Notes under the pieces: generated by a model
The model's input: only the letters and a program-made list of their open reading frames with translations
Database searches by the model: none
Told to the model about the DNA's origin: nothing
DNA from: Sulfobacillus benefaciens
Lineage (GTDB): Bacteria; Bacillota; Sulfobacillia; Sulfobacillales; Sulfobacillaceae
NCBI GenBank assembly: GCA_003023695.1
Contig: PXYW01000007.1
Location: 44,536 to 108,535 of the forward strand
Length of the DNA stretch: 64,000 nt
Direction of reading: 5' to 3'
Shown: positions 1 to 64,000 of the stretch, piece after piece
Layout of the letters: every line of letters starts with the position of its first letter
Position numbering within the stretch: the stretch's first letter is position 1
Program-made: the position numbers and the translations under genes

Positions 1-2135
1 CAATGATGGCGCCGTTCGCTAAGACGTTCGCGGGCTCCGTCCAACAGAATTTCTGTTTCCCTAAGCTCGGTTAAACTTGCTTTGAGCAACTCTTCTTTAC
101 CCTCAATAATCTTCAAATCTTCTGCTACGCGCTGGGTGAGGGTTTGAATTTCTGTAACCCGGCTGCTGCGCGAGTCCCGCTGTCCATGATGCCCACCGGT
201 AATGGCGCCACCAGCGTGCACTAACTGTCCATCTAACGTTACCATCTTGTAGCGAAACCGGTGGTGCGCCCCCACCGTCATAGCAGTGTCCAGCGTCTTA
301 AGCACGAGTACTCGGCCTAATAAATGAGAGATGGCTGGTCGCAAACTTCTTTCAAAATGCACGACATCCAGAGCCCAGCCGACCACCCCCTGGAGCCGGT
401 TCAGCGAGCGCTCGCCGTCGGGCACCAGGCCAGGGCGAATAGTGTCTAACGGCAGAAACGTCGCGCGCCCTAAGGCCTGGGCCTGAAGGAACCTGACAGC
501 GCGACGGGCCTGGGATTCATGCTCTACAATCACATCGTGACTAGCATTACCAAGCGCAATCTGAATTGCCAGCGCTACATCGGGATCACTCGTCAACAGC
601 GATCCCACAGTGCCCAAAATTCCCTCAAGCTTCTGATCACGTTGCGCTTGCAATATTGCCCGGACTCCTAAAGGCAGCCCTTCCCCTTCGGCCTCCAATT
701 GATGCAAGGCTCTTAAACGCGCCTGGCGCTGCGCAAGTTGATGGCGGAGAGGCAACAATTCTTGTTCGGTATGATGGCGAAAACGCTCCAACTGCTGACG
801 TTTTTCTGTGAGCTGTTGAAGTTCTTGGCTAAGCTGCTGCACCTCTCGTTCCATTTGCCTTACCTGGGTCCGTTTGAAGTCCATGGCCTCGGCTAAGCTG
901 TCCAGTGAATCCGTACCCAGCACTCCTTGCCACCGAGCCAGTGACTGTTTGATTAACCCCAAGTCTATGTCCCTTTGAGCCGTGGTGCGTCTTCTCAGAT
1001 CCAGCTCTTCCGCGACTTCTTGCACCTCGTGTTCCAGCTGAGCGATCTTCTGTTCCAGCGTGACCAATTGACCTTGCCATTCACTGCTATGGTGATTTGA
1101 GCGGTCTGTCAGTTGTAATGCTTCGTGACGCAACCGGACTGCTTGGCCCTCGATTTCCTGCAGTTCTGTGCCGAGGCGTTCCTTTTCCCCGGTAAGTCCT
1201 TCCAGTTTCGACAACATTACGGCCTCTTGTTGTTCCAACTGGGTGACCTCCTTATCCCAATGGCGCCATTGGGATTCGGCACGCATCATTGCCTCTTGCA
1301 CCTTTTCGGCCGACTCCCGTACCGTTTGCACTTGAATTTCATGAGCGGATAATTCCTGGGCAAGTTCAGCAAGGTTGGCGACTTGGGAATCCCGCTGCTG
1401 CTGAAGCTTACCAAGTGCTTTTTGCGCATTGCGAAATTTGGTATGTTGAATTTGCGTTTGCCAACGCTGGCGTTCGGACTGCCACGCCAAATATTGCCGC
1501 TCCTGTTCCGCTTGTTGAGATAATTCCTCCATTTGGCGTCCGGTCTCTCCCTGGAGGTCACTCAGTCTCGCGACATTGCTATTCACCTCTTGCAGATGCA
1601 GCAAGGTTTCTCGTTTACGCACCTTGTATCGTGAGACACCGGCTGCCTCTTCCAGTTGTTCAAGACGTTCCCGAGGTTTTTGAGTTAACGTGGCCTCCAC
1701 GCGGCCTTGACTTATGATTGCATAACTAAAACGGCCTAACCCGCTATCCAAAAGCATATCGGACACATCTCTTAGCCGCACAACTCTTCCATTGATCAGG
1801 TACTCCGAGTCTCCACTGCGGTAGTAGCGCCGGGTAATGACGAGTTCCTCAGGCCAACTCGGCATCTTTTGGTCGGCATTGTCAAAGTGCAGTGACACCT
1901 CCGCCAAACGGGCCGATGGTCGGCCCGGTCCCCCCACATATAACAGTTCATCCCATTTTTCCGCGCGCAGTTCTCGAACTTTTTGCTCCCCTAACGCCCA
2001 ACGTATGGCATCAACCACGTTGCTTTTCCCCCCGCCATTGGGCCCCACTAGGGCCGTAATTCCCGGGGGCAATATTATTTGTGTCTCTTTGGCGAAAGAT
2101 TTAAATCCGTAAATAACCACTTTGTGCAGATGCAT
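1..2135 (-). CDS. smc: Chromosome segregation ATPase SMC (N-terminal part, cut by window edge)
   Basis: SMC compacts and segregates the chromosome with ScpA/ScpB. About 711 codons are visible, open to the window edge; the C-terminal half of the coiled coil and the Walker B/signature head lie outside. The N-terminus has the ATPase half with a Walker A motif GPNGGGKSN at about residues 31-39, then a long Glu/Gln-rich coiled coil, then a hinge domain with the TxDGxxVHxGGAITGG-type sequence near 180-260. The ATG at 2135 follows GGGGAGGAACC, which fixes the start. In Bacillus smc directly follows rnc; here a block on the other strand and a GalT-like gene separate them. Confidence 0.95.
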   Translation of the reverse strand, partial: MHLHKVVIYGFKSFAKETQIILPPGITALVGPNGGGKSNVVDAIRWALGEQKVRELRAEKWDELLYVGGPGRPSARLAEVSLHFDNADQKMPSWPEELVITRRYYRSGDSEYLINGRVVRLRDVSDMLLDSGLGRFSYAIISQGRVEATLTQKPRERLEQLEEAAGVSRYKVRKRETLLHLQEVNSNVARLSDLQGETGRQMEELSQQAEQERQYLAWQSERQRWQTQIQHTKFRNAQKALGKLQQQRDSQVANLAELAQELSAHEIQVQTVRESAEKVQEAMMRAESQWRHWDKEVTQLEQQEAVMLSKLEGLTGEKERLGTELQEIEGQAVRLRHEALQLTDRSNHHSSEWQGQLVTLEQKIAQLEHEVQEVAEELDLRRRTTAQRDIDLGLIKQSLARWQGVLGTDSLDSLAEAMDFKRTQVRQMEREVQQLSQELQQLTEKRQQLERFRHHTEQELLPLRHQLAQRQARLRALHQLEAEGEGLPLGVRAILQAQRDQKLEGILGTVGSLLTSDPDVALAIQIALGNASHDVIVEHESQARRAVRFLQAQALGRATFLPLDTIRPGLVPDGERSLNRLQGVVGWALDVVHFERSLRPAISHLLGRVLVLKTLDTAMTVGAHHRFRYKMVTLDGQLVHAGGAITGGHHGQRDSRSSRVTEIQTLTQRVAEDLKIIEGKEELLKASLTELRETEILLDGARERLSERRHH

Positions 2136-2250
2136 GGTTCCTCCCCACACCAGGACATTGCGCGAACCTCTAACGGCAGTCAATTCGCCACTTAAGGGAG
2201 AGATTCCTGCCCAACCCAAGAATTAGATTCCAGGCAGTTTTGTCGATAAA

Positions 2251-2279
2251 TTGACAGGATATAGGTAAAGGCATTTACC
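2251..2279 (+). promoter_or_regulatory. Candidate sigma-A promoter for the HTH protein gene
   Basis: A perfect TTGACA at 2251-2256 is followed after 17 bases by TTTACC (2274-2279). The -10 is poor, so this is only a candidate. It sits just upstream of the ribosome-binding site at 2284-2289. Confidence 0.3.
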
Positions 2280-2296
2280 AAAAAAGGAGGAATATC

Positions 2297-2896
2297 ATGA
2301 TGAATACTCACAGAAGGAGGCTTGACCGCGTGATGTTAACACGCATGTTGAATAGTATGGCCCAAATCATTTTAGAAGACCCTTATATCACCGGAAAAGA
2401 ATTGGCACGAAAGTTGGGATACGCCGATGAAAAAGCCGTCTATTACTGGACTTTGCGCTCAAGTTATAAAGGATTGACAGGGTTTAAGCGAGCCGTCCTC
2501 AGTGGCCAATATCGCATCCAAGACACTATAGCCCGCGAACCCAGGCAGCGTTATGGAAGGGTGCCAATAATCGCGGGGTTTCGCGATGGACGCGAACCCC
2601 TCTTATCGGGGGAGACCATTACCGTGGTGGGCGTTCCAACTGTTCAATGGGCTTGGCGATACCCCGGTCCGCCTGTCGGACCGTTTTTGCCAGATGACGT
2701 CCTGTTGCTAGGCTATTGGCCGGCGCCAGATCCTGCCACCTGGTGTGTAGCCCAACAGCAAGATACCAACCATCACCAGATTCGTTTAATCATTGGGATT
2801 AAAGACGACGCCCGGCTCCTAGATCCTACCCTTATGAATATCGACGCTCAGTCATGGCCACGCTATACGATTCACCAATTAATTCGGTCCTTTTAG
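2297..2896 (+). CDS. Unknown protein with N-terminal helix-turn-helix-like region
   Basis: I do not recognise a named family for this 199-residue soluble protein. Residues about 15-65 (ILEDPYITGKELARKLGY and following) look like a winged or HTH DNA-binding segment that selects between start sites or sequences. The remainder is beta-rich and Pro/Trp-rich with a segment GPFLPDDVLLLGY near residue 130, which recalls the ...GD-hydrophobic strand of the LexA/S24 fold, but no catalytic Ser-Lys pair is evident. The start ATG at 2297 has a strong AAAGGAGG site 7-8 bases upstream; a second ATG follows immediately. It is divergent from smc and precedes the PBP pair. A regulatory role is inference only. 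Confidence 0.75.
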   Translation: MMNTHRRRLDRVMLTRMLNSMAQIILEDPYITGKELARKLGYADEKAVYYWTLRSSYKGLTGFKRAVLSGQYRIQDTIAREPRQRYGRVPIIAGFRDGREPLLSGETITVVGVPTVQWAWRYPGPPVGPFLPDDVLLLGYWPAPDPATWCVAQQQDTNHHQIRLIIGIKDDARLLDPTLMNIDAQSWPRYTIHQLIRSF

Positions 2897-2963
2897 TAAA
2901 CGGTCTGATAACAATGGCGACGCGCAGCACTCGTCAAGCTCCATCAAATTCGACATAATTGTG

Positions 2964-2972
2964 TGCTACAAT
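2964..2972 (+). promoter_or_regulatory. Candidate extended -10 promoter for the zinc-ribbon/PBP pair
   Basis: TGCTACAAT fits an extended -10 (TGnTATAAT with one mismatch). No good -35 is seen. A folded leader begins about 13 bases further on, which fits transcription starting near 2979. Confidence 0.35.
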
Positions 2973-2984
2973 GAACAGCATTAG

Positions 2985-3041
2985 CAGGCAACCCCCTTTA
3001 ACCGCCGCGATGCCAGAGATAACAGGCAAAGGGCTAACCTG
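2985..3041 (+). promoter_or_regulatory. Possible folded 5' leader ahead of the zinc-ribbon/PBP operon
   Basis: Nested complementary arms are visible: CAGG (2985-2988) with CCTG (3038-3041), CCCTTT (2994-2999) with AAAGGG (3028-3033), and TGCC (3011-3014) with GGCA (3025-3028; shares one base with the previous arm). The structure ends directly at the ribosome-binding site GGGAGG at 3041-3046. It does not match a riboswitch consensus I know. Confidence 0.35.
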
Positions 3042-3055
3042 GGAGGAAAACGCGC

Positions 3056-3478
3056 ATGATGTTTTGCCGTCGATGCGGTGCTGAAATTCCGGTAGATAGC
3101 GTGTACTGCCCCAGTTGTGGCAGCAAATTGGTGCCCCACCGGACTCTGGTGGAAGAGGATTCCTTAACGTTTCCTCAGTCGACCAGGAAAGGTGTACCGG
3201 TAGGACAAAGGATCCGAGAGCGTTACCAAACCGGCATACAAGGCGTTACGAAATTGAAGGTCCATATCCAGCAACTGTTGAAACCCGTCCTGGCCCAACA
3301 TATTTTTGTGGGCATGGGCTGTTTGTTTGGTGTAGTAGGATTCCTTTGGGGACTGCTAGGTCACCAACGCGCATTGGATTGGCTCTTGTTTGGCCTTCTT
3401 CTGGTTCTCGTCGGCATTTATTTTAAGCCTCCTATGCCGCCTGAGAGCGAGTCGCACCAAAAGGAGATGACAGATTAA
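3056..3478 (+). CDS. Zinc-ribbon membrane protein
   Basis: This 140-residue protein begins with a C4 zinc ribbon (CRRCG...CPSCG, Cys at about 4, 7, 18 and 21), followed by a basic linker and two hydrophobic segments near residues 80-120 that should span the membrane. The ribbon would face the cytoplasm. It starts at ATG 3056 behind GGGAGGAAAA and its TAA lies one base before the GTG of the PBP gene, so the two are translationally coupled. The PBP itself carries a similar N-terminal zinc ribbon, which suggests the two products work together at the membrane, for instance by a shared partner. The function is not known. Confidence 0.8.
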   Translation: MMFCRRCGAEIPVDSVYCPSCGSKLVPHRTLVEEDSLTFPQSTRKGVPVGQRIRERYQTGIQGVTKLKVHIQQLLKPVLAQHIFVGMGCLFGVVGFLWGLLGHQRALDWLLFGLLLVLVGIYFKPPMPPESESHQKEMTD

Positions 3479-3479
3479 C

Positions 3480-6032
3480 GTGCGTTGCCAAAAATGCGGT
3501 CAGGACAATAGTCCCGGTTCCCTTTACTGCCGTTTTTGCGGGCGCAAGCTCAAGGCGCCTGCAACCAAAAAAGTTTCGGCTAAGACTCCGGCAAAATCCC
3601 CCGCCATCCCTGCTTCCAGCAAGAAAGGCGCCACGCATAGACGGATACGTTGGGGACGCGTGTCTATTTTGGCTTTTGCGCTAGTCGTGTTAGCTGGCTT
3701 TGGATTTGCAGGCTATGAATCGTACGCTGCCTGGACCACCTTGCCGCCAATGACCTCCCTGGTGTCTTTGACCACGCAAAGTCAGGATTCCACCATCTAT
3801 GATCAATACGGTCAAAAGGTCGCAACCCTTCATGGCAGTGTGAATCGCATCAACGTGCCAATTTCCGCTATTTCTCCCAACATGCAGCATGCTATCGTGG
3901 CCATAGAAGATCATGGATTTTACACCAACCCGGGCTTCGATTTGAAGTCTATCGTGCGGGCTTCGCTTGTAGACGTAGTGCACCACGCGGCAGTACAGGG
4001 AGCTAGCACCATTACCGAGCAGTTAGCCAAGGATCTGTATCTCAGTCCTAAAAAAACATTGCAGCGCAAATTACAAGAATTCTTCATTGGACTCGAGTTG
4101 GCTCGCACCTATTCGAAACCACAAATTTTGGACATGTATTTAAATGAGGTATATTTCGGCAATGGCGCCAGCGGAATATACGCTGCCAGCGAATCATATT
4201 TTGGGGAAAAGCCTTCAGAGCTCACCGTTGCCCAAGCCGCCATGCTGGCCGGGCTGCCGCAAGCCCCTTCGCTTTATGACCCACTGGTTAATCTCAAGTT
4301 AGCTAAAGAACGGCAATTGCAGGTACTGGATGCCATGGCTAAATATGGCTATCTTACGCCAAGCCAGGCGCATGCCGATTATCTGGCCCCTTTGAATTTT
4401 CATCCCCAGCAGATCACGTCATCGAGCAGCTCACTACCCTATCCTTGGTATATCCAGCACGTCATCAACTATTTGGAATCTAAGGGTATGAGCTACAACA
4501 TGATCACCAATGGTGGACTTAAGATTTACACGGCGCTCGATCCCACCGTCTACAACATTGCGCAAAATGCAGTCACCTATTGGATGAATTATCACTTTGG
4601 CAACAACCAAAACCTGCAGGCAGCAGTGGTGGTGGAAAACCCGCATAACGGATATATTGAAGCGGTTATTGGCGCCAGACAGTACACCCCATTTGGCGAA
4701 GACTTGGCCACCTCTCCCACTGCCCTTCGATCCAGCGGTTCGTCTATTAAGCCCTTGATGGAATATACGGCGGCGTTGGTAAAAGGATACACCCCGATGA
4801 CACCGATTCAGGATGTCCCCATTTTCCATGTTAATGGCCAGTGGTGGCCGCACAACGACGACCACGTCTATCACGGCTGGATGGATTTGCAAGATGCCCT
4901 GGCCATTTCCGACAACGACGTCGCGGTCCATTTGTTGCACGACATTGGCATTCAGTACGGATTCAATTTTGCCACCCAAAAATTTGGCTTAAAACTGCCG
5001 GAAATTGATGCCAGCTATCTCGGTATGGCCATTGGAGGCTTTAAGCAAGGTGGGGTTAATGCCTATGAAATGACTCAGGCATATGCTACCTTTCCTAATG
5101 GCGGTGTTCGAATGAAGCCCATTTGGGTGACTAAGGTGGTCAACCAAGATGGTGCCGTCATCTTTCAAGACAATCCGCAAGGACAAGCGGAATTCAGCCC
5201 CCAGGTCGCCTTCGTTATGGACCACATGCTGGAAAAGGTGTTTGATCCAAATCCCATTCCTGCCATCGTAGGCGGCGGCCCCGCCGGCGCCACGGCAACC
5301 GGGTACGACTTAGGGATTGGGCGTCCCGCCGCAGGAAAAACCGGAACCAACAATGGTGAAGCGGACGCATGGTTCTTGGGCTACGAGCCGCAGTTAACGG
5401 TCGGGGTTTGGGAAGGCAACGTGCATGGTGAATATCCCCAACCTCCAACACTGCAAGGAGTCTATCCCTACGGGGACGTAGGTGCTGGTCCCATTTGGCA
5501 AACCATCATGGAGCAAGTCAACCAAGCCGAAAACATTCCGGTGGAACACTTTTCACGGCCCCCCGGCGTGGTCTACGTACCCAATGTTAGTGCCACTTCG
5601 GGGTTGATTGCCAGCCAGTATACCCCTTCACGAGATATTGAAGGCGCCTGGTTTGTTCAAGGCACCCAACCCACCTCAGTGGGCCAATCACACTTTCCCT
5701 TGAAGGTGGTCGCTTCTAATCCCAATCTGCTGTGGCAGCCAGGATGTGGACCGTTTGTCACCTCAGTTTTCCTGAAAAAAGAACCCGATTGGAAACCTGG
5801 AGCGCCTTTGCCCGCTGACCATATCTATTGGCCGCCGACACAGTCATGTTCGCCAAAGACGCCTCCTAGCAGCTCGTCCTCCACGCCTCCCAGCGCGAGC
5901 CCGAGTGCCTCGCCGTCGACATCATCACCCTCGGCGCCTCCCTCCAGCGGATCCGGGACGCCGCTACCGCCGCCAGTGCTATCACCGGTGTCTCCCAACA
6001 CCCCGAAGAGCACCCCGTCTTCTTCGACATAA
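3480..6032 (+). CDS. Class A penicillin-binding protein (PBP1A) with N-terminal zinc ribbon
   Basis: A bifunctional peptidoglycan synthase of 850 residues. An unusual N-terminal C4 zinc ribbon (Cys 3, 6, 17, 20) precedes a basic linker and one membrane anchor (about residues 60-80). The GT51 glycosyltransferase domain follows, with the catalytic EDHGF at 143-147 and QGAStITEQLAKDLY near 173. The transpeptidase domain has SSIK (nucleophile Ser421, Lys424), SDN (477-479) and KTG (620-622). The tail beyond about residue 800 is Ser/Pro-rich low complexity. The start is GTG at 3480, one base after the upstream stop, with AAGGAG about 12 bases before it. All catalytic motifs are intact, so it should be active. 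The cytoplasmic ribbon is the odd part. Confidence 0.93.
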   Translation: MRCQKCGQDNSPGSLYCRFCGRKLKAPATKKVSAKTPAKSPAIPASSKKGATHRRIRWGRVSILAFALVVLAGFGFAGYESYAAWTTLPPMTSLVSLTTQSQDSTIYDQYGQKVATLHGSVNRINVPISAISPNMQHAIVAIEDHGFYTNPGFDLKSIVRASLVDVVHHAAVQGASTITEQLAKDLYLSPKKTLQRKLQEFFIGLELARTYSKPQILDMYLNEVYFGNGASGIYAASESYFGEKPSELTVAQAAMLAGLPQAPSLYDPLVNLKLAKERQLQVLDAMAKYGYLTPSQAHADYLAPLNFHPQQITSSSSSLPYPWYIQHVINYLESKGMSYNMITNGGLKIYTALDPTVYNIAQNAVTYWMNYHFGNNQNLQAAVVVENPHNGYIEAVIGARQYTPFGEDLATSPTALRSSGSSIKPLMEYTAALVKGYTPMTPIQDVPIFHVNGQWWPHNDDHVYHGWMDLQDALAISDNDVAVHLLHDIGIQYGFNFATQKFGLKLPEIDASYLGMAIGGFKQGGVNAYEMTQAYATFPNGGVRMKPIWVTKVVNQDGAVIFQDNPQGQAEFSPQVAFVMDHMLEKVFDPNPIPAIVGGGPAGATATGYDLGIGRPAAGKTGTNNGEADAWFLGYEPQLTVGVWEGNVHGEYPQPPTLQGVYPYGDVGAGPIWQTIMEQVNQAENIPVEHFSRPPGVVYVPNVSATSGLIASQYTPSRDIEGAWFVQGTQPTSVGQSHFPLKVVASNPNLLWQPGCGPFVTSVFLKKEPDWKPGAPLPADHIYWPPTQSCSPKTPPSSSSSTPPSASPSASPSTSSPSAPPSSGSGTPLPPPVLSPVSPNTPKSTPSSST

Positions 6033-6037
6033 GTTGT

Positions 6038-6070
6038 CCGGCAGCCAGCGAATGGCTGCCGGGTTCTTCT
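6038..6070 (+). terminator. Rho-independent terminator after the PBP gene
   Basis: Perfect 10-bp stem CCGGCAGCCA / TGGCTGCCGG (6038-6047 and 6053-6062) with a 5-base loop, followed by a weak T-rich run GTTCTTCT. It lies between convergent genes and may serve both. Confidence 0.7.
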
Positions 6071-7100
6071 ACTGCTGAAATGTCGGTGCCAACTCTCGTG
6101 CCACTTCTTCAGGGTAACTTGTGGTAAATGGCTCATCATACAACTGCCTAATCGCCGATACGTCAGCCGAATGCAAAAGGGGGTTAAACATGCCACGGAA
6201 AGACAGCTTCGCGTGTACCCAGGTGTCGTCCACAAGAGAGGCTCCGGGGAAGAACGCCAGATTAAAGCTATAGATTTGGTGTTGTTCCATATAGCGGAAA
6301 ACATGTTGCAAGCCTACTGAAAAATCCCTCAGATCTGTTGCTGTGAGGTCTAAAATCGAATAGCGTTCGGGGAAAATCGCTTCCACATCAGCAATAAAGC
6401 TTTGGGGGACAAAGGGCATCAGCCACTCTGTATTGCCGATGCGTCCCAAGTAGCGCTCACCGCGTCTACGTTCCTCGGCAATCAAATCATCCCAAAAGAT
6501 GTGCCCCGTTTGTTCTCGATACCGCTTTGCCGCCTCTATTTCCGCACCCAAAAAATTCCCCGGATGATCCGTAGCATAGATTTGCAAATGGGGGTGGAGC
6601 AAGCTTGCGCCCGCCATAGGAAAGTAATTCCAGGAGATAAGTCCATATCCCATGTGGCGCTCCACCTGATTCACAGCCCGGAAATAATCAATGGAAATGC
6701 CAAAGGCATCTTGCAGGCGTTGTGGAGTTAAGTCAGCAACTGGCACCAAATGCGCCTTAGTCATCACCGTCACCGCGCTATGAGTGTCATAAGGCGATAG
6801 ATTGGGAAACACAACCGCTTCGCCTTGATGAAATCTCCCCTGGGGGTTAATATTCGGGGGAAATTTTGGCGTGACTTGTTCTACCAATTCAGGACAAAAC
6901 GGGCACGAACCTCGAGACAGCGAGAGACGCGATAACTCTTCCAAATCTATCTCAGGAAAGTGCACGCCGGCAAAATGCGCTATGCGCCCACTCATACCCG
7001 TTAGTGGGTCTTTACGAATTTCGCTCTCAATAGTCGTCTGTTGATAGTCCTTGCGAGGATCTAAATACCTGGTGGTGCGCGTTAGGCGTTCAAATTCCAT
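6069..7100 (-). CDS. GalT-like hexose-1-phosphate nucleotidylyltransferase (HIT superfamily)
   Basis: The 343-residue product resembles galactose-1-phosphate uridylyltransferase: an N-terminal zinc-type CPFCPE near residue 67, a substrate region FPNLSPYDTHSAVTV, and the catalytic HIT motif LLHPHLQIY near residue 165, where the second His would carry the nucleotide. The C-terminal part (NLAFFPGA...HAKLSFRG) matches the second half of GalT-type enzymes. Whether it uses UDP-hexose or another nucleotide sugar cannot be told. An ATG two codons upstream (7106) sits too close to AGGAGG; the ATG at 7100 has 7-base spacing and is preferred. No sugar-metabolism neighbours are present, so the physiological substrate is open. 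Confidence 0.8.
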   Translation of the reverse strand: MEFERLTRTTRYLDPRKDYQQTTIESEIRKDPLTGMSGRIAHFAGVHFPEIDLEELSRLSLSRGSCPFCPELVEQVTPKFPPNINPQGRFHQGEAVVFPNLSPYDTHSAVTVMTKAHLVPVADLTPQRLQDAFGISIDYFRAVNQVERHMGYGLISWNYFPMAGASLLHPHLQIYATDHPGNFLGAEIEAAKRYREQTGHIFWDDLIAEERRRGERYLGRIGNTEWLMPFVPQSFIADVEAIFPERYSILDLTATDLRDFSVGLQHVFRYMEQHQIYSFNLAFFPGASLVDDTWVHAKLSFRGMFNPLLHSADVSAIRQLYDEPFTTSYPEEVARELAPTFQQ

Positions 7101-7216
7101 GATCATTCCTCCTCATACGAATACTTGCCCATCTCCATGGGATCATCCCAGCACCCAAAAAACAGGAAATCTTGTCCAATTGCCTCGCATTCCCTACCAA
7201 TTTAACACAAAACACC

Positions 7217-7250
7217 GAAAACGCCCCGGCAAATTGCCCGAAGCGTTTTC
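7217..7250 (-). terminator. Candidate terminator after rnc
   Basis: Arms GAAAACGC (7217-7224) and GCGTTTTC (7243-7250) enclose a second GC-rich pairing. On the minus strand it follows the rnc stop by about 40 bases. The T run is short (TTTT), so termination is probable rather than certain. Confidence 0.5.
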
Positions 7251-7291
7251 AGAAAAGTAATAGCAATTGATAATGACGATCACGCAAATCG

Positions 7292-7984
7292 TTAACGGCT
7301 AGGCACCGAGGGTTCGTTATCAGATAACTGCTTTAATGCCGCCTTAGCACTAAGTTGTTCCGCCTCTTTTTTGCTTTTCCCCGAAGCACGCGCTAACGCA
7401 ACCCCTGCCACCGAGACCTCGACTTCGAAGGTCTTGGCATGGTCGGGACCATATGATCCCACCACTTCGTATACTGGCTCTTCCCCACGACGACGCAACC
7501 ATTCGTTCAATGCCGTCTTGTGATCCCTCCCAGCTTCCCTGCCTTCGACACCCCGCAAGGCAAATCCTAACGCATTTAGCACAAAATCGCGGGCCACATC
7601 CAATCCACCATCAAGGTACACGGCACCAATCACGGCTTCCATGGCATCAGCCAATAAAGAATGTTTCTGACGCCCTCCACTGCGTTCTTCTCCTCGACCT
7701 AGACGCAAGCGCAACCCTAAGTCCAAGCGCATCGCTGCCTCGGCAAGGGTGGGTTCGCACACGATGGCAGCACGACCCTGACTCAGCTGTCCTTCGCTCC
7801 AAGACGGGTTGTGTTCAAACAACCACTCAGTGACCACTAATTGCAGCACCGAATCGCCTAAAAACTCCAGACGTTCATTATGGGCTTCCTTCCGCACTCC
7901 TTCATTGGCATAGGACGAGTGGGTCAGAGCTTGCCGCAACAACGGCGCACTTTTCACCCAGGTTTCGAGGTTAGAGTCAATCAT
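7292..7984 (-). CDS. rnc: Ribonuclease III
   Basis: RNase III cuts double-stranded RNA in rRNA and mRNA processing. The product (230 residues) shows the signature ERLEFLGDSVLQLVV at about residues 36-50, with the catalytic Glu and Asp, a second acidic cluster ADAMEAVIGAVYLD near 113, and a C-terminal double-stranded RNA-binding domain (about 155-225, ending KKEAEQLSAKAAL). The ATG at 7984 overlaps the fabF stop as ATGA and has GGAGG upstream; an earlier in-frame ATG lies inside fabF and lacks a site. It closes the fab operon, as in Bacillus and other Firmicutes. Confidence 0.96.
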   Translation of the reverse strand: MIDSNLETWVKSAPLLRQALTHSSYANEGVRKEAHNERLEFLGDSVLQLVVTEWLFEHNPSWSEGQLSQGRAAIVCEPTLAEAAMRLDLGLRLRLGRGEERSGGRQKHSLLADAMEAVIGAVYLDGGLDVARDFVLNALGFALRGVEGREAGRDHKTALNEWLRRRGEEPVYEVVGSYGPDHAKTFEVEVSVAGVALARASGKSKKEAEQLSAKAALKQLSDNEPSVPSR

Positions 7985-9213
7985 GAAGAGAAGTCCTCCA
8001 CGATAAGACACGCGTTCTGTCCGCCGAATCCAAACGCATTAGACATCACTCGGTGCACCGGGTGCGGTCTTGGCACATTGGGCACATAATCCAAATCGCA
8101 TCCCTCACCGGGGGCTTCCAGGTTGAGCGTCGGCGGTAACACTTGATGCCCGATGGCCAAAATTGAGGCTATCAACTCCACAGCCCCGGCCGCTCCTAAT
8201 AAATGCCCCGTGGCTGACTTGGTAGAAGATACCGCCAAGCGATAAGCATGTTCCCCAAACACGTTCTTTATCGCTATAGTTTCTGCTAAGTCTCCTTTTG
8301 GCGTTGACGTGCCATGGGCATTTATGTAGTCAATAGCCTCCGGTTGCAGTCCAGCATCGCGCAGTGCGCGCTGCATGGCCAATACTGCCCCTGCGCCCTC
8401 AGGCTCTGGTTCCACCATATGATAGGCATCAGCCGACCGACCATAGCCTATGACCTCTGCTAAAATGGTAGCACCACGATCCTGGGCATGCGTCAAACTC
8501 TCAAATACCAAAAACCCTGCGCCTTCCCCCATCACAAATCCATCACGCCCTTGGTCAAAGGGTCTACTGGCGGTAGTTGGATCTTCGTTACGAGTGGACA
8601 ACGCCTTCATGGCACAAAATCCAGCAAACGCTATCGGCAAAATCACTGCTTCGGAGCCGCCCGTAAGCATGACGTCGGCCTCCCCGTGCTGAATTGTGCG
8701 AAAGGCGTCCCCCAACGCGTTGCCAGAAGAAGCGCAGGCCGTGACTAACGTCACGTTGGGTCCCCTAAGATTAAACCGCATCGCAATTTGGCCGCCCGCC
8801 ATATTGGCAATCATTTTAGGGATTAAAAAAGGACTCACTCGACTTGGACCTCGGTCGCGCAAAATATCATATTGCTCAGTCAAGGTGGTCAGGCCCCCAA
8901 TGCCGGTACCAAAGGCCACCCCAGTACGTTCGGGATCCATAGCGGCCAACCCGGCATTTTCAACAGCATCCTGGGCAGCTGCCACCGCTAACTGAACGAA
9001 TCGATCCGCATGCCGCACGTCCTTGCGGTCAAAATAACGCAAAGGGTCGAAGTCGCGAATTTCCGCCGCGATACGACTCGGATAATCTGTCGCATCAAAG
9101 CGTTGAACCATACCTACTCCGCTCGGGCCTTCGGTAATGCCGCGCCAGAATTCCTCCAGTCCGTGTCCTACTGGAGACACCACGCCCATGCCTGTAACCA
9201 CGACTCGCTCCAC
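7981..9213 (-). CDS. fabF: 3-oxoacyl-ACP synthase II (FabF)
   Basis: Condensing enzyme that extends acyl-ACP with malonyl-ACP in type II fatty-acid synthesis. The 410-residue protein has the KAS II triad: Cys160 in TLVTACASSGNALG, His300 in INAHGTSTPKGD, and His337 in STKSATGHLLGAAG. The GTG start at 9213 follows AAGGGGG at 9 bases. It lies between acpP and rnc, in the same orientation, with a small hairpin in the acpP-fabF gap. Confidence 0.96.
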   Translation of the reverse strand: MERVVVTGMGVVSPVGHGLEEFWRGITEGPSGVGMVQRFDATDYPSRIAAEIRDFDPLRYFDRKDVRHADRFVQLAVAAAQDAVENAGLAAMDPERTGVAFGTGIGGLTTLTEQYDILRDRGPSRVSPFLIPKMIANMAGGQIAMRFNLRGPNVTLVTACASSGNALGDAFRTIQHGEADVMLTGGSEAVILPIAFAGFCAMKALSTRNEDPTTASRPFDQGRDGFVMGEGAGFLVFESLTHAQDRGATILAEVIGYGRSADAYHMVEPEPEGAGAVLAMQRALRDAGLQPEAIDYINAHGTSTPKGDLAETIAIKNVFGEHAYRLAVSSTKSATGHLLGAAGAVELIASILAIGHQVLPPTLNLEAPGEGCDLDYVPNVPRPHPVHRVMSNAFGFGGQNACLIVEDFSS

Positions 9214-9251
9214 GGGCGGCTACCCCCTTTTAACTCATATTCACTTCATGG

Positions 9252-9267
9252 CCCGGCTTACGCCGGG
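9252..9267 (-). other. Intergenic hairpin between acpP and fabF
   Basis: Six-base-pair GC stem CCCGGC / GCCGGG with a TTAC loop (GTAA on the transcript strand) and no T run behind it on the minus strand. It probably marks partial termination or RNA processing that lets acpP mRNA exceed downstream mRNA (inference). Confidence 0.45.
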
Positions 9268-9276
9268 TGTTATATA

Positions 9277-9519
9277 TTACGCATTCTCACGGATATACTC
9301 TACTGCATCATTCACGGTGCTAATTTTTTCCGCTTCATCATCGGGGATTTCCAATCCAAACTCTTCTTCTAATGCCATAATCAGCTCTACAATGTCCAGC
9401 GAGTCGGCGCCCAGATCATCAATGAAAGACGCTTCTGGTGTGACCTCTTCTTCATCCACTCCAAGTTGATCCACGATAATCTCTTTGACTTTATCAAACA
9501 CCTGTTCTTTGTTTGCCAC
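9277..9519 (-). CDS. acpP: Acyl carrier protein
   Basis: The small acidic carrier (80 residues) that holds growing acyl chains on a 4'-phosphopantetheine attached to Ser40 in the motif [10 protein letters not shown]. The sequence is Glu/Asp-rich and helical, of normal length. The best start is GTG at 9519 ([11 protein letters not shown]), 10 bases after GGAGG; a GTG three codons earlier overlaps that site. It lies between fabG and fabF in the fab operon. Confidence 0.97.
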
Positions 9520-9541
9520 GAACCACACACCTCCACCAGAA

Positions 9542-10285
9542 TTAGTCCATCATGAGCCCGCCGTCAATCACTAGAGTTTGTCCAGTAATGTAATCGGCTC
9601 CAATCAAAAACCACACTGCATCCGCAATTTCGCGGGGTTCTGCCATGCGTCCTAAAGGTACTTGCGCTAACAGCCCTTCATGAGCTGATCGGGTCATCCC
9701 TTCGGTCAATTCGGTTTTCACGAGTCCCGGTGCTACCACGTTGACTGTAATGTTGCGCGAGGCCACTTCACGGGCTAACGCCCTGGAAAATCCTATCATC
9801 CCCGCCTTGGACGCAGCATAATTAGTTTGTCCCGGATTACCCATCATCCCAGCGATGGATGAAATGTTGACGATGCGGCCATAGCGCTGTTTTACCATAG
9901 TACGCAACGCCGCTCGGGTACAAGCAAAGGTGCCTGTCAAATTGGTAGCTAAGACGGTATCCCAATCCTCCGGACGCATCCGCAGCAAAAAATTGTCTCG
10001 AGTAATTCCTGCGTTATTGATCAGAATATCAATTCGGTGCCAGTGGTCAAGCACTTGATCTACCACATGCTGCGATTCAGCCACTGAACTCACATCGCCA
10101 GGACATAATAAAAACTCTTGGCCCATTTGCTCAATAGCTTCGCCCACCTGTTGCGCCGCGCTTTGGTTGCCGCGATAATTAATGGCTACCCGAATGCCTT
10201 CGGATGCCAATTTCAAAGCAATGGCTTTGCCAATGCCCCGAGAGCCGCCGGTAATTAAAGCCACTCGCGATCCGTCAAATTCCAC
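9542..10285 (-). CDS. fabG: 3-oxoacyl-ACP reductase (FabG)
   Basis: NADPH-dependent ketoreductase of fatty-acid elongation, a classical short-chain dehydrogenase of 247 residues. Visible motifs are the cofactor loop TGGSRGIG (about 12-19), NNAG (90-93), the catalytic Ser in NISSIAG (142-143) and YAASK (Tyr156, Lys160). The start is GTG at 10285 behind GAGGTGG. It is followed by acpP after about 20 bases and preceded by fabD, consistent with one operon. Confidence 0.96.
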
Positions 10286-10362
10286 TACGCCACCTCGAAA
10301 CGGTCACCTGTTGCATTGTTACGCGTCTAGGGCCCCAATTCGTTGCTATTATAGCTTCCACC

Positions 10363-11325
10363 CTAAACCAGTTCAAGGGCTCGAGCCAAACCATCGGGAT
10401 CTTCTATGTTAACAACACGCTGGTGACGATTTATTTTTTTTACCAAACTCGTTAAACTGCGGCCAGGGCCAAGCTCTAACAAGCCATCCAGCTCATAACT
10501 TAAAGCCCTTTCCACCGTGTGCTCGAACAGCACCGGGTGCGATACTTGCCGGATCAGCCTTGGCACGATGTCCTCCTCAACTACACATGGGACCGTATCA
10601 ACGTTGGCCAAGACCGGAAATGCGGCTTTCCCGAGTTGAACCTCCGCCAGGGCGGCTTTAAGAACCTCCCCAGCGGGATCCAACAACCGGCAATGAAAAG
10701 GAGCACTCACGGCCAAGCGCACGGTCCGAGCCCCCAACTCGCGGGCCTTAAATTCCACCATGTCTAAACCCGCGTTTAGCCCCGACACTACAGTTTGACC
10801 CGGAGCGTTGTAGTTCGCGGGTTCCACTAAGGCTACTTGAGACGCTTCCCAACACAATTTTTCCACTTGCTCGGATTTCAGCCCCAATATCGCAACCATC
10901 CCGCCCTCGCCTTTAGGGACCGCTTCTTGCATCGCCCGACCCCGAATTCTAGTTAACCGCACCCCATCGGCCAAGGTCAACACACCTGACGCAACATACG
11001 CTGAATATTCTCCCAAAGACAATCCAAATCCCAACACGGGGAGAAAGTCCGGACGATATTCCTTAAGCGTTCGCCAAATCGCCACGCTTAAAGCCAGTAT
11101 CGCCGGCTGTTGAACTTCCGTGTCCTGCAACCGCTCTTCAGGGCCCTGCAGAATGACCTCGCTGAGATTGTATCCAATCGCATCATTGGCTTCTTCAAAA
11201 GTCTGCCGCATTACGCGTGATGACGCCACCAACGCCTGTCCCATACCAACAAACTGCGAACCCTGCCCTGGAAACATCACTCCCCAGCCGGACAAGTGCT
11301 TCACTCCTATCTCGTTGTTACTCAC
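10363..11325 (-). CDS. fabD: Malonyl-CoA:ACP transacylase (FabD)
   Basis: Transfers malonyl from CoA to ACP. The core starts at VMFPGQGSQFVGMGQ. The nucleophile elbow reads GLSLGEY, where most FabD proteins have GHSLGEY; the Ser is kept, and the catalytic His is present in SAPFHCRLLDPA. The GQGSQ and oxyanion features are normal. The start is uncertain. GTG at 11325 has little upstream signal, while TTG at 11295 (giving MSGWGVMFPGQG) follows GATAGGAG at 8 bases and gives the usual N-terminal length; it may be the true start. The degV stop lies just upstream at 11330. Confidence 0.93.
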   Translation of the reverse strand: MSNNEIGVKHLSGWGVMFPGQGSQFVGMGQALVASSRVMRQTFEEANDAIGYNLSEVILQGPEERLQDTEVQQPAILALSVAIWRTLKEYRPDFLPVLGFGLSLGEYSAYVASGVLTLADGVRLTRIRGRAMQEAVPKGEGGMVAILGLKSEQVEKLCWEASQVALVEPANYNAPGQTVVSGLNAGLDMVEFKARELGARTVRLAVSAPFHCRLLDPAGEVLKAALAEVQLGKAAFPVLANVDTVPCVVEEDIVPRLIRQVSHPVLFEHTVERALSYELDGLLELGPGRSLTSLVKKINRHQRVVNIEDPDGLARALELV

Positions 11326-11329
11326 GTGT

Positions 11330-12214
11330 TCATCTTTCGTCTTGAGTCCACTGTACCACCTCTTGTGCCTGAAGAGGACATAAAATTGCACCAAAAGCTC
11401 CCGGGCCGGCATGGGCACCAATCACCGGACCTGCTTCTGCCCGCAGTTCATCAACGATATGGTAGTTTTGTGACAATGCTTGGGACAACTGGTCCAATTC
11501 CGGCACTGGAGTGGTGCTTGCTAGTGCAAGTAAGCAATCGCTGCCTTCCGCAATACGTTCCCCGAACAACTGCAGCATGGCCGGAATAATATGGCGCACA
11601 CCGCGAACCTTTTTGGCGGCCTTAATGATGCCGTGATCGACTTCTAAAATAGGTTTCATATCCAGCATCGTGCCAATCAAACGAGCTGCTTGTCCTATGC
11701 GCCCACCCCGCGCCAAATACTCCAACGTCACGGGCGCAAACAGCAGCTGGATTTTTGGCACCAGTGCATTGATCTCCGAGACAATTTCCGCCTGGGTTGC
11801 CCCACGTTTGGCCTGGCGAGCAGCCCACCAGACCAAAAGCCCACAACCGACACTGGCATTTTGACTGTCAATCACAGCGATGTTCCCATTTACCAACCGT
11901 GCGCCCGCCTGCGCTGCCCGTACCGTGAAACTTAGCCCTCCGCTTAAGTGAATAGAGACAATGGCATCGACCCCTTCTTGGTCCAGCAGTTCTCGATAGA
12001 CCGTGGCAAATGCCCCCGGGGCAGGGGCAGCGGTGCGCACGGGTTCGCGGGTGTGGGTCAGTTGGTCCATAAATTGGGTTGGTGTCAACTCGACCCGGTC
12101 CAGATAATAGGTGTCCCCTATAGCCACACTTAAGGGCACAGTCGCAATCTGATATGCGGTCAATAACGCTTGGTTAAGGTCCGCAGTAGAATCAGTGACG
12201 ATGGCTACGCTCAT
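11330..12214 (-). CDS. DegV/FakB-type fatty-acid-binding protein
   Basis: DegV-family proteins bind a fatty acid and present it to FakA, the fatty acid kinase, which makes acyl phosphate. The product starts MSVAIVTDSTADLNQ, with the family TDSTADL motif, and has HLSGGLSFTVRAAQ and the ARGGRIGQAARLIG region typical of DegV. The ATG at 12214 lies one base after the fabH stop. Its place between fabH and fabD is notable because acyl phosphate is also the product of PlsX in the same operon. A FakA homologue (yloV) is at 60.6-62.1 kb. Lipid specificity cannot be read from sequence. Confidence 0.9.
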   Translation of the reverse strand: MSVAIVTDSTADLNQALLTAYQIATVPLSVAIGDTYYLDRVELTPTQFMDQLTHTREPVRTAAPAPGAFATVYRELLDQEGVDAIVSIHLSGGLSFTVRAAQAGARLVNGNIAVIDSQNASVGCGLLVWWAARQAKRGATQAEIVSEINALVPKIQLLFAPVTLEYLARGGRIGQAARLIGTMLDMKPILEVDHGIIKAAKKVRGVRHIIPAMLQLFGERIAEGSDCLLALASTTPVPELDQLSQALSQNYHIVDELRAEAGPVIGAHAGPGAFGAILCPLQAQEVVQWTQDER

Positions 12215-12215
12215 G

Positions 12216-13208
12216 CTAATATCCCCAACGAATGACGTTGGCACCCCAGGTAAGTCCAGCGCCAAAAGCCACCAGAACAATCACGTCCCCACGGCGCAGA
12301 CGCCCTTGATGGCGCGCCTCGTCTAGCGCTAAGGGTATGGTTCCCACTGAGGTGTTTCCATACCGTTCGATGTTGATAACCACACGGTCAGGGTCCAAGT
12401 TAAAGCGCCGTATTGCCGCGTCAATAATGCGCAAGTTGGCTTGGTGAGGTACTAAAAGATCCATATCATCCAATGTCATGCCTACCGCAGCCAACGCTTT
12501 TTCAACTGCTTCCGGCATCGCTTTAACCGCAAAGCGGAACGTTTCATTCCCGTTCATCTTTAAAAAGTGCAGACGTTCTTGAACCGTTGCCGCACTGGTA
12601 GGTAAACGCGATCCGCCCGCGGGCAATGCCAACAGGTCTCCCCCGCGCCCATCAGCACGCAAATACGATCCCAAAATGCCAAATTCGGTGTCATTCTGCC
12701 CCTCTAGCACCAGAGCTCCGGCAGCGTCACCAAACAACACAGCAGTGGTCCGATCCTGATAATCGGTGATGCTGCTTAACTTATCTGCTCCAACGACCAA
12801 AATCCGGTGAAAATTTCCGCTCATAATCATGGCAGAACCCATTTCGAGGGCATAAATCAGTCCCGTACATCCTGCCTGCAGGTCCACTCCTGCCACTGGA
12901 TGGTTGCACAAACGCGCCTCGAGACGCGCAGCAGTGGAAGGAAAAAGGGTGTCGGGGGTATTTGTCGCTACAATGATGAAGTCGAGGTCGTCTCCCTCGA
13001 TACCGGCTTCTTGCATCGCAATGCGACTGGCTTTTTCCGCCATGTCGCTTGTGGTCTCTTCAGGATCGGCGATATGCCGCTCCTTGATTCCGGTTCGTGT
13101 CACAATCCATTCATCGTTAGTATCCACCAGGCGTTCCAGATCGTGGTTGTTTAACACTCTTGGGGGTGCATATGTCCCCAGTCCCTTAACTACCGCGCGT
13201 TTTGTCAT
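12216..13208 (-). CDS. fabH: 3-oxoacyl-ACP synthase III (FabH)
   Basis: Starts fatty-acid synthesis by condensing an acyl-CoA primer with malonyl-ACP. The 330-residue protein has the triad Cys114 (QAGCTGLIYA), His255 (LVPHQANLR) and Asn285 (ERYGNTSVGT), and the substrate loop DTNDEWIVTRTGIKERH. The ATG overlaps the plsX stop by ATGA. In Gram-positives FabH primer choice decides branched versus straight chains; acidophilic relatives are known to make omega-cyclic or branched lipids, but no specificity is claimed here. Confidence 0.97.
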   Translation of the reverse strand: MTKRAVVKGLGTYAPPRVLNNHDLERLVDTNDEWIVTRTGIKERHIADPEETTSDMAEKASRIAMQEAGIEGDDLDFIIVATNTPDTLFPSTAARLEARLCNHPVAGVDLQAGCTGLIYALEMGSAMIMSGNFHRILVVGADKLSSITDYQDRTTAVLFGDAAGALVLEGQNDTEFGILGSYLRADGRGGDLLALPAGGSRLPTSAATVQERLHFLKMNGNETFRFAVKAMPEAVEKALAAVGMTLDDMDLLVPHQANLRIIDAAIRRFNLDPDRVVINIERYGNTSVGTIPLALDEARHQGRLRRGDVIVLVAFGAGLTWGANVIRWGY

Positions 13209-14203
13209 CCGTTGGTCTCCTCCCCCACAACCCGTTCCTTGATTCTTTGTTGACTACCAGAGACTGCAAACTGGTGAGCCATGGTGATCGCAATACGAAA
13301 CGCCTTGGCCTCACTGGCCCCATGACACTTGTAAATGGGTTGGTCCAATCCCAAAAGGGGTGCCCCCCCGTATTCCTGATAATCTAGCAATGTCCTCAGT
13401 TCATGGAGTCCGGACTTTAAAAACAATGCTGCCAATTTTGTCGTCCAATTGCGCAGCATAACCCGGCGCAATTGCGACATAATATCGCGGGCCACTCCCT
13501 CGGTCAGCTTCAATGCGATATTTCCCGAAAACCCGTCGCATACCACGACATCGGCTTTACCCTGCAAAAGTTCCCGAGCCTCAAGATTACCTACGAAATT
13601 TAACGAAGTCGACTTCAACCATTGGTGGGCTTCACGGATGAGTGGAGGTCCTTTACCCGCCTCTTCCCCTACGTTGAGCAATGCGACTCTGGGCCTAGCC
13701 ATTCCAAACACTTCCTCGCAATACACTGAACCCATTAAGGCATATTGCACCAGTTGTGACGGTTTCGGATCCAAGTTTGCGCCAACGTCTAAAAGCATCA
13801 CGCCCCATCCTTGCAACACCGGTAAAATAGCTGTTAAGGCCGGCCGTTCAATGCCCGGCATTCGCCCGAGGCTCAGCAACCCTGCGGTCATTAAAGCTCC
13901 GGTATTCCCCGCAGAAATTCCCGCTACCGCCTCACCCGAAGCCACCAATTTAATCATGTGCACCATCGATGAATCGCGTTTGGCTTTGACTGCGGCCACT
14001 GGGCGATCCTCCATGGTTATCACTTGCGAGGCGGGAAACACGGTAATGCGCTCCGGCAAGGGGTTTGACACACGGTCAATGGCGGCCGGTTCCCCGACCA
14101 ATATGACTTCCAAGGATGGTTGTTCCTTAATGGCTGCTAGAGCTCCCTTTACCGGTGCGTCAGGGGCATGATCGCCCCCCATGGCATCCACGGCAATTTT
14201 CAA
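13205..14203 (-). CDS. plsX: Phosphate acyltransferase PlsX
   Basis: Converts acyl-ACP to acyl phosphate for PlsY-dependent phosphatidate synthesis. The 332-residue sequence begins MKIAVDAMGGDHAPDAPVKGAL, the family hallmark, and contains SAGNTGALMTAGL and VVCDGFSGNIALKLTEG. The start is TTG at 14203; its SD GGAGG is inside the end of fapR, and TTGA overlaps the fapR stop. This coupling fits the conserved fapR-plsX pair of Firmicutes. Confidence 0.96.
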   Translation of the reverse strand: MKIAVDAMGGDHAPDAPVKGALAAIKEQPSLEVILVGEPAAIDRVSNPLPERITVFPASQVITMEDRPVAAVKAKRDSSMVHMIKLVASGEAVAGISAGNTGALMTAGLLSLGRMPGIERPALTAILPVLQGWGVMLLDVGANLDPKPSQLVQYALMGSVYCEEVFGMARPRVALLNVGEEAGKGPPLIREAHQWLKSTSLNFVGNLEARELLQGKADVVVCDGFSGNIALKLTEGVARDIMSQLRRVMLRNWTTKLAALFLKSGLHELRTLLDYQEYGGAPLLGLDQPIYKCHGASEAKAFRIAITMAHQFAVSGSQQRIKERVVGEETNG

Positions 14204-14784
14204 AACTTGCTGCCTCCTTTTGCGGCCGTTAATGCCGCTACCGCAAACACCACAAACTTAGCCCGAAATACCGTTTCTTGCCGTACTTGACTTTCCACCA
14301 GCACGACCCAACGGGGGCCGGTCTTGCGAATGACCTCAGCATAAGCACTAATTTGTTCGCCCGCCATTACCGGCTGTTTAAATTTCGCATTAACCAACCC
14401 GGTGAGTACGACGTCCCCATCGACTACCGCAATAGCGAGAGAATCGGCTTGAGCAAAAATATAATGACCGCGCAAAACCCCGGTATGGGCAAAAGCCATG
14501 GCGGCATCGGTATCCAGAACTGACCGTCCACTATGTCCAATGTTTAAGTCCACCAATTCGCCCACCATTTCCTGGCGGTGCATAGCCCTGACCTGATTGA
14601 CACTGCGTCGAGCCAAATTTTCCGATCGCAGCCGCATTTCCGGGATTCCCAAGTGCATCCGATCCAGCCTTATGGTAGGCACACTCACGCCAAAATGCTC
14701 TGCCAACTCTTCGTCGGTTTGCAGAGGGTTTTGGCTCAGCAATTCTCTGAGTTGACGTTGTCGTTCAATTTTGCTTACCCGCAA
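14200..14784 (-). CDS. fapR: Fatty-acid biosynthesis repressor FapR
   Basis: FapR represses fatty-acid and phospholipid genes and is released by malonyl-CoA. The 194-residue protein has an N-terminal HTH (TDEELAEHFGVSVPTIRLDRMHLGIPE, about residues 18-45) and a C-terminal hotdog-fold effector domain (about 60-190) with the hydrophobic GHSGRSVLDTDAAMAFAHTG segment. The start is TTG at 14784 with only a weak SD, so it could be revised. It heads the fab operon and its promoter region carries an inverted repeat that could be its own operator. Confidence 0.93.
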   Translation of the reverse strand: MRVSKIERQRQLRELLSQNPLQTDEELAEHFGVSVPTIRLDRMHLGIPEMRLRSENLARRSVNQVRAMHRQEMVGELVDLNIGHSGRSVLDTDAAMAFAHTGVLRGHYIFAQADSLAIAVVDGDVVLTGLVNAKFKQPVMAGEQISAYAEVIRKTGPRWVVLVESQVRQETVFRAKFVVFAVAALTAAKGGSKF

Positions 14785-14817
14785 CGATAACCCGGCACCC
14801 CCTCTTTATCACTATAT

Positions 14818-14848
14818 ATTAATACTCGGTGATAACATTAATGCAAAA
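14818..14848 (-). promoter_or_regulatory. fapR operon promoter with palindromic operator candidate
   Basis: An inverted repeat with ATTAAT arms at 14818-14823 and 14837-14842 spans 25 bp. On the minus strand a TTGCAT -35 precedes it and a TATTAA/ATTAAT -10 candidate lies within its downstream arm at 16-17 bp spacing. A repressor here would block polymerase. FapR as the binder is inferred from known FapR autoregulation. Confidence 0.5.
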
Positions 14849-14874
14849 AAATTCCATGGATAAACCATGGAATT
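14845..14874 (-). terminator. rpmF terminator
   Basis: On the minus strand, stem ATTCCATGG / CCATGGAAT with 5-base loop (14851-14873) followed by TTTTTT (14845-14850). It directly follows the rpmF stop, and the next -35 (fapR) begins at the end of its T run. Confidence 0.85.
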
Positions 14875-15054
14875 TTATGCATCGTGCTTAACCACAATGC
14901 GTCCGTCATAAAATCCGCAATGCGGACACACATGATGTGGCATCCGATCCCCATGGCACCGGGGGCATTCAACCCACTGTGGCGCTGTTAACTTCCATGT
15001 TGACCGTCGAGTGCGAGTGCGAGACTTGGGTGACTTCCGTTTCGGTACTGCCAT
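14875..15054 (-). CDS. rpmF: 50S ribosomal protein L32
   Basis: Basic 59-residue ribosomal protein, beginning MAVPKRKSPKSRTRTRR and carrying a four-cysteine zinc site (CPRC...CPHC). The ATG at 15054 has AGGAGG 8 bases upstream. It follows yceD with a 20-base gap, the widely conserved yceD-rpmF pair, and is closed by its own terminator. Confidence 0.97.
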   Translation of the reverse strand: MAVPKRKSPKSRTRTRRSTWKLTAPQWVECPRCHGDRMPHHVCPHCGFYDGRIVVKHDA

Positions 15055-15076
15055 CAAACATTCCTCCTAAAACCTG

Positions 15077-15604
15077 TTAGTCCTTATCCTGCCGAGTGCC
15101 TAAACCTGACTCAGCCCATTCCTTTAAGGGGCCCCATCGATCATCGGCAGGAGTGGCGCAGTCACATGAATCACGATTTAAATTGATCCCACATTGCGGA
15201 CAAAGTCCACGACAATCCGCCGAGCACACAGGTGCCATAGGCACACTGACCGCGACCGCGTCAGCCACTAAGACGTCTAAACTAATTTTGTCGCCAAGAA
15301 ACCGATGGTAATCCAGCGTAGGATCGTCGGGTCCCACCTCTTCATGAAATTCCTCAAAAATTTCAAATGGTACGTCTAACACAAACGGTTCCAAACAACG
15401 GGAGCAAATGGCTTGTACCTTTACCGTTCCCTGGCATTCCACCAACAACTCGTGCCCGGTGTTGCGCACCTTAACGTCCAACGACAGTGGCGACAGAAAC
15501 GGAAAGTCCAAACGCTGTTGAGCGTCTTCTAACTCCTGACTCTCAATGTGCAGGGTTTCCTCTCGTCCCGCCCATTTTTTGACGTCCGAGACCCGAATCT
15601 CCAT
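15077..15604 (-). CDS. yceD: YceD (DUF177) family protein
   Basis: A 175-residue protein of the DUF177/YceD family, genetically linked to L32 and suggested to act in ribosome RNA or precursor handling. It shows the family features CSRCLEPF near residue 73 and the distal Cys cluster CSADCRGLCPQCGINLNRDSC that can bind zinc. Two adjacent ATGs are possible (15607 and 15604); the second is better spaced from GAGGTGG. It corresponds to ylbN of Bacillus. Confidence 0.9.
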   Translation of the reverse strand: MEIRVSDVKKWAGREETLHIESQELEDAQQRLDFPFLSPLSLDVKVRNTGHELLVECQGTVKVQAICSRCLEPFVLDVPFEIFEEFHEEVGPDDPTLDYHRFLGDKISLDVLVADAVAVSVPMAPVCSADCRGLCPQCGINLNRDSCDCATPADDRWGPLKEWAESGLGTRQDKD

Positions 15605-15670
15605 CATTCCACCTCGCAAAACTGTTCGTATTATACCGATTGCAATTCATCCTTGTCAACAAACCACGAC

Positions 15671-17332
15671 CTACAGTTTTCCGCGTCTCATAGCCCCCAC
15701 CACTACCCACAGTCCCATTGCCAAAGTCGCGATAAAGGCATATTCCCCGAGAGGAAAGTGGGTCAAAGCGTCCAATTGGTCGCGATGCACCACTAATCCT
15801 GTGCCTACAATCAGTGCTGCCAAAAGGAGCGTTAAAGCTAAACGGTTGACCAATCTCTCCCAGTGTTGCAATACTTTGTCTAAATTTTTGTGTTCCAGAA
15901 TAATGCGAAATTCTCCTTGGCCTAATGTATTTAATGCCCGGTCCACCTGGTTTGGCAGCCGCACAACCGCATCCGCCCACTCCATGGCGGTCTCCACTGC
16001 ATCTGGCCCCCACCATCCCGGTGTGAGCCGCTGCCACAACAGTTCAAGCGCATGCGGTTTCCCCAGATTGACCAATGACGCATGAGGATCTAGCTTGCGG
16101 ACCACGCCGTCCACCGTCACCGCAGTCTTTGCTAGCAATGTATACTCGGGAGGGATTCGGATTTGATAAGTTTGAGCCAGGGTTAAAATATCGGACAGTG
16201 CCTGACCTAAATTGAACTGCTCCAACTCCACTTCGTAATATCGCCGCCGTAACTGATCCACATCTTGAAGCAAGGCGTGGCGGTCAACCTGACCTTCAAT
16301 GACGCCAAGTGCTAAAAGGGAATCGACCACTCGGGAAGACTTCCCAAACGAAAGGCCAATGATCAAATCCACCGATTTTTTTCGCATGTCAGGAGTAAAA
16401 TTTCCCACTAGTCCCCAGTCAAGAAACACCACTTGGCCGCGGTCATTTACGTGAATATTGCCCGGGTGGGGATCAGCATGAAAAAATCCATTGACAAATA
16501 TCTGATAATACACCGCACCCACAAATTTTTCCGCCAACTGATTAGGCGCCAGCCATGAGGATGTCCATTCATTAATCTTAGTGCCTGTCACCTCCTCCAA
16601 CACGAGCACTTCAGGCCGCGTCCATTCCCATAGCACTTGGGGAATTCTCATACCGCGTTGCCCGTTGTACTGCTTGAAAGCACGTTCCGTATGATTGGCC
16701 TCAACGATAAAATCCCGCTCCTCCCTAAGGGTGCGTGACAGTTCAGCAACCAATGTTGAGACTTGGTATTGCCGCCCCCATTCGGTCCGTCTTTCCGCTA
16801 ACTCCCCCAAACGTTTTAAAATGGCCAAATCTGATTCGGTCTGTTCTACAACCTGGGGGCGGCGTACTTTAATAACCACCGCTTGTCCCGTCAAAAGGCG
16901 GCCTTGATGCACCTGGCCTAAAGAGGCTGCTGCCAGCGGCTCAGGATTAATATACAGCAACACGTCAGCCATCGGTCGACCCCATGCGGCTTCCAGCGTT
17001 TGCACTAAAACATCAAACCCAAATGGCGGTACATCACTCTGAAGTTTTTCTAGTGCCGTCACCAAGTTGAGCGGCAAAATATCGCTGCGCAAGGACGCCA
17101 ATTGCCCCAATTTGACAAACGTCGGCCCCATGGCTGCCAGAACCAGACCTAGCCGTTCAGCCCAATTGGCGTCGTCTTCGGGAACGCGGGATCTAAGCCA
17201 TCTCTGTTTTATCGAGAGATGCCGAGAAAGTCCTAAACTGTCCATGACCATGACAAATCCGTGCTGGGCCAAAATACTGGCAATCTCTCGATAGCGGCGC
17301 CAGTTGGCGGATCGGGGCCAGGGCACCCTCAT
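15671..17332 (-). CDS. UbiB/ABC1-family atypical kinase
   Basis: A 553-residue UbiB/COQ8 homologue, an atypical ATPase/kinase linked to quinone or lipid handling. Motifs present are KLGQLASLRSDILP (the KxGQ element, about residue 75), AAASLGQVHQGRL with the Ala-rich nucleotide loop, a Lys in VVIKVRRP, HADPHPGNIHV and FLDWGLVG. Two hydrophobic segments at the C-terminus would anchor it to the membrane. It overlaps the iadA stop by ATGA. It occupies part of the ylbM position of the Bacillus order. No quinone genes are adjacent. Confidence 0.9.
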   Translation of the reverse strand: MRVPWPRSANWRRYREIASILAQHGFVMVMDSLGLSRHLSIKQRWLRSRVPEDDANWAERLGLVLAAMGPTFVKLGQLASLRSDILPLNLVTALEKLQSDVPPFGFDVLVQTLEAAWGRPMADVLLYINPEPLAAASLGQVHQGRLLTGQAVVIKVRRPQVVEQTESDLAILKRLGELAERRTEWGRQYQVSTLVAELSRTLREERDFIVEANHTERAFKQYNGQRGMRIPQVLWEWTRPEVLVLEEVTGTKINEWTSSWLAPNQLAEKFVGAVYYQIFVNGFFHADPHPGNIHVNDRGQVVFLDWGLVGNFTPDMRKKSVDLIIGLSFGKSSRVVDSLLALGVIEGQVDRHALLQDVDQLRRRYYEVELEQFNLGQALSDILTLAQTYQIRIPPEYTLLAKTAVTVDGVVRKLDPHASLVNLGKPHALELLWQRLTPGWWGPDAVETAMEWADAVVRLPNQVDRALNTLGQGEFRIILEHKNLDKVLQHWERLVNRLALTLLLAALIVGTGLVVHRDQLDALTHFPLGEYAFIATLAMGLWVVVGAMRRGKL

Positions 17333-18510
17333 TGCCCTGGGGTCTCGTAAGTCCCATAGACGATCGGTTTGCCATCTCGCACCATAATTTGGCCTTTAGC
17401 AATGACGGTGTGTATCATATCCTCTTGAATTCCCAGCACATTGGCTATCATTCCTGGGGCTATCTTACCGACCAAACGCAGTTTTAAAATGTGAGCGGGA
17501 GTACTGGTTGCTGGGGCCAGGGCTTCCTCCCATGATACCCCGCTTTTAACCAGCGATAATACGGCTTGCCATAAGGTGTCAGCCGATCCCATCTCCATCC
17601 GAACCAGGTGGCCTTGAGCATCAAATGTCGGCGCCGATCCCTCCGCATCCGAACTAAAACTTATATGATCCCAGGGCACGCCCTGCTCGCGCAAAAACCA
17701 TGCCGCAGAGGCCGGCGCCACGGCGTCCGGGTCATCATCCGCCGGCTCAATTCCGGTGGTAATATCGAGCCAACCGCCCCGTCTCCCTAAATCCACCGCA
17801 TCTTGCAATAGTTCCCGATTCCGGTTCAAATGGGTCGGAACAAAAGTATCCGGGGGCAAATCCGCTATTTCCAGCACTTGATACACAGGGCCGAGTCGAC
17901 GTGGCCCGCTGCCCATATGGAGGTGAAGCACCCCCGCTTTACCAGCTAATAGACCGCCGACACGCGCCTCAGCGGCCAATTCGGCCAGAACCCGATCACT
18001 AGGATGACTGCCTCGGTGGTCGCTTACCGCTATTTCTCCGATGCCCAATACTTTGTCGATGAGAATGATGTCGTTTCGCGGGTTATCCGTTATCGTTCGG
18101 GTAGGCACTTGGTAAGCCCCGGTATAGATATATGTGGTAAGGCCTTCAGCTTCGAGGCCGCGGGCGGTGGCCAACAGTCCCGAGACACTCCGAGTGGTGC
18201 CATCCGTTCCCAAGACCCCGACCACCGTGGTAATCCCTGCCTGCGTCAATTGGGTCAATCGAATTTCCGGCGTCCGAAATTGAGGGCCGCCCTCTCCGCC
18301 GCCTCCGGCAATGTGAACATGCTGATCCACTAATCCCGGCACCACCAAGGCACCTTCCATGGAGATCTCTTGACCGTGGCACCATGGTGGAATTTCCAAA
18401 TGATCACCTATGGCGGCAATCCGTTCTCCGATAATCAACACATCTTGCCGCCCTAGAGCCTTTGGTGCATACACGGTGCCCCCTCGTACTAAGAGAGCCT
18501 CTACCATCAT
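17329..18510 (-). CDS. iadA: Isoaspartyl dipeptidase (beta-aspartyl peptidase)
   Basis: A 393-residue amidohydrolase that splits isoaspartyl dipeptides from damaged proteins. The metal-binding HxH is in LVDQHVHIAGGGGEGG, followed by the TPEIRLTQLTQAGITTVVGVLGTDG segment distinctive of IadA, and the late Asp in ISFSSDAEGS. Both flanking genes overlap it by ATGA, so ubiB, iadA and the upstream Ser-rich gene form one transcript. Spore-formers need isoaspartate removal after dormancy, but no specific link is shown. Confidence 0.9.
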   Translation of the reverse strand: MMVEALLVRGGTVYAPKALGRQDVLIIGERIAAIGDHLEIPPWCHGQEISMEGALVVPGLVDQHVHIAGGGGEGGPQFRTPEIRLTQLTQAGITTVVGVLGTDGTTRSVSGLLATARGLEAEGLTTYIYTGAYQVPTRTITDNPRNDIILIDKVLGIGEIAVSDHRGSHPSDRVLAELAAEARVGGLLAGKAGVLHLHMGSGPRRLGPVYQVLEIADLPPDTFVPTHLNRNRELLQDAVDLGRRGGWLDITTGIEPADDDPDAVAPASAAWFLREQGVPWDHISFSSDAEGSAPTFDAQGHLVRMEMGSADTLWQAVLSLVKSGVSWEEALAPATSTPAHILKLRLVGKIAPGMIANVLGIQEDMIHTVIAKGQIMVRDGKPIVYGTYETPGQ

Positions 18511-18995
18511 TCTTGTTTGCCACTTCCCTTTTCTCCGCGACCCAATACCAGCTCGATTTTTTTGGCGATTTCCTCGCTTTGCTGAATTACGCTACGGAGT
18601 TTTTTTAGATTGGCTTCAAGTTCCTGACTCAATTCATATTGGGCTTGCGTGAGAACCTGGGCAACCGTCTGGCTTTGACTATTGCTGCCGCTGGTTTTGG
18701 GTTTCACTTGCGCTTTTTTGGATTTGTTGCTATTAGTCCCCGAGGCGCTGCTCTGGTTATTGCTGCTATTGCCTTGTCCCGAATTGCTATTGCTAGAGTT
18801 TTGACTTGTGTTGCTGCCCTGATTTTGACTCATGGAAGCGAGCTCCTGGCGCACTATTTGCCGCAGCTGCTCAGGATCCAGGCTTCCACTGGATCCATTG
18901 TCTTTTTTCCCCGACTGCTGAGTTTTTGCTAACTCCTCCTGAATGATATCACGCAAACTGGTCGACGACTGCCCTCCACTAGACCCATTGGCCAA
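18507..18995 (-). CDS. Unknown Ser/Asn/Gln-rich protein with paired amphipathic helices
   Basis: I do not recognise this 162-residue protein. Two related helical segments occur (LRDIIQEELAKTQQ near 14 and LRQIVRQELASMSQ near 43), separated by polar linkers, then a long Ser/Asn/Gln low-complexity tract (about 60-105), then a charged coiled-coil C-terminus (SQELEANLKKLRSVIQQSEEIAKKIELVLG). No signal peptide or membrane segment is present. It starts at TTG 18995 with GGAGGA 8 bases upstream and is coupled to iadA. It may be a surface-active or spore-associated structural protein, but that is a guess. Confidence 0.7.
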   Translation of the reverse strand: MANGSSGGQSSTSLRDIIQEELAKTQQSGKKDNGSSGSLDPEQLRQIVRQELASMSQNQGSNTSQNSSNSNSGQGNSSNNQSSASGTNSNKSKKAQVKPKTSGSNSQSQTVAQVLTQAQYELSQELEANLKKLRSVIQQSEEIAKKIELVLGRGEKGSGKQE

Positions 18996-19058
18996 TTGTC
19001 ACATCCTCCTTTGGCTACTGCATTAAGGAGTAGTATGTCCGGGAAGCGTCCAATTAAC

Positions 19059-20084
19059 CTAAGCGTTGGCACTCGTGCCAATTTCTATATCTTTAAGCGC
19101 CTGAGACAGCGTTTTTACCGGATAAATGGTCATGTGATAGCCTTTTCTTTGTGCCATACGCAGCGCTTTAGCGTAATTGGCCTGGGGGCACAAAAAGATA
19201 GTGGCACCCGCACGATGGACCGTAATCACTTTCTGTGCCACTCCCCCAATTTGACTGACGGTACCATTGGGGGAAATTTCGCCGGTCCCCGCCACTATAC
19301 GACCGCGGGCTAAATTTTTTCCCGTGATTTGGTCATAAATTTCCAGCGCAAACATCATTCCGGCACTGGGACCTCCGATATTTTCGCTTTTGATGGTCAC
19401 CGGGCGTGGAATATGCCAATCCAGTTCTTGCCCTATCAAGACACCGATGGCCGGAGCAGGATCCCCTTTTAGGTGCATAGTCTTAATAGGAATGACGAGT
19501 CGTTGGTGATTGCGGATCACCGTAAAGGGGACAATCTCGCCGTAAGTAAAATGCTTTTGCATCACGGTGCGAATTTGACTGGGTGATGTCACCTTATAGG
19601 GTCCTACCGCCACGATCAAATCTCCCGCCTTAAGTTTGCCGGCCGCTGTACCCGACTTCAGCACGCCTTCAACTTGTGCTCCAGGGACCGTGGCAACCGA
19701 TGCATTGAGTCCTGCCAGCCGTTCCCCAGCGACTTCCGCGGAAAGCTTACTCCCCGACATCATTGCATAATTAAGTTGCTCATATTGTTTCATATTCAAT
19801 CCCCCAGTGGCGTAGCTTAGGGGCAAAATTTCTACATTAGGATCTAACTTGGCGCCTAAATAAAGAAGTTCATTAAGCTGTCCTATTTCCACAGCCACCA
19901 TTAACAATTTTCCCCGCCCTGGTGAGTGCCCGTGAGCCACCTCCACCATTTGTGACAAGTTACCGGTAATTCCCGGAGCTACTGCTAGATAATTCGTGGG
20001 GATGAACCAAAGCACCACGCCGGCCACCACCAAAATCGCTAGCACCCACACCAGAGTCTTTCCGACACTTCGCTTTGTCTTCAT
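19059..20084 (-). CDS. YlbL-like membrane PDZ serine protease
   Basis: A 341-residue protein with an N-terminal signal anchor (VWVLAILVVAGVVLWF, about 10-26), a PDZ domain (about 130-210, VEGVLKSGTAAGKLKAGDLIVAVG) and a Lon-like S16 protease domain with the Ser in GGPSAGMMFALEIYD and the Lys in IGGVAQKV, the catalytic dyad. The active domain would face outside. It is coupled to the patatin-like gene by ATGA, matching Bacillus ylbK-ylbL order. Confidence 0.9.
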   Translation of the reverse strand: MKTKRSVGKTLVWVLAILVVAGVVLWFIPTNYLAVAPGITGNLSQMVEVAHGHSPGRGKLLMVAVEIGQLNELLYLGAKLDPNVEILPLSYATGGLNMKQYEQLNYAMMSGSKLSAEVAGERLAGLNASVATVPGAQVEGVLKSGTAAGKLKAGDLIVAVGPYKVTSPSQIRTVMQKHFTYGEIVPFTVIRNHQRLVIPIKTMHLKGDPAPAIGVLIGQELDWHIPRPVTIKSENIGGPSAGMMFALEIYDQITGKNLARGRIVAGTGEISPNGTVSQIGGVAQKVITVHRAGATIFLCPQANYAKALRMAQRKGYHMTIYPVKTLSQALKDIEIGTSANA

Positions 20085-20881
20085 AAAGCACTCCCTTCAT
20101 CGGTCTTGGTGATTCCTGTTCCTAATAGCCCTAAGAGTGATGGCATGGCTGCTTCTGCAGCACGTTCTCCAGCGGCAATTATGGTCCCGATTTGACTAAA
20201 ATGCGCATCCCGGCTTAAAGTCAGGTCCGGTTCGATCACGATGTCAGCATCAAGCTGCTGATACTGACGCAGTTGGCGTGCCATGATGTCAAAAGTTTGG
20301 AAAAGGACATCAAACATTGACCCCACTTTAGTTGCCAGCTCCACTCCGACATCCACCGCGACCAGCACATTGCCCGGCCACTGCCGTGCCACATCTACCG
20401 GTACTCGGTTCAACACGCCACCGTCGACCAGTACCCTACCCTCATGAACCACCGGGCTGAAGATACCAGGAATCGATACCGTAGCCCGCACTCCCCGTGC
20501 TAAACTACCGGAATCAATCACGACCGGAGTTGCCGACTCAATGTCGACGGCTACCACTTTTAGCGGCGGCTGGCATTCTTCAAAACGTCGTCCCCGGGTA
20601 AGCAAACTTAATAGTCCTTCAAGTTTTCTCCCTGCGACTACGCCCATTTTGGACAAAGAAAAATCAAGCCAGTCGCTGCGCCGAATGCCCAGCGCCACCT
20701 CTTCCAGCATGAGCCCAGTATAACCGGTGCAATAAAGGGCACCCACCAGGCCGCCCATACTGGAACCAGCAATGCCCCGAATGGGAATTTGGTAACGGTC
20801 CAACACCTTCAGCACGCCAATGTGCGCCAGTCCTCTAGCTCCACCGGAGGACAAAGCTAAAGTCACCCCTGGTTGCGACAT
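20081..20881 (-). CDS. Patatin-like phospholipase (YlbK/RssA type)
   Basis: A lipid acyl hydrolase of the patatin family. It has the oxyanion motif SSGGARGLAHIG, the nucleophile GSSMGG, and the catalytic Asp in DGGVLNRVP. The region before the motif from 20995 to 20881 is open but the ATG at 20881 (MSQPGVTLALSSGG) gives the normal N-terminus; another candidate ATG at 20917 has AAGG close by. It is followed by ylbL with an ATGA overlap. The divergent YlbJ-like gene begins at 20994. Confidence 0.88.
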   Translation of the reverse strand: MSQPGVTLALSSGGARGLAHIGVLKVLDRYQIPIRGIAGSSMGGLVGALYCTGYTGLMLEEVALGIRRSDWLDFSLSKMGVVAGRKLEGLLSLLTRGRRFEECQPPLKVVAVDIESATPVVIDSGSLARGVRATVSIPGIFSPVVHEGRVLVDGGVLNRVPVDVARQWPGNVLVAVDVGVELATKVGSMFDVLFQTFDIMARQLRQYQQLDADIVIEPDLTLSRDAHFSQIGTIIAAGERAAEAAMPSLLGLLGTGITKTDEGSAL

Positions 20882-20993
20882 CTCTTTCGTCCCTTTCAGT
20901 CTATGAACAATAGTCATGCCTTGATGTCCCCAATCATAACTTGACACGGCACCTATTGCATATTGTCCAGTAACCTCATAAACGGAGGCGGTC

Positions 20994-21806
20994 ATGAAAA
21001 CTCTTTACCGCCAACTGCCAATGTGGATCATCTTGCTTTGCAGTATCGCTATACTATACACCGCAGGGACAAAATTCCCGAACCTCTGGGCCGTCGCGGT
21101 GCAGTATTGGTGGAGCCGCATTGTGCCTTTGGTGTTCCCTAGTCTTCTGATGGCAGAAATTATGATTCAGTTGCTGCCTGGCCGCACCGGTATTCAAGCC
21201 TGGATGCGATCTGTGGCGTCTTTCCCATTGGTCGGGGCCATGCGCCGATGCGACCATGCCGCCAGTAACTCTTCCTCTCCAAGTTTGTACCAAGATCTCG
21301 TGTGGTCCAACTGTTATAATCCCCTGCTTTTTACTCCATTGGCCCGAGGAATGTTTCTTGATCTCTGCCTTTTGGTAGCCGCCTGGCTCACCATTGCCAT
21401 CCGCGGCGGCCCTCTTTTTCCCACCCGCCGCACTCCCACCATGAGCATTAGGTGGCGTTCGGCTGCTCTAGATGCAATGAATTGGGCCACAATATTGTTG
21501 GCAGAGATTATGGTCTCTCGCATTGTCCGATTGCCTTCTTGGCACTGGCTCTATCAGATTTTGGTCGACCCATTTCCCTCGCCTTCTCCCCATCCGTTAT
21601 TGAATGTCTTTATGCTGGCCACCAATGGTGTCATCATGTTAGTGCCCCTATTACTGTATGCAGCGCGGCTACGTCTCTCATGGCAGCGAATTGCCATAGA
21701 CCGCCTTATCCAGGCAGGCTGGGCCACGCTAATATGTTGGGTCTTACTCTCATTCTTGCCGCAATTCCATCCGATTGTTTTTTATGTCGTTCATGACCTG
21801 CGTTAA
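20994..21806 (+). CDS. YlbJ-like membrane protein, inverted and divergent
   Basis: A 270-residue protein with five or more hydrophobic spans. It occupies the ylbJ position between coaD and ylbK but lies on the opposite strand. Weak similarity to YlbJ is seen in RIVPLVFPSLLMAEI and SNCYNPLLFTPLARGMF, yet the conserved Gly-rich GGYP-type segment is missing (GAMRRCDHAASN in that region). YlbJ is a sporulation membrane protein of the mother cell in Bacillus. Start ATG 20994 has GGAGG upstream. Its 3' end overlaps the convergent coiled-coil gene by 57 bases. Identity as a YlbJ derivative is inferred from position and weak similarity. Confidence 0.7.
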   Translation: MKTLYRQLPMWIILLCSIAILYTAGTKFPNLWAVAVQYWWSRIVPLVFPSLLMAEIMIQLLPGRTGIQAWMRSVASFPLVGAMRRCDHAASNSSSPSLYQDLVWSNCYNPLLFTPLARGMFLDLCLLVAAWLTIAIRGGPLFPTRRTPTMSIRWRSAALDAMNWATILLAEIMVSRIVRLPSWHWLYQILVDPFPSPSPHPLLNVFMLATNGVIMLVPLLLYAARLRLSWQRIAIDRLIQAGWATLICWVLLSFLPQFHPIVFYVVHDLR

Positions 21807-22214
21807 CTCAGTTTCTAGTCTCGCCAAAATTTCGTCTGCATAAGCCCGCGCCCCTTGGTGGATTTCCCTGGCCGTTTGCCGGGCTTGTTCCGTGAGGTCC
21901 TGGGCCCGCTCCCGGGCTTTGGCGACAATTTCCGATCCCTCAGCTTGGCGGGCAATCTCTTTTTCGGCATCTGCTTTAATTGACTGCGCTTGGTCCATCG
22001 CCTCTTTCAAGATGCGATCCCGTTCAGCGACTATCCACTGGGCTTGGCGCACTTCTTCTGGCAACACATGGTGCACTTGGGACACGAGAGTCGCCAACTC
22101 GTTGGCGTCAATCAATATTCTTCCGGTCCACGGCAAGCGATGAGCGTGATTGATTAAGTCGTCAATGCGATCTAACAGCATTGCTAATTCCGATGCGAGT
22201 GGTTGGTTAGTCAT
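21750..22214 (-). CDS. Coiled-coil protein resembling ATP-synthase b subunit
   Basis: A 154-residue, highly helical, charged protein (AKARERAQDLTEQARQTAREIHQGARAYADEI...) of the type annotated as ATPase or DivIVA-like in clostridial coaD neighbourhoods. No membrane segment is evident and no catalytic motif, so it is likely structural. The ATG at 22214 lies inside the end of coaD, 8 bases before its stop. Its 3' end is antisense to the last 57 bases of the YlbJ-like gene. Function is unknown. Confidence 0.75.
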   Translation of the reverse strand: MTNQPLASELAMLLDRIDDLINHAHRLPWTGRILIDANELATLVSQVHHVLPEEVRQAQWIVAERDRILKEAMDQAQSIKADAEKEIARQAEGSEIVAKARERAQDLTEQARQTAREIHQGARAYADEILARLETELTQVMNDIKNNRMELRQE

Positions 22215-22713
22215 GATGATCTCCCTCAGTTTGGGAAAATTTTTGAATGAGTGCCGACGCAACCGGTGCCGGGACCAACTCGCTGACGTCAGCGCCGTAG
22301 CGAGCTAATTCCTTAACCAGAGTAGAACTTAAATAGGCATGATGTTCACTGGTCAACATGAAAATGGTCTCAACACCGGGAGCCATTTTCCGGTTCATCA
22401 ACGCAATTTGAAACTCATAATCGAAGTCGAGCACCGCCCGCAGTCCTCGAATCACAATGTCAAAGCCCTGGGCTTCAGCATATCGCACCAGGAGATCGCG
22501 ACTCTGTTCTACGGTCACGCCAGGAATGTGGCGAGTTGCCGCTCGTACCAGCTCCACCCGCTCCTCAGCAGAAAATAGCGGCGCTTTGGATGAATTGACG
22601 AAGACCGTGATGCGCAGGGATTGAAACATCCGCGCTGCCCGCTCGATAACATCGAGATGGCCGTTATGGATCGGATCGAACGATCCAGGATATAGTGCAT
22701 GACTATGGTTCAC
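22207..22713 (-). CDS. coaD: Phosphopantetheine adenylyltransferase
   Basis: Makes dephospho-CoA from 4'-phosphopantetheine and ATP. The 168-residue protein has the T/HxGH motif in YPGSFDPIHNGHLDVIERAA, and the second signature near LSSTLVKELA. Normal length. The ATG at 22713 overlaps the end of rsmD by about 11 bases, the conserved rsmD-coaD pair. Confidence 0.97.
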   Translation of the reverse strand: MNHSHALYPGSFDPIHNGHLDVIERAARMFQSLRITVFVNSSKAPLFSAEERVELVRAATRHIPGVTVEQSRDLLVRYAEAQGFDIVIRGLRAVLDFDYEFQIALMNRKMAPGVETIFMLTSEHHAYLSSTLVKELARYGADVSELVPAPVASALIQKFSQTEGDHHD

Positions 22714-23305
22714 CGGCAGGATCCTCCCTCGACAAAATTTGCGGAGTTTCTGAGCGATACCAAGAAACTGCCGTATCGCCCCACTGCCTCCGACGCTGAG
22801 GCACCAGTCCCGGGATCACGATGGTGTTCTGGGACGCAGGATGTTCCACAATCACCAATCCACCAGGTTCCGTGATGTTTCCCAATGTCTGGATCACGAT
22901 GCGACCAAGCCCAAGTTTCCATGGAGGATCGCAAAATATTAATGAAAACCGTTTGCCCATCTTAACTGCTTGAGTCATAAAGCGTTCTGCAGAAAGCGCC
23001 TTAACCACTACCTCCGTCCCAGGGCTCAAGACGGCTAGGTTCTTCTTAATCGCCTGGCGCGCCTGATAATCAGGTTCGATTAGCCAGGCGCTAGCCGCCC
23101 CCCGCGATAATGCTTCCAAGGCAAGCGCCCCAGATCCCGCGTAGAGATCCAACACGGTGGCTGACTCCACTTCCAGCCCCAGCATATTGAAAAGTGCCTC
23201 ACGCACCCTCTCCCCGGTCGGACGGGTCGCCAGCCCTTTGGGAGCTACCAAACGGCGTCCCCTGGCTTGTCCTCCTACGATGCGAATTGCATGTCCCTCC
23301 TGCAT
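22703..23305 (-). CDS. rsmD: 16S rRNA (guanine966-N2)-methyltransferase RsmD
   Basis: SAM-dependent methyltransferase for G966 of 16S rRNA. The 200-residue sequence has IRIVGGQARGRRL, RPTGERVREALFNML, the SAM loop VLDLYAGSGALALEALSRG and the catalytic FCDPPW. The conventional ATG at 23305 lacks an SD and lies at the edge of a palindrome. GGAGGG at about 23295-23300 instead sits 7 bases before an in-frame ATT at 23287, which would give MRIVGG, the usual RsmD N-terminus. The start may therefore be AUU. Confidence 0.93.
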   Translation of the reverse strand: MQEGHAIRIVGGQARGRRLVAPKGLATRPTGERVREALFNMLGLEVESATVLDLYAGSGALALEALSRGAASAWLIEPDYQARQAIKKNLAVLSPGTEVVVKALSAERFMTQAVKMGKRFSLIFCDPPWKLGLGRIVIQTLGNITEPGGLVIVEHPASQNTIVIPGLVPQRRRQWGDTAVSWYRSETPQILSREDPAGEP

Positions 23306-23322
23306 CTAGACGAGGTCTAGAT
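23304..23322. repeat. Perfect palindrome upstream of rsmD
   Basis: ATCTAGAC (23304-23311), spacer GAG, GTCTAGAT (23315-23322). Eight-base arms with 3-base spacer could form a hairpin in the leader or bind a dimeric regulator. It overlaps the conventional ATG of rsmD. Confidence 0.7.
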
Positions 23323-23355
23323 CCAATTGTCGCCAGTATACCATTGACGTGGAAG

Positions 23356-24087
23356 TTAATGCATCTTCGCCAACGCGGAAACGGTTACCGAGCGGTATCC
23401 CAAGGTTTTCAAATCATGTAATAGGATAGTCAGCGCTATCATCTCTTCTCCTACTCGGGGCCCCGATTCGGACAACGGGATAATATCTCCCGGGGCTAGG
23501 TGCCGTATTACATTCGACATGAATTGACTCGGATCTTGATTGTCCTTAGGAGCAAACGGAGGAGTCCACAACACCAAATGCAAGCCACATTGAGCGGCTG
23601 CATGCAATACTTTGGTGGAGTAGGCACCGTACGGGGGACGCAGCCATTGCGGGGTGTGGTGCGTCAATTGCTGAATGATGCGGTTGGTCCGCCTCAAATC
23701 GGCGACGTCTTGGGCCAGGCTATGCTGGGTCAGATTGATGTGGCCGTACGTGTAATTGCCCAATTCCATCCCGTCTTTGACAATCAACTGAGTGAGGTGG
23801 GGATATTTTTCTGCCTGCGATCCCAACACAAAAAAGGTCGCACGGGCATGAAACGCCAATAACAATGATAAAATTTTTTCGGTGCTGCGAGGATTAGGGC
23901 CATTATCGATAGTGAGGGCCACAACCCTTTGGTGGGTTGGTACCGACACCATTACACCGAAAGGATTCTTCGGACCTTTCACGAAAATGGACCCTGGAGT
24001 CCATATAGCAACGACCATCAAAACTAAAGCCAATCGCCAATGCCGCAACAACGATCGCAGCGAAATCACCCAAAATCCCGTGGTCAC
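23356..24087 (-). CDS. Polysaccharide deacetylase-like protein with degenerate active site
   Basis: NodB-fold protein of about 243 residues with an N-terminal membrane anchor (ALVLMVVAIW, about 19-28). Canonical TFDDGP reads TIDNGP (Asp61 kept, metal Asp62 is Asn), GNHTxxH reads GNYTYGH (first His is Tyr), the RxPY motif is kept (RPPYGAYS), and the late LLHD-type motif reads IIPLSES (His lost). Two or three metal/catalytic residues are therefore absent and it may bind glycan without deacetylating it. The start is GTG at 24087, overlapping the upstream stop as GTGA. Bacillus spore coats and PdaB-like proteins include relatives with altered motifs. Confidence 0.85.
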   Translation of the reverse strand: MTTGFWVISLRSLLRHWRLALVLMVVAIWTPGSIFVKGPKNPFGVMVSVPTHQRVVALTIDNGPNPRSTEKILSLLLAFHARATFFVLGSQAEKYPHLTQLIVKDGMELGNYTYGHINLTQHSLAQDVADLRRTNRIIQQLTHHTPQWLRPPYGAYSTKVLHAAAQCGLHLVLWTPPFAPKDNQDPSQFMSNVIRHLAPGDIIPLSESGPRVGEEMIALTILLHDLKTLGYRSVTVSALAKMH

Positions 24088-24353
24088 CGAGTGGTGCCCC
24101 ACATAATTAGAGCGACACCTCCAGCAATCCAAAAAATTTTTCCCAGCGGGACTTTAGTGGCTGCCAGCCCAGCTATACCTAGCAGCATTGTGGTGGTCAG
24201 AATTATTGGACCTACTAATCCCAAAAGACCATTTATCCGCACAGCCATCTCAATGCGATTAAACCGCCACATAAGAAACGCTCCAGTCAGTTCCATCATG
24301 GCTGACAAAAACCGAATGACAACCATCCCACGCAAATAAATGTCATTGGACAT
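24084..24353 (-). CDS. YqhV-like (DUF2619) membrane protein
   Basis: An 89-residue protein with three hydrophobic segments, containing the family-like VVIRFLSAMMELTGAFLMWRFNRIEMAVRINGLLGLVGP segment in two parts typical of YqhV. B. subtilis YqhV lies beside spoIIIA genes; here the neighbourhood contains other spore-related genes. The ATG at 24353 has GGGAG 8 bases upstream; a longer frame from 24374 is less supported. Role unknown. Confidence 0.8.
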   Translation of the reverse strand: MSNDIYLRGMVVIRFLSAMMELTGAFLMWRFNRIEMAVRINGLLGLVGPIILTTTMLLGIAGLAATKVPLGKIFWIAGGVALIMWGTTR

Positions 24354-24374
24354 CGTTATCGCTCCCGCTTGCAT

Positions 24375-24845
24375 TTAATGAAAATATCGACCAACCGACT
24401 CAATAATTTGCAGCATCAAGTACGTCACCCCGGCAGCCATTAGCGGTCCTACGGGAATTCCTCCCCAAACCACAATTCCCACAATGGACCCAACGATGAG
24501 GCTTATCATCAAGTAGCTGTTGTCAGCCAACAGGTGAAGACCACGGCCATTCAAATGGGTGGCCACAGCGCCGCCAATGACGGCTAAGATCCCTGGCACC
24601 GTCAGCAACCCTTTGCCAATATCTTTGAGACTTACCTTGCCCACGGCAAAAGGCACCAGCATTGCCAAGGTCAAGAACAGCAAACCCACCTCTACCCCTC
24701 GACGCTCCAGAACCGGAAATAAAAACGAAAGACGGGTAAAACGGATCACCAACAAAATGGCCGCAGCGGCAGCCACTAAATTGGAGCGAGCCCAGATACC
24801 TAAAATTAATAGTGCAAGCAATCCGATAGTCGCGTTGTTCAGCAT
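24375..24845 (-). CDS. DUF441/UPF0756 membrane protein
   Basis: A 156-residue hydrophobic protein with four likely membrane segments and the conserved pattern GVEVGLLFLTLAMLVPFAVGKV and VGSIVGIVVWGGIPVGPLMAAGVTYL of the UPF0756 family. Function unknown in all members. It is followed by the YqhV-like gene with about 20 bases between them and separated from comB by a terminator. Confidence 0.9.
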   Translation of the reverse strand: MLNNATIGLLALLILGIWARSNLVAAAAAILLVIRFTRLSFLFPVLERRGVEVGLLFLTLAMLVPFAVGKVSLKDIGKGLLTVPGILAVIGGAVATHLNGRGLHLLADNSYLMISLIVGSIVGIVVWGGIPVGPLMAAGVTYLMLQIIESVGRYFH

Positions 24846-24896
24846 GGCCGCCTCCGCTGTCCACTTTCCGACGGCAATATCTATGAAAGAAGGACA

Positions 24897-24926
24897 ACAA
24901 AAAGACCGGCCTGGTGGCGACCGGTC
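24897..24926 (-). terminator. comB terminator
   Basis: Arms GACCGG (24904-24909) and CCGGTC (24921-24926) followed on the minus strand by a T run (24899-24903). It follows the comB stop at about 15 bases. Confidence 0.75.
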
Positions 24927-24940
24927 GTTACGGCAAAATT

Positions 24941-25639
24941 TTAAACGTTATGATAAAACCATCCGTCCGGTCCTCTAACCGGCACTGTGGACGACTGGTT
25001 CATGCGAGCAGCATATGCCACATCGCGTTGCATTCCGGACACCAACAAATGTTGTGCGTGGCGGGACTGCATGACGCTTTGAGCAATTTGCGTCTGGTTC
25101 GCCGCAAATGCTGTCCAGGCCAGCCGGGCCGCATCGGTCCAGTCGCGCTCCGGCCACTCATTGATGACGGCGCCCGCTGTTAACACATCCTCCCAAGACA
25201 CCTCACCCACCGTTCCCGCACAAACCACCAGCGCGTCGAAGTTCTGCATTTGCTGGCGTCTGGCGGCCGACGCGGCGTTAAGCAAGCAGGCTAAACCAAC
25301 CCAGGCAGCCCTCTGGACCCGGGACACGGCCTGAGTGCCATTGGTGGTGGTCAATATTACGGAGCGCCCCTCGACCAAGTCGGGTGGATAATCAAATGGT
25401 GAATTCCCCGCATCAAACCCCGGTACTGGCTGATTGTGGCGTTCACCTCCTAGAATTAGCGCAGGGTCTTGCCGCTTATAATGAAACGCCTCGTCCAGTG
25501 ACGCACAAGTCAAGACTTTGGCGGCACCGCGGTCTAAAATGGTGGTCAATGTGGTGGTCGCCCTTAAGGTGTCAATCACCAACACAGATCGCTTACTCAC
25601 ATCGTCCGGAACATCCTGCCAACGATAAACAACATCAAT
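24941..25639 (-). CDS. comB: 2-phosphosulfolactate phosphatase (ComB), probable AUU start
   Basis: Removes phosphate from 2-phosphosulfolactate to give sulfolactate. The core has VLVIDTLRATTTLTTIL, GGERHNQPVPGFDAGNSPFDY, ILTTTNGTQAV and AGTVGEVSWEDVLTAGAVI, all family features. A GTG at 25600 starts directly at SKRSVLVID, but ComB proteins carry a further IDV... strand before this. The upstream frame reads IDVVYRWQDVPDDV and begins at ATT (25639), 9 bases after GGGGGAG and overlapping the comA stop. I prefer this AUU start (about 232 residues). Pair with comA. Confidence 0.9.
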   Translation of the reverse strand: MDVVYRWQDVPDDVSKRSVLVIDTLRATTTLTTILDRGAAKVLTCASLDEAFHYKRQDPALILGGERHNQPVPGFDAGNSPFDYPPDLVEGRSVILTTTNGTQAVSRVQRAAWVGLACLLNAASAARRQQMQNFDALVVCAGTVGEVSWEDVLTAGAVINEWPERDWTDAARLAWTAFAANQTQIAQSVMQSRHAQHLLVSGMQRDVAYAARMNQSSTVPVRGPDGWFYHNV

Positions 25640-26507
25640 CGACCAAATCTCCCCCTTTCACTTTCAGCGGAGGTGGCCATTTGATGGGATCCAATGCCCC
25701 GCTGGTCACATAATACTGGCGCAAGGTATCTCCCCGCAATCCTACCCGCAATGCCTCCAACGCCAAAACATCCTGAGGTTCAATATTTCCCAGAGAGACA
25801 TTAGGACCAAACCGCAAAATTAGTTCCTGTTGTTGGTGTTTTTTGGGGGCTTCCCACAACACACGGGTGGGATCAGGCAAATGACGCACCATTTGCTCCA
25901 ATTCATCTTCCAAGACTTCTCCTTGATCGTCGTAAATCACGACGCCTTGCCCGCTTTCGCGGCCTTCCACAATGACTACATCGGATCCCGCTGTCAAATC
26001 ATCGGCCACTTGTTCCCATAGGCGAAGATCAGGGATTGTATCACGCGGGTCCTTTTTGCCCACTTCACTGACCACCAAATCAAAGCCATACACTCGTGCC
26101 AGCTGAATGGTATTGTGGCGGGTTTCCGGATCTAAATTAATCGTGCCGTCGGAAATTTCCACCCCTGTAAATCCTAATTCCCGCGCCCGGTCCAAAAATT
26201 CAATGAGGCGTCCTTGCAACAATGCCAATTCCAAGAAAGTTCCTCCGGGATAAATGTGTACCCCATACGACTTTACCAATTCGATTTTCTGCCGCAAAAG
26301 GCGCGTGTGGTAAAAGGCCGAAGTGCCAAAGGTCAGCTTCAGGTAATCGACGTAGTCCGATGCCAGTTCCATTAAATCACGAGTATCCGTCAGTCCCAGT
26401 CCTTTATCAATGACCATTGTCAGTCCTCGTTGCCGCGGCTTAGCGGTCCGGTCGGCAACAGGAAAATCCAGGATATCTAACCAAGCCTTGTTGTCATCAT
26501 GTGCCAT
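25635..26507 (-). CDS. comA: Phosphosulfolactate synthase (ComA)
   Basis: Adds sulfite to phosphoenolpyruvate to form (2R)-phosphosulfolactate. The 290-residue TIM-barrel sequence has GLTMVIDKGL, YVDYLKLTFGTSA, VHIYPGGTFLELAL, FTGVEISDGTI and SEVGKKDPRD, distinctive of ComA. The first step of coenzyme M synthesis in methanogens, but in Bacillus spores the same reactions (yitCD) give 3-sulfolactate. SASP, gpr and other spore genes nearby make the spore role likely here (inference). ATG 26507 follows GGAGG at 10-12 bases. Confidence 0.93.
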   Translation of the reverse strand: MAHDDNKAWLDILDFPVADRTAKPRQRGLTMVIDKGLGLTDTRDLMELASDYVDYLKLTFGTSAFYHTRLLRQKIELVKSYGVHIYPGGTFLELALLQGRLIEFLDRARELGFTGVEISDGTINLDPETRHNTIQLARVYGFDLVVSEVGKKDPRDTIPDLRLWEQVADDLTAGSDVVIVEGRESGQGVVIYDDQGEVLEDELEQMVRHLPDPTRVLWEAPKKHQQQELILRFGPNVSLGNIEPQDVLALEALRVGLRGDTLRQYYVTSGALDPIKWPPPLKVKGGDLVD

Positions 26508-26659
26508 CGTTTTATGCTCCTCCTCAGGTTGGAGATTTCTTAGGCACCATATTCAGGCCAGATGATGGAGGTGACGGTTAATATTTTTCGCATTGCCGCG
26601 AAAATTTGGGACAGTTTAGAGAGTGTAGTTCTTTAATTCCAATATGGGAGGCACAATTG

Positions 26660-27973
26660 ATGGCAAAGCAGGGCGCGTCTTCGGGATCGACGGTTGCATC
26701 GGACCGACATGGGCTCAAATTGGCGGTGTTGTGCTCGGTCCCCTTCATCATGGTTCTGGGCAACTCTATGCTGATTCCGGTGTTGCCGAAAATGATGAGT
26801 GTTATGCATTTAACCCTTTTTCAAGTGGGGCTGATTATTACTATATTTTCCATTCCCGCCGGCGTTATTATCCCTTTTGCTGGAGCGCTTTCTGACCGTC
26901 TCGGGCGTAAAGTCATTATGGTCCCGGCGTTAGCTGTCTACGGATTGGGGGGACTGGGCGCCGGAATTTCCGCCTGGCTGTTTCCTCACCCATATTATTG
27001 GATAATGGGGTCGCGCTTGTTGCAGGGGATTGGAGCCGGTGGCACGTATCAATTGGCTATGGCGGTGGCCGGAGATATGTATCAAGGTAAAAGCCGAGCG
27101 GGAGCGTTGGGCATTTTGGAAGCATCAAATGGCCTGGGTAAGGTCATTTCACCCATCGCCGGATCCGCCATCGCGCTAATCATTTGGTTTGCTCCTTTTT
27201 TTGTGTACGGCTTGCTGTCGTTTCCAATCGCCGCTGCAGTATGGTACGTCATTAAAGAACCCAAAGGTCAAAAAGCACAAGGGGGTTTTCAGCAATATTG
27301 GCAAGGTCTCACCCATACTTTAAGCCAAAAAGCCGGGTCAATTGCGGCAACTTTCCTGGGTGGCGCCGTGGTCCTGTTCATTTTGTTTGGCGTCTTAAGC
27401 TACTTGGCCGATATTTTAGAAAAGACCTTTAAGTACGGGGAATTTACTCGTGGCTTGCTCATCGCGATACCAGTTTTGGCATCAGCGATCACGTCGTACA
27501 TTTCCGGCACTATGCTTCAAAAACGCCTTTCAGCGTGGTCCCGGCCGATTGTGGCAGGCGGGCTGGTGCTGATTGCAGCCGCAATGGTTGCGGAACCCTT
27601 TTTTGTCACCACTGTTCCTTGGCTGGCTTTAACCATCTTGGGGTTTCAGGGTATCGGTACCGGTAGTGTCTTGCCCGCGATAAACACCCTGGTAACCAGC
27701 GCCACAACGTCTAAAGAACGGGGAGTCGTCACCAGCTTGTATGGCAGTGTCCGATTTTTCGGCGTCGCTATGGGCCCCCCACTGTTTGCCATGGCCATGG
27801 CCCACCGTTACTGGGTATTTTGGGGAGCGGCGCTGTTAGCTCTGGGGACTGGTATTGTGGCTTGGTTCTTTATCAATGAGAAATCCATGTTGCCCAAAAA
27901 GATGCGTGGCGGAGGCGGGGGCCAAAAGACGGCATTTAAGGCGTCTCGGACGCGGCGACAAAAGCTCTCCTGA
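26660..27973 (+). CDS. MFS transporter, DHA1-like drug efflux type
   Basis: A 437-residue protein with 12 hydrophobic spans and the motif A loop GALSDRLGRKVIM between spans 2 and 3. The GIGAGGTYQLAMAVAGDMY segment resembles motif C-type drug:H+ antiporters. The hydrophilic C-terminal tail is Gly/Lys/Arg-rich. The start ATG at 26660 has GGGAGG 8 bases upstream; an upstream in-frame ATG at 26606 has none. It is divergent from comA and ends in a strong terminator. Substrate unknown. Confidence 0.88.
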   Translation: MAKQGASSGSTVASDRHGLKLAVLCSVPFIMVLGNSMLIPVLPKMMSVMHLTLFQVGLIITIFSIPAGVIIPFAGALSDRLGRKVIMVPALAVYGLGGLGAGISAWLFPHPYYWIMGSRLLQGIGAGGTYQLAMAVAGDMYQGKSRAGALGILEASNGLGKVISPIAGSAIALIIWFAPFFVYGLLSFPIAAAVWYVIKEPKGQKAQGGFQQYWQGLTHTLSQKAGSIAATFLGGAVVLFILFGVLSYLADILEKTFKYGEFTRGLLIAIPVLASAITSYISGTMLQKRLSAWSRPIVAGGLVLIAAAMVAEPFFVTTVPWLALTILGFQGIGTGSVLPAINTLVTSATTSKERGVVTSLYGSVRFFGVAMGPPLFAMAMAHRYWVFWGAALLALGTGIVAWFFINEKSMLPKKMRGGGGGQKTAFKASRTRRQKLS

Positions 27974-27978
27974 AGTTG

Positions 27979-28008
27979 CGGCTGACATTCATGTCAGCCG
28001 AATTTTTT
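27979..28008 (+). terminator. Terminator after the MFS gene
   Basis: Stem CGGCTGACAT / ATGTCAGCCG with a 2-base loop (27979-28000), then AATTTTTT (28001-28008). Isolates the following spore gene from the MFS transcript. Confidence 0.9.
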
Positions 28009-28033
28009 CACGGAAAAATTCCATCTATTGCTA

Positions 28034-28062
28034 GAATATGTCGCATTACCATCGGCATACTA
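28034..28062 (+). promoter_or_regulatory. Sigma-G-like promoter for the first SASP gene
   Basis: GAATA (28034-28038), 17 bases, CATACTA (28056-28062). This fits the forespore sigma-G consensus (GnATR, CATnnTA) and places the start about 30 bases before the gene. Confidence 0.75.
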
Positions 28063-28094
28063 AGCACACCATTTATTATGGGAGGTGAACAACG

Positions 28095-28331
28095 ATGGCA
28101 CGTGGAAGCAGCACTGGGCAACATGCCGTAGTACGTGAGGCGGCGGCAGCCTTGGATCAATTCAAATATGAAGTAGCAAGGGATATGGGTATCCAAATAC
28201 CCGAGGACAACTATTGGGGCGACATTCCCGCAAGGGAATGCGGAGCCGTAGGCGGACACATGGTACGCAAGATGATTGAAATGGCCGAGCAAACCTTGGC
28301 CGGAAGAACACCCACCCGGCGCACCCGTTGA
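28095..28331 (+). CDS. Alpha/beta-type small acid-soluble spore protein
   Basis: A 78-residue DNA-coating spore protein. It has ALDQFKYEVARDMGI and a C-terminal block GGHMVRKMIEMAEQTLAGR typical of the family; the GPR cleavage-type region YEVARDMG is present. SASPs saturate spore DNA and are degraded by GPR during germination; gpr lies 5 kb away. Start ATG 28095 follows GGGAGGTG. Confidence 0.95.
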   Translation: MARGSSTGQHAVVREAAAALDQFKYEVARDMGIQIPEDNYWGDIPARECGAVGGHMVRKMIEMAEQTLAGRTPTRRTR

Positions 28332-28368
28332 TACCAAACCTTTCTAGGTTAAAAGTTCCGGCCCCGGC

Positions 28369-28375
28369 CATACTA
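28369..28375 (+). promoter_or_regulatory. Sigma-G-like -10 for the second SASP gene
   Basis: CATACTA at 28369-28375 is identical to the -10 of the first copy. The -35 at 17 bases (GGTTA) is poor. It lies 32 bases upstream of the start codon. Confidence 0.5.
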
Positions 28376-28407
28376 ACATCACTTCATTAATGAGGAGGTG
28401 ACGACAC

Positions 28408-28629
28408 ATGGCACGAGGCAGCAACACCGGAAACCGCGCAGTTGTGCAAGGCGCGCAAAAGGCGTTGGACCAGTTCAAGTACGAAGTGGCACACGAACTA
28501 GGACTCCAAGGCGTTGACGATGGATATTGGGGAGATGTCCCGGCTCGTCAATGCGGAGCCGTAGGCGGCCACATGGTGCGCAAAATGATTGAAATGGCCG
28601 AGCAAAATCTCGCCGGCCGGAATCGGTAA
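28408..28629 (+). CDS. Alpha/beta-type small acid-soluble spore protein, second copy
   Basis: A 73-residue paralogue of the preceding gene, with shared ALDQFKYEVA, YWGD-PAR-CGAVGGHMV and RKMIEMAEQ blocks. The two genes lie in tandem with separate promoters, and probably arose by duplication. ATG 28408 has GAGGAGGTG upstream. The product coats spore DNA in the forespore. Confidence 0.95.
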   Translation: MARGSNTGNRAVVQGAQKALDQFKYEVAHELGLQGVDDGYWGDVPARQCGAVGGHMVRKMIEMAEQNLAGRNR

Positions 28630-28665
28630 TTCATCTCCGGTCTCCTAACGCGATCTGCACCTTAT

Positions 28666-28696
28666 AAAAAATGGACGGCCCTGCCGTCCATTTTTA
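28666..28696. terminator. Bidirectional terminator between SASP and regulator genes
   Basis: Stem ATGGACGGC / GCCGTCCAT with CCT loop (28671-28691), preceded by AAAAA and followed by TTTTT, so it can act on both strands. It serves the second SASP gene and the leftward ABC operon. Confidence 0.85.
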
Positions 28697-28715
28697 TTGC
28701 TGAGGTCCAAAATAT

Positions 28716-29726
28716 TTAGGACCCGGATAAGGCCAAATGCGGGATCTGACTGAACAGACCGTGCAAGGCCTTCGATGCCAAAACCTCCAGTAAAGTTCTT
28801 CCCCAAACACTCTTAAGATTCTCCGGGCGGATCCATAAATCGTAGGACTCTTGGGCCCAAGCCTCAAAGATCAACCCACACGTCGCTGCTAAACTGCCTA
28901 ACCCCACCCCAGCCCAATCTGGGTGATGCTGCACTTGCTCCAAAATGCTTTGATGACTATAGAACATATCCGGTGCCCAGGAAATGCTACCTTGATGCCG
29001 TAAAAACAAGGAATGTGCTTCACTCCCAGGTTCCCGGATCGCGATTTGGCGCACTGCGGTAGCTTCCGGATGACGGATCAACCCTTCATCCCAGGTAAGG
29101 TAATGCAACCGTGTAACAGCCATGGGAAAGTCAATGAGGTTATATTGCCCGGTAGATGCGTCAAATAAATGGGAACCCGCAACATGCAAGAGACCTTGGG
29201 TAAATGCCGCAATCGCGGCTTGGCTTGATAGCCGGATTGGCTCCATCCAATACCCGGGTCGCTTCTCTTCATATAGATCACGCAGCCACGCAAGATACGG
29301 ATCGCATCCCCCAATAAGCATAACACGTTGAGGATCCCGGGCCGACGGCAAAGGAGTCAGAACGCCGGACTTCGGGTTCCACAACGCATCAGGCAAGCGC
29401 GGTGCTGCTAACAACATCGTTGGAACCACAACTGTCGCATCATGTATTTTCGCCCACACCACTAATGTCGGAAAACTTGGTTTCGCTCCAAACCACCGCC
29501 AGTGATCTGTTCGCCCAATAGAGTCCGGCGCCAGCGGCTTCACTAACTCGTCCAACGATAGGTCAAAAAGACTCGCCAACTTAATGGCCAAAGCCAAGGT
29601 TGGCAAACGTTTGTCGTGTTCGAGCGCAATGAGTGTCTGCCGCGTGATCCCCAGTTGCTGCGCCAACCGTTCTTGCGACCACCCTAATGCGCTTCGTCGT
29701 TGAGCAAGTGTTTCACCCCACGTCAT
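28716..29726 (-). CDS. XRE-family regulator with periplasmic-binding-like effector domain
   Basis: A 336-residue one-component regulator. Residues about 1-60 are an XRE helix-turn-helix (LAQRRSALGWSQERLAQQLGITRQTLIALE, in two helices). The rest resembles the PBP-like domain found in regulators of oxyanion uptake, e.g. GGCDPYLAWLRDLYEE and the SHLFDASTGQYNL region. It is the last gene of a leftward ABC operon, 3 bases after the ATPase gene, so it likely controls that operon in response to the transported oxyanion. It lacks a membrane segment and should act in the cytoplasm. Confidence 0.85.
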   Translation of the reverse strand: MTWGETLAQRRSALGWSQERLAQQLGITRQTLIALEHDKRLPTLALAIKLASLFDLSLDELVKPLAPDSIGRTDHWRWFGAKPSFPTLVVWAKIHDATVVVPTMLLAAPRLPDALWNPKSGVLTPLPSARDPQRVMLIGGCDPYLAWLRDLYEEKRPGYWMEPIRLSSQAAIAAFTQGLLHVAGSHLFDASTGQYNLIDFPMAVTRLHYLTWDEGLIRHPEATAVRQIAIREPGSEAHSLFLRHQGSISWAPDMFYSHQSILEQVQHHPDWAGVGLGSLAATCGLIFEAWAQESYDLWIRPENLKSVWGRTLLEVLASKALHGLFSQIPHLALSGS

Positions 29727-29729
29727 TCA

Positions 29730-30656
29730 TCATCCGCCTCCTTGGGTACTGGGCAGTGAAAACGGCACTAGGACCGGGTTAATAATGCTGATGTCATCAA
29801 ACTGAGTGGTCTCGGAAGGATTCCCTATCCATTCTAAAAGCAATCGGCCATCGTCGGAAAGAAAATGGTAGCGCGATAGTGTCGGACTTACCGGTTGCTG
29901 ATATCCTTGCCCGGATATATGCAATGAAGGCCCTAGGCTTTGTCCGAGCACGATAGTTCGCGAATGAATCAGGAGATGCCCATCGGGCACCGGCACCGAT
30001 CCGACATACCCCATCATGCGAGCCATCTCCGAATCCACCGGGACCGTTTGGGTTATGTTATTAGATGAGGCAATGCGCCCCTTTTGGAGAAAAACCACAT
30101 ACTCAGAAAATTGCTCGGCCTCTTCCCATTGATGGGTGGAAAAGAGCAGCAATGTTTCCTCCCCTAATGTTTCTTGAAGTTTTCGATAAAGAGACACACG
30201 ATGGGGACGATCAATTTGTGACAGTGCCTCATCAAGCAGCAAGATAGGCTTTTTCGCCACCAAAGCCCGCAATAGTGCTGCCCGTTGCTGCTCACCTCCA
30301 GAAAGTTGGTGGGGATAGCGGTTAAGAAGTTCTTCCAGGTTAAGCCACTGAATCCAGTGGCTCCAATGGGGTAGAGATCCCTGGGCAATCCATCGGATTT
30401 GGTCTTCAATAGTGCGGTGAGGTACCAGACTGGGGCGTTGGGGAACATAGGCCACAGGTCGCTGATGCGGCAATAACCTGTCGATGGATTGTTCATTCCA
30501 TCGGATTTTCAAAGAGGGATGATGTTCCAACCCCGCAATCAGACGAAACAACGTGGTTTTGCCAGCTCCCGATGACCCTACAATCGCATGCATCCCAGGT
30601 GTTAACTCAAACTGACCCTCCATCCGTCCTCTTTGCCTAACGGTCATAGCGAACAT
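29730..30656 (-). CDS. ABC transporter ATP-binding protein, molybdate/tungstate type
   Basis: A 308-residue ATPase with Walker A GSSGAGKTT, Q-loop YVPQRPSLVP, signature LSGGEQQRAALLRAL and Walker B ILLLDEALS, followed by the switch His in FSTHQWEEAE. The region after about 220 may be a regulatory extension. The MFAMTVRQRGRMEGQFEL start aligns with ModC N-termini; ATG 30656 has GGAGG 7 bases upstream. It overlaps the permease gene by 20 bases. Confidence 0.88.
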   Translation of the reverse strand: MFAMTVRQRGRMEGQFELTPGMHAIVGSSGAGKTTLFRLIAGLEHHPSLKIRWNEQSIDRLLPHQRPVAYVPQRPSLVPHRTIEDQIRWIAQGSLPHWSHWIQWLNLEELLNRYPHQLSGGEQQRAALLRALVAKKPILLLDEALSQIDRPHRVSLYRKLQETLGEETLLLFSTHQWEEAEQFSEYVVFLQKGRIASSNNITQTVPVDSEMARMMGYVGSVPVPDGHLLIHSRTIVLGQSLGPSLHISGQGYQQPVSPTLSRYHFLSDDGRLLLEWIGNPSETTQFDDISIINPVLVPFSLPSTQGGG

Positions 30657-31386
30657 GAGAGAACCTCCAGTTAAGCCATACCGGGAGTGGTAAGGAAACG
30701 ATAATCAGCCATAAGGCCAATCCCAGCGCCGCTGGTAACCCTTGTTCTTGCAGTTGGATCCAGATAGCGACCGGCAATCCGCTGGGATGGTAGGCAACCA
30801 CTACCGGCGCACCAAATGCACCGACGATCCGAGCCCAGGCCATCGCTGCCGCGATGGCAAATCCCGCACGAGCCATCGGCCAAGTAACGAACCAGAAAGT
30901 TTGCCAAGGGGATTTCCCCAAAACCCAGACGTCTTCCTCCAGGGATCGAGGAATTGCCCCGAGATAGCCCCAGGCAGTCAACACAAAGAATGGCAAGGAT
31001 TCATATATTTGGGCAATCACTAAGCCGGCAAAGGTGTTAGCCAGGCTGATCGTTGATCCTATCGGACTTGCAGGGCCCACAACATAAGCCAAAACCAAAC
31101 CGAGGACTAAAGGCGGCATCAGCAAAGGAATGATGAGCAGTGTGCCCCACCAACGACGCCATTTTGGCCTCACCAAGCGTGCCAAGATCCACGACAGCGG
31201 GATTCCGAAGAGAAGGTCGACAGCCAGGGCAATGATCCCCGAACCCAAGGTGACCTCAATAGCATTGCGTCCCGCCGTAGATCGAATCGTCTGTTCCAAT
31301 GACCCCGCATGTAAGAACAGCACTACAACCGGAACAAATAGCACTGCCAGGGTAATGCCGCTCCAAATTCCGAGAAGCCGTCTCAT
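30637..31386 (-). CDS. ABC transporter permease, molybdate/tungstate type
   Basis: A 249-residue integral membrane protein with about six spans and the EAA-like loop EDVWVLGKSPWQTFWFVTWPMA that contacts the ATPase. Family-like AASPIGS... and ETSLPFF-type segments are present. ATG overlaps the preceding stop as TAATG. It fits a ModB/WtpB-type permease. Confidence 0.88.
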   Translation of the reverse strand: MRRLLGIWSGITLAVLFVPVVVLFLHAGSLEQTIRSTAGRNAIEVTLGSGIIALAVDLLFGIPLSWILARLVRPKWRRWWGTLLIIPLLMPPLVLGLVLAYVVGPASPIGSTISLANTFAGLVIAQIYESLPFFVLTAWGYLGAIPRSLEEDVWVLGKSPWQTFWFVTWPMARAGFAIAAAMAWARIVGAFGAPVVVAYHPSGLPVAIWIQLQEQGLPAALGLALWLIIVSLPLPVWLNWRFSHVRYDR

Positions 31387-32357
31387 TAAGGTTTTAATGC
31401 GCTAGGAACGTCAGCCATAGAGCCAAACACTTCGGGCGAGAACACTTGGTACCCCGCGTTGCGCATAATGGTTGAGCCTTGAGCACCCAGCAGAAATTTA
31501 ATGAACCCTACCGAGGCCTGTTCTGGTGTACCTACCGTGGTGATGTCCACTGTCAGCGGCTTCCCTGAAATGGTCTTCCCATCACTTAGCGTGAGGGACG
31601 CACTACGGTAAACCGAGGCCTCCGCGGGTGATGCAAAGTTCATCCAGGAAGGCAAGGCAATGTAATCTAGGTGTCGTTCTAGTGCTTCGGATAAAAAGGC
31701 ACTGCTGGCATCGAGTCCTCCAGACTGCAGCAAGGTCAAGATGCCTTCCTCAGAGTAGACTTCCTTGGCATTATTCAACGTTCCCAAAATTTGGTCCACG
31801 GTTCCCGCGGGCAAATTATAATGTTTCACGGCCAATTCGACCATCATGTAAAATGCCTGCCCTTGAGGATCTGTGTTTGGATTAGTGCGTCCCAAGTGAA
31901 ATCCTGGTGTTGCCATTAACGTGAACAAGTCCCTCAGCGGAAGCCTTTTATCCCGAATGGCGTTCAATTCGGGTGCATAATGGGACGTTGGCGAATAGGC
32001 CACAACCAGCGGACTTGCGGCAAAAGCAATAGCCCACTTGGTATCTCTCGGTTCAATGACCTGGATTGGAGCGTATCCAATACTCTCAAAAACATTTGGC
32101 GCCAAAGTCTTCGACTTTATTTCTTGCGCCATCCCAAACGAACCACCACCTTGACCTTGGTAGCGAAAGTGGGTGGCTTTTTCGAATGCCGGCCCCACTT
32201 GTTCATTATTAACAAACTCCAGCGATCCGGCATACACCACATTGGCGGTCCCGGTTTTGGTCCCAGAGACCTGTTGTGCGCCAGAACCTCCACATCCTGC
32301 CAGGGAAACAACCAGGGTACCAGTGACTGCCAACGCTGCTAATCTACCAAAATTCAT
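31386..32357 (-). CDS. Oxyanion ABC transporter substrate-binding lipoprotein (WtpA/ModA-like)
   Basis: A 323-residue binding protein with a lipoprotein signal (hydrophobic segment then LAGC lipobox, Cys at about 22). VVYAGSLEFVNNEQVGPAFEK and RTNPNTDPQGQAFYMMVELA are family-like for molybdate/tungstate carriers, as RTDP...-P-G occurs in WtpA/ModA. Oxyanion identity cannot be fixed from sequence. ATG 32357 follows GGAGGGG; a longer frame from 32390 is less supported. First gene of the operon. Confidence 0.85.
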   Translation of the reverse strand: MNFGRLAALAVTGTLVVSLAGCGGSGAQQVSGTKTGTANVVYAGSLEFVNNEQVGPAFEKATHFRYQGQGGGSFGMAQEIKSKTLAPNVFESIGYAPIQVIEPRDTKWAIAFAASPLVVAYSPTSHYAPELNAIRDKRLPLRDLFTLMATPGFHLGRTNPNTDPQGQAFYMMVELAVKHYNLPAGTVDQILGTLNNAKEVYSEEGILTLLQSGGLDASSAFLSEALERHLDYIALPSWMNFASPAEASVYRSASLTLSDGKTISGKPLTVDITTVGTPEQASVGFIKFLLGAQGSTIMRNAGYQVFSPEVFGSMADVPSALKP

Positions 32358-32378
32358 AATACCCCTCCGATTGTCACC

Positions 32379-32413
32379 TATCTTTAACATAAAGTGTATT
32401 ATATCTTTAACAT
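32379..32413 (-). promoter_or_regulatory. ABC operon promoter with 12-bp direct repeats
   Basis: TATCTTTAACAT occurs twice, at 32379-32390 and 32402-32413, exactly 23 bases apart. On the minus strand a TATAAT -10 lies at 32398-32403, between and overlapping the repeats. Spacing of about two helical turns suggests a binding site for the XRE-PBP regulator of this operon (inference). No good -35 is visible. Confidence 0.6.
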
Positions 32414-32917
32414 CTTCACAAGAAAGGTTTTAACCCTGGGACAAGATGGAAAGTCATACTGTGGCTATATCTGTAATTTTGATAAAAGTGGCTGCGGACC
32501 AGCATCCGGCAAGCCTCCGATGATCGCTGACGCCATTAGGCCGCCATGGGTGCAACCCGTCGAGTTGCGTCGTTGGCGCCAATTGTCCAATAATGGACAC
32601 GTTTAATGGCAATACAAACCGTCGCGATAAGCACAGATCAAAAAGCCGGGGGTGACGGGATGCCAGACATGGGCAATCTGAAGTCTGGAGGGTGCGGACC
32701 CGGTTTGCCAATCACTTACCAAAGTTTATGGGAAACCGTACTTGTGGCACCGGGCCTACTACCTTGGAAGTGTCGGAGAGAGTGTCCTGGGAAACGGAAG
32801 AAAGAATAACCCCTAAAGGCGGCCAAAAGGCCGCTGCCTGCTTGACCTCCTTTTGGCCATCGCGGAATACGCAACCCTTATGTGTGCCTGATGCTATTGT
32901 TCCTTCGATTGGTTTGG
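32414..32917. other. Gene-poor region with hairpins and doubtful small frames
   Basis: No convincing gene is seen over about 500 bases. Features: a perfect hairpin TGTCCA/TGGACA (32584-32599), a nested structure with CCGGG/CCCGG (32646-32650 and 32699-32703) around CCAGAC/GTCTGG (32663-32668 and 32683-32688), and a GCGGCC/GGCCGC hairpin near 32820. A plus-strand frame 32606-32809 (67 codons, MAIQTVAIS..., with KSGGCGP and two more Cys) has no ribosome-binding site. It could be a remnant or an RNA gene. Confidence 0.5.
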
Positions 32918-32958
32918 AAAAAAGGCCGGGCCGCTTGGCAAAGGAAGCGGCCCGGGCC
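32918..32958 (-). terminator. gpr terminator
   Basis: Long GC-rich stem (32924-32936 with 32945-32958, one bulge), loop of 8, followed on the minus strand by TTTTTT (32918-32923). It follows the gpr stop by about 25 bases. Confidence 0.85.
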
Positions 32959-32983
32959 AACATTCAGTGCATGGAGTACTCCC

Positions 32984-33967
32984 TCACGCCCATTCGCTTC
33001 GGTCCAATTGTGGCTGTAGAGCTCGATTTAGTCCCTCTGCCAGCACATCAGCCATGTCATTAATCAAGACGTCAATCTCTTTGGGTGTGACCATCAAATC
33101 GCCTAAACGCGGGCCCAATACTTCGTCGATAAGACCCTTTTGTTCAGGTACACTCATTTGCTGCAATATCTTGTAAAATTTCACCTCATCGGCTAATTGC
33201 TGAGTCAATAAGGAAATGGCTTCTTGGGCTATGCTGACCGCCTGGACTACAGTGCACACGCCAATAGCGATGACGGGCACTCCTAACGCGGCCTCGGTCA
33301 GACCTTGCCGACGATTGCCCACCCCAGAACCAGGGTGGATGCCTGTATCCGCGATTTGCACACTGCCGACAAGCCGATCTAAGTTACGAGCCGCTAAGGC
33401 ATCAATCGCGATGACTAAGTCGGGGTGAACTTCTTTGACAATCCCGCGAATGATATCCAACGTTTCAATGCCGGTAGTACCTAACACACCGGGGGCCACC
33501 GCCGCCACAGACCGCATTCGCGGGCGGATATCTTCGGGCACGATTTCCTGCAAATGGCGGGTGACCAGCAGCCGATCCACCACGCGAGGTCCTAGGGCAT
33601 CAGGGGTTGCATTCCAATTGCCGAGTCCAACCACTAAAATAGTGAGATTCGTTGTTTGGGGCAGCAGCGGTGTCAACTGTTCGCTGATGACCGCGGCCAG
33701 ACCCTGTTTTAGGTCGGGATCCCGATCTTTAAATTGCGGCACATCCAGGGTTATATAATGGCCCTTAGGTTTTCCCATTAGTCGCTCGGCATCTTCGTGA
33801 TAGATCTCAACCTCGGTAATTTGCACGCCCCGATCCTTATGGTCGCGCACCCGCACCCCAGGAATTTCTTCATGCGCTTCGCCCCGCACAATATCCCGTG
33901 CTTCTATCGCCATATCGGTTCGCACTTGAATTGGCGCAAACGGATGTTGCTCCCTATGTTCTTGCAT
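32984..33967 (-). CDS. gpr: Germination protease GPR
   Basis: Self-processing aspartic-type endopeptidase that degrades alpha/beta SASPs when spores germinate. The 327-residue protein has the propeptide region QVRTDMAIEARD, VVGLGNWNATPDALGPRVV and VIAIDALAARN, DTGIHPGSGVGNRRQ, all GPR signatures. ATG 33967 has GGAGG at 5 bases; an upstream TTG is possible but unneeded. Its substrates are encoded 5 kb to the left. Confidence 0.95.
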   Translation of the reverse strand: MQEHREQHPFAPIQVRTDMAIEARDIVRGEAHEEIPGVRVRDHKDRGVQITEVEIYHEDAERLMGKPKGHYITLDVPQFKDRDPDLKQGLAAVISEQLTPLLPQTTNLTILVVGLGNWNATPDALGPRVVDRLLVTRHLQEIVPEDIRPRMRSVAAVAPGVLGTTGIETLDIIRGIVKEVHPDLVIAIDALAARNLDRLVGSVQIADTGIHPGSGVGNRRQGLTEAALGVPVIAIGVCTVVQAVSIAQEAISLLTQQLADEVKFYKILQQMSVPEQKGLIDEVLGPRLGDLMVTPKEIDVLINDMADVLAEGLNRALQPQLDRSEWA

Positions 33968-33998
33968 CCATACCTCCACCCAGAACAATGCTGAAGGT

Positions 33999-34028
33999 TA
34001 GACTGCCCCATATGAGGGAAACTTATTC
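33999..34028 (-). promoter_or_regulatory. Possible forespore promoter of gpr
   Basis: On the minus strand GAATA (34024-34028) is followed after 18 bases by CAGTCTA (33999-34005), a sigma-G-like pair with one key mismatch. It lies just after the end of the upstream gene. Confidence 0.3.
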
Positions 34029-34029
34029 G

Positions 34030-35184
34030 TTAGCCGGTGTTGCGCTTGCGAACCATTTTTACCGCAGTCACCAACACCGCTAAAACAAGAGAGAGGTCCC
34101 TTAAGGAGAGCGCTGGCACCACGGCAGTGTCAACAAATCGCGACAAAAACGGGCTACCGGTGGTCCCTAGTGCTAGCCACCGCATTGCGAGCCAAAAATC
34201 AACCAAACCCGCAAAATTCAGCACCAAAAGGAGCCAGCCGTCTGCGCCTGCCCACAACACCGCAGTATACACCCAAAGCATATACTGGGGGCTATAGACC
34301 TTATTGCAAAGAAACCACCAGGCCAAGGCTGCAGCAACCACACCCACCGGGCTCCACCGATAACGGATCATCAATACCAACAGAACCACGCCCCCTACTA
34401 GGGTGGCAACACCACTTACCAAGTTGACACCACTTAAATGGAGCCAGCCTATTTGCATTAGCCACTGGTAAATTCCGGGGTCTGGCGGGCGCCCACTGTT
34501 ATAGGTAAAAAACTCAGACCATCCTTCTTCGGCAAAGAGGGCAAAGGGTAGATTGATTCCAATCCCCGTCACCAGCACACCCCACAAAAACGGTTTCAAT
34601 TGCGTTTTCTGATGCTGCCACAACCAGACTGCAAAATAAGGCACCATGACAATAGGGAAAAACTTCACAGCAATCCCAATTCCAATCCAAACCCCCGCCT
34701 GACGGTAGCGTTCCTGTTCAAACATCCACACAGCCCAGGCCCAGCATAAAATCCCCAGAATGTCCCAATTTAACACGCTATATACCAAAAGCAATGGAGA
34801 AAGACTTAGCCACAGCGCAGTCTTATATCCCCGGGCCCTCCATAATGGGTACAGGGTGAAGAGAAAAGCAACCACGAGACCTAAATCGGACCCCGTGAAG
34901 TATCCCCAAAATGTAGGCAAATAGGCCATTACGGACATGTAAATGCCGATTAATACGGGGTATTCAATCACATTTTGGAAATATGGGATGTTGTGCAAAT
35001 AAAGACGCCGCGCCCCATAAAGGGCAACCACGTCGGCGTAGCTATAATGAAGAAAGCTATAAGGATAATAGCTCACGCTGGTATGTCCACCAGGCAACAA
35101 AAACTGCGGCGGTGCCGTATGAATGATGTTAATAGCCATTAGCAAAACACCAGGCAAGGCCACCCAACCAAACCGTTTCAACAT
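34030..35184 (-). CDS. Membrane glycosyltransferase, GT87-like (DUF2029)
   Basis: A 384-residue polytopic protein with about 10 hydrophobic spans, of the polyprenyl-phosphate-dependent mannosyltransferase-like GT87 group. The FxYPPxx-type region is seen as NVIEYPVLIGIYMS, and WDILGILCWAWAVWMF and AVKFFPIVMVPYF are family-like. A substrate cannot be named. ATG 35184 (MLKRFGWVALPG) is favoured over a TTG at 35244 that would add 20 residues without hydrophobic character. It is divergent from the flippase gene. Confidence 0.8.
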   Translation of the reverse strand: MLKRFGWVALPGVLLMAINIIHTAPPQFLLPGGHTSVSYYPYSFLHYSYADVVALYGARRLYLHNIPYFQNVIEYPVLIGIYMSVMAYLPTFWGYFTGSDLGLVVAFLFTLYPLWRARGYKTALWLSLSPLLLVYSVLNWDILGILCWAWAVWMFEQERYRQAGVWIGIGIAVKFFPIVMVPYFAVWLWQHQKTQLKPFLWGVLVTGIGINLPFALFAEEGWSEFFTYNSGRPPDPGIYQWLMQIGWLHLSGVNLVSGVATLVGGVVLLVLMIRYRWSPVGVVAAALAWWFLCNKVYSPQYMLWVYTAVLWAGADGWLLLVLNFAGLVDFWLAMRWLALGTTGSPFLSRFVDTAVVPALSLRDLSLVLAVLVTAVKMVRKRNTG

Positions 35185-35353
35185 TGACGTTCGCGTCCCT
35201 ATCCCCCCTGCTCTCACGAAACAATTGTCGCATTTATCGTCCAACGACGGTCTCCCACATTATAGGGGATCTTGTCCACGGCAAAAAACCCGCCAGCTAA
35301 TAATACGCAAGTATGGAGGTACTGGGACATAAATCTATAGCGGGGGAATGTCC

Positions 35354-36850
35354 ATGAAATCGTCGCAACGCAGATTAATTTGGGGCACTTTAACGCTAAC
35401 CAGCGCAGCCTTGGCATCTCGTGGGTTGGGATTACTTTACCGCATGCTTCTGGCACGGTTTTTGGGAGCCGAAGGGCTAGGATTTTTCCAAATGATATTC
35501 CCATTATATGTTGCATTAGTGACATTGGCTGTGGCGGGAACCCCCGTGGCTGTTTCCCAAATGGTTGCGGAGGGCCAGGCACAAACTCGGGCCCTGATTC
35601 GGCTCGCCATAACCCTGGTATTATCGGTGAGTATTCCATTGATGTTTTTGATCTATTTTTGGGCACGGCCACTGGCCATGGCGATCTATCATGACCCCCG
35701 GTTCATTCCGCTACTCTGGGCCATTGCCCCAGCACTTATCGCTGTGGCCTTTTCTTCGGTGCTGCGGGGATACTTTATTGGCTTGCAACGAGTGGAAATT
35801 CCTGCGGCATCACAAGTAGCTGAACAATTAGCACGGGTCGTCATTATGTACGGAATCCTCAATATCATCGGTCAACAAATTCCCCATGCTCCTTTGGTCG
35901 CTGTGATCCTTATTCCAATTGGTGAAGCAGTCAGTTTGATCATTTTGGCCTGGGCATACTGGCATCGTCCTCCCTCGGAGGAATTGCTCGGGAGTTCGAT
36001 GCCCCACCTTAGAGACCTTCTAAAGCTGTCCTTGCCAGTAACCTTTAGTCGTTTGTTGGGATCGTTGGTCGCTGTCATTGAGGCCGTCCTGATTCCACTG
36101 CGTCTCGAGAGGTCAGGGTTAAGCCGATTTGCCGCCATTCAGCTGTTTGGCAAGTTAACTGGCATGGTGCTCCCCCTAATCTTTTTTCCCACTGCTCTCT
36201 CTTTGTCACTAGCTACCAATTTGGTACCCGTAGTAGCACAGTCCCAAGCCGTGCATGATATGCGCACGGTGCGCCAACATGTTCGAGATAGTCTCGGCGC
36301 CACTGCATTGGTAGGGGTACCGGTGACGGCTATCCTGCTCATTATAGGAGTGCAATTAGATGACCTGTTATTTCACACCCAAGTGCCTACAAACGTCTTT
36401 ATTCCCTTAGTCGTAGGAGGATTTTTCCTGTATTTTGACATCACGCTTTCAGGTGTGCTGCGCGGATTGGGCCACACCGCCATTCCGTTCCGTAATGACT
36501 TAATCGCCAGCAGTGTGGAAGTGTGTCTCATCTGGATTTTAGCGGCCCATCCGCACCACGGAGCGCAAGGAGTCGCCATGGCCTTATCAATCGGGTTTTG
36601 CTTGTCATTCCTATTGAATCTCTGGGCAACGGTGCGAATTACTGGGGAGCGCATCCGATGGGCCAACCTTTTAATGCGTCCCTTCGTTGCCACCATCCCG
36701 GTGGTGATTATGACCGGATGGTGGCAAGGGTGGGCGTTGCATCAAGGTTGGGATCCGTTGCTGCGATTATTGTCCAGTCTCATAGTGGCGGTGATCCTCT
36801 ACCTGACAATGTGGCGCCTCATCGGTTTGTCATGGCGCAGCGTGAGTTAG
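35354..36850 (+). CDS. MOP-superfamily flippase, SpoVB/MurJ-like
   Basis: A 498-residue polytopic protein with 14 hydrophobic spans of the polysaccharide/lipid flippase type. The N-terminus RLIWGTLTLTSAALASRGLGLLYRMLLARFLGAEGLG is split over span 1 and resembles SpoVB, which is needed for spore cortex synthesis; MurJ-type lipid II flipping is the alternative. The start is ATG 35348 or 35354; the second is better spaced from CGGGGGA. Its end overlaps the convergent thioredoxin gene by 4 bases. Confidence 0.85.
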   Translation: MKSSQRRLIWGTLTLTSAALASRGLGLLYRMLLARFLGAEGLGFFQMIFPLYVALVTLAVAGTPVAVSQMVAEGQAQTRALIRLAITLVLSVSIPLMFLIYFWARPLAMAIYHDPRFIPLLWAIAPALIAVAFSSVLRGYFIGLQRVEIPAASQVAEQLARVVIMYGILNIIGQQIPHAPLVAVILIPIGEAVSLIILAWAYWHRPPSEELLGSSMPHLRDLLKLSLPVTFSRLLGSLVAVIEAVLIPLRLERSGLSRFAAIQLFGKLTGMVLPLIFFPTALSLSLATNLVPVVAQSQAVHDMRTVRQHVRDSLGATALVGVPVTAILLIIGVQLDDLLFHTQVPTNVFIPLVVGGFFLYFDITLSGVLRGLGHTAIPFRNDLIASSVEVCLIWILAAHPHHGAQGVAMALSIGFCLSFLLNLWATVRITGERIRWANLLMRPFVATIPVVIMTGWWQGWALHQGWDPLLRLLSSLIVAVILYLTMWRLIGLSWRSVS

Positions 36851-37428
36851 TGTGTTGATGAGGGCAAAATTTCCGCCAAATATGGATCCATTAATGCGCG
36901 GGAAGCAAAAGCGCCAGTGTATACACCGGCAACTCTTCCCTGAGCGGTAATGAAGACAGAAGTCGGAAAATCCTGCACTCCATAATTTCCAGCGACTGTG
37001 CCAGTAGTGTCCAGCAGTACCGGGTAATTCATCTGTTTGGCATCCATGTAGGCGACGACTGTAGATTCCGACTGTTGTTCATCAATACCATAAATATCGA
37101 TTTGGGACCCATATTGGGCCTTCACTTGAACAATTTCCGGGATTTCTTTTTTACACCAGGGACACCAGGTAGCCCAAAAATTGAGCCACACGGGATGGCC
37201 CCGAAGACTTGACAGGGTAACTAACTGACCCGTCGTCGATTGCAAAGAAAAGTTGGGTGCTACATCGCCGGGAGCCAGACCGACTGGAGCGGCAGCCGAT
37301 CCCGTGGCCAAAGCAGCGTGGTGGGGCGCGGCAGAGCGGTGCGGTATCGCCCGCCCTACCAGAAACCCTCCATAAATTAATGCGGCTACCAATACCAACA
37401 TTCCCGCCATACGCCGCACATTGCTCAC
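36847..37428 (-). CDS. TlpA/ResA-like thiol-disulfide oxidoreductase
   Basis: A 193-residue membrane-anchored thioredoxin-fold protein. A signal anchor (MLVLVAALIYGGFLVG) precedes a Ser/Ala-rich linker and the fold with active site WATWCPWCKKE near residue 88. The WCPWC dipeptide CPWC is unusual but fits ResA-like proteins. The conserved cis-Pro is in YGVQDFPTSVFI. It would act outside the membrane on cytochrome c or other cysteines; no ccm/ccs genes are adjacent. ATG 37428 follows GGAGG. Confidence 0.88.
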   Translation of the reverse strand: MSNVRRMAGMLVLVAALIYGGFLVGRAIPHRSAAPHHAALATGSAAAPVGLAPGDVAPNFSLQSTTGQLVTLSSLRGHPVWLNFWATWCPWCKKEIPEIVQVKAQYGSQIDIYGIDEQQSESTVVAYMDAKQMNYPVLLDTTGTVAGNYGVQDFPTSVFITAQGRVAGVYTGAFASRALMDPYLAEILPSSTH

Positions 37429-37459
37429 ACTTTAGCCTCCCAAACCTAGTTTGCCTTTA

Positions 37460-40060
37460 TTATACCGTGACCTCGGGAGTGGTCAAAGCCGTAAAAGTAA
37501 GCTGGTCTTGATCTACATCTACCCTTACCGTTTGTCCAGGCAGAACTTCGCCCGAAAGCAGTTTCATCGCCAGCGGATCTTGGATTGCCCGCTGCACCAA
37601 ACGGCGCAGGGGCCGCGCCCCAAACTGCGGATCATACCCCCGCTCCGCAAGCCAATCCTTTGCCCTGTCAGTGACTTCCAAGACCAATTCTCGTTCTGCC
37701 AGCCGTTTGTTGACATCCTCCAGGCTTAGAGACACTATGAGGCGCAACTCGGCCGCCGTGAGCCGTGAAAAGGTAATCACTTCATCAATACGGTTCAGCA
37801 GTTCCGGTCGGAACGATTCCCGCAAGATAGATTCAATTTGTGCTTGGCGCCGCTCGGCATTCTCCTCTTCCAGGATCACGTGGCTACCCAGATTAGAGGT
37901 CATGATAATGACGGTATTGCGAAAATCTACCGTGCGGCCCTGACCATCGGTTAACCGACCGTCATCCAGCACTTGCAGCAAAATATTGAACACCTCGGGG
38001 TGGGCCTTTTCCACCTCATCCAACAGAATTACGGAATAGGGACGCCGGCGCACCGCCTCGGTTAATTGCCCCCCCTCCTCATACCCAACATAGCCGGGAG
38101 GAGCACCCACCAGGCGTGACACCGAGTGGCGTTCCATATATTCCGACATATCAATACGCACCAGGGCATTCTCATCATCGAACAAAAATGCGGCCAATGC
38201 CTTGGCTAATTCGGTCTTACCCACACCAGTCGGGCCTAGAAACAGAAAAGATCCCATGGGACGACGCGGGTCGGACAGGCCTGCCCGGGCACGCCGCACG
38301 GCGTTCGAAACGGCGCGGATGGCGTCCTGCTGGCCAATGACCCTTGCCCCCAGGCGTGTCTCCATCTCCACCAATTTCGTCCGTTCCCCTTCCAACAGCC
38401 GACTCACCGGTATTCCCGTCCATTTCCCGACAACACTGGCAATGTCCTGCTCCGTTACCTCTTCTCGCAGCATCCGTCCCTGCTGATCCAAGCGCTGAAC
38501 ATCCGCTTGCGCCTCGCCCAATTCCCGCTCCAAGTTCATTAAGGTGCCATAGCGAAGTTCTGCTGCGCGCCCCAGATCTCCGGTTCTTTCCGCTTGCGCT
38601 TCTTGGGCCTGGGTCTCCTCAATTTTCAATTTCAGTTCGTGAACACGATTGACCAATGCCTTTTCCTGTTCCCAGCGCGCCATAAGGCTATCACGACGTT
38701 CACGAACATTGGCCAAGTCCTGTTCCACTTGCTGCAATCGGGTTTGTGAGGCCGCGTCCTCTTCTTTACCTAAAGCTTCTCGCTCGATTTCCAGTTGAAT
38801 TCGGCGCCGCTCAAGTTCATCAAGTTCCTCGGGCAAGCTATCCATTTCCACCCGCAGGTGCGATGCTGCTTCATCGATCAAATCGATGGCTTTGTCCGGC
38901 AAAAACCGATCGGTAATATAGCGATGGCTTAGGCGGGCTGCGGCTACGAGCGCCCCGTCACGAATTCGCACCCCATGGTGCACCTCATAGCGAGATTTGA
39001 GCCCCCGCAAGATGGCAATGGTATCCTCAACAGACGGTTCTCCTACATACACCGGCTGAAAGCGCCGTTCCAAAGCGGCATCTTTTTCGATATACGTGCG
39101 ATATTCATCTAGCGTAGTAGCCCCTACAGCACGCAATTCCCCACGAGCCAGCGCAGGTTTCAGCAAGTTGGCCGCATCCACTGCGCCCTCGGCCTTTCCG
39201 GCTCCCACGAGTGTATGCAATTCATCGATAAAGAGAATAATGCTGCCCTGGGCCGCCTCAATTTCCTTGAGAACGGCTTTGAGCCTATCTTCAAACTCGC
39301 CGCGAAATTTGCTGCCCGCAATCAGCGACCCCAGGTCTAACGCCAGCACTCTTTTATCTTTAAGTCCTTGGGGCACATCGCCCGCGACAATTCTCTGGGC
39401 CAGCCCTTCAACAATGGCGGTTTTCCCTACCCCTGGTTCACCAATCAAAACCGGATTGTTTTTAGTGCGCCGCGACAGAACTTGGATAACCCGGCGGATT
39501 TCTTCATCACGCCCAATAACCGGGTCCAGTTTGGATTTGCGGGCCAAGTCCGTCAAATCCTTAGAGTACTTAGACAATGCCTGGTATTTTTCTTCGGGAT
39601 TTTGATCGGTGACTCGGCTAGATCCCCGTACGTCCTTCAACGCCCGAAGCAAAGCATCGCGACGTATTCCATAGTCTCGCAGTATGCGTCCCGCAGCCGA
39701 ATCCTGACGCTCCGCCAAGGCCAGCAACAGGTGCTCAGTAGAAATATATTCATCCTTGAGTTGTCCGGCCTCGGCCTCGGCACCTTCCACCACCGCCGTC
39801 AATTGCGGACTCATGTAGGCTCCAGGCTGCGTTCCCGACACTTTGGGCATCCGCTGCAATTCTTTGTCCAAAGCAGATTGCAATGGCGCCAAAGGCACGC
39901 CAATTTTTTCGATTAGCGGTCGCACCACGCCATCAGCCTGTTGAAGCAATGCCATGAGCAGATGTTCCGGTGCAATTTCTTGCTGCCCTCGCTCACGAGC
40001 CAGATTTTGCGCTTCTGACAGCGCTTCTTGAGATTTTACCGTTAGTTTATCGAGGCGCAT
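37460..40060 (-). CDS. clpB: ATP-dependent disaggregase ClpB
   Basis: An 866-residue Hsp100 that dissolves aggregates with DnaK. It has the N-terminal Clp repeat, AAA1 Walker [14 protein letters not shown], a long coiled-coil middle domain (about 390-520) and AAA2 Walker [16 protein letters not shown] with Walker [15 protein letters not shown]. Both ATPase cores look intact. ATG 40060 has AGGAGGGG 6 bases upstream and overlaps the dnaJ stop by 14 bases. Confidence 0.97.
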
Positions 40061-40985
40061 GAATGTCCCCTCCTGTTTCTTGGTGCAATGCACTTATTTC
40101 ACGATACAGCCGATCATCGTCTGCCAAAAACGGCTCCGGAAATCTCAGCGTCACCTCCAGCAGCAAGTCGCCGCGTTTGCCAGTGCTGCGATCCGGAAGG
40201 CCCATGCCTCTTAAGCGCAACACTTTACCTTGGTTGGTGTGGGCTGGCACTTTGACGGCAATCGGATCTCCCACCAAGGGGGCCACAGAAATTTCGCCAC
40301 CCGTGGCTGCTACCGGGACCGACACCATAACCCGCCCCACCAGGTCGTTATGCTGTCGGGAAAATCTTGGGTTTGGCGCGATTTGCACTTTAAGCCGGGC
40401 ATGTTCTCCTACGCGCAAAACCGCCCCATCCTCAATACCCGCCGGAATTTTGACATCAAACCGTTGCGGTTCAATGATTTGCCCCAACCCTCCACATCGC
40501 GCACAGTCCGGATCAGTCCCATGGCAGACTGGACACGGCTTAATTTGGTTGACAGTCAGCCCAATTGTCGTCCCTGTCATCACTTGTTCCAAGGTCACCG
40601 TTACCGTTTCTTCCGGGGTCGACCGGGGCCTCTGCTGTGTCCGTGTACTTTGTCCTGGCCCGGAAAACAAATCTTCAAAAATACTGCCGAAGTCCTCCAC
40701 GTTAAAGCCATCCCAATCATGAGATACCCGTTGATAGCCAGGCCCTTGACTCCTGGCCTTCCGGTTGGCAAAATTCCGCCGCAACTGGTCATATTCGGCG
40801 CGTTTAGTCGGATTGGACAGCACTTCGTATGCCTCATTGATTTCTTTGAACCGATCCTCACTAGATTTGCCGCTTACGTCGGGATGATACTTGCGCGCGA
40901 GCTTCCGATAGGCAGATTTAATAGCCGCTGCATCGGCATTTTCGCTGATCTCTAAAATTTTGTAGTAATCTTTGGGTGCTGCCAT
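40047..40985 (-). CDS. dnaJ: DnaJ-family co-chaperone with a single zinc centre
   Basis: A 312-residue Hsp40. The J domain (residues 5-70) has the HPD motif, then a Gly/Ser/Arg region, then one zinc centre CPVCHG...CARCGG instead of the usual two centres, and the CTD with [22 protein letters not shown] and [18 protein letters not shown]. This is shorter than type I DnaJ (about 370) and close to CbpA/type II forms. ATG 40985 follows GAGGTGGAGG. It stimulates DnaK; no grpE is in this cluster. Confidence 0.93.
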
Positions 40986-41009
40986 GGCTCCTCCACCTCA
41001 CAAGGGCAA

Positions 41010-41036
41010 GGACCAGGTGGCCAAGCCGCCTGGTCC
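41010..41036 (-). other. Hairpin between dnaK and dnaJ
   Basis: Eleven-base-pair stem GGACCAGGTGG / CCGCCTGGTCC with one G-T pair and CCAAG loop, lacking a T run. It may be a processing or partial-termination site that lowers dnaJ relative to dnaK. Confidence 0.5.
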
Positions 41037-41055
41037 TCCCCACCTCTCTTGACCA

Positions 41056-42945
41056 TCATTCCGATGGTCTGAAATCTGCATCAATCACGTCATCACCACC
41101 GGCCCCTCCTGGCGGTGGTGGAGGAGCCTGGTCATTATTCTGCGTAGACTTATACAATTCTTCGGCCAACTTATGAGAAACCGTTTCCAGTTCTGCTACA
41201 GCCTTGGTAATGGCTTCCTGATCGTTTTTGCCCAGTGCATCGCGTACTGCCCGAATAGCATCCTCGGCGGACGTCTTGTCGTTGGCTGCCACTTTGTCAC
41301 CCAGATCACGAAGAGTCTTCTCGGTTGCGTATACCAGGGATTCCGCCCGATTTTTGGCTTCGGCCAAGTCTCTCACCCGCTGATCTTCTTGCGCTTTCTC
41401 CTGGGCCTCGCGTACCAATTTCTCCACTTCTTCCTTCGACAGCTGCGTCGAAGCCGTCACGGTTATCCGCTGTTCCTTGCCGGTCCCCAAATCCTTAGCC
41501 GACACATTGACAATGCCGTTGGCGTCGATGTCAAATGTCACTTCAATCTGGGGTACCCCGCGGGGTGCTGGCGGAATGTCCGCTAAGCTGAATCTCGCTA
41601 AGGTTCGGTTATCTTGCGCCATACTGCGCTCGCCTTGCAAAACATGAATCTCCACACTGGTCTGGTTGTCGGCCGCCGTCGTAAAGGTTTCGCTCTTGCG
41701 GGTCGGAATCGTCGTGTTACGCTCGATTAGCTTGGTAAATACGCCCCCCATAGTTTCGATACCCAGTGATAACGGGGTAACGTCCAATAAGATCACGTCT
41801 TTTACCTCGCCGGCCAGCACACCACCTTGGATGGCCGCCCCAATGGCCACCACTTCATCGGGATTGACGCCGCGATGGGGTTCCTTTCCTGTCAGGCGCT
41901 TGACCAATTCTTGAATCACCGGCATGCGCGTCGAGCCGCCAACCAAAATAACCTCATCAATTTGACTCTCTGACAACTTGGCATCTTGCAAGGCCTGTTT
42001 GAAGGGCCCCACCGTACGCTCTGTTAAGCTGGCCGTCAACTCTTCGAACTTAGCGCGCGTGATGCGCTGCTCCAAATGTTTGGGTCCAGTTTGGTCCGCA
42101 GTGATAAACGGCAAACTAACTTGCGTTTCGGTCACAGACGACAGCTCGATTTTTGCTTTTTCTGCTGCTTCAATAAGTCGCTGCAAAGCTTGCCGGTCTT
42201 TGCGCAAATCGATGCCATTGTCCTTTTGAAATTCGGAGGCAATGTAATCGACCAACTTCATGTCGTAGTCATCGCCACCGAGGTGGGTGTCTCCCGAGGT
42301 GGACTTCACTTCAAAAACGCCATCGCCCACTTCAAGCACCGACACGTCAAACGTTCCGCCTCCCAAGTCCCACACTAAAATCGTTTCGTTCTTCTTTTTG
42401 TCGAGTCCATATGCCAGTGCAGCCGCAGTCGGCTCGTTAATGATGCGCAAAACTTCCAACCCGGCAATTTTCCCGGCATCCTTAGTTGCTTGACGCTGCG
42501 CGTCGTTAAAGTAGGCTGGCACGGTAATGACCGCCTGAGTGACACTTTCACCTAAATACTTTTCCGCATCGGCTTTCAACTTCCCTAAAACCATCGCGGA
42601 AATCTCTTCGGGTGTCATGCTCTTGCCGGCATTGGGCAACTCCACCAACACCTGATTGTTGGATCCCCCCGTCACCTTGTAAGGAACGCGCGACCGCTCT
42701 GATGCAACTTCGTCAAAACGACGGCCGATAAACCGCTTGATCGAAAACACGGTGTTTTCCGGATTCATCACAGCTTGACGGCGGGCCAGTTGACCTACCA
42801 GCCGCTCCCCGGCTTTGCTAAAACCGACTACTGAAGGTGTCAATCGGCTTCCCTCAGTATTGAGGATCACAGACGGTTGACCGCCCTCCATTACTGCAAT
42901 GACCGAGTTGGTGGTTCCTAAATCAATTCCGACGACCTTGCCCAT
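41056..42945 (-). CDS. dnaK: Chaperone DnaK (Hsp70)
   Basis: A 629-residue Hsp70. The nucleotide-binding domain starts [15 protein letters not shown] and has [15 protein letters not shown] and [13 protein letters not shown]; the substrate-binding domain has [28 protein letters not shown] and the C-terminal lid ends with an acidic DDVIDADF. Length is typical. ATG 42945 follows GAGGGAG at 7-8 bases and overlaps the end of hspR. Folding of stress-denatured proteins with DnaJ and ClpB from the same transcript. Confidence 0.98.
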
Positions 42946-43237
42946 AATTGTTCTCCCTCGCTTTACTCCGATTACTGTGTATGTAACGGACCTCCACCGT
43001 GCCCAGGATCGCTTGGATTCCCGCCAAGTTGATGCCTTTTTGCGTTAGGTCCCGAATTTGCACCAACCGATAGAAATCATTTTCCGAATACAACCGGTTG
43101 TTTTTCTCGGTTCGGGCCGGGCAAACCAAACATTCCCTTTCCCAAATGCGCAACACTTGTGTCGACACGCCTACAAGCCGTGCCATCACGCTGATAGTGT
43201 ACACCGGCTCATCAGGGCCATGGATCGGCAACTCCAT
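42923..43237 (-). CDS. hspR: MerR-family heat-shock repressor HspR
   Basis: HspR represses dnaK-class chaperones, with DnaK as co-repressor, in actinobacteria and some others. The protein has the Mer[25 protein letters not shown], the [33 protein letters not shown] helix region split over two elements. ATG 43237 (MELPIHG...) follows GAGG at 5 bases; a GTG start at 43309 would add 24 residues. I did not find a canonical HAIR operator in the upstream DNA. It is the first gene of hspR-dnaK-dnaJ-clpB. Confidence 0.9.
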
Positions 43238-43365
43238 CACATCCTCAACAAACGGTACTCCGATATCATCATAATAAATTCTTCTCACATGATCAAGAAA
43301 GTTATACACTCCGTATAAAAAAATTATTCGACTTCCCGCGACGTCTTTTTGGTCATGCCCTGGAA

Positions 43366-43378
43366 TACCTATAAGGTA
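43366..43378. promoter_or_regulatory. Short palindrome upstream of hspR and Yip1-like gene
   Basis: TACCTATAAGGTA is a perfect 13-bp palindrome in the divergent region (hspR leftwards, the Yip1-like gene rightwards). It overlaps TATAAG (plus) and TATAGG (minus), so it could lie over promoters. Binder unknown. Confidence 0.4.
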
Positions 43379-43411
43379 ACCTAAAAGCGTCCCAAAAGAG
43401 GAGGTCTCCCC

Positions 43412-43990
43412 ATGAATCGGTTCTCACCACGTCGACAACCCCCACAGGCTGCGGGTCTATGGTACCAATTTATCCGTTCTCCATTGGCAGTTGACCGCTT
43501 GCTCATCCGCCACCCTGGGGCGGCCCTTCAAACCTTTTATTGGTCCAACCTCTTATGGACTGCGTTCATAGTGTCCCTCGGCCAAGTCTTTAGTATTCCG
43601 TTTCCGGACCGAGCATTTTTGCATGGAATTTATGGGTTTATCCTGGTCTTGTTAGGAGGCGTAATTTTGTTATACCCCGGCATGATGGTCATGGATACCA
43701 TCAGCACTCGTCTTGGCATCTATAGCCACGACGCTACGAGACGAGCAATTCTAATGGCCATGAGTCCTTGGTTCATTGTGATTGGCGCTGCTTTTGTGTT
43801 GTCTCCTACTTTCATCGTGCCGGCTATCAGTCTCATTGTAGCGATGTATGTTCTGGTTTCGGGATTGGTTCATGGCCAACGAATTACATGGCGAGACGCT
43901 GCAGTAACCACAGCAGGTCTCGCCATTATGCTTGTAGGCGTCCTATGGATCATGTTTTGGTTATTCGGCTGGGATATCTATGCCGTCTAA
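43412..43990 (+). CDS. Yip1-like membrane protein
   Basis: A 192-residue protein with five hydrophobic spans. The N-terminal WYQFIRSPLAVDRLLIRHPGAAL and the pattern of spans resemble the Yip1 domain family, whose bacterial function is unclear. ATG 43412 has AGAGGAGG 8-9 bases upstream. Its last 30 bases overlap the convergent murQ gene. Confidence 0.75.
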   Translation: MNRFSPRRQPPQAAGLWYQFIRSPLAVDRLLIRHPGAALQTFYWSNLLWTAFIVSLGQVFSIPFPDRAFLHGIYGFILVLLGGVILLYPGMMVMDTISTRLGIYSHDATRRAILMAMSPWFIVIGAAFVLSPTFIVPAISLIVAMYVLVSGLVHGQRITWRDAAVTTAGLAIMLVGVLWIMFWLFGWDIYAV

Positions 43991-44827
43991 GTGCTTCAAT
44001 TGCCACAAAGGCCCCAGAGAGCCTTTGAAACTTTGCCAGTCACGGGAGCCCGTTAAAGCCTGAATCAAAGCCGGGCGAATTTGGTATTGATGCTGTTGAA
44101 GCAAATTCCGTGCAGTGTTGTCGTCACAGTCTAACAACTCTTGCACAATCGCTTCGGCGCGAAGTTTCAACTTATGATTGGACGGTTTCATATCAATCAT
44201 CAAATTGTGCAAAGTATGCCCAAGACGCACCATGACACCAGTCGAAATAATGTTTAACACCATTTTCTGTGCGGTGCCAGCCAACATCCGCGTGGATCCG
44301 GAAAGTGGCTCCGGGCCCACTGGAATAGCTATGGTGATGTGTGTCAAGGGTTGTAAAGGCGGCGTGGAAACGCAAAAGATCCCAATTCTGAGGCAGCCCG
44401 CTCGTTCGGCGGCCTGAAGCGCTCCTTGGACGTAGGGTGTGCGCCCGGAAGCCGCTACCCCGATGACGATATCGTTCATCCCCAAGGTCTCGGACGCCAT
44501 ATCCTTAAATCCCTCTTCAACATTGTCTTCGGCTCTTTCCACCGCATTCCAAAATGCGTCCCGTCCCCCGGCCATCAATGTTTTCCATTGGTCCTGGTCT
44601 ATCCCGAATGTAGGCGGCAACTCCGATGCATCGAGCTGGGCCAGACGACCTGAAGTTCCTGCTCCGGCCACCCGCACTTTACCACCCTGCTCCATACGAG
44701 GAACCATCGCTTCAATTGCCTGGGATATCTGGTTAACGGCTCCAGCAACCGCCAACTGAGGTTTTAAATCCTGTTGATTGAGATATTGAACCAAATCATA
44801 CACGGACAATTCTTCTAGGTAGGGCAT
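43961..44827 (-). CDS. murQ: N-acetylmuramic acid-6-phosphate etherase
   Basis: Splits the lactyl ether of MurNAc-6-phosphate to GlcNAc-6-phosphate, for cell-wall recycling. The 288-residue SIS-domain protein has GAGTSGRLAQLDASELPPTFG and the signature GPEPLSGSTRMLAGTAQKMVLN. ATG 44827 is 8 bases after GAGG; the preceding GTG (44830) is too close. Last gene of nagK-nagA-murQ. The 3' end overlaps the Yip1-like gene by 30 bases. Confidence 0.95.
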   Translation of the reverse strand: MPYLEELSVYDLVQYLNQQDLKPQLAVAGAVNQISQAIEAMVPRMEQGGKVRVAGAGTSGRLAQLDASELPPTFGIDQDQWKTLMAGGRDAFWNAVERAEDNVEEGFKDMASETLGMNDIVIGVAASGRTPYVQGALQAAERAGCLRIGIFCVSTPPLQPLTHITIAIPVGPEPLSGSTRMLAGTAQKMVLNIISTGVMVRLGHTLHNLMIDMKPSNHKLKLRAEAIVQELLDCDDNTARNLLQQHQYQIRPALIQALTGSRDWQSFKGSLGPLWQLKHLDGIDIPAE

Positions 44828-44856
44828 CACTACAACCTCACTCTTCTCACCAAAAT

Positions 44857-45987
44857 TTAGTGTGCATCATAGATGGCAACGCCATCGCGCAATGTGGCGT
44901 GAACTTGCCAGTCATCATCCAGCAACACCATATCTGCCTGCATTGCCGGGGCCAAGCGTCCTCGATTAGCCAGTCCCAGCCGTGTTGCCGGGTTCTCAGA
45001 TATCGCGGCCACAATCGCCGATAACGGAACCCCCCAGTGCAATAAATTTCTGAGGGCTTGGTCCAGGGTTAAAACACTCCCGGCCAAGGTACCATCAGCC
45101 AACCGTGCCGCCCCCGCCAACACTCTTACCGGGAATCCGCCTAACCGATAATCACCGTCGGGCATAGCAGCGGCTGCCATCGCATCGGTAATCAAAAGCA
45201 CTCTATGACCCATGGTTTGGAACACATAGCGAACTACCTCAGGTCGCACATGAATGCCATCGGTAATGAGTTCGCACCACAACTGAGAGTTCATCAGTCC
45301 AAGGCCTACCAATCCCGGTTCACGATGTTTTAAGGGCGACATCGCATTAAAAAAATGCGTCAAACCGGTGGCGCCCGCGACCAAACCTGCCCGACCTATA
45401 TCCCAAGTGGCGGCAGAATGTCCAAGATTCACCGCCACCCGATGGGATATCATCCACGGCATCACATCGATCGCACCCGGCATATTAGGCGCCATGGTAA
45501 TCAGGCGCACCCACCCATCGCGATTGTCCCCGATTAATTCCCTTGCCCGTTCAATACTAGGGGCAATAATGGCAGATTCGGGCTGGGCGCCTTTAAACGT
45601 GGGGTCGATGAATGGGCCCTCTAAATGAATTCCTAGCAGGGAAGCGCCTGGCAAGCCGTCTTGAGCTGCCATCTGAGACTGTTCGATGACCCGTCTAAGA
45701 TCCGGATCAATAGGGGCCGTGATGGTTGTAGCTACAAAACCAGTTACCCCATGGTGCGCCAAAGCTGCTGATATCTTGGCAAATCGCCCTAGATCCTCAT
45801 CCATCACATCCATCCCGGCAATTCCATGAATATGTTCGTCAATGAACCCTGGCAGCACCACGGGTCCGGTCTTACCTGCCAACTTGGGTTCAATCCGCTC
45901 AATCCGTCCCCCATCTTCCCAGGTTATCTCTGCTGGGACTAAATCGTTCTCCGGGCGTAAAAATATCCGACCCTTAAGCGAAGGCAT
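44857..45987 (-). CDS. nagA: N-acetylglucosamine-6-phosphate deacetylase
   Basis: Removes acetyl from GlcNAc-6-phosphate. The 376-residue amidohydrolase has VLPGFIDEHIHGIAGMDVMDED (metal HxH), HLEGPFIDPTFKGA, NLGHSAATW, THFFNAMSPL and the catalytic Asp in LLITDAMAAA. The ATG 45987 follows AAGGAG 8 bases; the GTG 9 bases upstream is less likely. It lies between nagK and murQ and produces glucosamine-6-phosphate downstream of both. Confidence 0.96.
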   Translation of the reverse strand: MPSLKGRIFLRPENDLVPAEITWEDGGRIERIEPKLAGKTGPVVLPGFIDEHIHGIAGMDVMDEDLGRFAKISAALAHHGVTGFVATTITAPIDPDLRRVIEQSQMAAQDGLPGASLLGIHLEGPFIDPTFKGAQPESAIIAPSIERARELIGDNRDGWVRLITMAPNMPGAIDVMPWMISHRVAVNLGHSAATWDIGRAGLVAGATGLTHFFNAMSPLKHREPGLVGLGLMNSQLWCELITDGIHVRPEVVRYVFQTMGHRVLLITDAMAAAAMPDGDYRLGGFPVRVLAGAARLADGTLAGSVLTLDQALRNLLHWGVPLSAIVAAISENPATRLGLANRGRLAPAMQADMVLLDDDWQVHATLRDGVAIYDAH

Positions 45988-46891
45988 GCCGATCACTCCT
46001 TTTACCTGTTCTGTGCCATAAACTCGCTAGTTCGGCGGCACCGAGCGCTGGCGGCTCCGATATTACGGTTAATCCAACACGGTGTCCTAAAGGCTCCCAA
46101 CTGCGAGTGAGCCAAGGAAGCCACAAGCCAGCCAAACCTCCTGCGATTCCCACGGAATACACATCGGTGATCCCCAATTGATGCGTCAATCTTTCTAAAT
46201 ACCTGACCACGCGGTAGGCTTGTCTCTGGACGATGCGATGCGCTACCCCATCATAGCGGGCCGCACTTAATACCGGTCCAGCCAAAGCCGACACCGTTCT
46301 CATTTCAAACGGTGGTGTATACCACTTGGCCAAAATTTCGTTTACGGTTGCCACACCGAAAAATTCTGTGACCAGGTCCACTAACACGGTATCTTCGGAG
46401 ACGCGATCGAGGGCCCCCAGGGCTGCTTTGACCGCTTCCTGGCCCAGCAACAAACCTGAACCGACATCCCCTAACTGCCATCCATATCCGCCCAGCCTTG
46501 CCTCGTGGGTTCCGTTATACCCGTAAAACACGGATCCCGTACCTAAAATTCCCACCGTTCCTGGAGCACCATGGGTCATAGCTGCCCAGGCAAGTTGATA
46601 ATCTCCTACAAGCCAATAACGCCCCACAACGAATTGGTCTAGACGTCGAATCCAGTTATCCCGAACAAAAGACCGATCCACTCCTGCCAACCCCAAGACA
46701 GTGCCTTCTAACGCATTGCCTTGCAGATGTTTATGGAGCTCATGCCACACTTGAGATACCGCTTCAAAGGCCCTCTGCTCTCCCGCCACCAATACATTAG
46801 ACGGACCAGCTACCGCTTGCGCAACCACTTTGGAATCATTCACCAACACCGCTCGCGTCTTGGTCCCGCCCCCATCAATGCCCATATACAT
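45974..46891 (-). CDS. N-acetylglucosamine kinase (BadF/BcrA family)
   Basis: ASKHA-type sugar kinase of 305 residues, beginning MGIDGGGTKTRAVLV, with GTGSVFYGY (phosphate 2) and GAAELAS late. With nagA and murQ downstream it is likely to phosphorylate GlcNAc or MurNAc (MurK-like) released from peptidoglycan. The exact sugar is not fixed. ATG 46891 follows GCGAGGG. Overlaps nagA by about 14 bases. Confidence 0.88.
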   Translation of the reverse strand: MYMGIDGGGTKTRAVLVNDSKVVAQAVAGPSNVLVAGEQRAFEAVSQVWHELHKHLQGNALEGTVLGLAGVDRSFVRDNWIRRLDQFVVGRYWLVGDYQLAWAAMTHGAPGTVGILGTGSVFYGYNGTHEARLGGYGWQLGDVGSGLLLGQEAVKAALGALDRVSEDTVLVDLVTEFFGVATVNEILAKWYTPPFEMRTVSALAGPVLSAARYDGVAHRIVQRQAYRVVRYLERLTHQLGITDVYSVGIAGGLAGLWLPWLTRSWEPLGHRVGLTVISEPPALGAAELASLWHRTGKRSDRHAFA

Positions 46892-46985
46892 AGAGATGCC
46901 CTCGCCTCAATTTAGAGTGTGACCCATAATATTCGCTCCGACAAGCCAACTTTCCTGCAAAATTTTTTGGACATTACATAGTAAA

Positions 46986-47057
46986 TGTGACCACCTATGG
47001 GGGAATAGGTGGTCACAAAGAGAGGAGCAACCGAAGATACCAATATGGTCTGGTATC
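46986..47057. other. Two strong hairpins ahead of the nag/mur operon and after aroA
   Basis: First: TGTGACCACCTAT / ATAGGTGGTCACA, 13 perfect pairs, GGGGGA loop (46986-47017). Second: GATACCA / TGGTATC with 8-base loop (47036-47057). Neither has a good T run. They lie between aroA's end and nagK's start, so they may end the aro transcript or act as operator sites for nagK. Confidence 0.55.
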
Positions 47058-47086
47058 GCATGTTAGTATGGCATTACCCGCTATAG

Positions 47087-48364
47087 CTATACCGATCCCA
47101 GTCGTTGATAATCGCTGAAAAATTTCGGATAGCTAATAGCAATCGCGTCTCCCCCTAAGAGCTCAAGCGGCTCTCGGCTCACCGCCGCTGCAATGGCCAG
47201 CATCATCCCAATTCTATGATCGCCAAAGGCATCTACCACACCACCCCCCAGGTGATCCTGGCCCCATACCTCGAAACCGTCAGGCAGCTCTTTGATCTCC
47301 ACCCCTAGGGTTTGTAGATTAACCACAGTGGTATGAATCCGGTCGCTTTCCTTGAACCGCAATTCTTCAGCTCCCCGTACCTCGGTTTTTCCTTGTGCCA
47401 AGGATCCCAAAAGTCCTATCAACGGCAGCTCATCAATGAGACTTGGCACCAGTTCAGGACCTATGCTGATTCCCCTTAATGGTCCCGAGGCCACTACAAT
47501 CTCACCCATGGGGTCAGGATCCGGTTGCTGCACTCGAAATTCCACGCCCGCGCCCATTTTCTGCAACACCTGGTAAAATCCCACACGTCCCGGATTAACG
47601 CTCACTTTTTCAATAACCAAAGACGACCCAGGTAACAGCGCGGCCAACGTCGCCCAAAACGCTGCTGAGGAGGGATCGCCGGGAACGGTCACCGCTATCG
47701 GCTGCAATCGCCCCGGTTCCACCGTGACTTTGCCTGCATCCGCATAGATCTTCGCCCCCATGGCATGCAAAAATCGTTCGGTATGATCCCGGGTTGGAGT
47801 TTTCTCTTGAACGGTAACGGGCTGAGAGGCTGTCATCCCCGCCAACAGCACCGCTGATTTCACTTGGGCCGACGCAACCGAAAGCGCAATCACGCCGCCT
47901 CGATGCGCACCACCCTTTATCACCAAAGGAGCTAATCCGCCAGTGCGTCCTCTTATATCCACCCCTAACCGTGTCAAAGGCTCAATAACCCTGGCCATTG
48001 GACGCCGTCGCAACGAATTATCTCCTGTTAATACGGTAAGGCCTGGCAGGCCTGCCAATAATCCACTTGCCAACCGGATTGTGGTCCCTGAATTATCACA
48101 ATTAATCACATCATCAGGTTCATGAAGCTGGTGGTACCCCGGGGATCGTAGTACCCAAGCATCGGTGTGCTGTTGGATAATCTCAACCCCTATGGTTTGT
48201 ACCAAGCGCAGACTAGCCGCGATATCCAATGAATCTAGTGGATGATAAATTTCACTGTCACCCTCAGCCAAAGTCGAGAAAAGAACTGCCCGATGAGTGA
48301 TCGATTTATCCCCAGGAGGTCGGAAACGAGCCACCAAAGGACGGGTCCAGGGAAATAGTTTCAT
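47087..48364 (-). CDS. aroA: 5-enolpyruvylshikimate-3-phosphate synthase
   Basis: Makes EPSP from shikimate-3-phosphate and PEP. The 425-residue protein shows GDKSITHRAVLF near 18-29, CDNSGTTIRLASG, VPGDPSSAAFWATLAAL and LRFKESDRIHT. Class I versus class II cannot be decided by eye. It is the last gene of aroF-tyrA-aroA, 14 bases after the tyrA stop. No other shikimate genes are nearby. Confidence 0.96.
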   Translation of the reverse strand: MKLFPWTRPLVARFRPPGDKSITHRAVLFSTLAEGDSEIYHPLDSLDIAASLRLVQTIGVEIIQQHTDAWVLRSPGYHQLHEPDDVINCDNSGTTIRLASGLLAGLPGLTVLTGDNSLRRRPMARVIEPLTRLGVDIRGRTGGLAPLVIKGGAHRGGVIALSVASAQVKSAVLLAGMTASQPVTVQEKTPTRDHTERFLHAMGAKIYADAGKVTVEPGRLQPIAVTVPGDPSSAAFWATLAALLPGSSLVIEKVSVNPGRVGFYQVLQKMGAGVEFRVQQPDPDPMGEIVVASGPLRGISIGPELVPSLIDELPLIGLLGSLAQGKTEVRGAEELRFKESDRIHTTVVNLQTLGVEIKELPDGFEVWGQDHLGGGVVDAFGDHRIGMMLAIAAAVSREPLELLGGDAIAISYPKFFSDYQRLGSV

Positions 48365-48378
48365 GTTGAAGTCCTTTC

Positions 48379-49215
48379 CTAGATGATTGGCCGTTCATGC
48401 ACTAACTCATGCCGCTTCTGAGGACAATCGCGCAATAGCGCCGGAAACCGGTCTTGGGATAAATCTTCTTGGCACTGTGCCAATAGGCGTTGATAATGAC
48501 CAAGCGCCTTCTGGACCTCATTCCGATTAGCGCGTAAAATCTCATCCCATAGGCCAGGATCACTGGCGCCAACTCTAGTCGTATCTCGAAATCCAGGTCC
48601 AGCCAGTCGGCCAGCCATGGGATTTTCTGCGGCTACCGCCGCTAGCAGAGTCGCCGATATGATATAAGGGAGGTGGCTGACAGCAGCAACCATGGCATCA
48701 TGCTCGGCTGCTGTCACCGATTCTGCATGCATCTCCAGCACCGTCATCCATTGCGAAACAATTTCTCTGGGAGGCGGTGGCAAATCCCCAACAATCACCG
48801 CGCAAGCAAACCCAGAAAACAAATCCCTACGGCTTGCGGCATAACCGCGGCGCTCGCTCCCTGCCATTGGGTGAAACGATACCGCCTGCCACGGAGATGA
48901 CACTTGTTGCAGGGCGGTGAGTATCGGTGTTTTCACCGATGAAATATCTACCAATACTCCTGGCCCCTCGCGACCCACTATCGTAATGTCACGGATCCAC
49001 TGCGCCACGGTGGCCACAGGAGTGGCTACAACAACGTGGTCCACCCGAGACACCCATTGCCGCCACTCCCATTCCGGCTCGATAACGCCGTCCCCTATGG
49101 CTCTGGTTACACTCCCTTGATCGTTGTCGTATCCATACACCTCATGTCCTTTACTGCGCCAGGCTTTGGCAATCGATCCGCCAATTAGACCAAGACCAAT
49201 GACCCCAATCTTCAC
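48379..49215 (-). CDS. tyrA: Prephenate dehydrogenase (TyrA)
   Basis: Oxidises prephenate towards tyrosine. The 278-residue NAD(P)-binding protein starts MKIGVIGLGLIGGSIAKAW (GxGxxG), with DISSVKTPI and SFHPMAGSERRGYAA, conserved in TyrA. No ACT domain is visible at the C-terminus, which ends shortly after. ATG 49215 overlaps the aroF stop by ATGA. Its presence makes the T-box specifier UAC (Tyr) sensible. Confidence 0.95.
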   Translation of the reverse strand: MKIGVIGLGLIGGSIAKAWRSKGHEVYGYDNDQGSVTRAIGDGVIEPEWEWRQWVSRVDHVVVATPVATVAQWIRDITIVGREGPGVLVDISSVKTPILTALQQVSSPWQAVSFHPMAGSERRGYAASRRDLFSGFACAVIVGDLPPPPREIVSQWMTVLEMHAESVTAAEHDAMVAAVSHLPYIISATLLAAVAAENPMAGRLAGPGFRDTTRVGASDPGLWDEILRANRNEVQKALGHYQRLLAQCQEDLSQDRFPALLRDCPQKRHELVHERPII

Positions 49216-50222
49216 AGAGATCGCCCAACCGCATCTGCTATCCCCGCAAGCGAGGTGACCAACTCTGCTAAATGCGGAAGGTTCAAGCTTTGCGCACCAT
49301 CGGACAGTGCTTCTGCCGGATTGGGATGCGCTTCAATAATCAACCCGTCAGCACCAGCCGCAACTGCGGCCCGTGCCATGGGGGCGACCCAATTCCACTG
49401 TCCAGTCGAATGAGACGGATCGATTACGATAGGCAAATGAGACAACTGCTTGACCACAGGAATAGCGCTTAAATCTAACGTATTGCGGGTTTTCGACTCA
49501 TAGGTCCTTATACCCCGCTCACACAAAATGATATCGGGGTTACCGTGCGCAGCCACGTATTCTGCGGCCATCAGCCACTCATCAATAGTGGCCGACAATC
49601 CACGCTTCAATAGCACGGGTTTCCCGATTTGGCCCACCGCTTTAAGCAGTTCAAAATTTTGCATATTCCGAGCCCCAATTTGCACCATATCGGCCCACTC
49701 GGCCACATTGGCCAAGCTCGCATGGTCTACGGCTTCGGTGACAACCATTAAACCATATTTTTCGCGTGCGGCAGCGAGAATTTTAAGTCCGTCCAATCCC
49801 ATACCCTGAAAGCTGTAGGGCGAAGTACGGGGTTTATAGGCGCCTCCCCGCAGGACTGACACCCCCATGTGGACAATGGCTTCTGCCGCTTGCATCACTT
49901 GTTCGTGGCTTTCTACTGCGCACGGCCCAGCAATTACTACTACACGCTTGCCCCCGAACGCCACATTGCCCACCCTCACCACCGTATCTTCCGGATGAAA
50001 ATCCCGACTGACGAGCTTGTATGGTCGGCGTACCGGTACCACTTGTTCCACTGCTTGCATCGAACCCAATCGAAAAACCTCCTCGGTCCGCTCTCCAATG
50101 ACCCCAATAATAGTGCGCTCTACCCCTTGAGAGATATGAACTTGGAACCCGTCGGCCTTAAGCCGGTCTGTCACTGCGGTAATGTCATCAGGTGTCGCAG
50201 TCTTTGCCATCACAATAATCAT
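49212..50222 (-). CDS. aroF: DAHP synthase with N-terminal regulatory domain
   Basis: First enzyme of the shikimate pathway, condensing PEP and erythrose-4-phosphate. Residues about 1-70 form a ferredoxin-like domain (MAKTATPDDITAVTDRLKADG, GVERTIIGVIG) that senses aromatic products in this subfamily; the barrel has AGPCAVES, GAYKPRTSPYSFQG, LLKRGLSATIDEWL and VIDPSHSTGQWNWV. ATG 50222 with GGAGGG about 10 bases upstream. Translation may couple to the T-box. The T-box suggests control by tyrosine charging. Confidence 0.95.
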   Translation of the reverse strand: MIIVMAKTATPDDITAVTDRLKADGFQVHISQGVERTIIGVIGERTEEVFRLGSMQAVEQVVPVRRPYKLVSRDFHPEDTVVRVGNVAFGGKRVVVIAGPCAVESHEQVMQAAEAIVHMGVSVLRGGAYKPRTSPYSFQGMGLDGLKILAAAREKYGLMVVTEAVDHASLANVAEWADMVQIGARNMQNFELLKAVGQIGKPVLLKRGLSATIDEWLMAAEYVAAHGNPDIILCERGIRTYESKTRNTLDLSAIPVVKQLSHLPIVIDPSHSTGQWNWVAPMARAAVAAGADGLIIEAHPNPAEALSDGAQSLNLPHLAELVTSLAGIADAVGRSL

Positions 50223-50263
50223 CGAATCCCATCCCTCCGGCCTTTTGCGTTTGGCAGTCTGGT

Positions 50264-50545
50264 ACAAAAAATATGAAGGCCCTACTGTCCCATGTTAGGG
50301 ACGAAGGCCTTCACTCCGCGGTACCACCCTATTGGCCAAGCATTGGCTTGGCCCCTCTGCCGACTGCTAACACAGCCGCTCCACAGTAACGGGTGGATTC
50401 CGGATTCTCTACTGCCCTAAGGGTTCGATGCACACTCCTGGGGGTACGGTTCAGTGTTAGGGTACCGACTTGCACCATCCGTCGGCTCGCTGCAACTCCT
50501 ACGCCTCTGACCTCTTCCCAATCATTGCTTTCGATCAATTATATT
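50264..50545 (-). promoter_or_regulatory. T-box leader of aroF operon, UAC specifier candidate
   Basis: The T-box sequence AGGGTGGTACCGCGG is on the minus strand at 50316-50330. Stem I has a GGATGGTGCAAGTCGGT-type apical segment. The triplet TAC (minus strand, 50446-50444) is followed by CCCCAGGAG, exactly as TGG is in the trp leader. Below is a terminator with stem GAAGGCC... and TTTTTT at 50266-50271. Uncharged tRNA-Tyr would allow read-through. Confidence 0.9.
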
Positions 50546-50551
50546 GGTGGA

Positions 50552-50580
50552 ATGATACCTCGCGTATCTCGCGGTGTCAA
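50552..50580 (-). promoter_or_regulatory. aroF operon promoter
   Basis: On the minus strand TTGACA (50575-50580), 17 bases, TATCAT (50552-50557). A strong sigma-A promoter giving a start near 50545, just at the leader start. Confidence 0.85.
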
Positions 50581-50606
50581 GACCTTAGCGACCCTGGCAA
50601 ATTTCC

Positions 50607-51392
50607 CTATAGCGCATTTCGCAATGTACGAACAAACCGCTCGGCAACCTCGGGGGCTTGATCTGGTCGGTCCATGAGAGCCTGTACCAACGCACTGCCC
50701 ACAATAACGCCGTCGGCCACCATCCCTGTCTGTCTAGCTTGTTCCGGTGTCGAAATGCCAAATCCTACAGCAATAGGCAATGTGGTGTGCTGACGAATCC
50801 GTTGGACCAACGGTTCCACACCGGCGTCCACCTTAGTGCGCATTCCCGTGACCCCGGTTACCGATACGGTGTAAACAAACCCATGGCCTTTAGCGATTGC
50901 ATCCAGATGGTGATCGGTGGAGGTCGGCGCCGCGAAAGGAATCAGGGCTATTCCCTCACGGTAAGCCCAATCTTGATATCGAGCGCTTTCGTTCCACGGC
51001 CAATCGGGGATAATGAGACCCGATATCCCAGCTTGGTGGCTGTCTCGAATAAATTCTTCAATGCCACGGCGATAAACCAGGTTGATATAAGTAAGAAACA
51101 ACAGCGGTACGGCCACCTTTAGACGTGCCACCGCATCGAGCACCTGTTGCACCTTAACCCCTTGCTCCAGCGCTTGGCTGGCTGCTTTTTGCAATATGGG
51201 ACCATCTGCCAGCGGGTCCGAAAAAGGGATGCCAATTTCGATTAAGTCCGCACCCCCATCTTCTAATGCATGGACCAATGGTTCTAACTGAGCCAGATTC
51301 GGATACCCAGCCGTAATATAGGGAATTAAAGCGGCTCGCTTTTGAGCGCGGCTGCAATCAAAAGCCTCTTGGATGCTAGCTGTGGTCGTCAT
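50607..51392 (-). CDS. trpA: Tryptophan synthase alpha chain
   Basis: Releases indole from indole-glycerol phosphate and passes it to TrpB. The 261-residue TIM barrel has [36 protein letters not shown] with catalytic Glu and Asp, and [11 protein letters not shown]. Last gene of the trp operon; the aro promoter lies just after its stop. Overlaps trpB by ATGA. Confidence 0.97.
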
Positions 51393-52588
51393 TGTAGTCC
51401 TCCCTCATATTCCAGCACCGCGTCGACATCTTTGTCGCCACGACCCGAAAGATTAATCAAAACGCGTGCTTTCTGTTCGCGCAATGCATCACAGTTTTTA
51501 ATCACCCAGGCCACTGCGTGCGCACTTTCCAGGGCGGGAATTATCCCTTCCCATTCAGCTAGATGGTGAAAAGCCCGAAGGGCTTCATCATCAGTTATTG
51601 AGACATATTGGGCTCGGCCAATATGATGAAAATAAGCGTGCTCAGGTCCAACGCCTGGGTAATCCAGACCAGCCGAAATAGAATGCGCTGGCTGCACCTG
51701 CCCGTCCTCGTCTTGTAATAAATAGCTCAAGCTGCCATGTAAAATACCGCGTTCAGCCTTGGTGATGGTGGCCGCATGATGTCCAGTGTCGATTCCTTTT
51801 CCAGCAGCCTCCACCCCAATTAAAGCCACCGGGTCTTGTCGGAATGGATAAAATATCCCCATTGAGTTGGACCCACCTCCTACCGGTGCGACAATGTGGG
51901 TGGGGAAGCCTCCCGTTAGGCGCCGAAATTGCCCTCGTGCCTCGCGCCCAATGACGGATTGAAAATCTCTTACCATCATAGGGTAAGGATGCGGGCCCAC
52001 CACGGAGCCAATCACGTAAAAGGTATCCCGAACATTGGTGACCCAGTCGCGAATCGCTTCATTTGTGGTATCTTTCAAGGTACTGGTCCCGGCATTAACG
52101 GCATGCACTTGAGCCCCCAGAAGCCGCATACGATAGACATTCAATGCTTGCCGCTTGACGTCTTCCGCTCCCATGTACACTTCGGCCTTCAATCCAAACA
52201 ACGCGGCGGCAGTGGCCGTCGCGACCCCGTGTTGGCCAGCTCCGGTTTCAGCAATAATCCGAGTTTTGCCCATACGACTGGCCAGCAACACTTGTCCCAT
52301 CGTGTTGTTAATTTTGTGCGCACCCGTATGGTTTAAATCTTCGCGTTTCAGATATACGGGAAATCCCAGTTCCTTGGTAACCCGATAAGCTTGGCGGAGC
52401 GGGGTCGGACGACCCACGTAATCCTTCAGCAAATCCATCCATTCGCGTTGAAAGCTGGTGTCAGCCTTAGCCTGGACGTAGGCAGAAGTTAATTCATTCA
52501 AAGCTGGTATTAATGTTTCCGGAACATATTGCCCACCAAAGGGCCCGAATCTCCCCGCATTATCCGGCATCGCCTTTACTCGTTCCAT
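51389..52588 (-). CDS. trpB: Tryptophan synthase beta chain
   Basis: PLP enzyme joining indole and serine. The 399-residue protein has [30 protein letters not shown] with the PLP Lys, [16 protein letters not shown] and [14 protein letters not shown]. Normal length. The start ATG 52588 lies after GGAGG and overlaps trpF by 13 bases. Confidence 0.98.
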
Positions 52589-53139
52589 GATTTAGCCTCC
52601 TCAATAAATGCCGCAATTAATCTCCAATCTTTATTGCCCTGGCTCTCTACTCCTGATGACACGTCCACGCCATCAGGCCTTAGCGTGCACACCACTTCAC
52701 GAACGTTCTTCGGTGAGAGCCCCCCGGCCAACCACAGGGGTTTAGGCCATGCTGGTCGTTCCCACTGACGTTCTTGGCCTTGGCCGGGAATCGGTCCATC
52801 GAGCAGGACAATGTCCGCCCGGGGATCAAGGGTGGTGGCAATGGCCGCAATGCCTTGGCCATGACTTAGTTCTAACCACTCGCACATAGGCTCTCCATGA
52901 TGTTGAATGGCGTACGGCCGTATCTTTTGGATGATTTCCAGGAGCGCTGCTGCGTCGGGGCTGTTAACCACAGCGACGTACCGGCCGGGTATTTCCTGAA
53001 CTATTTGCTGCGCAACCCCCAGGCTGATTTGCCGTCGGCTCGGTGCAAATACCAGACCTACAAAATCTGCTCCATGAGCAAAACAAAACTTGGCGGTCGC
53101 TTTGTCTCGGACGCCACAAATCTTAACGGTGGTCGCCAC
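52576..53139 (-). CDS. trpF: Phosphoribosylanthranilate isomerase
   Basis: Amadori isomerase of tryptophan synthesis. The 187-residue barrel has VKICGVRD (Cys base), [24 protein letters not shown] (catalytic Asp) and [10 protein letters not shown]. Somewhat short, as common. GTG start at 53139, 9 bases after GGAGG. Overlaps trpC by about 17 bases. Confidence 0.95.
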
Positions 53140-53899
53140 GCGGCAGCGCCTCCAAAATCGATGCCCCGCGCATCAGACTCTCGCCCACCAACACTGCGGC
53201 AAACCCAATCTCTCCTAGCCAGGTGACATCTGCGGCACTGCCAATGCCGCTTTCGCTAATTTTTACCACATTGGGCGGCACAAGTTCTGCCATCTCCTGG
53301 GAAAACCCTAGACGGGTATCGAAGGTATCCAAGTCCCGATTGTTTATTCCGATGATCTTGGCTCCCGCCGCCACTGCCTTCCCCACTTCATTGGCGGAGT
53401 GCACCTCAACAATGGTCTCGAGTCCAATCCCCGTTGCCGTTTCTACTAAACTTTTCAAACGTTCCTCATCATCGATGATACGAACAATCAACAGGGCTGC
53501 GTCAGCACCGGCCGCCCGCGCCTCGAATAGTTGAACTTCGTCTCGGACAAAGTCCTTGCGCAGCACCGGTAATTTTACGCAACGGCGCACTGCCTCTAAA
53601 TGCACTAATTCGCCGGCAAAGTAGTGGGGTTCGGTTAGCACCGAAATCGCACTGGCTCCCAGGTCTTGGTAGCGAGACGCTTGGGCCACGGGATCATAAC
53701 ATTCTGTGAACCAGCCTTTGGAGGGGGATCGATGTTTGCACTCGGCTATGACAGCAGGTCTCGTTATCCCATGGGTTAACGCAGCCTCTAAGGAACGGAC
53801 GGGTGGCATGGCCTGCGCCGCATCGCGCAGGTAAGATTGCACCGGACGCAGGCGGGCTACCCGTTCATCCACCGACTGCAAAATTTCGTCTAAAAACAT
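53123..53899 (-). CDS. trpC: Indole-3-glycerol phosphate synthase
   Basis: Closes the indole ring from CdRP. The 258-residue barrel has IAECKHRSPSKGWF, VLTEPHYFAGELVHLEAV, LPVLRKDFVRDEVQL, GINNRDLDTF and ISESGIGSAADV, all family motifs with catalytic Lys and Glu. ATG 53899 follows AAAGGGG. 20 bases after the trpD stop. Confidence 0.97.
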   Translation of the reverse strand: MFLDEILQSVDERVARLRPVQSYLRDAAQAMPPVRSLEAALTHGITRPAVIAECKHRSPSKGWFTECYDPVAQASRYQDLGASAISVLTEPHYFAGELVHLEAVRRCVKLPVLRKDFVRDEVQLFEARAAGADAALLIVRIIDDEERLKSLVETATGIGLETIVEVHSANEVGKAVAAGAKIIGINNRDLDTFDTRLGFSQEMAELVPPNVVKISESGIGSAADVTWLGEIGFAAVLVGESLMRGASILEALPRGDHR

Positions 53900-53918
53900 A
53901 ATGCCGTTGTCCCCTTTC

Positions 53919-54950
53919 TTATAATTCTTGAGCCACCGTGTGGGGTTCCGTCAGTTGTTGCAGCACCTCCCACGCCTGTCCTTGGCGTATCACGTCGCGA
54001 GCTAACTCGACTCCCATTTTCATGCTTGTCACGGCCCGTGCGGCAAAAAGGGCGACACCAGCATTGGCCAACACTGAATCCAAATAAGCTCCCGGTTGAC
54101 CTTGCAGAACTCGGCGACAAATGGCCGCATTCACCACGGGATCACCGCCCACAATCTCTTGTTTGGGGTAACGCGGGAGTCCCAAGTCTTCTGGAGAAAA
54201 TTCACCGAAGGTGACTTCGCCCCGATTAACCCGCCCAAAGCGAGTAGGGCCAGACAGGGATACCTCATCAATTCCTCCTGCTCCGTGAACCACAATGGCA
54301 TGATCGGTGCCTAATCTGGCCAGCACCTGGGTTATCGGCTCTACCCACGAGGGACTAAATACCCCTAAGAGTTGGCGTTCAGGATTGACTGGATTGGTGA
54401 GGGGACCCAAGACGTTGAATACCGTACGCACCCCCAGCTCGCGTCGGGTTTGCGCAGCAAATTTCATCGAGGTATGCACGCTCTGAGCAAATAGAAATCC
54501 AAAGCCAATTTCGTCAACAGACCGGGCAACAGTGACGGGATCTTGTGTAATAGGCACTCCTAGGGCCTCTAGAAGATCCGCGCTCCCGCTCTTAGACGTT
54601 GCCGACCGGTTGCCATGCTTAGCCACGGCTATCCCTGCGCCCGCGACCACAAAAGCTGACACGGTAGACACATTGAACGACATCGAACGATCGCCCCCGG
54701 TTCCGCAAGTATCCAAGACCGGCCTTCGGGTCACGGGCACTTTTATGGCATGATCGCGCATGGCCCGGGCAAATCCGGTTAACTCATCAATGGTTTCGCC
54801 ACGTACCCGAAGCGCCATTAGCACCCCGGCTAATTGAATTGGGCTCACGACACCACTCATAATTCCATCCATCAAAGTGTAAGCCTCAGTTTCCTGCAAG
54901 GCGCGCCCTTCACTTAAAGTCAAAAGGTTCTCCGTTACCACGTCGCTCAT
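53919..54950 (-). CDS. trpD: Anthranilate phosphoribosyltransferase
   Basis: Adds phosphoribose to anthranilate. The 343-residue protein has DTCGTGGDRSMSFNVSTV, KHGNRSATSKSGSADLLEALG and GPLTNP, with the glycine-rich PRPP site. ATG 54950 overlaps the trpG stop by 4 bases. Confidence 0.97.
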   Translation of the reverse strand: MSDVVTENLLTLSEGRALQETEAYTLMDGIMSGVVSPIQLAGVLMALRVRGETIDELTGFARAMRDHAIKVPVTRRPVLDTCGTGGDRSMSFNVSTVSAFVVAGAGIAVAKHGNRSATSKSGSADLLEALGVPITQDPVTVARSVDEIGFGFLFAQSVHTSMKFAAQTRRELGVRTVFNVLGPLTNPVNPERQLLGVFSPSWVEPITQVLARLGTDHAIVVHGAGGIDEVSLSGPTRFGRVNRGEVTFGEFSPEDLGLPRYPKQEIVGGDPVVNAAICRRVLQGQPGAYLDSVLANAGVALFAARAVTSMKMGVELARDVIRQGQAWEVLQQLTEPHTVAQEL

Positions 54951-55558
54951 GGTGTCATTCCTCCAATATTTTTAACATGTGTCGCCTGAAAAGGGCTCGT
55001 GATGTGAATAAAGTTTTGCAACAGGTCCATTCCGGACGGCGTCAATATAGATTCCGGATGAAATTGGATCCCCCACACCGGATGCGTCTTGTGGGCAATT
55101 GCCATGACCGTGCCATCTTGGCTATGGGCTGTCACTAGCAAATCCGTTCCGTCCTTGATACTAACTGCCAGGGAGTGGTATCGTCCCGCAGGGAATCCTT
55201 GGGGCAAATTACGAAATATTCCCTGCCCGTTGTGATAAACCTGGTCGGCCTTGCCATGCATCAGACGCACAGCAGGGACCACCTCTCCCCCATAGGCCAA
55301 GCAAATCGCCTGATGGCCCAAGCACACACCTAAAATTGGGGTAAAGGCCCCTAATCTTTGAATCACCTCTACAGTGATGCCAGCATCTTCAGGGCGCCCG
55401 GGCCCAGGTGAAATCACAATTTGATCCGGTTGCTGATCACGAATCTGCTCCACCGTGATTTGGTCATTACGGACCACTTGGACAGTTTCATCCAACATTC
55501 CCAAGTATTGCACCAAGTTATAGGTAAACGAGTCGTAGTTGTCGATAACCAGAATCAC
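54947..55558 (-). CDS. trpG: Anthranilate synthase glutaminase component
   Basis: Class I glutamine amidotransferase giving ammonia to TrpE. The 203-residue protein has VIDNYDSFTYNLVQYL, ISPGPGRPEDAGI, GVCLGHQAI (nucleophile Cys) and IQFHPESILTPSG (His, Glu). The GTG start 55558 lies 6 bases after GGAGGA; a GTG two codons earlier overlaps it. May also serve folate synthesis as PabA. Confidence 0.95.
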   Translation of the reverse strand: MILVIDNYDSFTYNLVQYLGMLDETVQVVRNDQITVEQIRDQQPDQIVISPGPGRPEDAGITVEVIQRLGAFTPILGVCLGHQAICLAYGGEVVPAVRLMHGKADQVYHNGQGIFRNLPQGFPAGRYHSLAVSIKDGTDLLVTAHSQDGTVMAIAHKTHPVWGIQFHPESILTPSGMDLLQNFIHITSPFQATHVKNIGGMTP

Positions 55559-57003
55559 AGCCACTCCTCCTCATCTGGTTCAAGTACTGCTAATGCGGCA
55601 GCGGCTTTATTCAACGATTCTTGGAACTCGCGAGCGGAATCCGAGTCCGCCACAATCCCGCCTCCGGCTTGTACGGTGACCCTGTCTCCGGTCACGTCCA
55701 ATGTCCGAATCGTGATGCAGGTATCAAGATTGCCTTGATGAGAAAAATAGCCTACCACTCCCCCGTAGGCGCCTCGGGCCTGCGGTTCTAGTTCGTCTAT
55801 GATTTCCATTGCCCGAATTTTCGGGGCTCCCGTGAGAGTTCCTGCCGGGAAGGACGCGGCCAGCGCATCGAGGGCGTCATACTCTGGCATCAATCGGCCC
55901 TCCACCTCGGACACTATGTGCATCACGTGGGAATACAGTTCTTGCTGCATAAATTGGGTGACCGAAACCGAACCATACAGTGATACGCGGCCCAAGTCAT
56001 TGCGCGCCAAATCGACCAACATCACATGCTCGGCCCGCTCCTTGGGATCCTGAATCAAATCATCCCAAAGAGCCGCATCTTCGGCAGCAGAGGCGCCGCG
56101 GGGACGAGTGCCAGCGATGGGACGATTGCTAATTAACCCATCAGTTACCCTAATTAAGGCTTCCGGCGAAGATCCCGCCAGTGTTCGACGCGGAGTTTCT
56201 AAATAAAACAAATAGGGAGACGGGTTCACATGACGAAGGCGGCGATAGAGGTTAAAGGAATCTCCAACAATTCGTGACGACAAGGCTTGGGACAACACCA
56301 CCTGAAAGATATCTCCCGCCACTATGTGATCCCGAGCGCGATCAATCATCTGATCATAATAGTCGCGCGTCATATTGGAAACCACAGGGGCCACCCGTTG
56401 AACCCGTGGTTCTGCCAGCATTAAAGGTTGGCGCAAGGCGTCGACCAGGATTTGCAGTCGGGCCCAAGCCTGATCTTGCTGTTCTCTGAGAGTTTCCACG
56501 ATAACCGTCACTTGATGCCGTCGATGGTCGAAAGCAATCACCGCTTTGGGCCATACCCATTCCCAATCGGGTCCGTTTTGGCTATGCCGATGTGGCAATT
56601 TTTCCAAATGGTGCACCCAGTCATACCCAAAGTACCCAACCGCACCGCCCGCAAATGGCAGTTCCACCGTTTTTGGTACGGGAATTTGCTGCCTCTGGGA
56701 CTGGCGGCGCAGCAGTTCCAAAGGATCCTGCGCCACTTCAGTGCCTTCTGGACTGACTAATACCGCTTGTCCGTCCGCCTCCAACAGACGTGCCCATTCG
56801 CCCACGGCAATAAACGAATACCGGGCAATTCTTTCGTCTCCTTCCACGCTTTCCAGCAAAGTATGGGCACCTAAAGGCCGCAATCTAAGAAATGCCGAAA
56901 TTGGCGTTAATTGGTCGACAACGTACCGCCTTACTACGGCACAATGCACATGATGGGGACTTTCCCAAATTTCTCCTGCCCCCGATTGGTCGAAAAACCC
57001 CAT
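55555..57003 (-). CDS. trpE: Anthranilate synthase component I
   Basis: Makes anthranilate from chorismate. The 482-residue protein has the N-terminal Trp-binding region (LLESVEGDERIARYSFIA), then GDIFQVVLSQ, NPSPYLFYL, RPIAGTRPRG, FPAGTLTGAPK and AYGGVVGYFS. ATG 57003 has GGAGGG at 5 bases. A longer frame from 57072 lies in the T-box terminator and is not used. First gene of trpE-G-D-C-F-B-A. Confidence 0.97.
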   Translation of the reverse strand: MGFFDQSGAGEIWESPHHVHCAVVRRYVVDQLTPISAFLRLRPLGAHTLLESVEGDERIARYSFIAVGEWARLLEADGQAVLVSPEGTEVAQDPLELLRRQSQRQQIPVPKTVELPFAGGAVGYFGYDWVHHLEKLPHRHSQNGPDWEWVWPKAVIAFDHRRHQVTVIVETLREQQDQAWARLQILVDALRQPLMLAEPRVQRVAPVVSNMTRDYYDQMIDRARDHIVAGDIFQVVLSQALSSRIVGDSFNLYRRLRHVNPSPYLFYLETPRRTLAGSSPEALIRVTDGLISNRPIAGTRPRGASAAEDAALWDDLIQDPKERAEHVMLVDLARNDLGRVSLYGSVSVTQFMQQELYSHVMHIVSEVEGRLMPEYDALDALAASFPAGTLTGAPKIRAMEIIDELEPQARGAYGGVVGYFSHQGNLDTCITIRTLDVTGDRVTVQAGGGIVADSDSAREFQESLNKAAAALAVLEPDEEEWL

Positions 57004-57014
57004 GTCGTCCCTCC

Positions 57015-57296
57015 GCAAAACCAAAATACCTTCATCCCAACAACAGGGACGAAGGTTACTCCGCGGTACCACCCCAATTAGACTTTTACAAGTCTCACTT
57101 CAGCAATACGGGATTGCTCCGATATTGCCTTCCCGAATAACGGTGGAAGAGTCCGGCCAAGCCTACTAATTTATTTCGGTTGGCAGCTCCTGGGGCCATT
57201 CGGCGGAAATATTTCTCATCGGTCTCACACCGTCTCCGACTCGCTTTAGAGGGCTTTTCCGCGTACTCTTCCCATTCATCGCTTGAACATGTAATT
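57015..57296 (-). promoter_or_regulatory. T-box leader of trp operon, UGG specifier candidate
   Basis: T-box sequence GGGGTGGTACCGCGG on the minus strand at 57061-57075. TGG (minus, 57198-57196) is followed by CCCCAGGAG, aligned with TAC in the aro leader. The terminator stem ACCTTCATCCC / GGGACGAAGGT lies at 57028-57056, with a T-rich run leading to trpE. Uncharged tRNA-Trp would allow read-through. Confidence 0.93.
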
Positions 57297-57302
57297 GGTC
57301 GT

Positions 57303-57331
57303 ATTATAACCGCCCACAGCGGATCTGTCAA
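57303..57331 (-). promoter_or_regulatory. trp operon promoter (perfect consensus)
   Basis: On the minus strand TTGACA (57326-57331), 17 bases, TATAAT (57303-57308). Both boxes match the sigma-A consensus perfectly. Start of transcription near 57296, at the leader's 5' end. Confidence 0.95.
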
Positions 57332-57356
57332 CCTTGCACTCCCAAATTTATCGTTA

Positions 57357-57396
57357 TTGCTATTGACTGACTTTATCAGTATACTGTTATTAACAG
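57357..57396 (+). promoter_or_regulatory. Promoter and overlapping palindromes of the Fsr-like MFS gene
   Basis: TTGCTA (57357-57362), 17 bases, TATACT (57380-57385). The -10 is inside the perfect palindrome CAGTATACTG (57377-57386), which runs into a second palindrome CTGTTATTAACAG (57384-57396). This arrangement suggests an operator for a dimeric repressor. Confidence 0.55.
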
Positions 57397-57422
57397 ATCA
57401 TGCTAGAGAGAAGGATTATGCA

Positions 57423-58601
57423 ATGATTTCCAGCAGCACTCTGGGCGAGGGTACGCGGGTTGCGCGCCCTTCCTGGAAGACGGCCTATTATACTTTTGCT
57501 CACTTCCTTAATGACTCTTATCCCAACCTATATCCTTCACTGTTGCCAGTGTTAATGGTCGCCATGCATTTCTCGATTGCCCTGGCAGGTCTCTTAAGCT
57601 CAATAGCAGCACTCACCACACAAATGTTGCAGCCGTTGATGGGACTTTGGGCTGACCGTGTCGGAACCCGTTATTTTGTCGTTGGTGGGCTGTTTGTCGG
57701 CAGTATCATCTCTGCCTCTGCTCTGGCTTTTGCGCCCTCTTACGGTATATTTGTGTTAGCCCTGCTAATCGGCGGTTTGGGTAATGCAGCATTTCACCCC
57801 CATGCATCAGCCCTGGTAGGGGAACTATCCGGTTCCCGTAAGGGTTTAGGTATGAGTTTTTTTATGATTGGGGGAAATATTGGCCGAGCTCTTGCACCAA
57901 TCGCGGCTACCACCACCTTTTTATATTTGGGACGCCATGGACTATGGGTCCTAGCCCTTCCCGGAATGACCATGGCCATTGTCATGTGGTTCGTGATGCG
58001 GCCGTCGCCTAAACCCAAAGTCATAAGAGGCAGTATTTGGACCCCGGCGTTTCGCCGCGGTCTCAAACACGCAGGGAATTTGCTGGTCGTCGTGGTATTG
58101 CGCAACTTAGCTTCCACCGCAACACTGACAATGGTTCCGATATTGTGGCATACTCTCCATAGACCCCTCGGTGAATCCGCCGCCTTGTTGTCGACCCTGT
58201 TTTTAGTCGGCAGTGTCGGCAACATGACGGGTGGCGCCATTTCTGATAAATTCGGGCCCAAACCTGTTCTGATTGCCTCGGCTGCCCTTTCCAGCCTCTT
58301 TTTATGGTGGTTTTTGCATGCTAACGGCCCGGCCATTTGGTTAAGTATCGGACTCTTAGGTTTTGCTCTTTATTCCACTGGGTCGGTGGTCATGGTGTAC
58401 GGCCAAGCCTTGTTCCCCGAAAACAAGGGCATGGCTTCAGGTTTGACACTGGGTGTGGGCAACACTCTAGGAGCTTTAGGAGTCGGAGGCATCGGGCTGT
58501 TGGCCAGCCGCATCGGTGCTGTGGGCGCGTTGGAAACCACCGCCGTGTTGCTTTTAGTCAGCATTCCTTTCAGTCTCCGACTAAAGGCGCCTACCGCTTA
58601 G
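57423..58601 (+). CDS. MFS exporter, Fsr (fosmidomycin-resistance)-like
   Basis: A 392-residue, 12-span MFS protein. The first span region KTAYYTFAHFLNDSYPNLYPSLLPVLMVA is typical of Fsr-like transporters (HFLNDSYP), as are GGLGNAAFHPHASALVGELSGSRKGLGMSFFMIGG. ATG 57423 follows GAAGGA at 7 bases; the long upstream extension lies in the trp leader and is not real. Divergent from the trp operon, convergent with recG. Substrate unknown. Confidence 0.9.
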   Translation: MISSSTLGEGTRVARPSWKTAYYTFAHFLNDSYPNLYPSLLPVLMVAMHFSIALAGLLSSIAALTTQMLQPLMGLWADRVGTRYFVVGGLFVGSIISASALAFAPSYGIFVLALLIGGLGNAAFHPHASALVGELSGSRKGLGMSFFMIGGNIGRALAPIAATTTFLYLGRHGLWVLALPGMTMAIVMWFVMRPSPKPKVIRGSIWTPAFRRGLKHAGNLLVVVVLRNLASTATLTMVPILWHTLHRPLGESAALLSTLFLVGSVGNMTGGAISDKFGPKPVLIASAALSSLFLWWFLHANGPAIWLSIGLLGFALYSTGSVVMVYGQALFPENKGMASGLTLGVGNTLGALGVGGIGLLASRIGAVGALETTAVLLLVSIPFSLRLKAPTA

Positions 58602-58606
58602 GTGAC

Positions 58607-60727
58607 TTAATGGAGCATCTGATTGGGCAAGGCGGACGCCACTGCGTCATCAACCCAGCGTTTTAGAGTCTGATGACCCTCAAAGTCCAGCATCGGGTCA
58701 GACTCTAAAATGTCATGGGCGACTTGCCGCACGTGCTCCATTAATGATGCATCATGGATTGGATCCGCCAACTCAAACGCGGAAACCCCGTGTTGGCGCA
58801 ATCCTAAAATTTCTCCAGGACCGCGAATTTTTAGATCCTGCTCAGCTAATTTTAACCCATCAGACCAGCGCACCATGGCCTCCATCCGCGATTGCGCCTC
58901 TTCCGTCTTCGGGTCAGCCAGCAAATAACAGGTGGCAGGTTTGGCGCCACGGCCAATCCGACCCCGCAGTTGATGTAGTTGGGCTAGGCCAAACCGATCG
59001 GCTTGTTCGATTACCATAACAGTAGCATTAGCCACGTCCACTCCCACCTCAATAATCGTAGTGGCCACCAAAACATCAATGTCGTGGCAACGGAAAGCCT
59101 CCATTATCTGTGTTTTGTCTTTTCTAGGCAGTTGGCCATGCAATAAGCCAACTCTCCAACCAGGAATCCGCTGCATACCTTCAGCCAATACCGTGGCCGC
59201 AACCACATCCTGATCATCATTCTCGTTTACTAAAGGGCAGACTACGTAAGCCTGTTCGCCTCTTCGTACTGCCTGGCGAACACACTCATAAGCAGTCCGT
59301 CTCTCACGATAAGGTAAATGGATGGTCGTAATCGGTTGTCGACCTGGAGGCAGCCCTTCAATTTGCGACACAGTAAGGTCACCATATAAAGTGAGGGCTA
59401 AAGTGCGGGGAATAGGTGTGGCAGTCATTACCAGCAAGTCAGGGAAATAGCCTTTTTGCGCTAAATGTGCCCGTTGTCGCACCCCAAAGCGATGTTGTTC
59501 ATCAATAACCACTAGACCTAACTGGTGAAACCGCACGGATGGAGACAACAGCGCCTGAGTCCCCACCACCACCTCAAGTGTGCCCTGGGCAATGCCTTCT
59601 CGCACTTTCCCCGACTGGCTTGGATCTTGACCGGTCAATAGACCAATCGAGATAGGCAACGAGGCCGTTAAATCTTTTAAAACCCGCCATTGTTGCTCCG
59701 CGAGCAACTCGGTGGGGGCCATAAACGCAGCTTGATGCCCAGCATCCACGGCCGCTAATATCGCTAAAATAGCGATGAGAGTTTTCCCCGATCCCACATC
59801 TCCTTGCAACAGCCGCAACATGGGGCGCTGGGCCGCTAAGTCCTGGCGAATTGAACGCCATGCGGTTTCTTGTCCAGAAGTCAGCGCATAGGGCAACTGA
59901 GTTAAAAATGTTTGCGAAAGAACGCCTTGGGGATTTTGACGAATCCCGGGCATCCCCGGATCCCATTGCTTCATCCGCATCACCGCCAGTGAAACGCGAA
60001 GAAACTCATCAAAAATTAGACGTTTTCGCGCCGCTTCTAACGCCTCCTGAGACGGAGGCCAATGCAAGTGCAGGAGAGCTTGGCCACGACTTATCAGCCG
60101 TTCCTGGTTCAAAATCTCTTGGGACAACGGATCTGCCGCCTGCGGGGCCAAAATCGGGATGACTTGCTTCATCAACTGCTGCAGCCATCGTTGTTTGAGT
60201 TCTCCGGTTAACGGATAAATGGGGATCAAACCCTGTTGCGGCATCTCTCCCGGTGACAAGACTTCATGTTGTGGATGTTTCATAATAAGACGCGTGCCCC
60301 AATATTCGACAGGGCCACTTAATACCACCATAACCCCGGATTGCAATTGGCGAGTGAGCCATCGGGCATGAAAAAACGTCGCATATATAACAAACAAGCC
60401 ATCGGTAACTGAAATCCTCAAAACTTGCCGGCGGGGATCATAGTCCGCTCGACTAATGCACCCGACAACGGTAAAATCTCCGCCGCTTTTCACTTCGGAC
60501 AACGGCGTAATGGTCGTGCGATCTTCATGGCGTCGTGGCCACAAAAGCAACAGATCTCCTTGGGTTCGCATCCCGAGCTTTTCCAGTTGCTCCGCTTTTT
60601 TCGGCCCCACCCCGGGCAAGGCAGTGATTGGTTCGCCTAAGCCAATTATTGGACGACGAGATTCATGCTGTGATGTGCGACGCCGCCCGGCACGCTGACG
60701 ACCTCTGCGTTCAGTTGCGCCTGCCAC
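58607..60727 (-). CDS. recG: ATP-dependent DNA helicase RecG
   Basis: Remodels replication forks and Holliday junctions. The protein of 706 residues has the wedge domain, a helicase Walker A LLQGDVGSGKTLIAI, DEQH box VVIDEQHRFGVRQR, TATPIPRTLAL and the QADRFGLAQLHQLRGRIGRG motif VI. GTG 60727 lies 7 bases after GGGGAGG, so it is the preferred start; the frame extends further up. It overlaps the yloV gene by about 82 bases. Follows yloV as in Bacillus. Confidence 0.95.
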   Translation of the reverse strand: MAGATERRGRQRAGRRRTSQHESRRPIIGLGEPITALPGVGPKKAEQLEKLGMRTQGDLLLLWPRRHEDRTTITPLSEVKSGGDFTVVGCISRADYDPRRQVLRISVTDGLFVIYATFFHARWLTRQLQSGVMVVLSGPVEYWGTRLIMKHPQHEVLSPGEMPQQGLIPIYPLTGELKQRWLQQLMKQVIPILAPQAADPLSQEILNQERLISRGQALLHLHWPPSQEALEAARKRLIFDEFLRVSLAVMRMKQWDPGMPGIRQNPQGVLSQTFLTQLPYALTSGQETAWRSIRQDLAAQRPMLRLLQGDVGSGKTLIAILAILAAVDAGHQAAFMAPTELLAEQQWRVLKDLTASLPISIGLLTGQDPSQSGKVREGIAQGTLEVVVGTQALLSPSVRFHQLGLVVIDEQHRFGVRQRAHLAQKGYFPDLLVMTATPIPRTLALTLYGDLTVSQIEGLPPGRQPITTIHLPYRERRTAYECVRQAVRRGEQAYVVCPLVNENDDQDVVAATVLAEGMQRIPGWRVGLLHGQLPRKDKTQIMEAFRCHDIDVLVATTIIEVGVDVANATVMVIEQADRFGLAQLHQLRGRIGRGAKPATCYLLADPKTEEAQSRMEAMVRWSDGLKLAEQDLKIRGPGEILGLRQHGVSAFELADPIHDASLMEHVRQVAHDILESDPMLDFEGHQTLKRWVDDAVASALPNQMLH

Positions 60728-62076
60728 CACTCTGCCTCCCCGTTCCAATTGTCCTCGTTTTCTGATAGTGAAGTATATATCGTCACCAGGCGGTGTCTTC
60801 CCACAATACCTTTCACCGCTGCCAAGGCTGATTGGCGGGTTTTTTCCCGCACATCGCCTACCCAATACCCTTCAGCGTCCCAGCGGATGGTTAATGAGGT
60901 TATGGTCTTCGCCCGCGGCAGTAAATGGCGCAAGTTATCTTCCCAAGAGACATCTTCATCATAATCCAAGAATAACTGGCAGGCTACTCCCAACGACTCC
61001 ACATAATACCGACGACCCTCGACCCCCGGTCCAATCCATAATGTTTCCGATGCTTCCGCTGCTGGGGAATTGGGATCTACGACATCTATGCGAATCGGCA
61101 TTATAGACGCCCACTGTTCGCGTATCACCACAGGCCGCAACTCGCGCTGAGCTAAATTTTGCATTTGGTGGCGCATATCCAGCATTTCCATTTGCACCAC
61201 CGGTCCTAGTTGAAACAAAAAGTTTATCAGAGGTTCCGGTTGCGCGACATGCACGTGTACTTTTAAAGATGATTGCATTTCTGATACCACAACCGAATCA
61301 CCGTATCCAGCAAGGAGTTCCCGGATCCTGCCCAGCGGTAGAGACCCTGACCATGGCGCAATCAGCGCTTCGGTGTCATAGGGAAAGCGTATCTCTTCGG
61401 TCAACAGATTCACTGGCATCGCGTTCCGTGGGGTCAGTATCTCCGCAGACATCTCTGCCATCCCATCTCCTAGGAAAGCGGCGATGACCAGATAGAGACC
61501 TTCGGCTCCCGCATCGACGACCCCACGTTCTCGCAATACGGACAACAAGCGCGGCGAATCCAAAACTGTTTTACGGGCAGCAACCACCATGTTGTGCAGC
61601 ACTTGGGCCACAGTGTCCCCGTGAGCATTCTCCGCCAGAGCCCGGATCAAAGTGAGCATAGTGCCTTCCACGGGCTGGTAGACACCCTGATAAGCCACCT
61701 CCGCGGCCTGTTCCCAGGCTTGACGAAAATCCGGTATCGACCAGATTTCCTTCTCTCCGCCACTTTCGGCCATGCCCACTAGCACCTGGGACAAAATTGT
61801 TCCCGAGTTCCCCCTTGCTCCGCTTACCGCACCTTGCGCCGCCACACGCACCAGGTGTCCCAGATGACGTGACGCACTCTCCTCCACAGCCTCCCAAGCC
61901 GCTTCCAAAGTGCCAAGCATATTATGCCCTGTGTCGCCGTCAGGGACCGGGAATACATTAATGCGGTCAACTCGCGCCACGTCGCGGCGCAACGCTTGGA
62001 CCCCTCTTTTTAGCCAAAGCCCAAAGTCGCTGGCTGTGATATAAGTTTTCTCTGCCGCTGGCGCCACATGGGTCAC
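60646..62076 (-). CDS. DAK2-domain protein YloV, FakA-like fatty acid kinase
   Basis: A 476-residue FakA-type protein: N-terminal DhaL-like kinase domain with INVFPVPDGDTGHNMLGTL (metal Asp pairs) and GARGNSGTILSQVLVG, middle domain, and C-terminal DegV-like fold ending GGVAHHSMNLVVQ. FakA uses ATP to phosphorylate fatty acids bound by FakB (DegV). It is slightly short for the family (about 550). GTG start overlaps the yloU stop as TAGTG. The DegV partner is at 11.3-12.2 kb. Confidence 0.9.
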   Translation of the reverse strand: MTHVAPAAEKTYITASDFGLWLKRGVQALRRDVARVDRINVFPVPDGDTGHNMLGTLEAAWEAVEESASRHLGHLVRVAAQGAVSGARGNSGTILSQVLVGMAESGGEKEIWSIPDFRQAWEQAAEVAYQGVYQPVEGTMLTLIRALAENAHGDTVAQVLHNMVVAARKTVLDSPRLLSVLRERGVVDAGAEGLYLVIAAFLGDGMAEMSAEILTPRNAMPVNLLTEEIRFPYDTEALIAPWSGSLPLGRIRELLAGYGDSVVVSEMQSSLKVHVHVAQPEPLINFLFQLGPVVQMEMLDMRHQMQNLAQRELRPVVIREQWASIMPIRIDVVDPNSPAAEASETLWIGPGVEGRRYYVESLGVACQLFLDYDEDVSWEDNLRHLLPRAKTITSLTIRWDAEGYWVGDVREKTRQSALAAVKGIVGRHRLVTIYTSLSENEDNWNGEAEWWQAQLNAEVVSVPGGVAHHSMNLVVQ

Positions 62077-62420
62077 TACTTCCGAACTCCTTCGATGTGA
62101 ATTGCAATACGTCTTGGTGAGATAGCCACTGCGTCGATAATGACCTGTTCCACCGCACCAATGACAGCCAAACCTACATCCTTGATTTTCACACCATAAC
62201 GTACCGTTAACGAAATATCAATCGTCATTCCCGATGAATCTTGGGTAATGGTTACTCCTTTGGCCAATTGTTCTTGAACCATTTTCGGCACATCACCTTC
62301 AGCATGATGCCGGGTGACCAACCCTACCACTCCAGGAACCGCGACCGTTGCAGCACCAGCCAGCGCCGCCAGCACATCATCATGAACCGAAATTTGACCC
62401 CACTCGGTGTCTTTATCCAT
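62076..62420 (-). CDS. Asp23/Gls24-family protein YloU
   Basis: A 114-residue protein of the Asp23/Gls24 family (envelope stress associated). Central features: AAATVAVPGVVGLV, VTITQDSSGMTIDISLTVRYGVKIKDVG and IDAVAISPRRIAIHIEGV. Precedes yloV and is divergent from rpmB, the Bacillus rpmB/yloU arrangement. ATG 62420 has a weak SD. Confidence 0.9.
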   Translation of the reverse strand: MDKDTEWGQISVHDDVLAALAGAATVAVPGVVGLVTRHHAEGDVPKMVQEQLAKGVTITQDSSGMTIDISLTVRYGVKIKDVGLAVIGAVEQVIIDAVAISPRRIAIHIEGVRK

Positions 62421-62500
62421 AGCTTATCCCAACCTTGCAGAGACTTTACATTCATGGTACCATAGCACGGAATGTTATGGTGTCGGAGGAGGATCCTTTT

Positions 62501-62692
62501 ATGGCGTATCGGTGCGAAATTTGCGACAAGCACACGGTGTATGGCAACAATGTCAGTCATTCCCATCACAAGACGCGACGCGTTTGGAAGCCCAATATTC
62601 AACGCGTGCGTGCCCGTATCAATGGGCGGACTCAACACATTTATGTTTGTACTCGCTGCCTTCGATCAGGCAAGGTCGAACGTGCTATTTAA
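62501..62692 (+). CDS. rpmB: 50S ribosomal protein L28
   Basis: A 63-residue ribosomal protein, MAYRCEICDKHTVYGNNVSHSHHKTRRVW... With two CxxC pairs it is the C+ (zinc-binding) form. ATG 62501 follows GGAGGAGG at about 7-8 bases. Frame extends upstream to 62435, but that start lacks a site. Convergent with hslO, with only two bases between stops. Confidence 0.97.
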   Translation: MAYRCEICDKHTVYGNNVSHSHHKTRRVWKPNIQRVRARINGRTQHIYVCTRCLRSGKVERAI

Positions 62693-62694
62693 CA

Positions 62695-63558
62695 CTATCG
62701 GTTAGCAATCTGTTCCAGCACCGAGAGTGAAATGGGGTACGCCGTGTTGCAGTAGTGGCACACGACCTCTGCCCCTTTCTCCTGAATCAAGGCCAGCACC
62801 TCTTCTTGTGGCAGGCTTTTGACTATGGCAAGGCTTTTTTCCTCACTGCACTGACACTGATACGCAAGCAACTCCTTTGGATACCATACAATCGGTTCTG
62901 GTAATAAATACCGTAATAAATCGTCTGGGCTTTGACCTTCCGATAAACGATAACTAAGATTGCCCAATTGCTTAAATCGCGATGCAATAGTATCCGCCAC
63001 GGATTCACTACCGGGGAGTGCCTGAATTACTATACCTCCGGCACCTGCTACTAAGCCATTAGTTCCTATCAGAACTCCCACAGCCACCGCGCTGGGGATC
63101 TGTTCCGACTGGAGATAATATCCTGTTAAGTCCTCTCCAATCTCACCGCTAACCAATGCTATCTGTCCTTGGTAAGGAGCTTGTCCAGCTTCTTCTCGAA
63201 CTACCCGCAAAATTCCCTGATCCCCCACTGCCCTTCCTACAGCAAGCTTGCCATCAGGGCGCAGAGGCAAGTCCACAGTGGGGTGCTGGGCCCGTGCTCG
63301 CACCAATCCTCCGGTGCGAACTTCCGCTACTGCTCGGCCTAATGGTCCATCGGCGTCAACCTCAAGCATTATACGAAACTCTGTTTTAAAATCAGCAGCC
63401 AGCATCACCGCACCGCTGATTAGCCGCCCCAAGGCGGCGGCAGCCACGGGTGACGCATTTTGCACAATTTGTACCTGTTGCGCCGTTTTCGTAGTTCTGG
63501 TCGCAATCGCTCGAATTGCGCCATGAGCTGCCGTCGCCTTAACCCGATAGTCTTGCAC
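62695..63558 (-). CDS. hslO: Redox-regulated chaperone Hsp33
   Basis: A 287-residue holdase activated by oxidation. It has the N-terminal alpha/beta domain (ATRTTKTAQQVQIVQNASPVAAAALGRLISGAVML) and the C-terminal zinc-binding CQCS...CHYC motif. All four cysteines are present. A typical length. Fits an organism facing oxidative stress (inference). Confidence 0.96.
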   Translation of the reverse strand: MQDYRVKATAAHGAIRAIATRTTKTAQQVQIVQNASPVAAAALGRLISGAVMLAADFKTEFRIMLEVDADGPLGRAVAEVRTGGLVRARAQHPTVDLPLRPDGKLAVGRAVGDQGILRVVREEAGQAPYQGQIALVSGEIGEDLTGYYLQSEQIPSAVAVGVLIGTNGLVAGAGGIVIQALPGSESVADTIASRFKQLGNLSYRLSEGQSPDDLLRYLLPEPIVWYPKELLAYQCQCSEEKSLAIVKSLPQEEVLALIQEKGAEVVCHYCNTAYPISLSVLEQIANR

Positions 63559-63703
63559 CCATCACCCATCCTTTGGGAACTTATTTCCCCTAGTGTTTGT
63601 CGCGTGCCCAAAATCCTAACACAAATTGCAATACTTTTCCGACCGCTCGCGGTACTTTAACAACCTGCACCCGCATTTTTGCCACGCTCCTCTCGTCACA
63701 TGC

Positions 63704-63925
63704 TTACCGTGCTAAAAAGAGTCGGTACCCAACCCAAATTAATAGTCCTCCCACTAGCAACGGACCCAATCCAGCCCACACCAGCCATAATCCGATACCG
63801 ACCGCCCAAGCCCAAATCGGCAGAACTTTGATCACCAAAACTCCGCCCACTAGTGCGAGTCCGACACCTCCTAGCTTATATGGTAATTGTCGACGGGCCC
63901 GCCATGAACCGCGGATGGGACGCAT
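63704..63925 (-). CDS. Small two-to-three-span membrane protein
   Basis: A 73-residue protein with two long hydrophobic stretches (LGGVGLALVGGVLVIKVLPIWAW and LGPLLVGGLLIWVGY) and a basic N-terminus. ATG 63925 has GGGGGG at 6-7 bases. Not recognised as a named family by eye. Probably real because of the strong SD, hydrophobicity and lack of alternatives on this strand. Confidence 0.6.
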   Translation of the reverse strand: MRPIRGSWRARRQLPYKLGGVGLALVGGVLVIKVLPIWAWAVGIGLWLVWAGLGPLLVGGLLIWVGYRLFLAR

Positions 63926-64000
63926 ACACTTCCCCCCCTTTTGCTGGGCCTCCAGGTGTCACCCATCGTGACACTCATCATGGTACGGAGTTCCTAGCAA

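Follow-up and report, generated by a model that had tools for sequence, protein, structure and literature searches.

We wondered why a class A penicillin-binding protein (PBP) should carry a cysteine ribbon at its very N-terminus, and why the gene directly upstream should encode a membrane protein that begins in the same way. Few regulators of class A PBPs are known in Gram-positive bacteria (PMC10746261; this and every other paper cited here is represented by an excerpt). Known targets of GpsB are the cytoplasmic tails of B. subtilis PBP1, L. monocytogenes PBPA1 and S. pneumoniae PBP2a, all of them class A PBPs (PMC6335420). The original prediction for the window, the whole 64,000-nucleotide stretch of Sulfobacillus benefaciens DNA analyzed here, proposed that the two ribbons are either a metal- or redox-responsive clamp controlling wall synthesis or a scaffold for a shared partner. 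We explored these ideas using the window, the host genome and the genomes of relatives.

A class A PBP and its upstream neighbor both begin with a C4 ribbon

All features described here lie on the + strand. Reading of the ORFs placed a gene for a protein of 140 amino acids, hereafter the partner, at 3056-3478 and a GTG-initiated gene for a PBP of 850 amino acids at 3480-6032. A single base (3479) separates the partner stop from the PBP start codon, as had been predicted. Pfam and NCBIfam scans together with the alignment of relatives identify the PBP as class A: a glycosyltransferase (GT) domain spans residues 112-286 (3813..4337; PF00912, E 1e-59, 201.5 bits against a cut-off of 27) and a transpeptidase (TP) domain residues 382-638 (4623..5393; PF00905, E 2e-16, 60.6 bits against a cut-off of 22.1), both above cut-off and accompanied by the SxxK, SxN and KTG motifs. 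These read S421-x-x-K424, S477-D-N479 and K620-x-G622-T623, and S421, K424, S477, N479, K620, G622 and T623 are invariant in 26 aligned rows. From the intact motifs we infer that the enzyme is active. Its score against NCBIfam TIGR02074 (PBP_1a_fam) is 493.8 bits and the cut-off is 508.75, and it is therefore named here a class A PBP and not a certified TIGR02074 member. With the PBP1A family (PF00912 plus PF00905; TIGR02074) it shares both domains, the three motifs and one predicted N-terminal membrane helix; apart from the low TIGR02074 score, it differs by its N-terminal C4 ribbon. The helix, at residues 58-86 in the structure model (3651..3737), shares its first residues with the last ones of a basic RRIRWGR box (residues 54-60). 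To judge by the topology of class A PBPs and by this box ahead of the helix, the tail would lie on the cytoplasmic side.

The PBP starts with MRCQKCGQDNSPGSLYCRFCGRKLK, a CX2CX10CX2C ribbon with cysteines C3, C6, C17 and C20. Pfam scans, the N-termini of relatives and substitution rates delimit this ribbon to residues 1-24 (3480..3551). Against Zn_Ribbon_1 (PF13240, cut-off 25) it scored 23.6 bits (E 4e-5) in a whole-protein hmmscan, just below the cut-off, and 29.1 bits in a six-frame search, above it, both being short-motif scores. The structure model reaches a pLDDT of only about 70 over the ribbon. Judged from its four cysteines, the ribbon probably binds metal, presumably zinc. It is followed by a basic, variable linker (residues 25-53, 3552..3638), delimited by its charge, its length and a column identity of 0.25, and predicted to be disordered, with pLDDT below 50 at residues 29-58.

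Could the PBP in fact start downstream of the ribbon? The reading frame has a stop three codons 5' of the GTG with no start codon among those codons, and further in, no start codon occurs in frame until residue 61, which falls within the predicted membrane helix. A start 3' of the ribbon was thus ruled out. At all 53 ribbon PBP loci of the order, moreover, the start codon stands exactly two residues ahead of the first cysteine.

The partner (3056..3478) was characterized using Pfam, hydropathy and a structure model, and comprises an N-terminal C4 ribbon, a linker of about 50 residues and two predicted membrane spans. Its N-terminus, MMFCRRCGAEIPVDSVYCPSCGSKL, carries the same CX2CX10CX2C motif as the PBP, with cysteines C4, C7, C18 and C21, or C3, C6, C17 and C20 if the second ATG is the start. 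The ribbon (3062..3136) has the family consensus MFCRxCGENIPVDSVFCPxCGKNLL, in which P11, D13, S14, P18 and G21 are invariant besides the cysteines (20 rows); column identity and the match to PF13240 (32.7 bits, E 6e-8, above the cut-off of 25) support the assignment, and by its motif the partner ribbon would likewise bind zinc. The two spans (3287..3343 and 3371..3427) were predicted from hydropathy and are helices in the model, whose pTM is 0.32. The proposal that both the PBP and the preceding two-span protein begin with C4 ribbons was therefore borne out, the spans being predicted ones.

Scanning for sigma-70 promoters turned up 5 sites where shuffled sequences average 2.4 (sd 1.6), a result set aside as evidence.

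The ribbon is conserved throughout the order and evolves slowly

We searched 61 genomes of relatives (34 from the family, another 8 from the order and another 19 from the class). The best-matching PBP carries the ribbon in 42 of 42 order genomes, so that its suspected absence from close relatives can be dismissed. Together with 11 further ribbon paralogues, the ribbon is present at 53 of the 56 order PBP loci read; at the other three, all paralogues of one clade (L079-L081), it is absent or degenerate. No full ribbon was found at the 14 class-level PBP loci (L082-L095, from 13 of the 19 class genomes), among which L095 is cut by the contig edge and begins CRRCGAAPGEL, a ribbon being possible there.

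Substitution rates separate the ribbons from their linkers. Compared with L003, a relative at 90% identity in which synonymous sites are unsaturated, pN was 0.052 in the PBP ribbon (3 changes at 58 sites), 0.306 in the linker, 0.033 in the GT domain and 0.019 in the TP domain. The corresponding partner values were 0.000 for the ribbon and 0.225 for the linker. At greater distances, constraint on the PBP ribbon falls somewhat short of that on the GT domain (for example, pN 0.230 versus 0.181 for L016). Mean column identities agree: 0.71, 0.25 and 0.78 for ribbon, linker and GT domain of the PBP, and 0.85 and 0.27 for ribbon and linker of the partner, whose ribbon is its most conserved part (alignments A1, A2 and A3 hold 24 of 53, 20 of 28 and 26 of 53 sequences, respectively). 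The PBP ribbon thus changes at almost as low a rate as the catalytic domains, whereas the linker does not. Both motifs are N-terminal, occur throughout the order (for the partner motif, wherever a partner exists) and are under purifying selection, with much freer linkers. A chance motif is ruled out by this conservation and selection.

Conservation in the PBP ribbon extends beyond the cysteines: over 26 rows, R18 and G21 never vary and N10 and S14 hardly do. This bears on the thought that the ribbon is a structural cap which stabilizes the N-terminus, blocks proteolysis or aids membrane insertion without any specific ligand. Its position at the extreme N-terminus, ahead of a variable, disordered linker, would suit a cap. 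However, conservation of non-cysteine positions over 26 diverse rows exceeds what a cap needs, and the lack of a full ribbon at all 14 class-level loci indicates that no such cap is generally needed. We therefore regard the cap as improbable.

The same positions argue against a metal or redox switch in which metal loss or cysteine oxidation alters PBP activity under stress. Sulfobacillus species are acidophiles of metal-rich sites, and Sulfobacillus-named contigs were among the close PBP matches of the genome search. This habitat of the named relatives and the four invariant cysteines of each ribbon would be in keeping with a switch. The non-cysteine positions, however, are conserved as on a binding surface, and the Cys4 membrane protein pair of L. 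lactis, which carries the same motif and is the nearest one studied, retained its zinc with ten equivalents of oxidant (PMC4628341). Redox-responsive control, as originally suggested, thus found no support, and a switch of either kind appears decidedly improbable.

Charge offers a further possibility, namely that the basic ribbon and tail contact nucleic acid or anionic lipid, for instance to link the nucleoid or lipid domains with wall synthesis. Net charge is +2 to +6 for the ribbon and +8 to +20 for the whole tail in 53 of 53 ribbon PBPs of the order, which speaks for such contacts. Positive residues ahead of a membrane helix are a general feature, however, and we consider this the least probable of the readings weighed here.

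The partner is tightly linked to the PBP but patchily distributed

An upstream ribbon gene adjoins the PBP gene at 28 of the 30 best loci, with a gap of 1 base at 18 loci, 27-31 bases at nine and 38 bases at one. The pair is also carried by S. thermotolerans. In a profile search, strong partner matches (E <1e-30) occurred in 28 of 42 order genomes; these are the same 28, and all are adjacent to the PBP on the same strand. Three genomes of a second family (G034, G039 and G040) hold a remote, near-full-length match on another contig, with a ribbon and hydrophobic stretches (L172-L174). The remaining 11 of 42 have a ribbon PBP, and their partner matches are only short ribbon ones or none, except for a weak match in G007 (110 of 153 positions, E 5e-6). 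Among the 11 ribbon paralogues, an adjacent partner is lacking in 10, and the last (L076) lies too close to a contig end to tell. A ribbon PBP in 42 of 42 genomes against a strong partner match in 28 means that the PBP ribbon does not need the partner; being order-wide where the partner is patchy, it either predates the pair or is kept more stably.

Within the end of the partner gene, 13 nucleotides before the PBP start, lies the word AGGAG (3462..3466), which resembles a ribosome-binding site. It begins 18 bases ahead of the PBP start, leaving the 13-base spacer, in 26 of the 28 linked loci; it begins 17 bases ahead in L010, and L020 differs. The spacing is also kept in most of the nine loci in which the partner stops 27-31 bases earlier. 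Among 25 unlinked loci, 17 have GAGGTG, AGGTG or AGGAG starting 11-12 bases before the PBP start (the words sought were GAGGTG, AGGTG, AGGAG and GGAGA only). The placement of AGGAG would fit a coupling between PBP initiation and the end of the partner gene.

Do the two ribbons then clamp each other? On this account they would bind one another, and the partner would be a dedicated activator or brake of the PBP at the junction of helix and polymerase, much as MacP activates pneumococcal PBP2a. The same-strand adjacency in all 28 genomes with a strong match (18 with a one-base gap), the AGGAG distance kept in 26 of 28 and the ribbon as the partner's best-conserved part all argue for it, as does the precedent of MacP, a small membrane protein required by a class A PBP (PMC10746261). 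Against it stand the 11 of 42 order genomes without a full-length match, the three more in which the match is remote and unlinked, and the 10 of 11 paralogues without an adjacent partner. The net charges of the tails also speak against it: they correlate positively (r = +0.72; the 28 pairs are non-independent, L012 and L014 being 99.75% identical) and are not complementary. An electrostatic clamp between the tails was rejected on these grounds, since the charge of the partner linker spans -13 to +10 and the PBP tail stays basic throughout. A rigid signal through the helix would, in addition, need a fixed linker, and PBP linkers of the order are basic and measure 7-52 residues, that of the window protein being predicted to be disordered, which argues against a rigid clamp. 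The clamp is thus unlikely, though it stands ahead of the cap, the switch and the nucleic acid or lipid contact.

Ribbon-tailed PBPs probably arose at least once more outside the order

The same N-terminal fusion was sought more widely in the Firmicutes. It proved to be order-wide, with none seen outside the order among the matches listed from 398 genomes of the phylum: 13 further N-termini, picked for matches near the model start or for a high score, were read and none had a ribbon in frame. In 119 genomes of the phylum of an actinobacterial MAG, none of the matches listed started before model position 9, and the two at position 9 hold in-frame stops.

The phylum of a MAG deposited as Chloroflexi (L053) gave a different picture. 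Among the matches listed from 151 genomes, four were intact from model position 2-14, and two of these (L184 and L187) carry a ribbon and two (L185 and L186) none. Within the order of one of these genomes, a class A PBP combining a C4 ribbon with basic residues and a hydrophobic stretch was read in 16 of 18 genomes and in neither of the remaining two. Directly upstream of these ribbon PBPs, the stretches read hold no ORF bearing a C4 motif close to its start, which further weakens the clamp.

A maximum-likelihood tree of 68 PBPs, rooted at midpoint only, resolved the Chloroflexi-side ribbon PBPs as one clade (100/99) among ribbon-less ones. Those of the order form one group far from it, with a single nested ribbon-less clade. 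The sample held 28 of the 53 ribbon PBPs of the order, 8 of the 16 from the Chloroflexi side and 12 of 14 class outgroups (L088 and L089 were left out); the 'bac' and 'act' groups were represented by 3 of 4 rows each, one having been dropped from each for lack of a recognizable domain. A single ancient ribbon PBP common to both sides is unsupported, the two groups lying on opposite sides of starred branches. The simplest reading of the tree would be two gains, one in the order and one in the other phylum, and one later loss in an order paralogue clade.

Discussion

Our leading, though tentative, reading is that the PBP ribbon is a metal-stabilized docking knob on a flexible basic tether which recruits the synthase to a scaffold, the partner being an accessory of one clade. 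The metal-stabilized ribbon would dock onto a cytoplasmic or membrane-associated scaffold, and docking would set the place or time of synthase action, as may the arginine-containing tails of GpsB-binding PBPs. In one clade a co-translated two-span partner would bring a second ribbon and would most likely serve as an accessory subunit, docked to the PBP itself or to the same scaffold, and not as an obligate clamp. The disordered linker of variable length would suit a tether. Docking is favored over the clamp, the cap, the metal or redox switch and the nucleic acid or lipid contact because a conserved knob on a variable tether is typical of docking modules and because ZitP-PopZ, the GpsB-bound PBP tails and the L. 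lactis pair offer precedents. Of the original alternatives, then, the scaffold for a shared partner gained ground through the conserved non-cysteine positions, the variable tethers and the ZitP precedent, and the clamp lost it through the frequent lack of a partner and the uncomplementary charges.

On either side of docking several observations can be set. The conserved non-cysteine positions and the separate gain in a second phylum were counted in support. Counted against it were that the ribbon could be a stabilizing cap or, with its charge, a binder of nucleic acid or lipid; that its constraint falls behind that of the GT domain in more distant pairs; that other membrane proteins of the host bear ribbons while its other class A PBP bears none; that the charges of the paired tails increase in parallel; that the PBP scores below the TIGR02074 cut-off; and that the PBP ribbon is modeled at modest pLDDT and fell below the Pfam cut-off in one of two scans.

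The host genome has four Transgly matches: the window PBP, one other long PBP and two short frames (258 and 294 amino acids). The second long class A PBP (contig C114, L171) is ribbon-free. Because similar ribbons occur on other membrane proteins of the genome, the module is not confined to wall synthesis; it may be a common building block put to different uses.

The genome also encodes one DivIVA-family protein (157.8 bits), a match that does not tell DivIVA and GpsB apart, and an adjoining ORF that resembles SepF by eye. The DivIVA-family protein and the SepF-like ORF would be candidate scaffolds.

How does this tail compare with known systems? The tails bound by GpsB are likewise short, basic, cytoplasmic and likely recruitment sites; they are arginine-containing peptides, however, whereas that of the window PBP is a Cys4 module (PMC6335420). 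None of the GpsB-client motifs SRxxR(R/K), TRxxYR and (S/R)RS(R/G)(K/S)xR occurs in its first 65 residues. Closer in architecture is Caulobacter ZitP, in which an N-terminal Cys4 ribbon, an intervening stretch and a membrane helix follow one another and the zinc-finger domain docks on the scaffold PopZ via a basic patch and a tryptophan; the likeness is one of description, ZitP having another spacing (C5, C8, C28 and C31; PF13719) and not being part of a PBP (PMC5182065). The L. lactis membrane proteins Llmg_0524 and Llmg_0526 are encoded in one operon, each have an N-terminal CX2CX10CX2C motif and bind zinc; they have two spans and one span, respectively, and the two-span Llmg_0524 affects wall integrity (PMC4628341). 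They thus resemble our pair in operon, motif, a two-span member and a link to the wall, again by description; they differ in that neither is described as a PBP in the excerpt and in that only two Llmg_0524 cysteines bind zinc (PMC4628341).

Among regulators, S. pneumoniae MacP resembles the partner in being a small membrane protein whose N-terminal domain is cytoplasmic, and a class A PBP needs it for activity. MacP is phosphorylated by StkP and differs in having one membrane helix, which is C-terminal, against two predicted partner spans; the excerpt mentions no MacP ribbon (PMC10746261). S. aureus TcaA is named a zinc-ribbon protein, and its operon is tied to the glycopeptide response; it differs from the window PBP in its 454 residues, a PBP domain going unmentioned in the excerpt (PMC10611510). 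A ribbon membrane protein has also been described beside another lipid-linked enzyme that is not a PBP (PMC12419801). We found no paper on a ribbon-tailed class A PBP in the open-access literature by title or abstract, and among 28 matching PDB sequences the listed best stretch reaches the ribbon in none (earliest profile position 77).

A broader and rather unlikely speculation is that ribbon-tailed class A PBPs arose convergently as an undescribed means of controlling wall synthesis from the cytoplasm: the Sulfobacillus-type partner would bind the PBP ribbon as an activator or brake, as a Gram-positive counterpart of Lpo and MacP, and other lineages would plug the knob into a shared scaffold.

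The ribbon tail is real, conserved and not found described in the open-access literature, as a variant of a known enzyme class. A strongly conserved cysteine knob that often comes with a similarly knobbed partner hints that wall synthesis may be directed from within the cell by a route not yet described. As a small, separable N-terminal module of 24 residues, gained at least twice and joined by an operon partner in one clade, it offers a direct experimental handle and bait. Should the partner turn out to regulate the PBP, it would represent a novel kind of class A PBP regulator; if it does not, the ribbon as bait should still find its docking site.

Flanks of the ribbon-bearing gene pair

Upstream of the partner gene (3056-3478, + strand), inspection by eye alone picked out TGCTACAAT (2964-2972), an extended -10-like word lying about 90 bases 5' of the gene. 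This word is not among the sites given by the sigma-70 promoter scan.

At the junction of the two genes, an AGGAG word stands 13 nt ahead of the start of the gene for the class A penicillin-binding protein (PBP) (3462-3480). This spacing is longer than that found in relatives lacking the partner, and the word before the PBP is retained also at loci where the partner gene stops 27-31 nt earlier. At the other end of the PBP, the C-terminal ~60 residues (5850-6029) form a Ser/Pro-rich low-complexity tail that is poorly conserved and predicted to be disordered. The convergent gene that follows (6069-7106, - strand) has weak similarity, below the cut-offs, to galactose-1-phosphate uridylyltransferase and HIT proteins.

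Ribbon and PBP copies in this and other genomes

The PBPs of L012 (G002, same genus) and L014 (G031, another genus) are 99.75% identical over 800 aa, and the remaining same-genus copies diverge far more than this pair; the L012 contig in G002 is perhaps a contaminant. On a single contig of G052 (C318), two PBP matches with equal scores lie in opposite orientation (136-1959 and 2040-3863), perhaps reflecting an assembly palindrome.

One PBP from a different family of the class (L169, 1-200; G057:C66) runs into the edge of its contig and starts there with CRRCGAAPGEL, which may be the latter half of a ribbon. Three genomes of the order's second family carry a ribbon protein with hydrophobic stretches that is unlinked to the PBP (L172, L173 and L174), and these proteins may represent a detached partner.

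Within the window genome, the DivIVA-family gene (L183) adjoins an ORF that by eye resembles SepF. In four other ORFs of this genome (L099, L102, L103 and L105), inspection by eye shows a C4 ribbon with hydrophobic stretches after it, and the ribbon-membrane architecture thus recurs.
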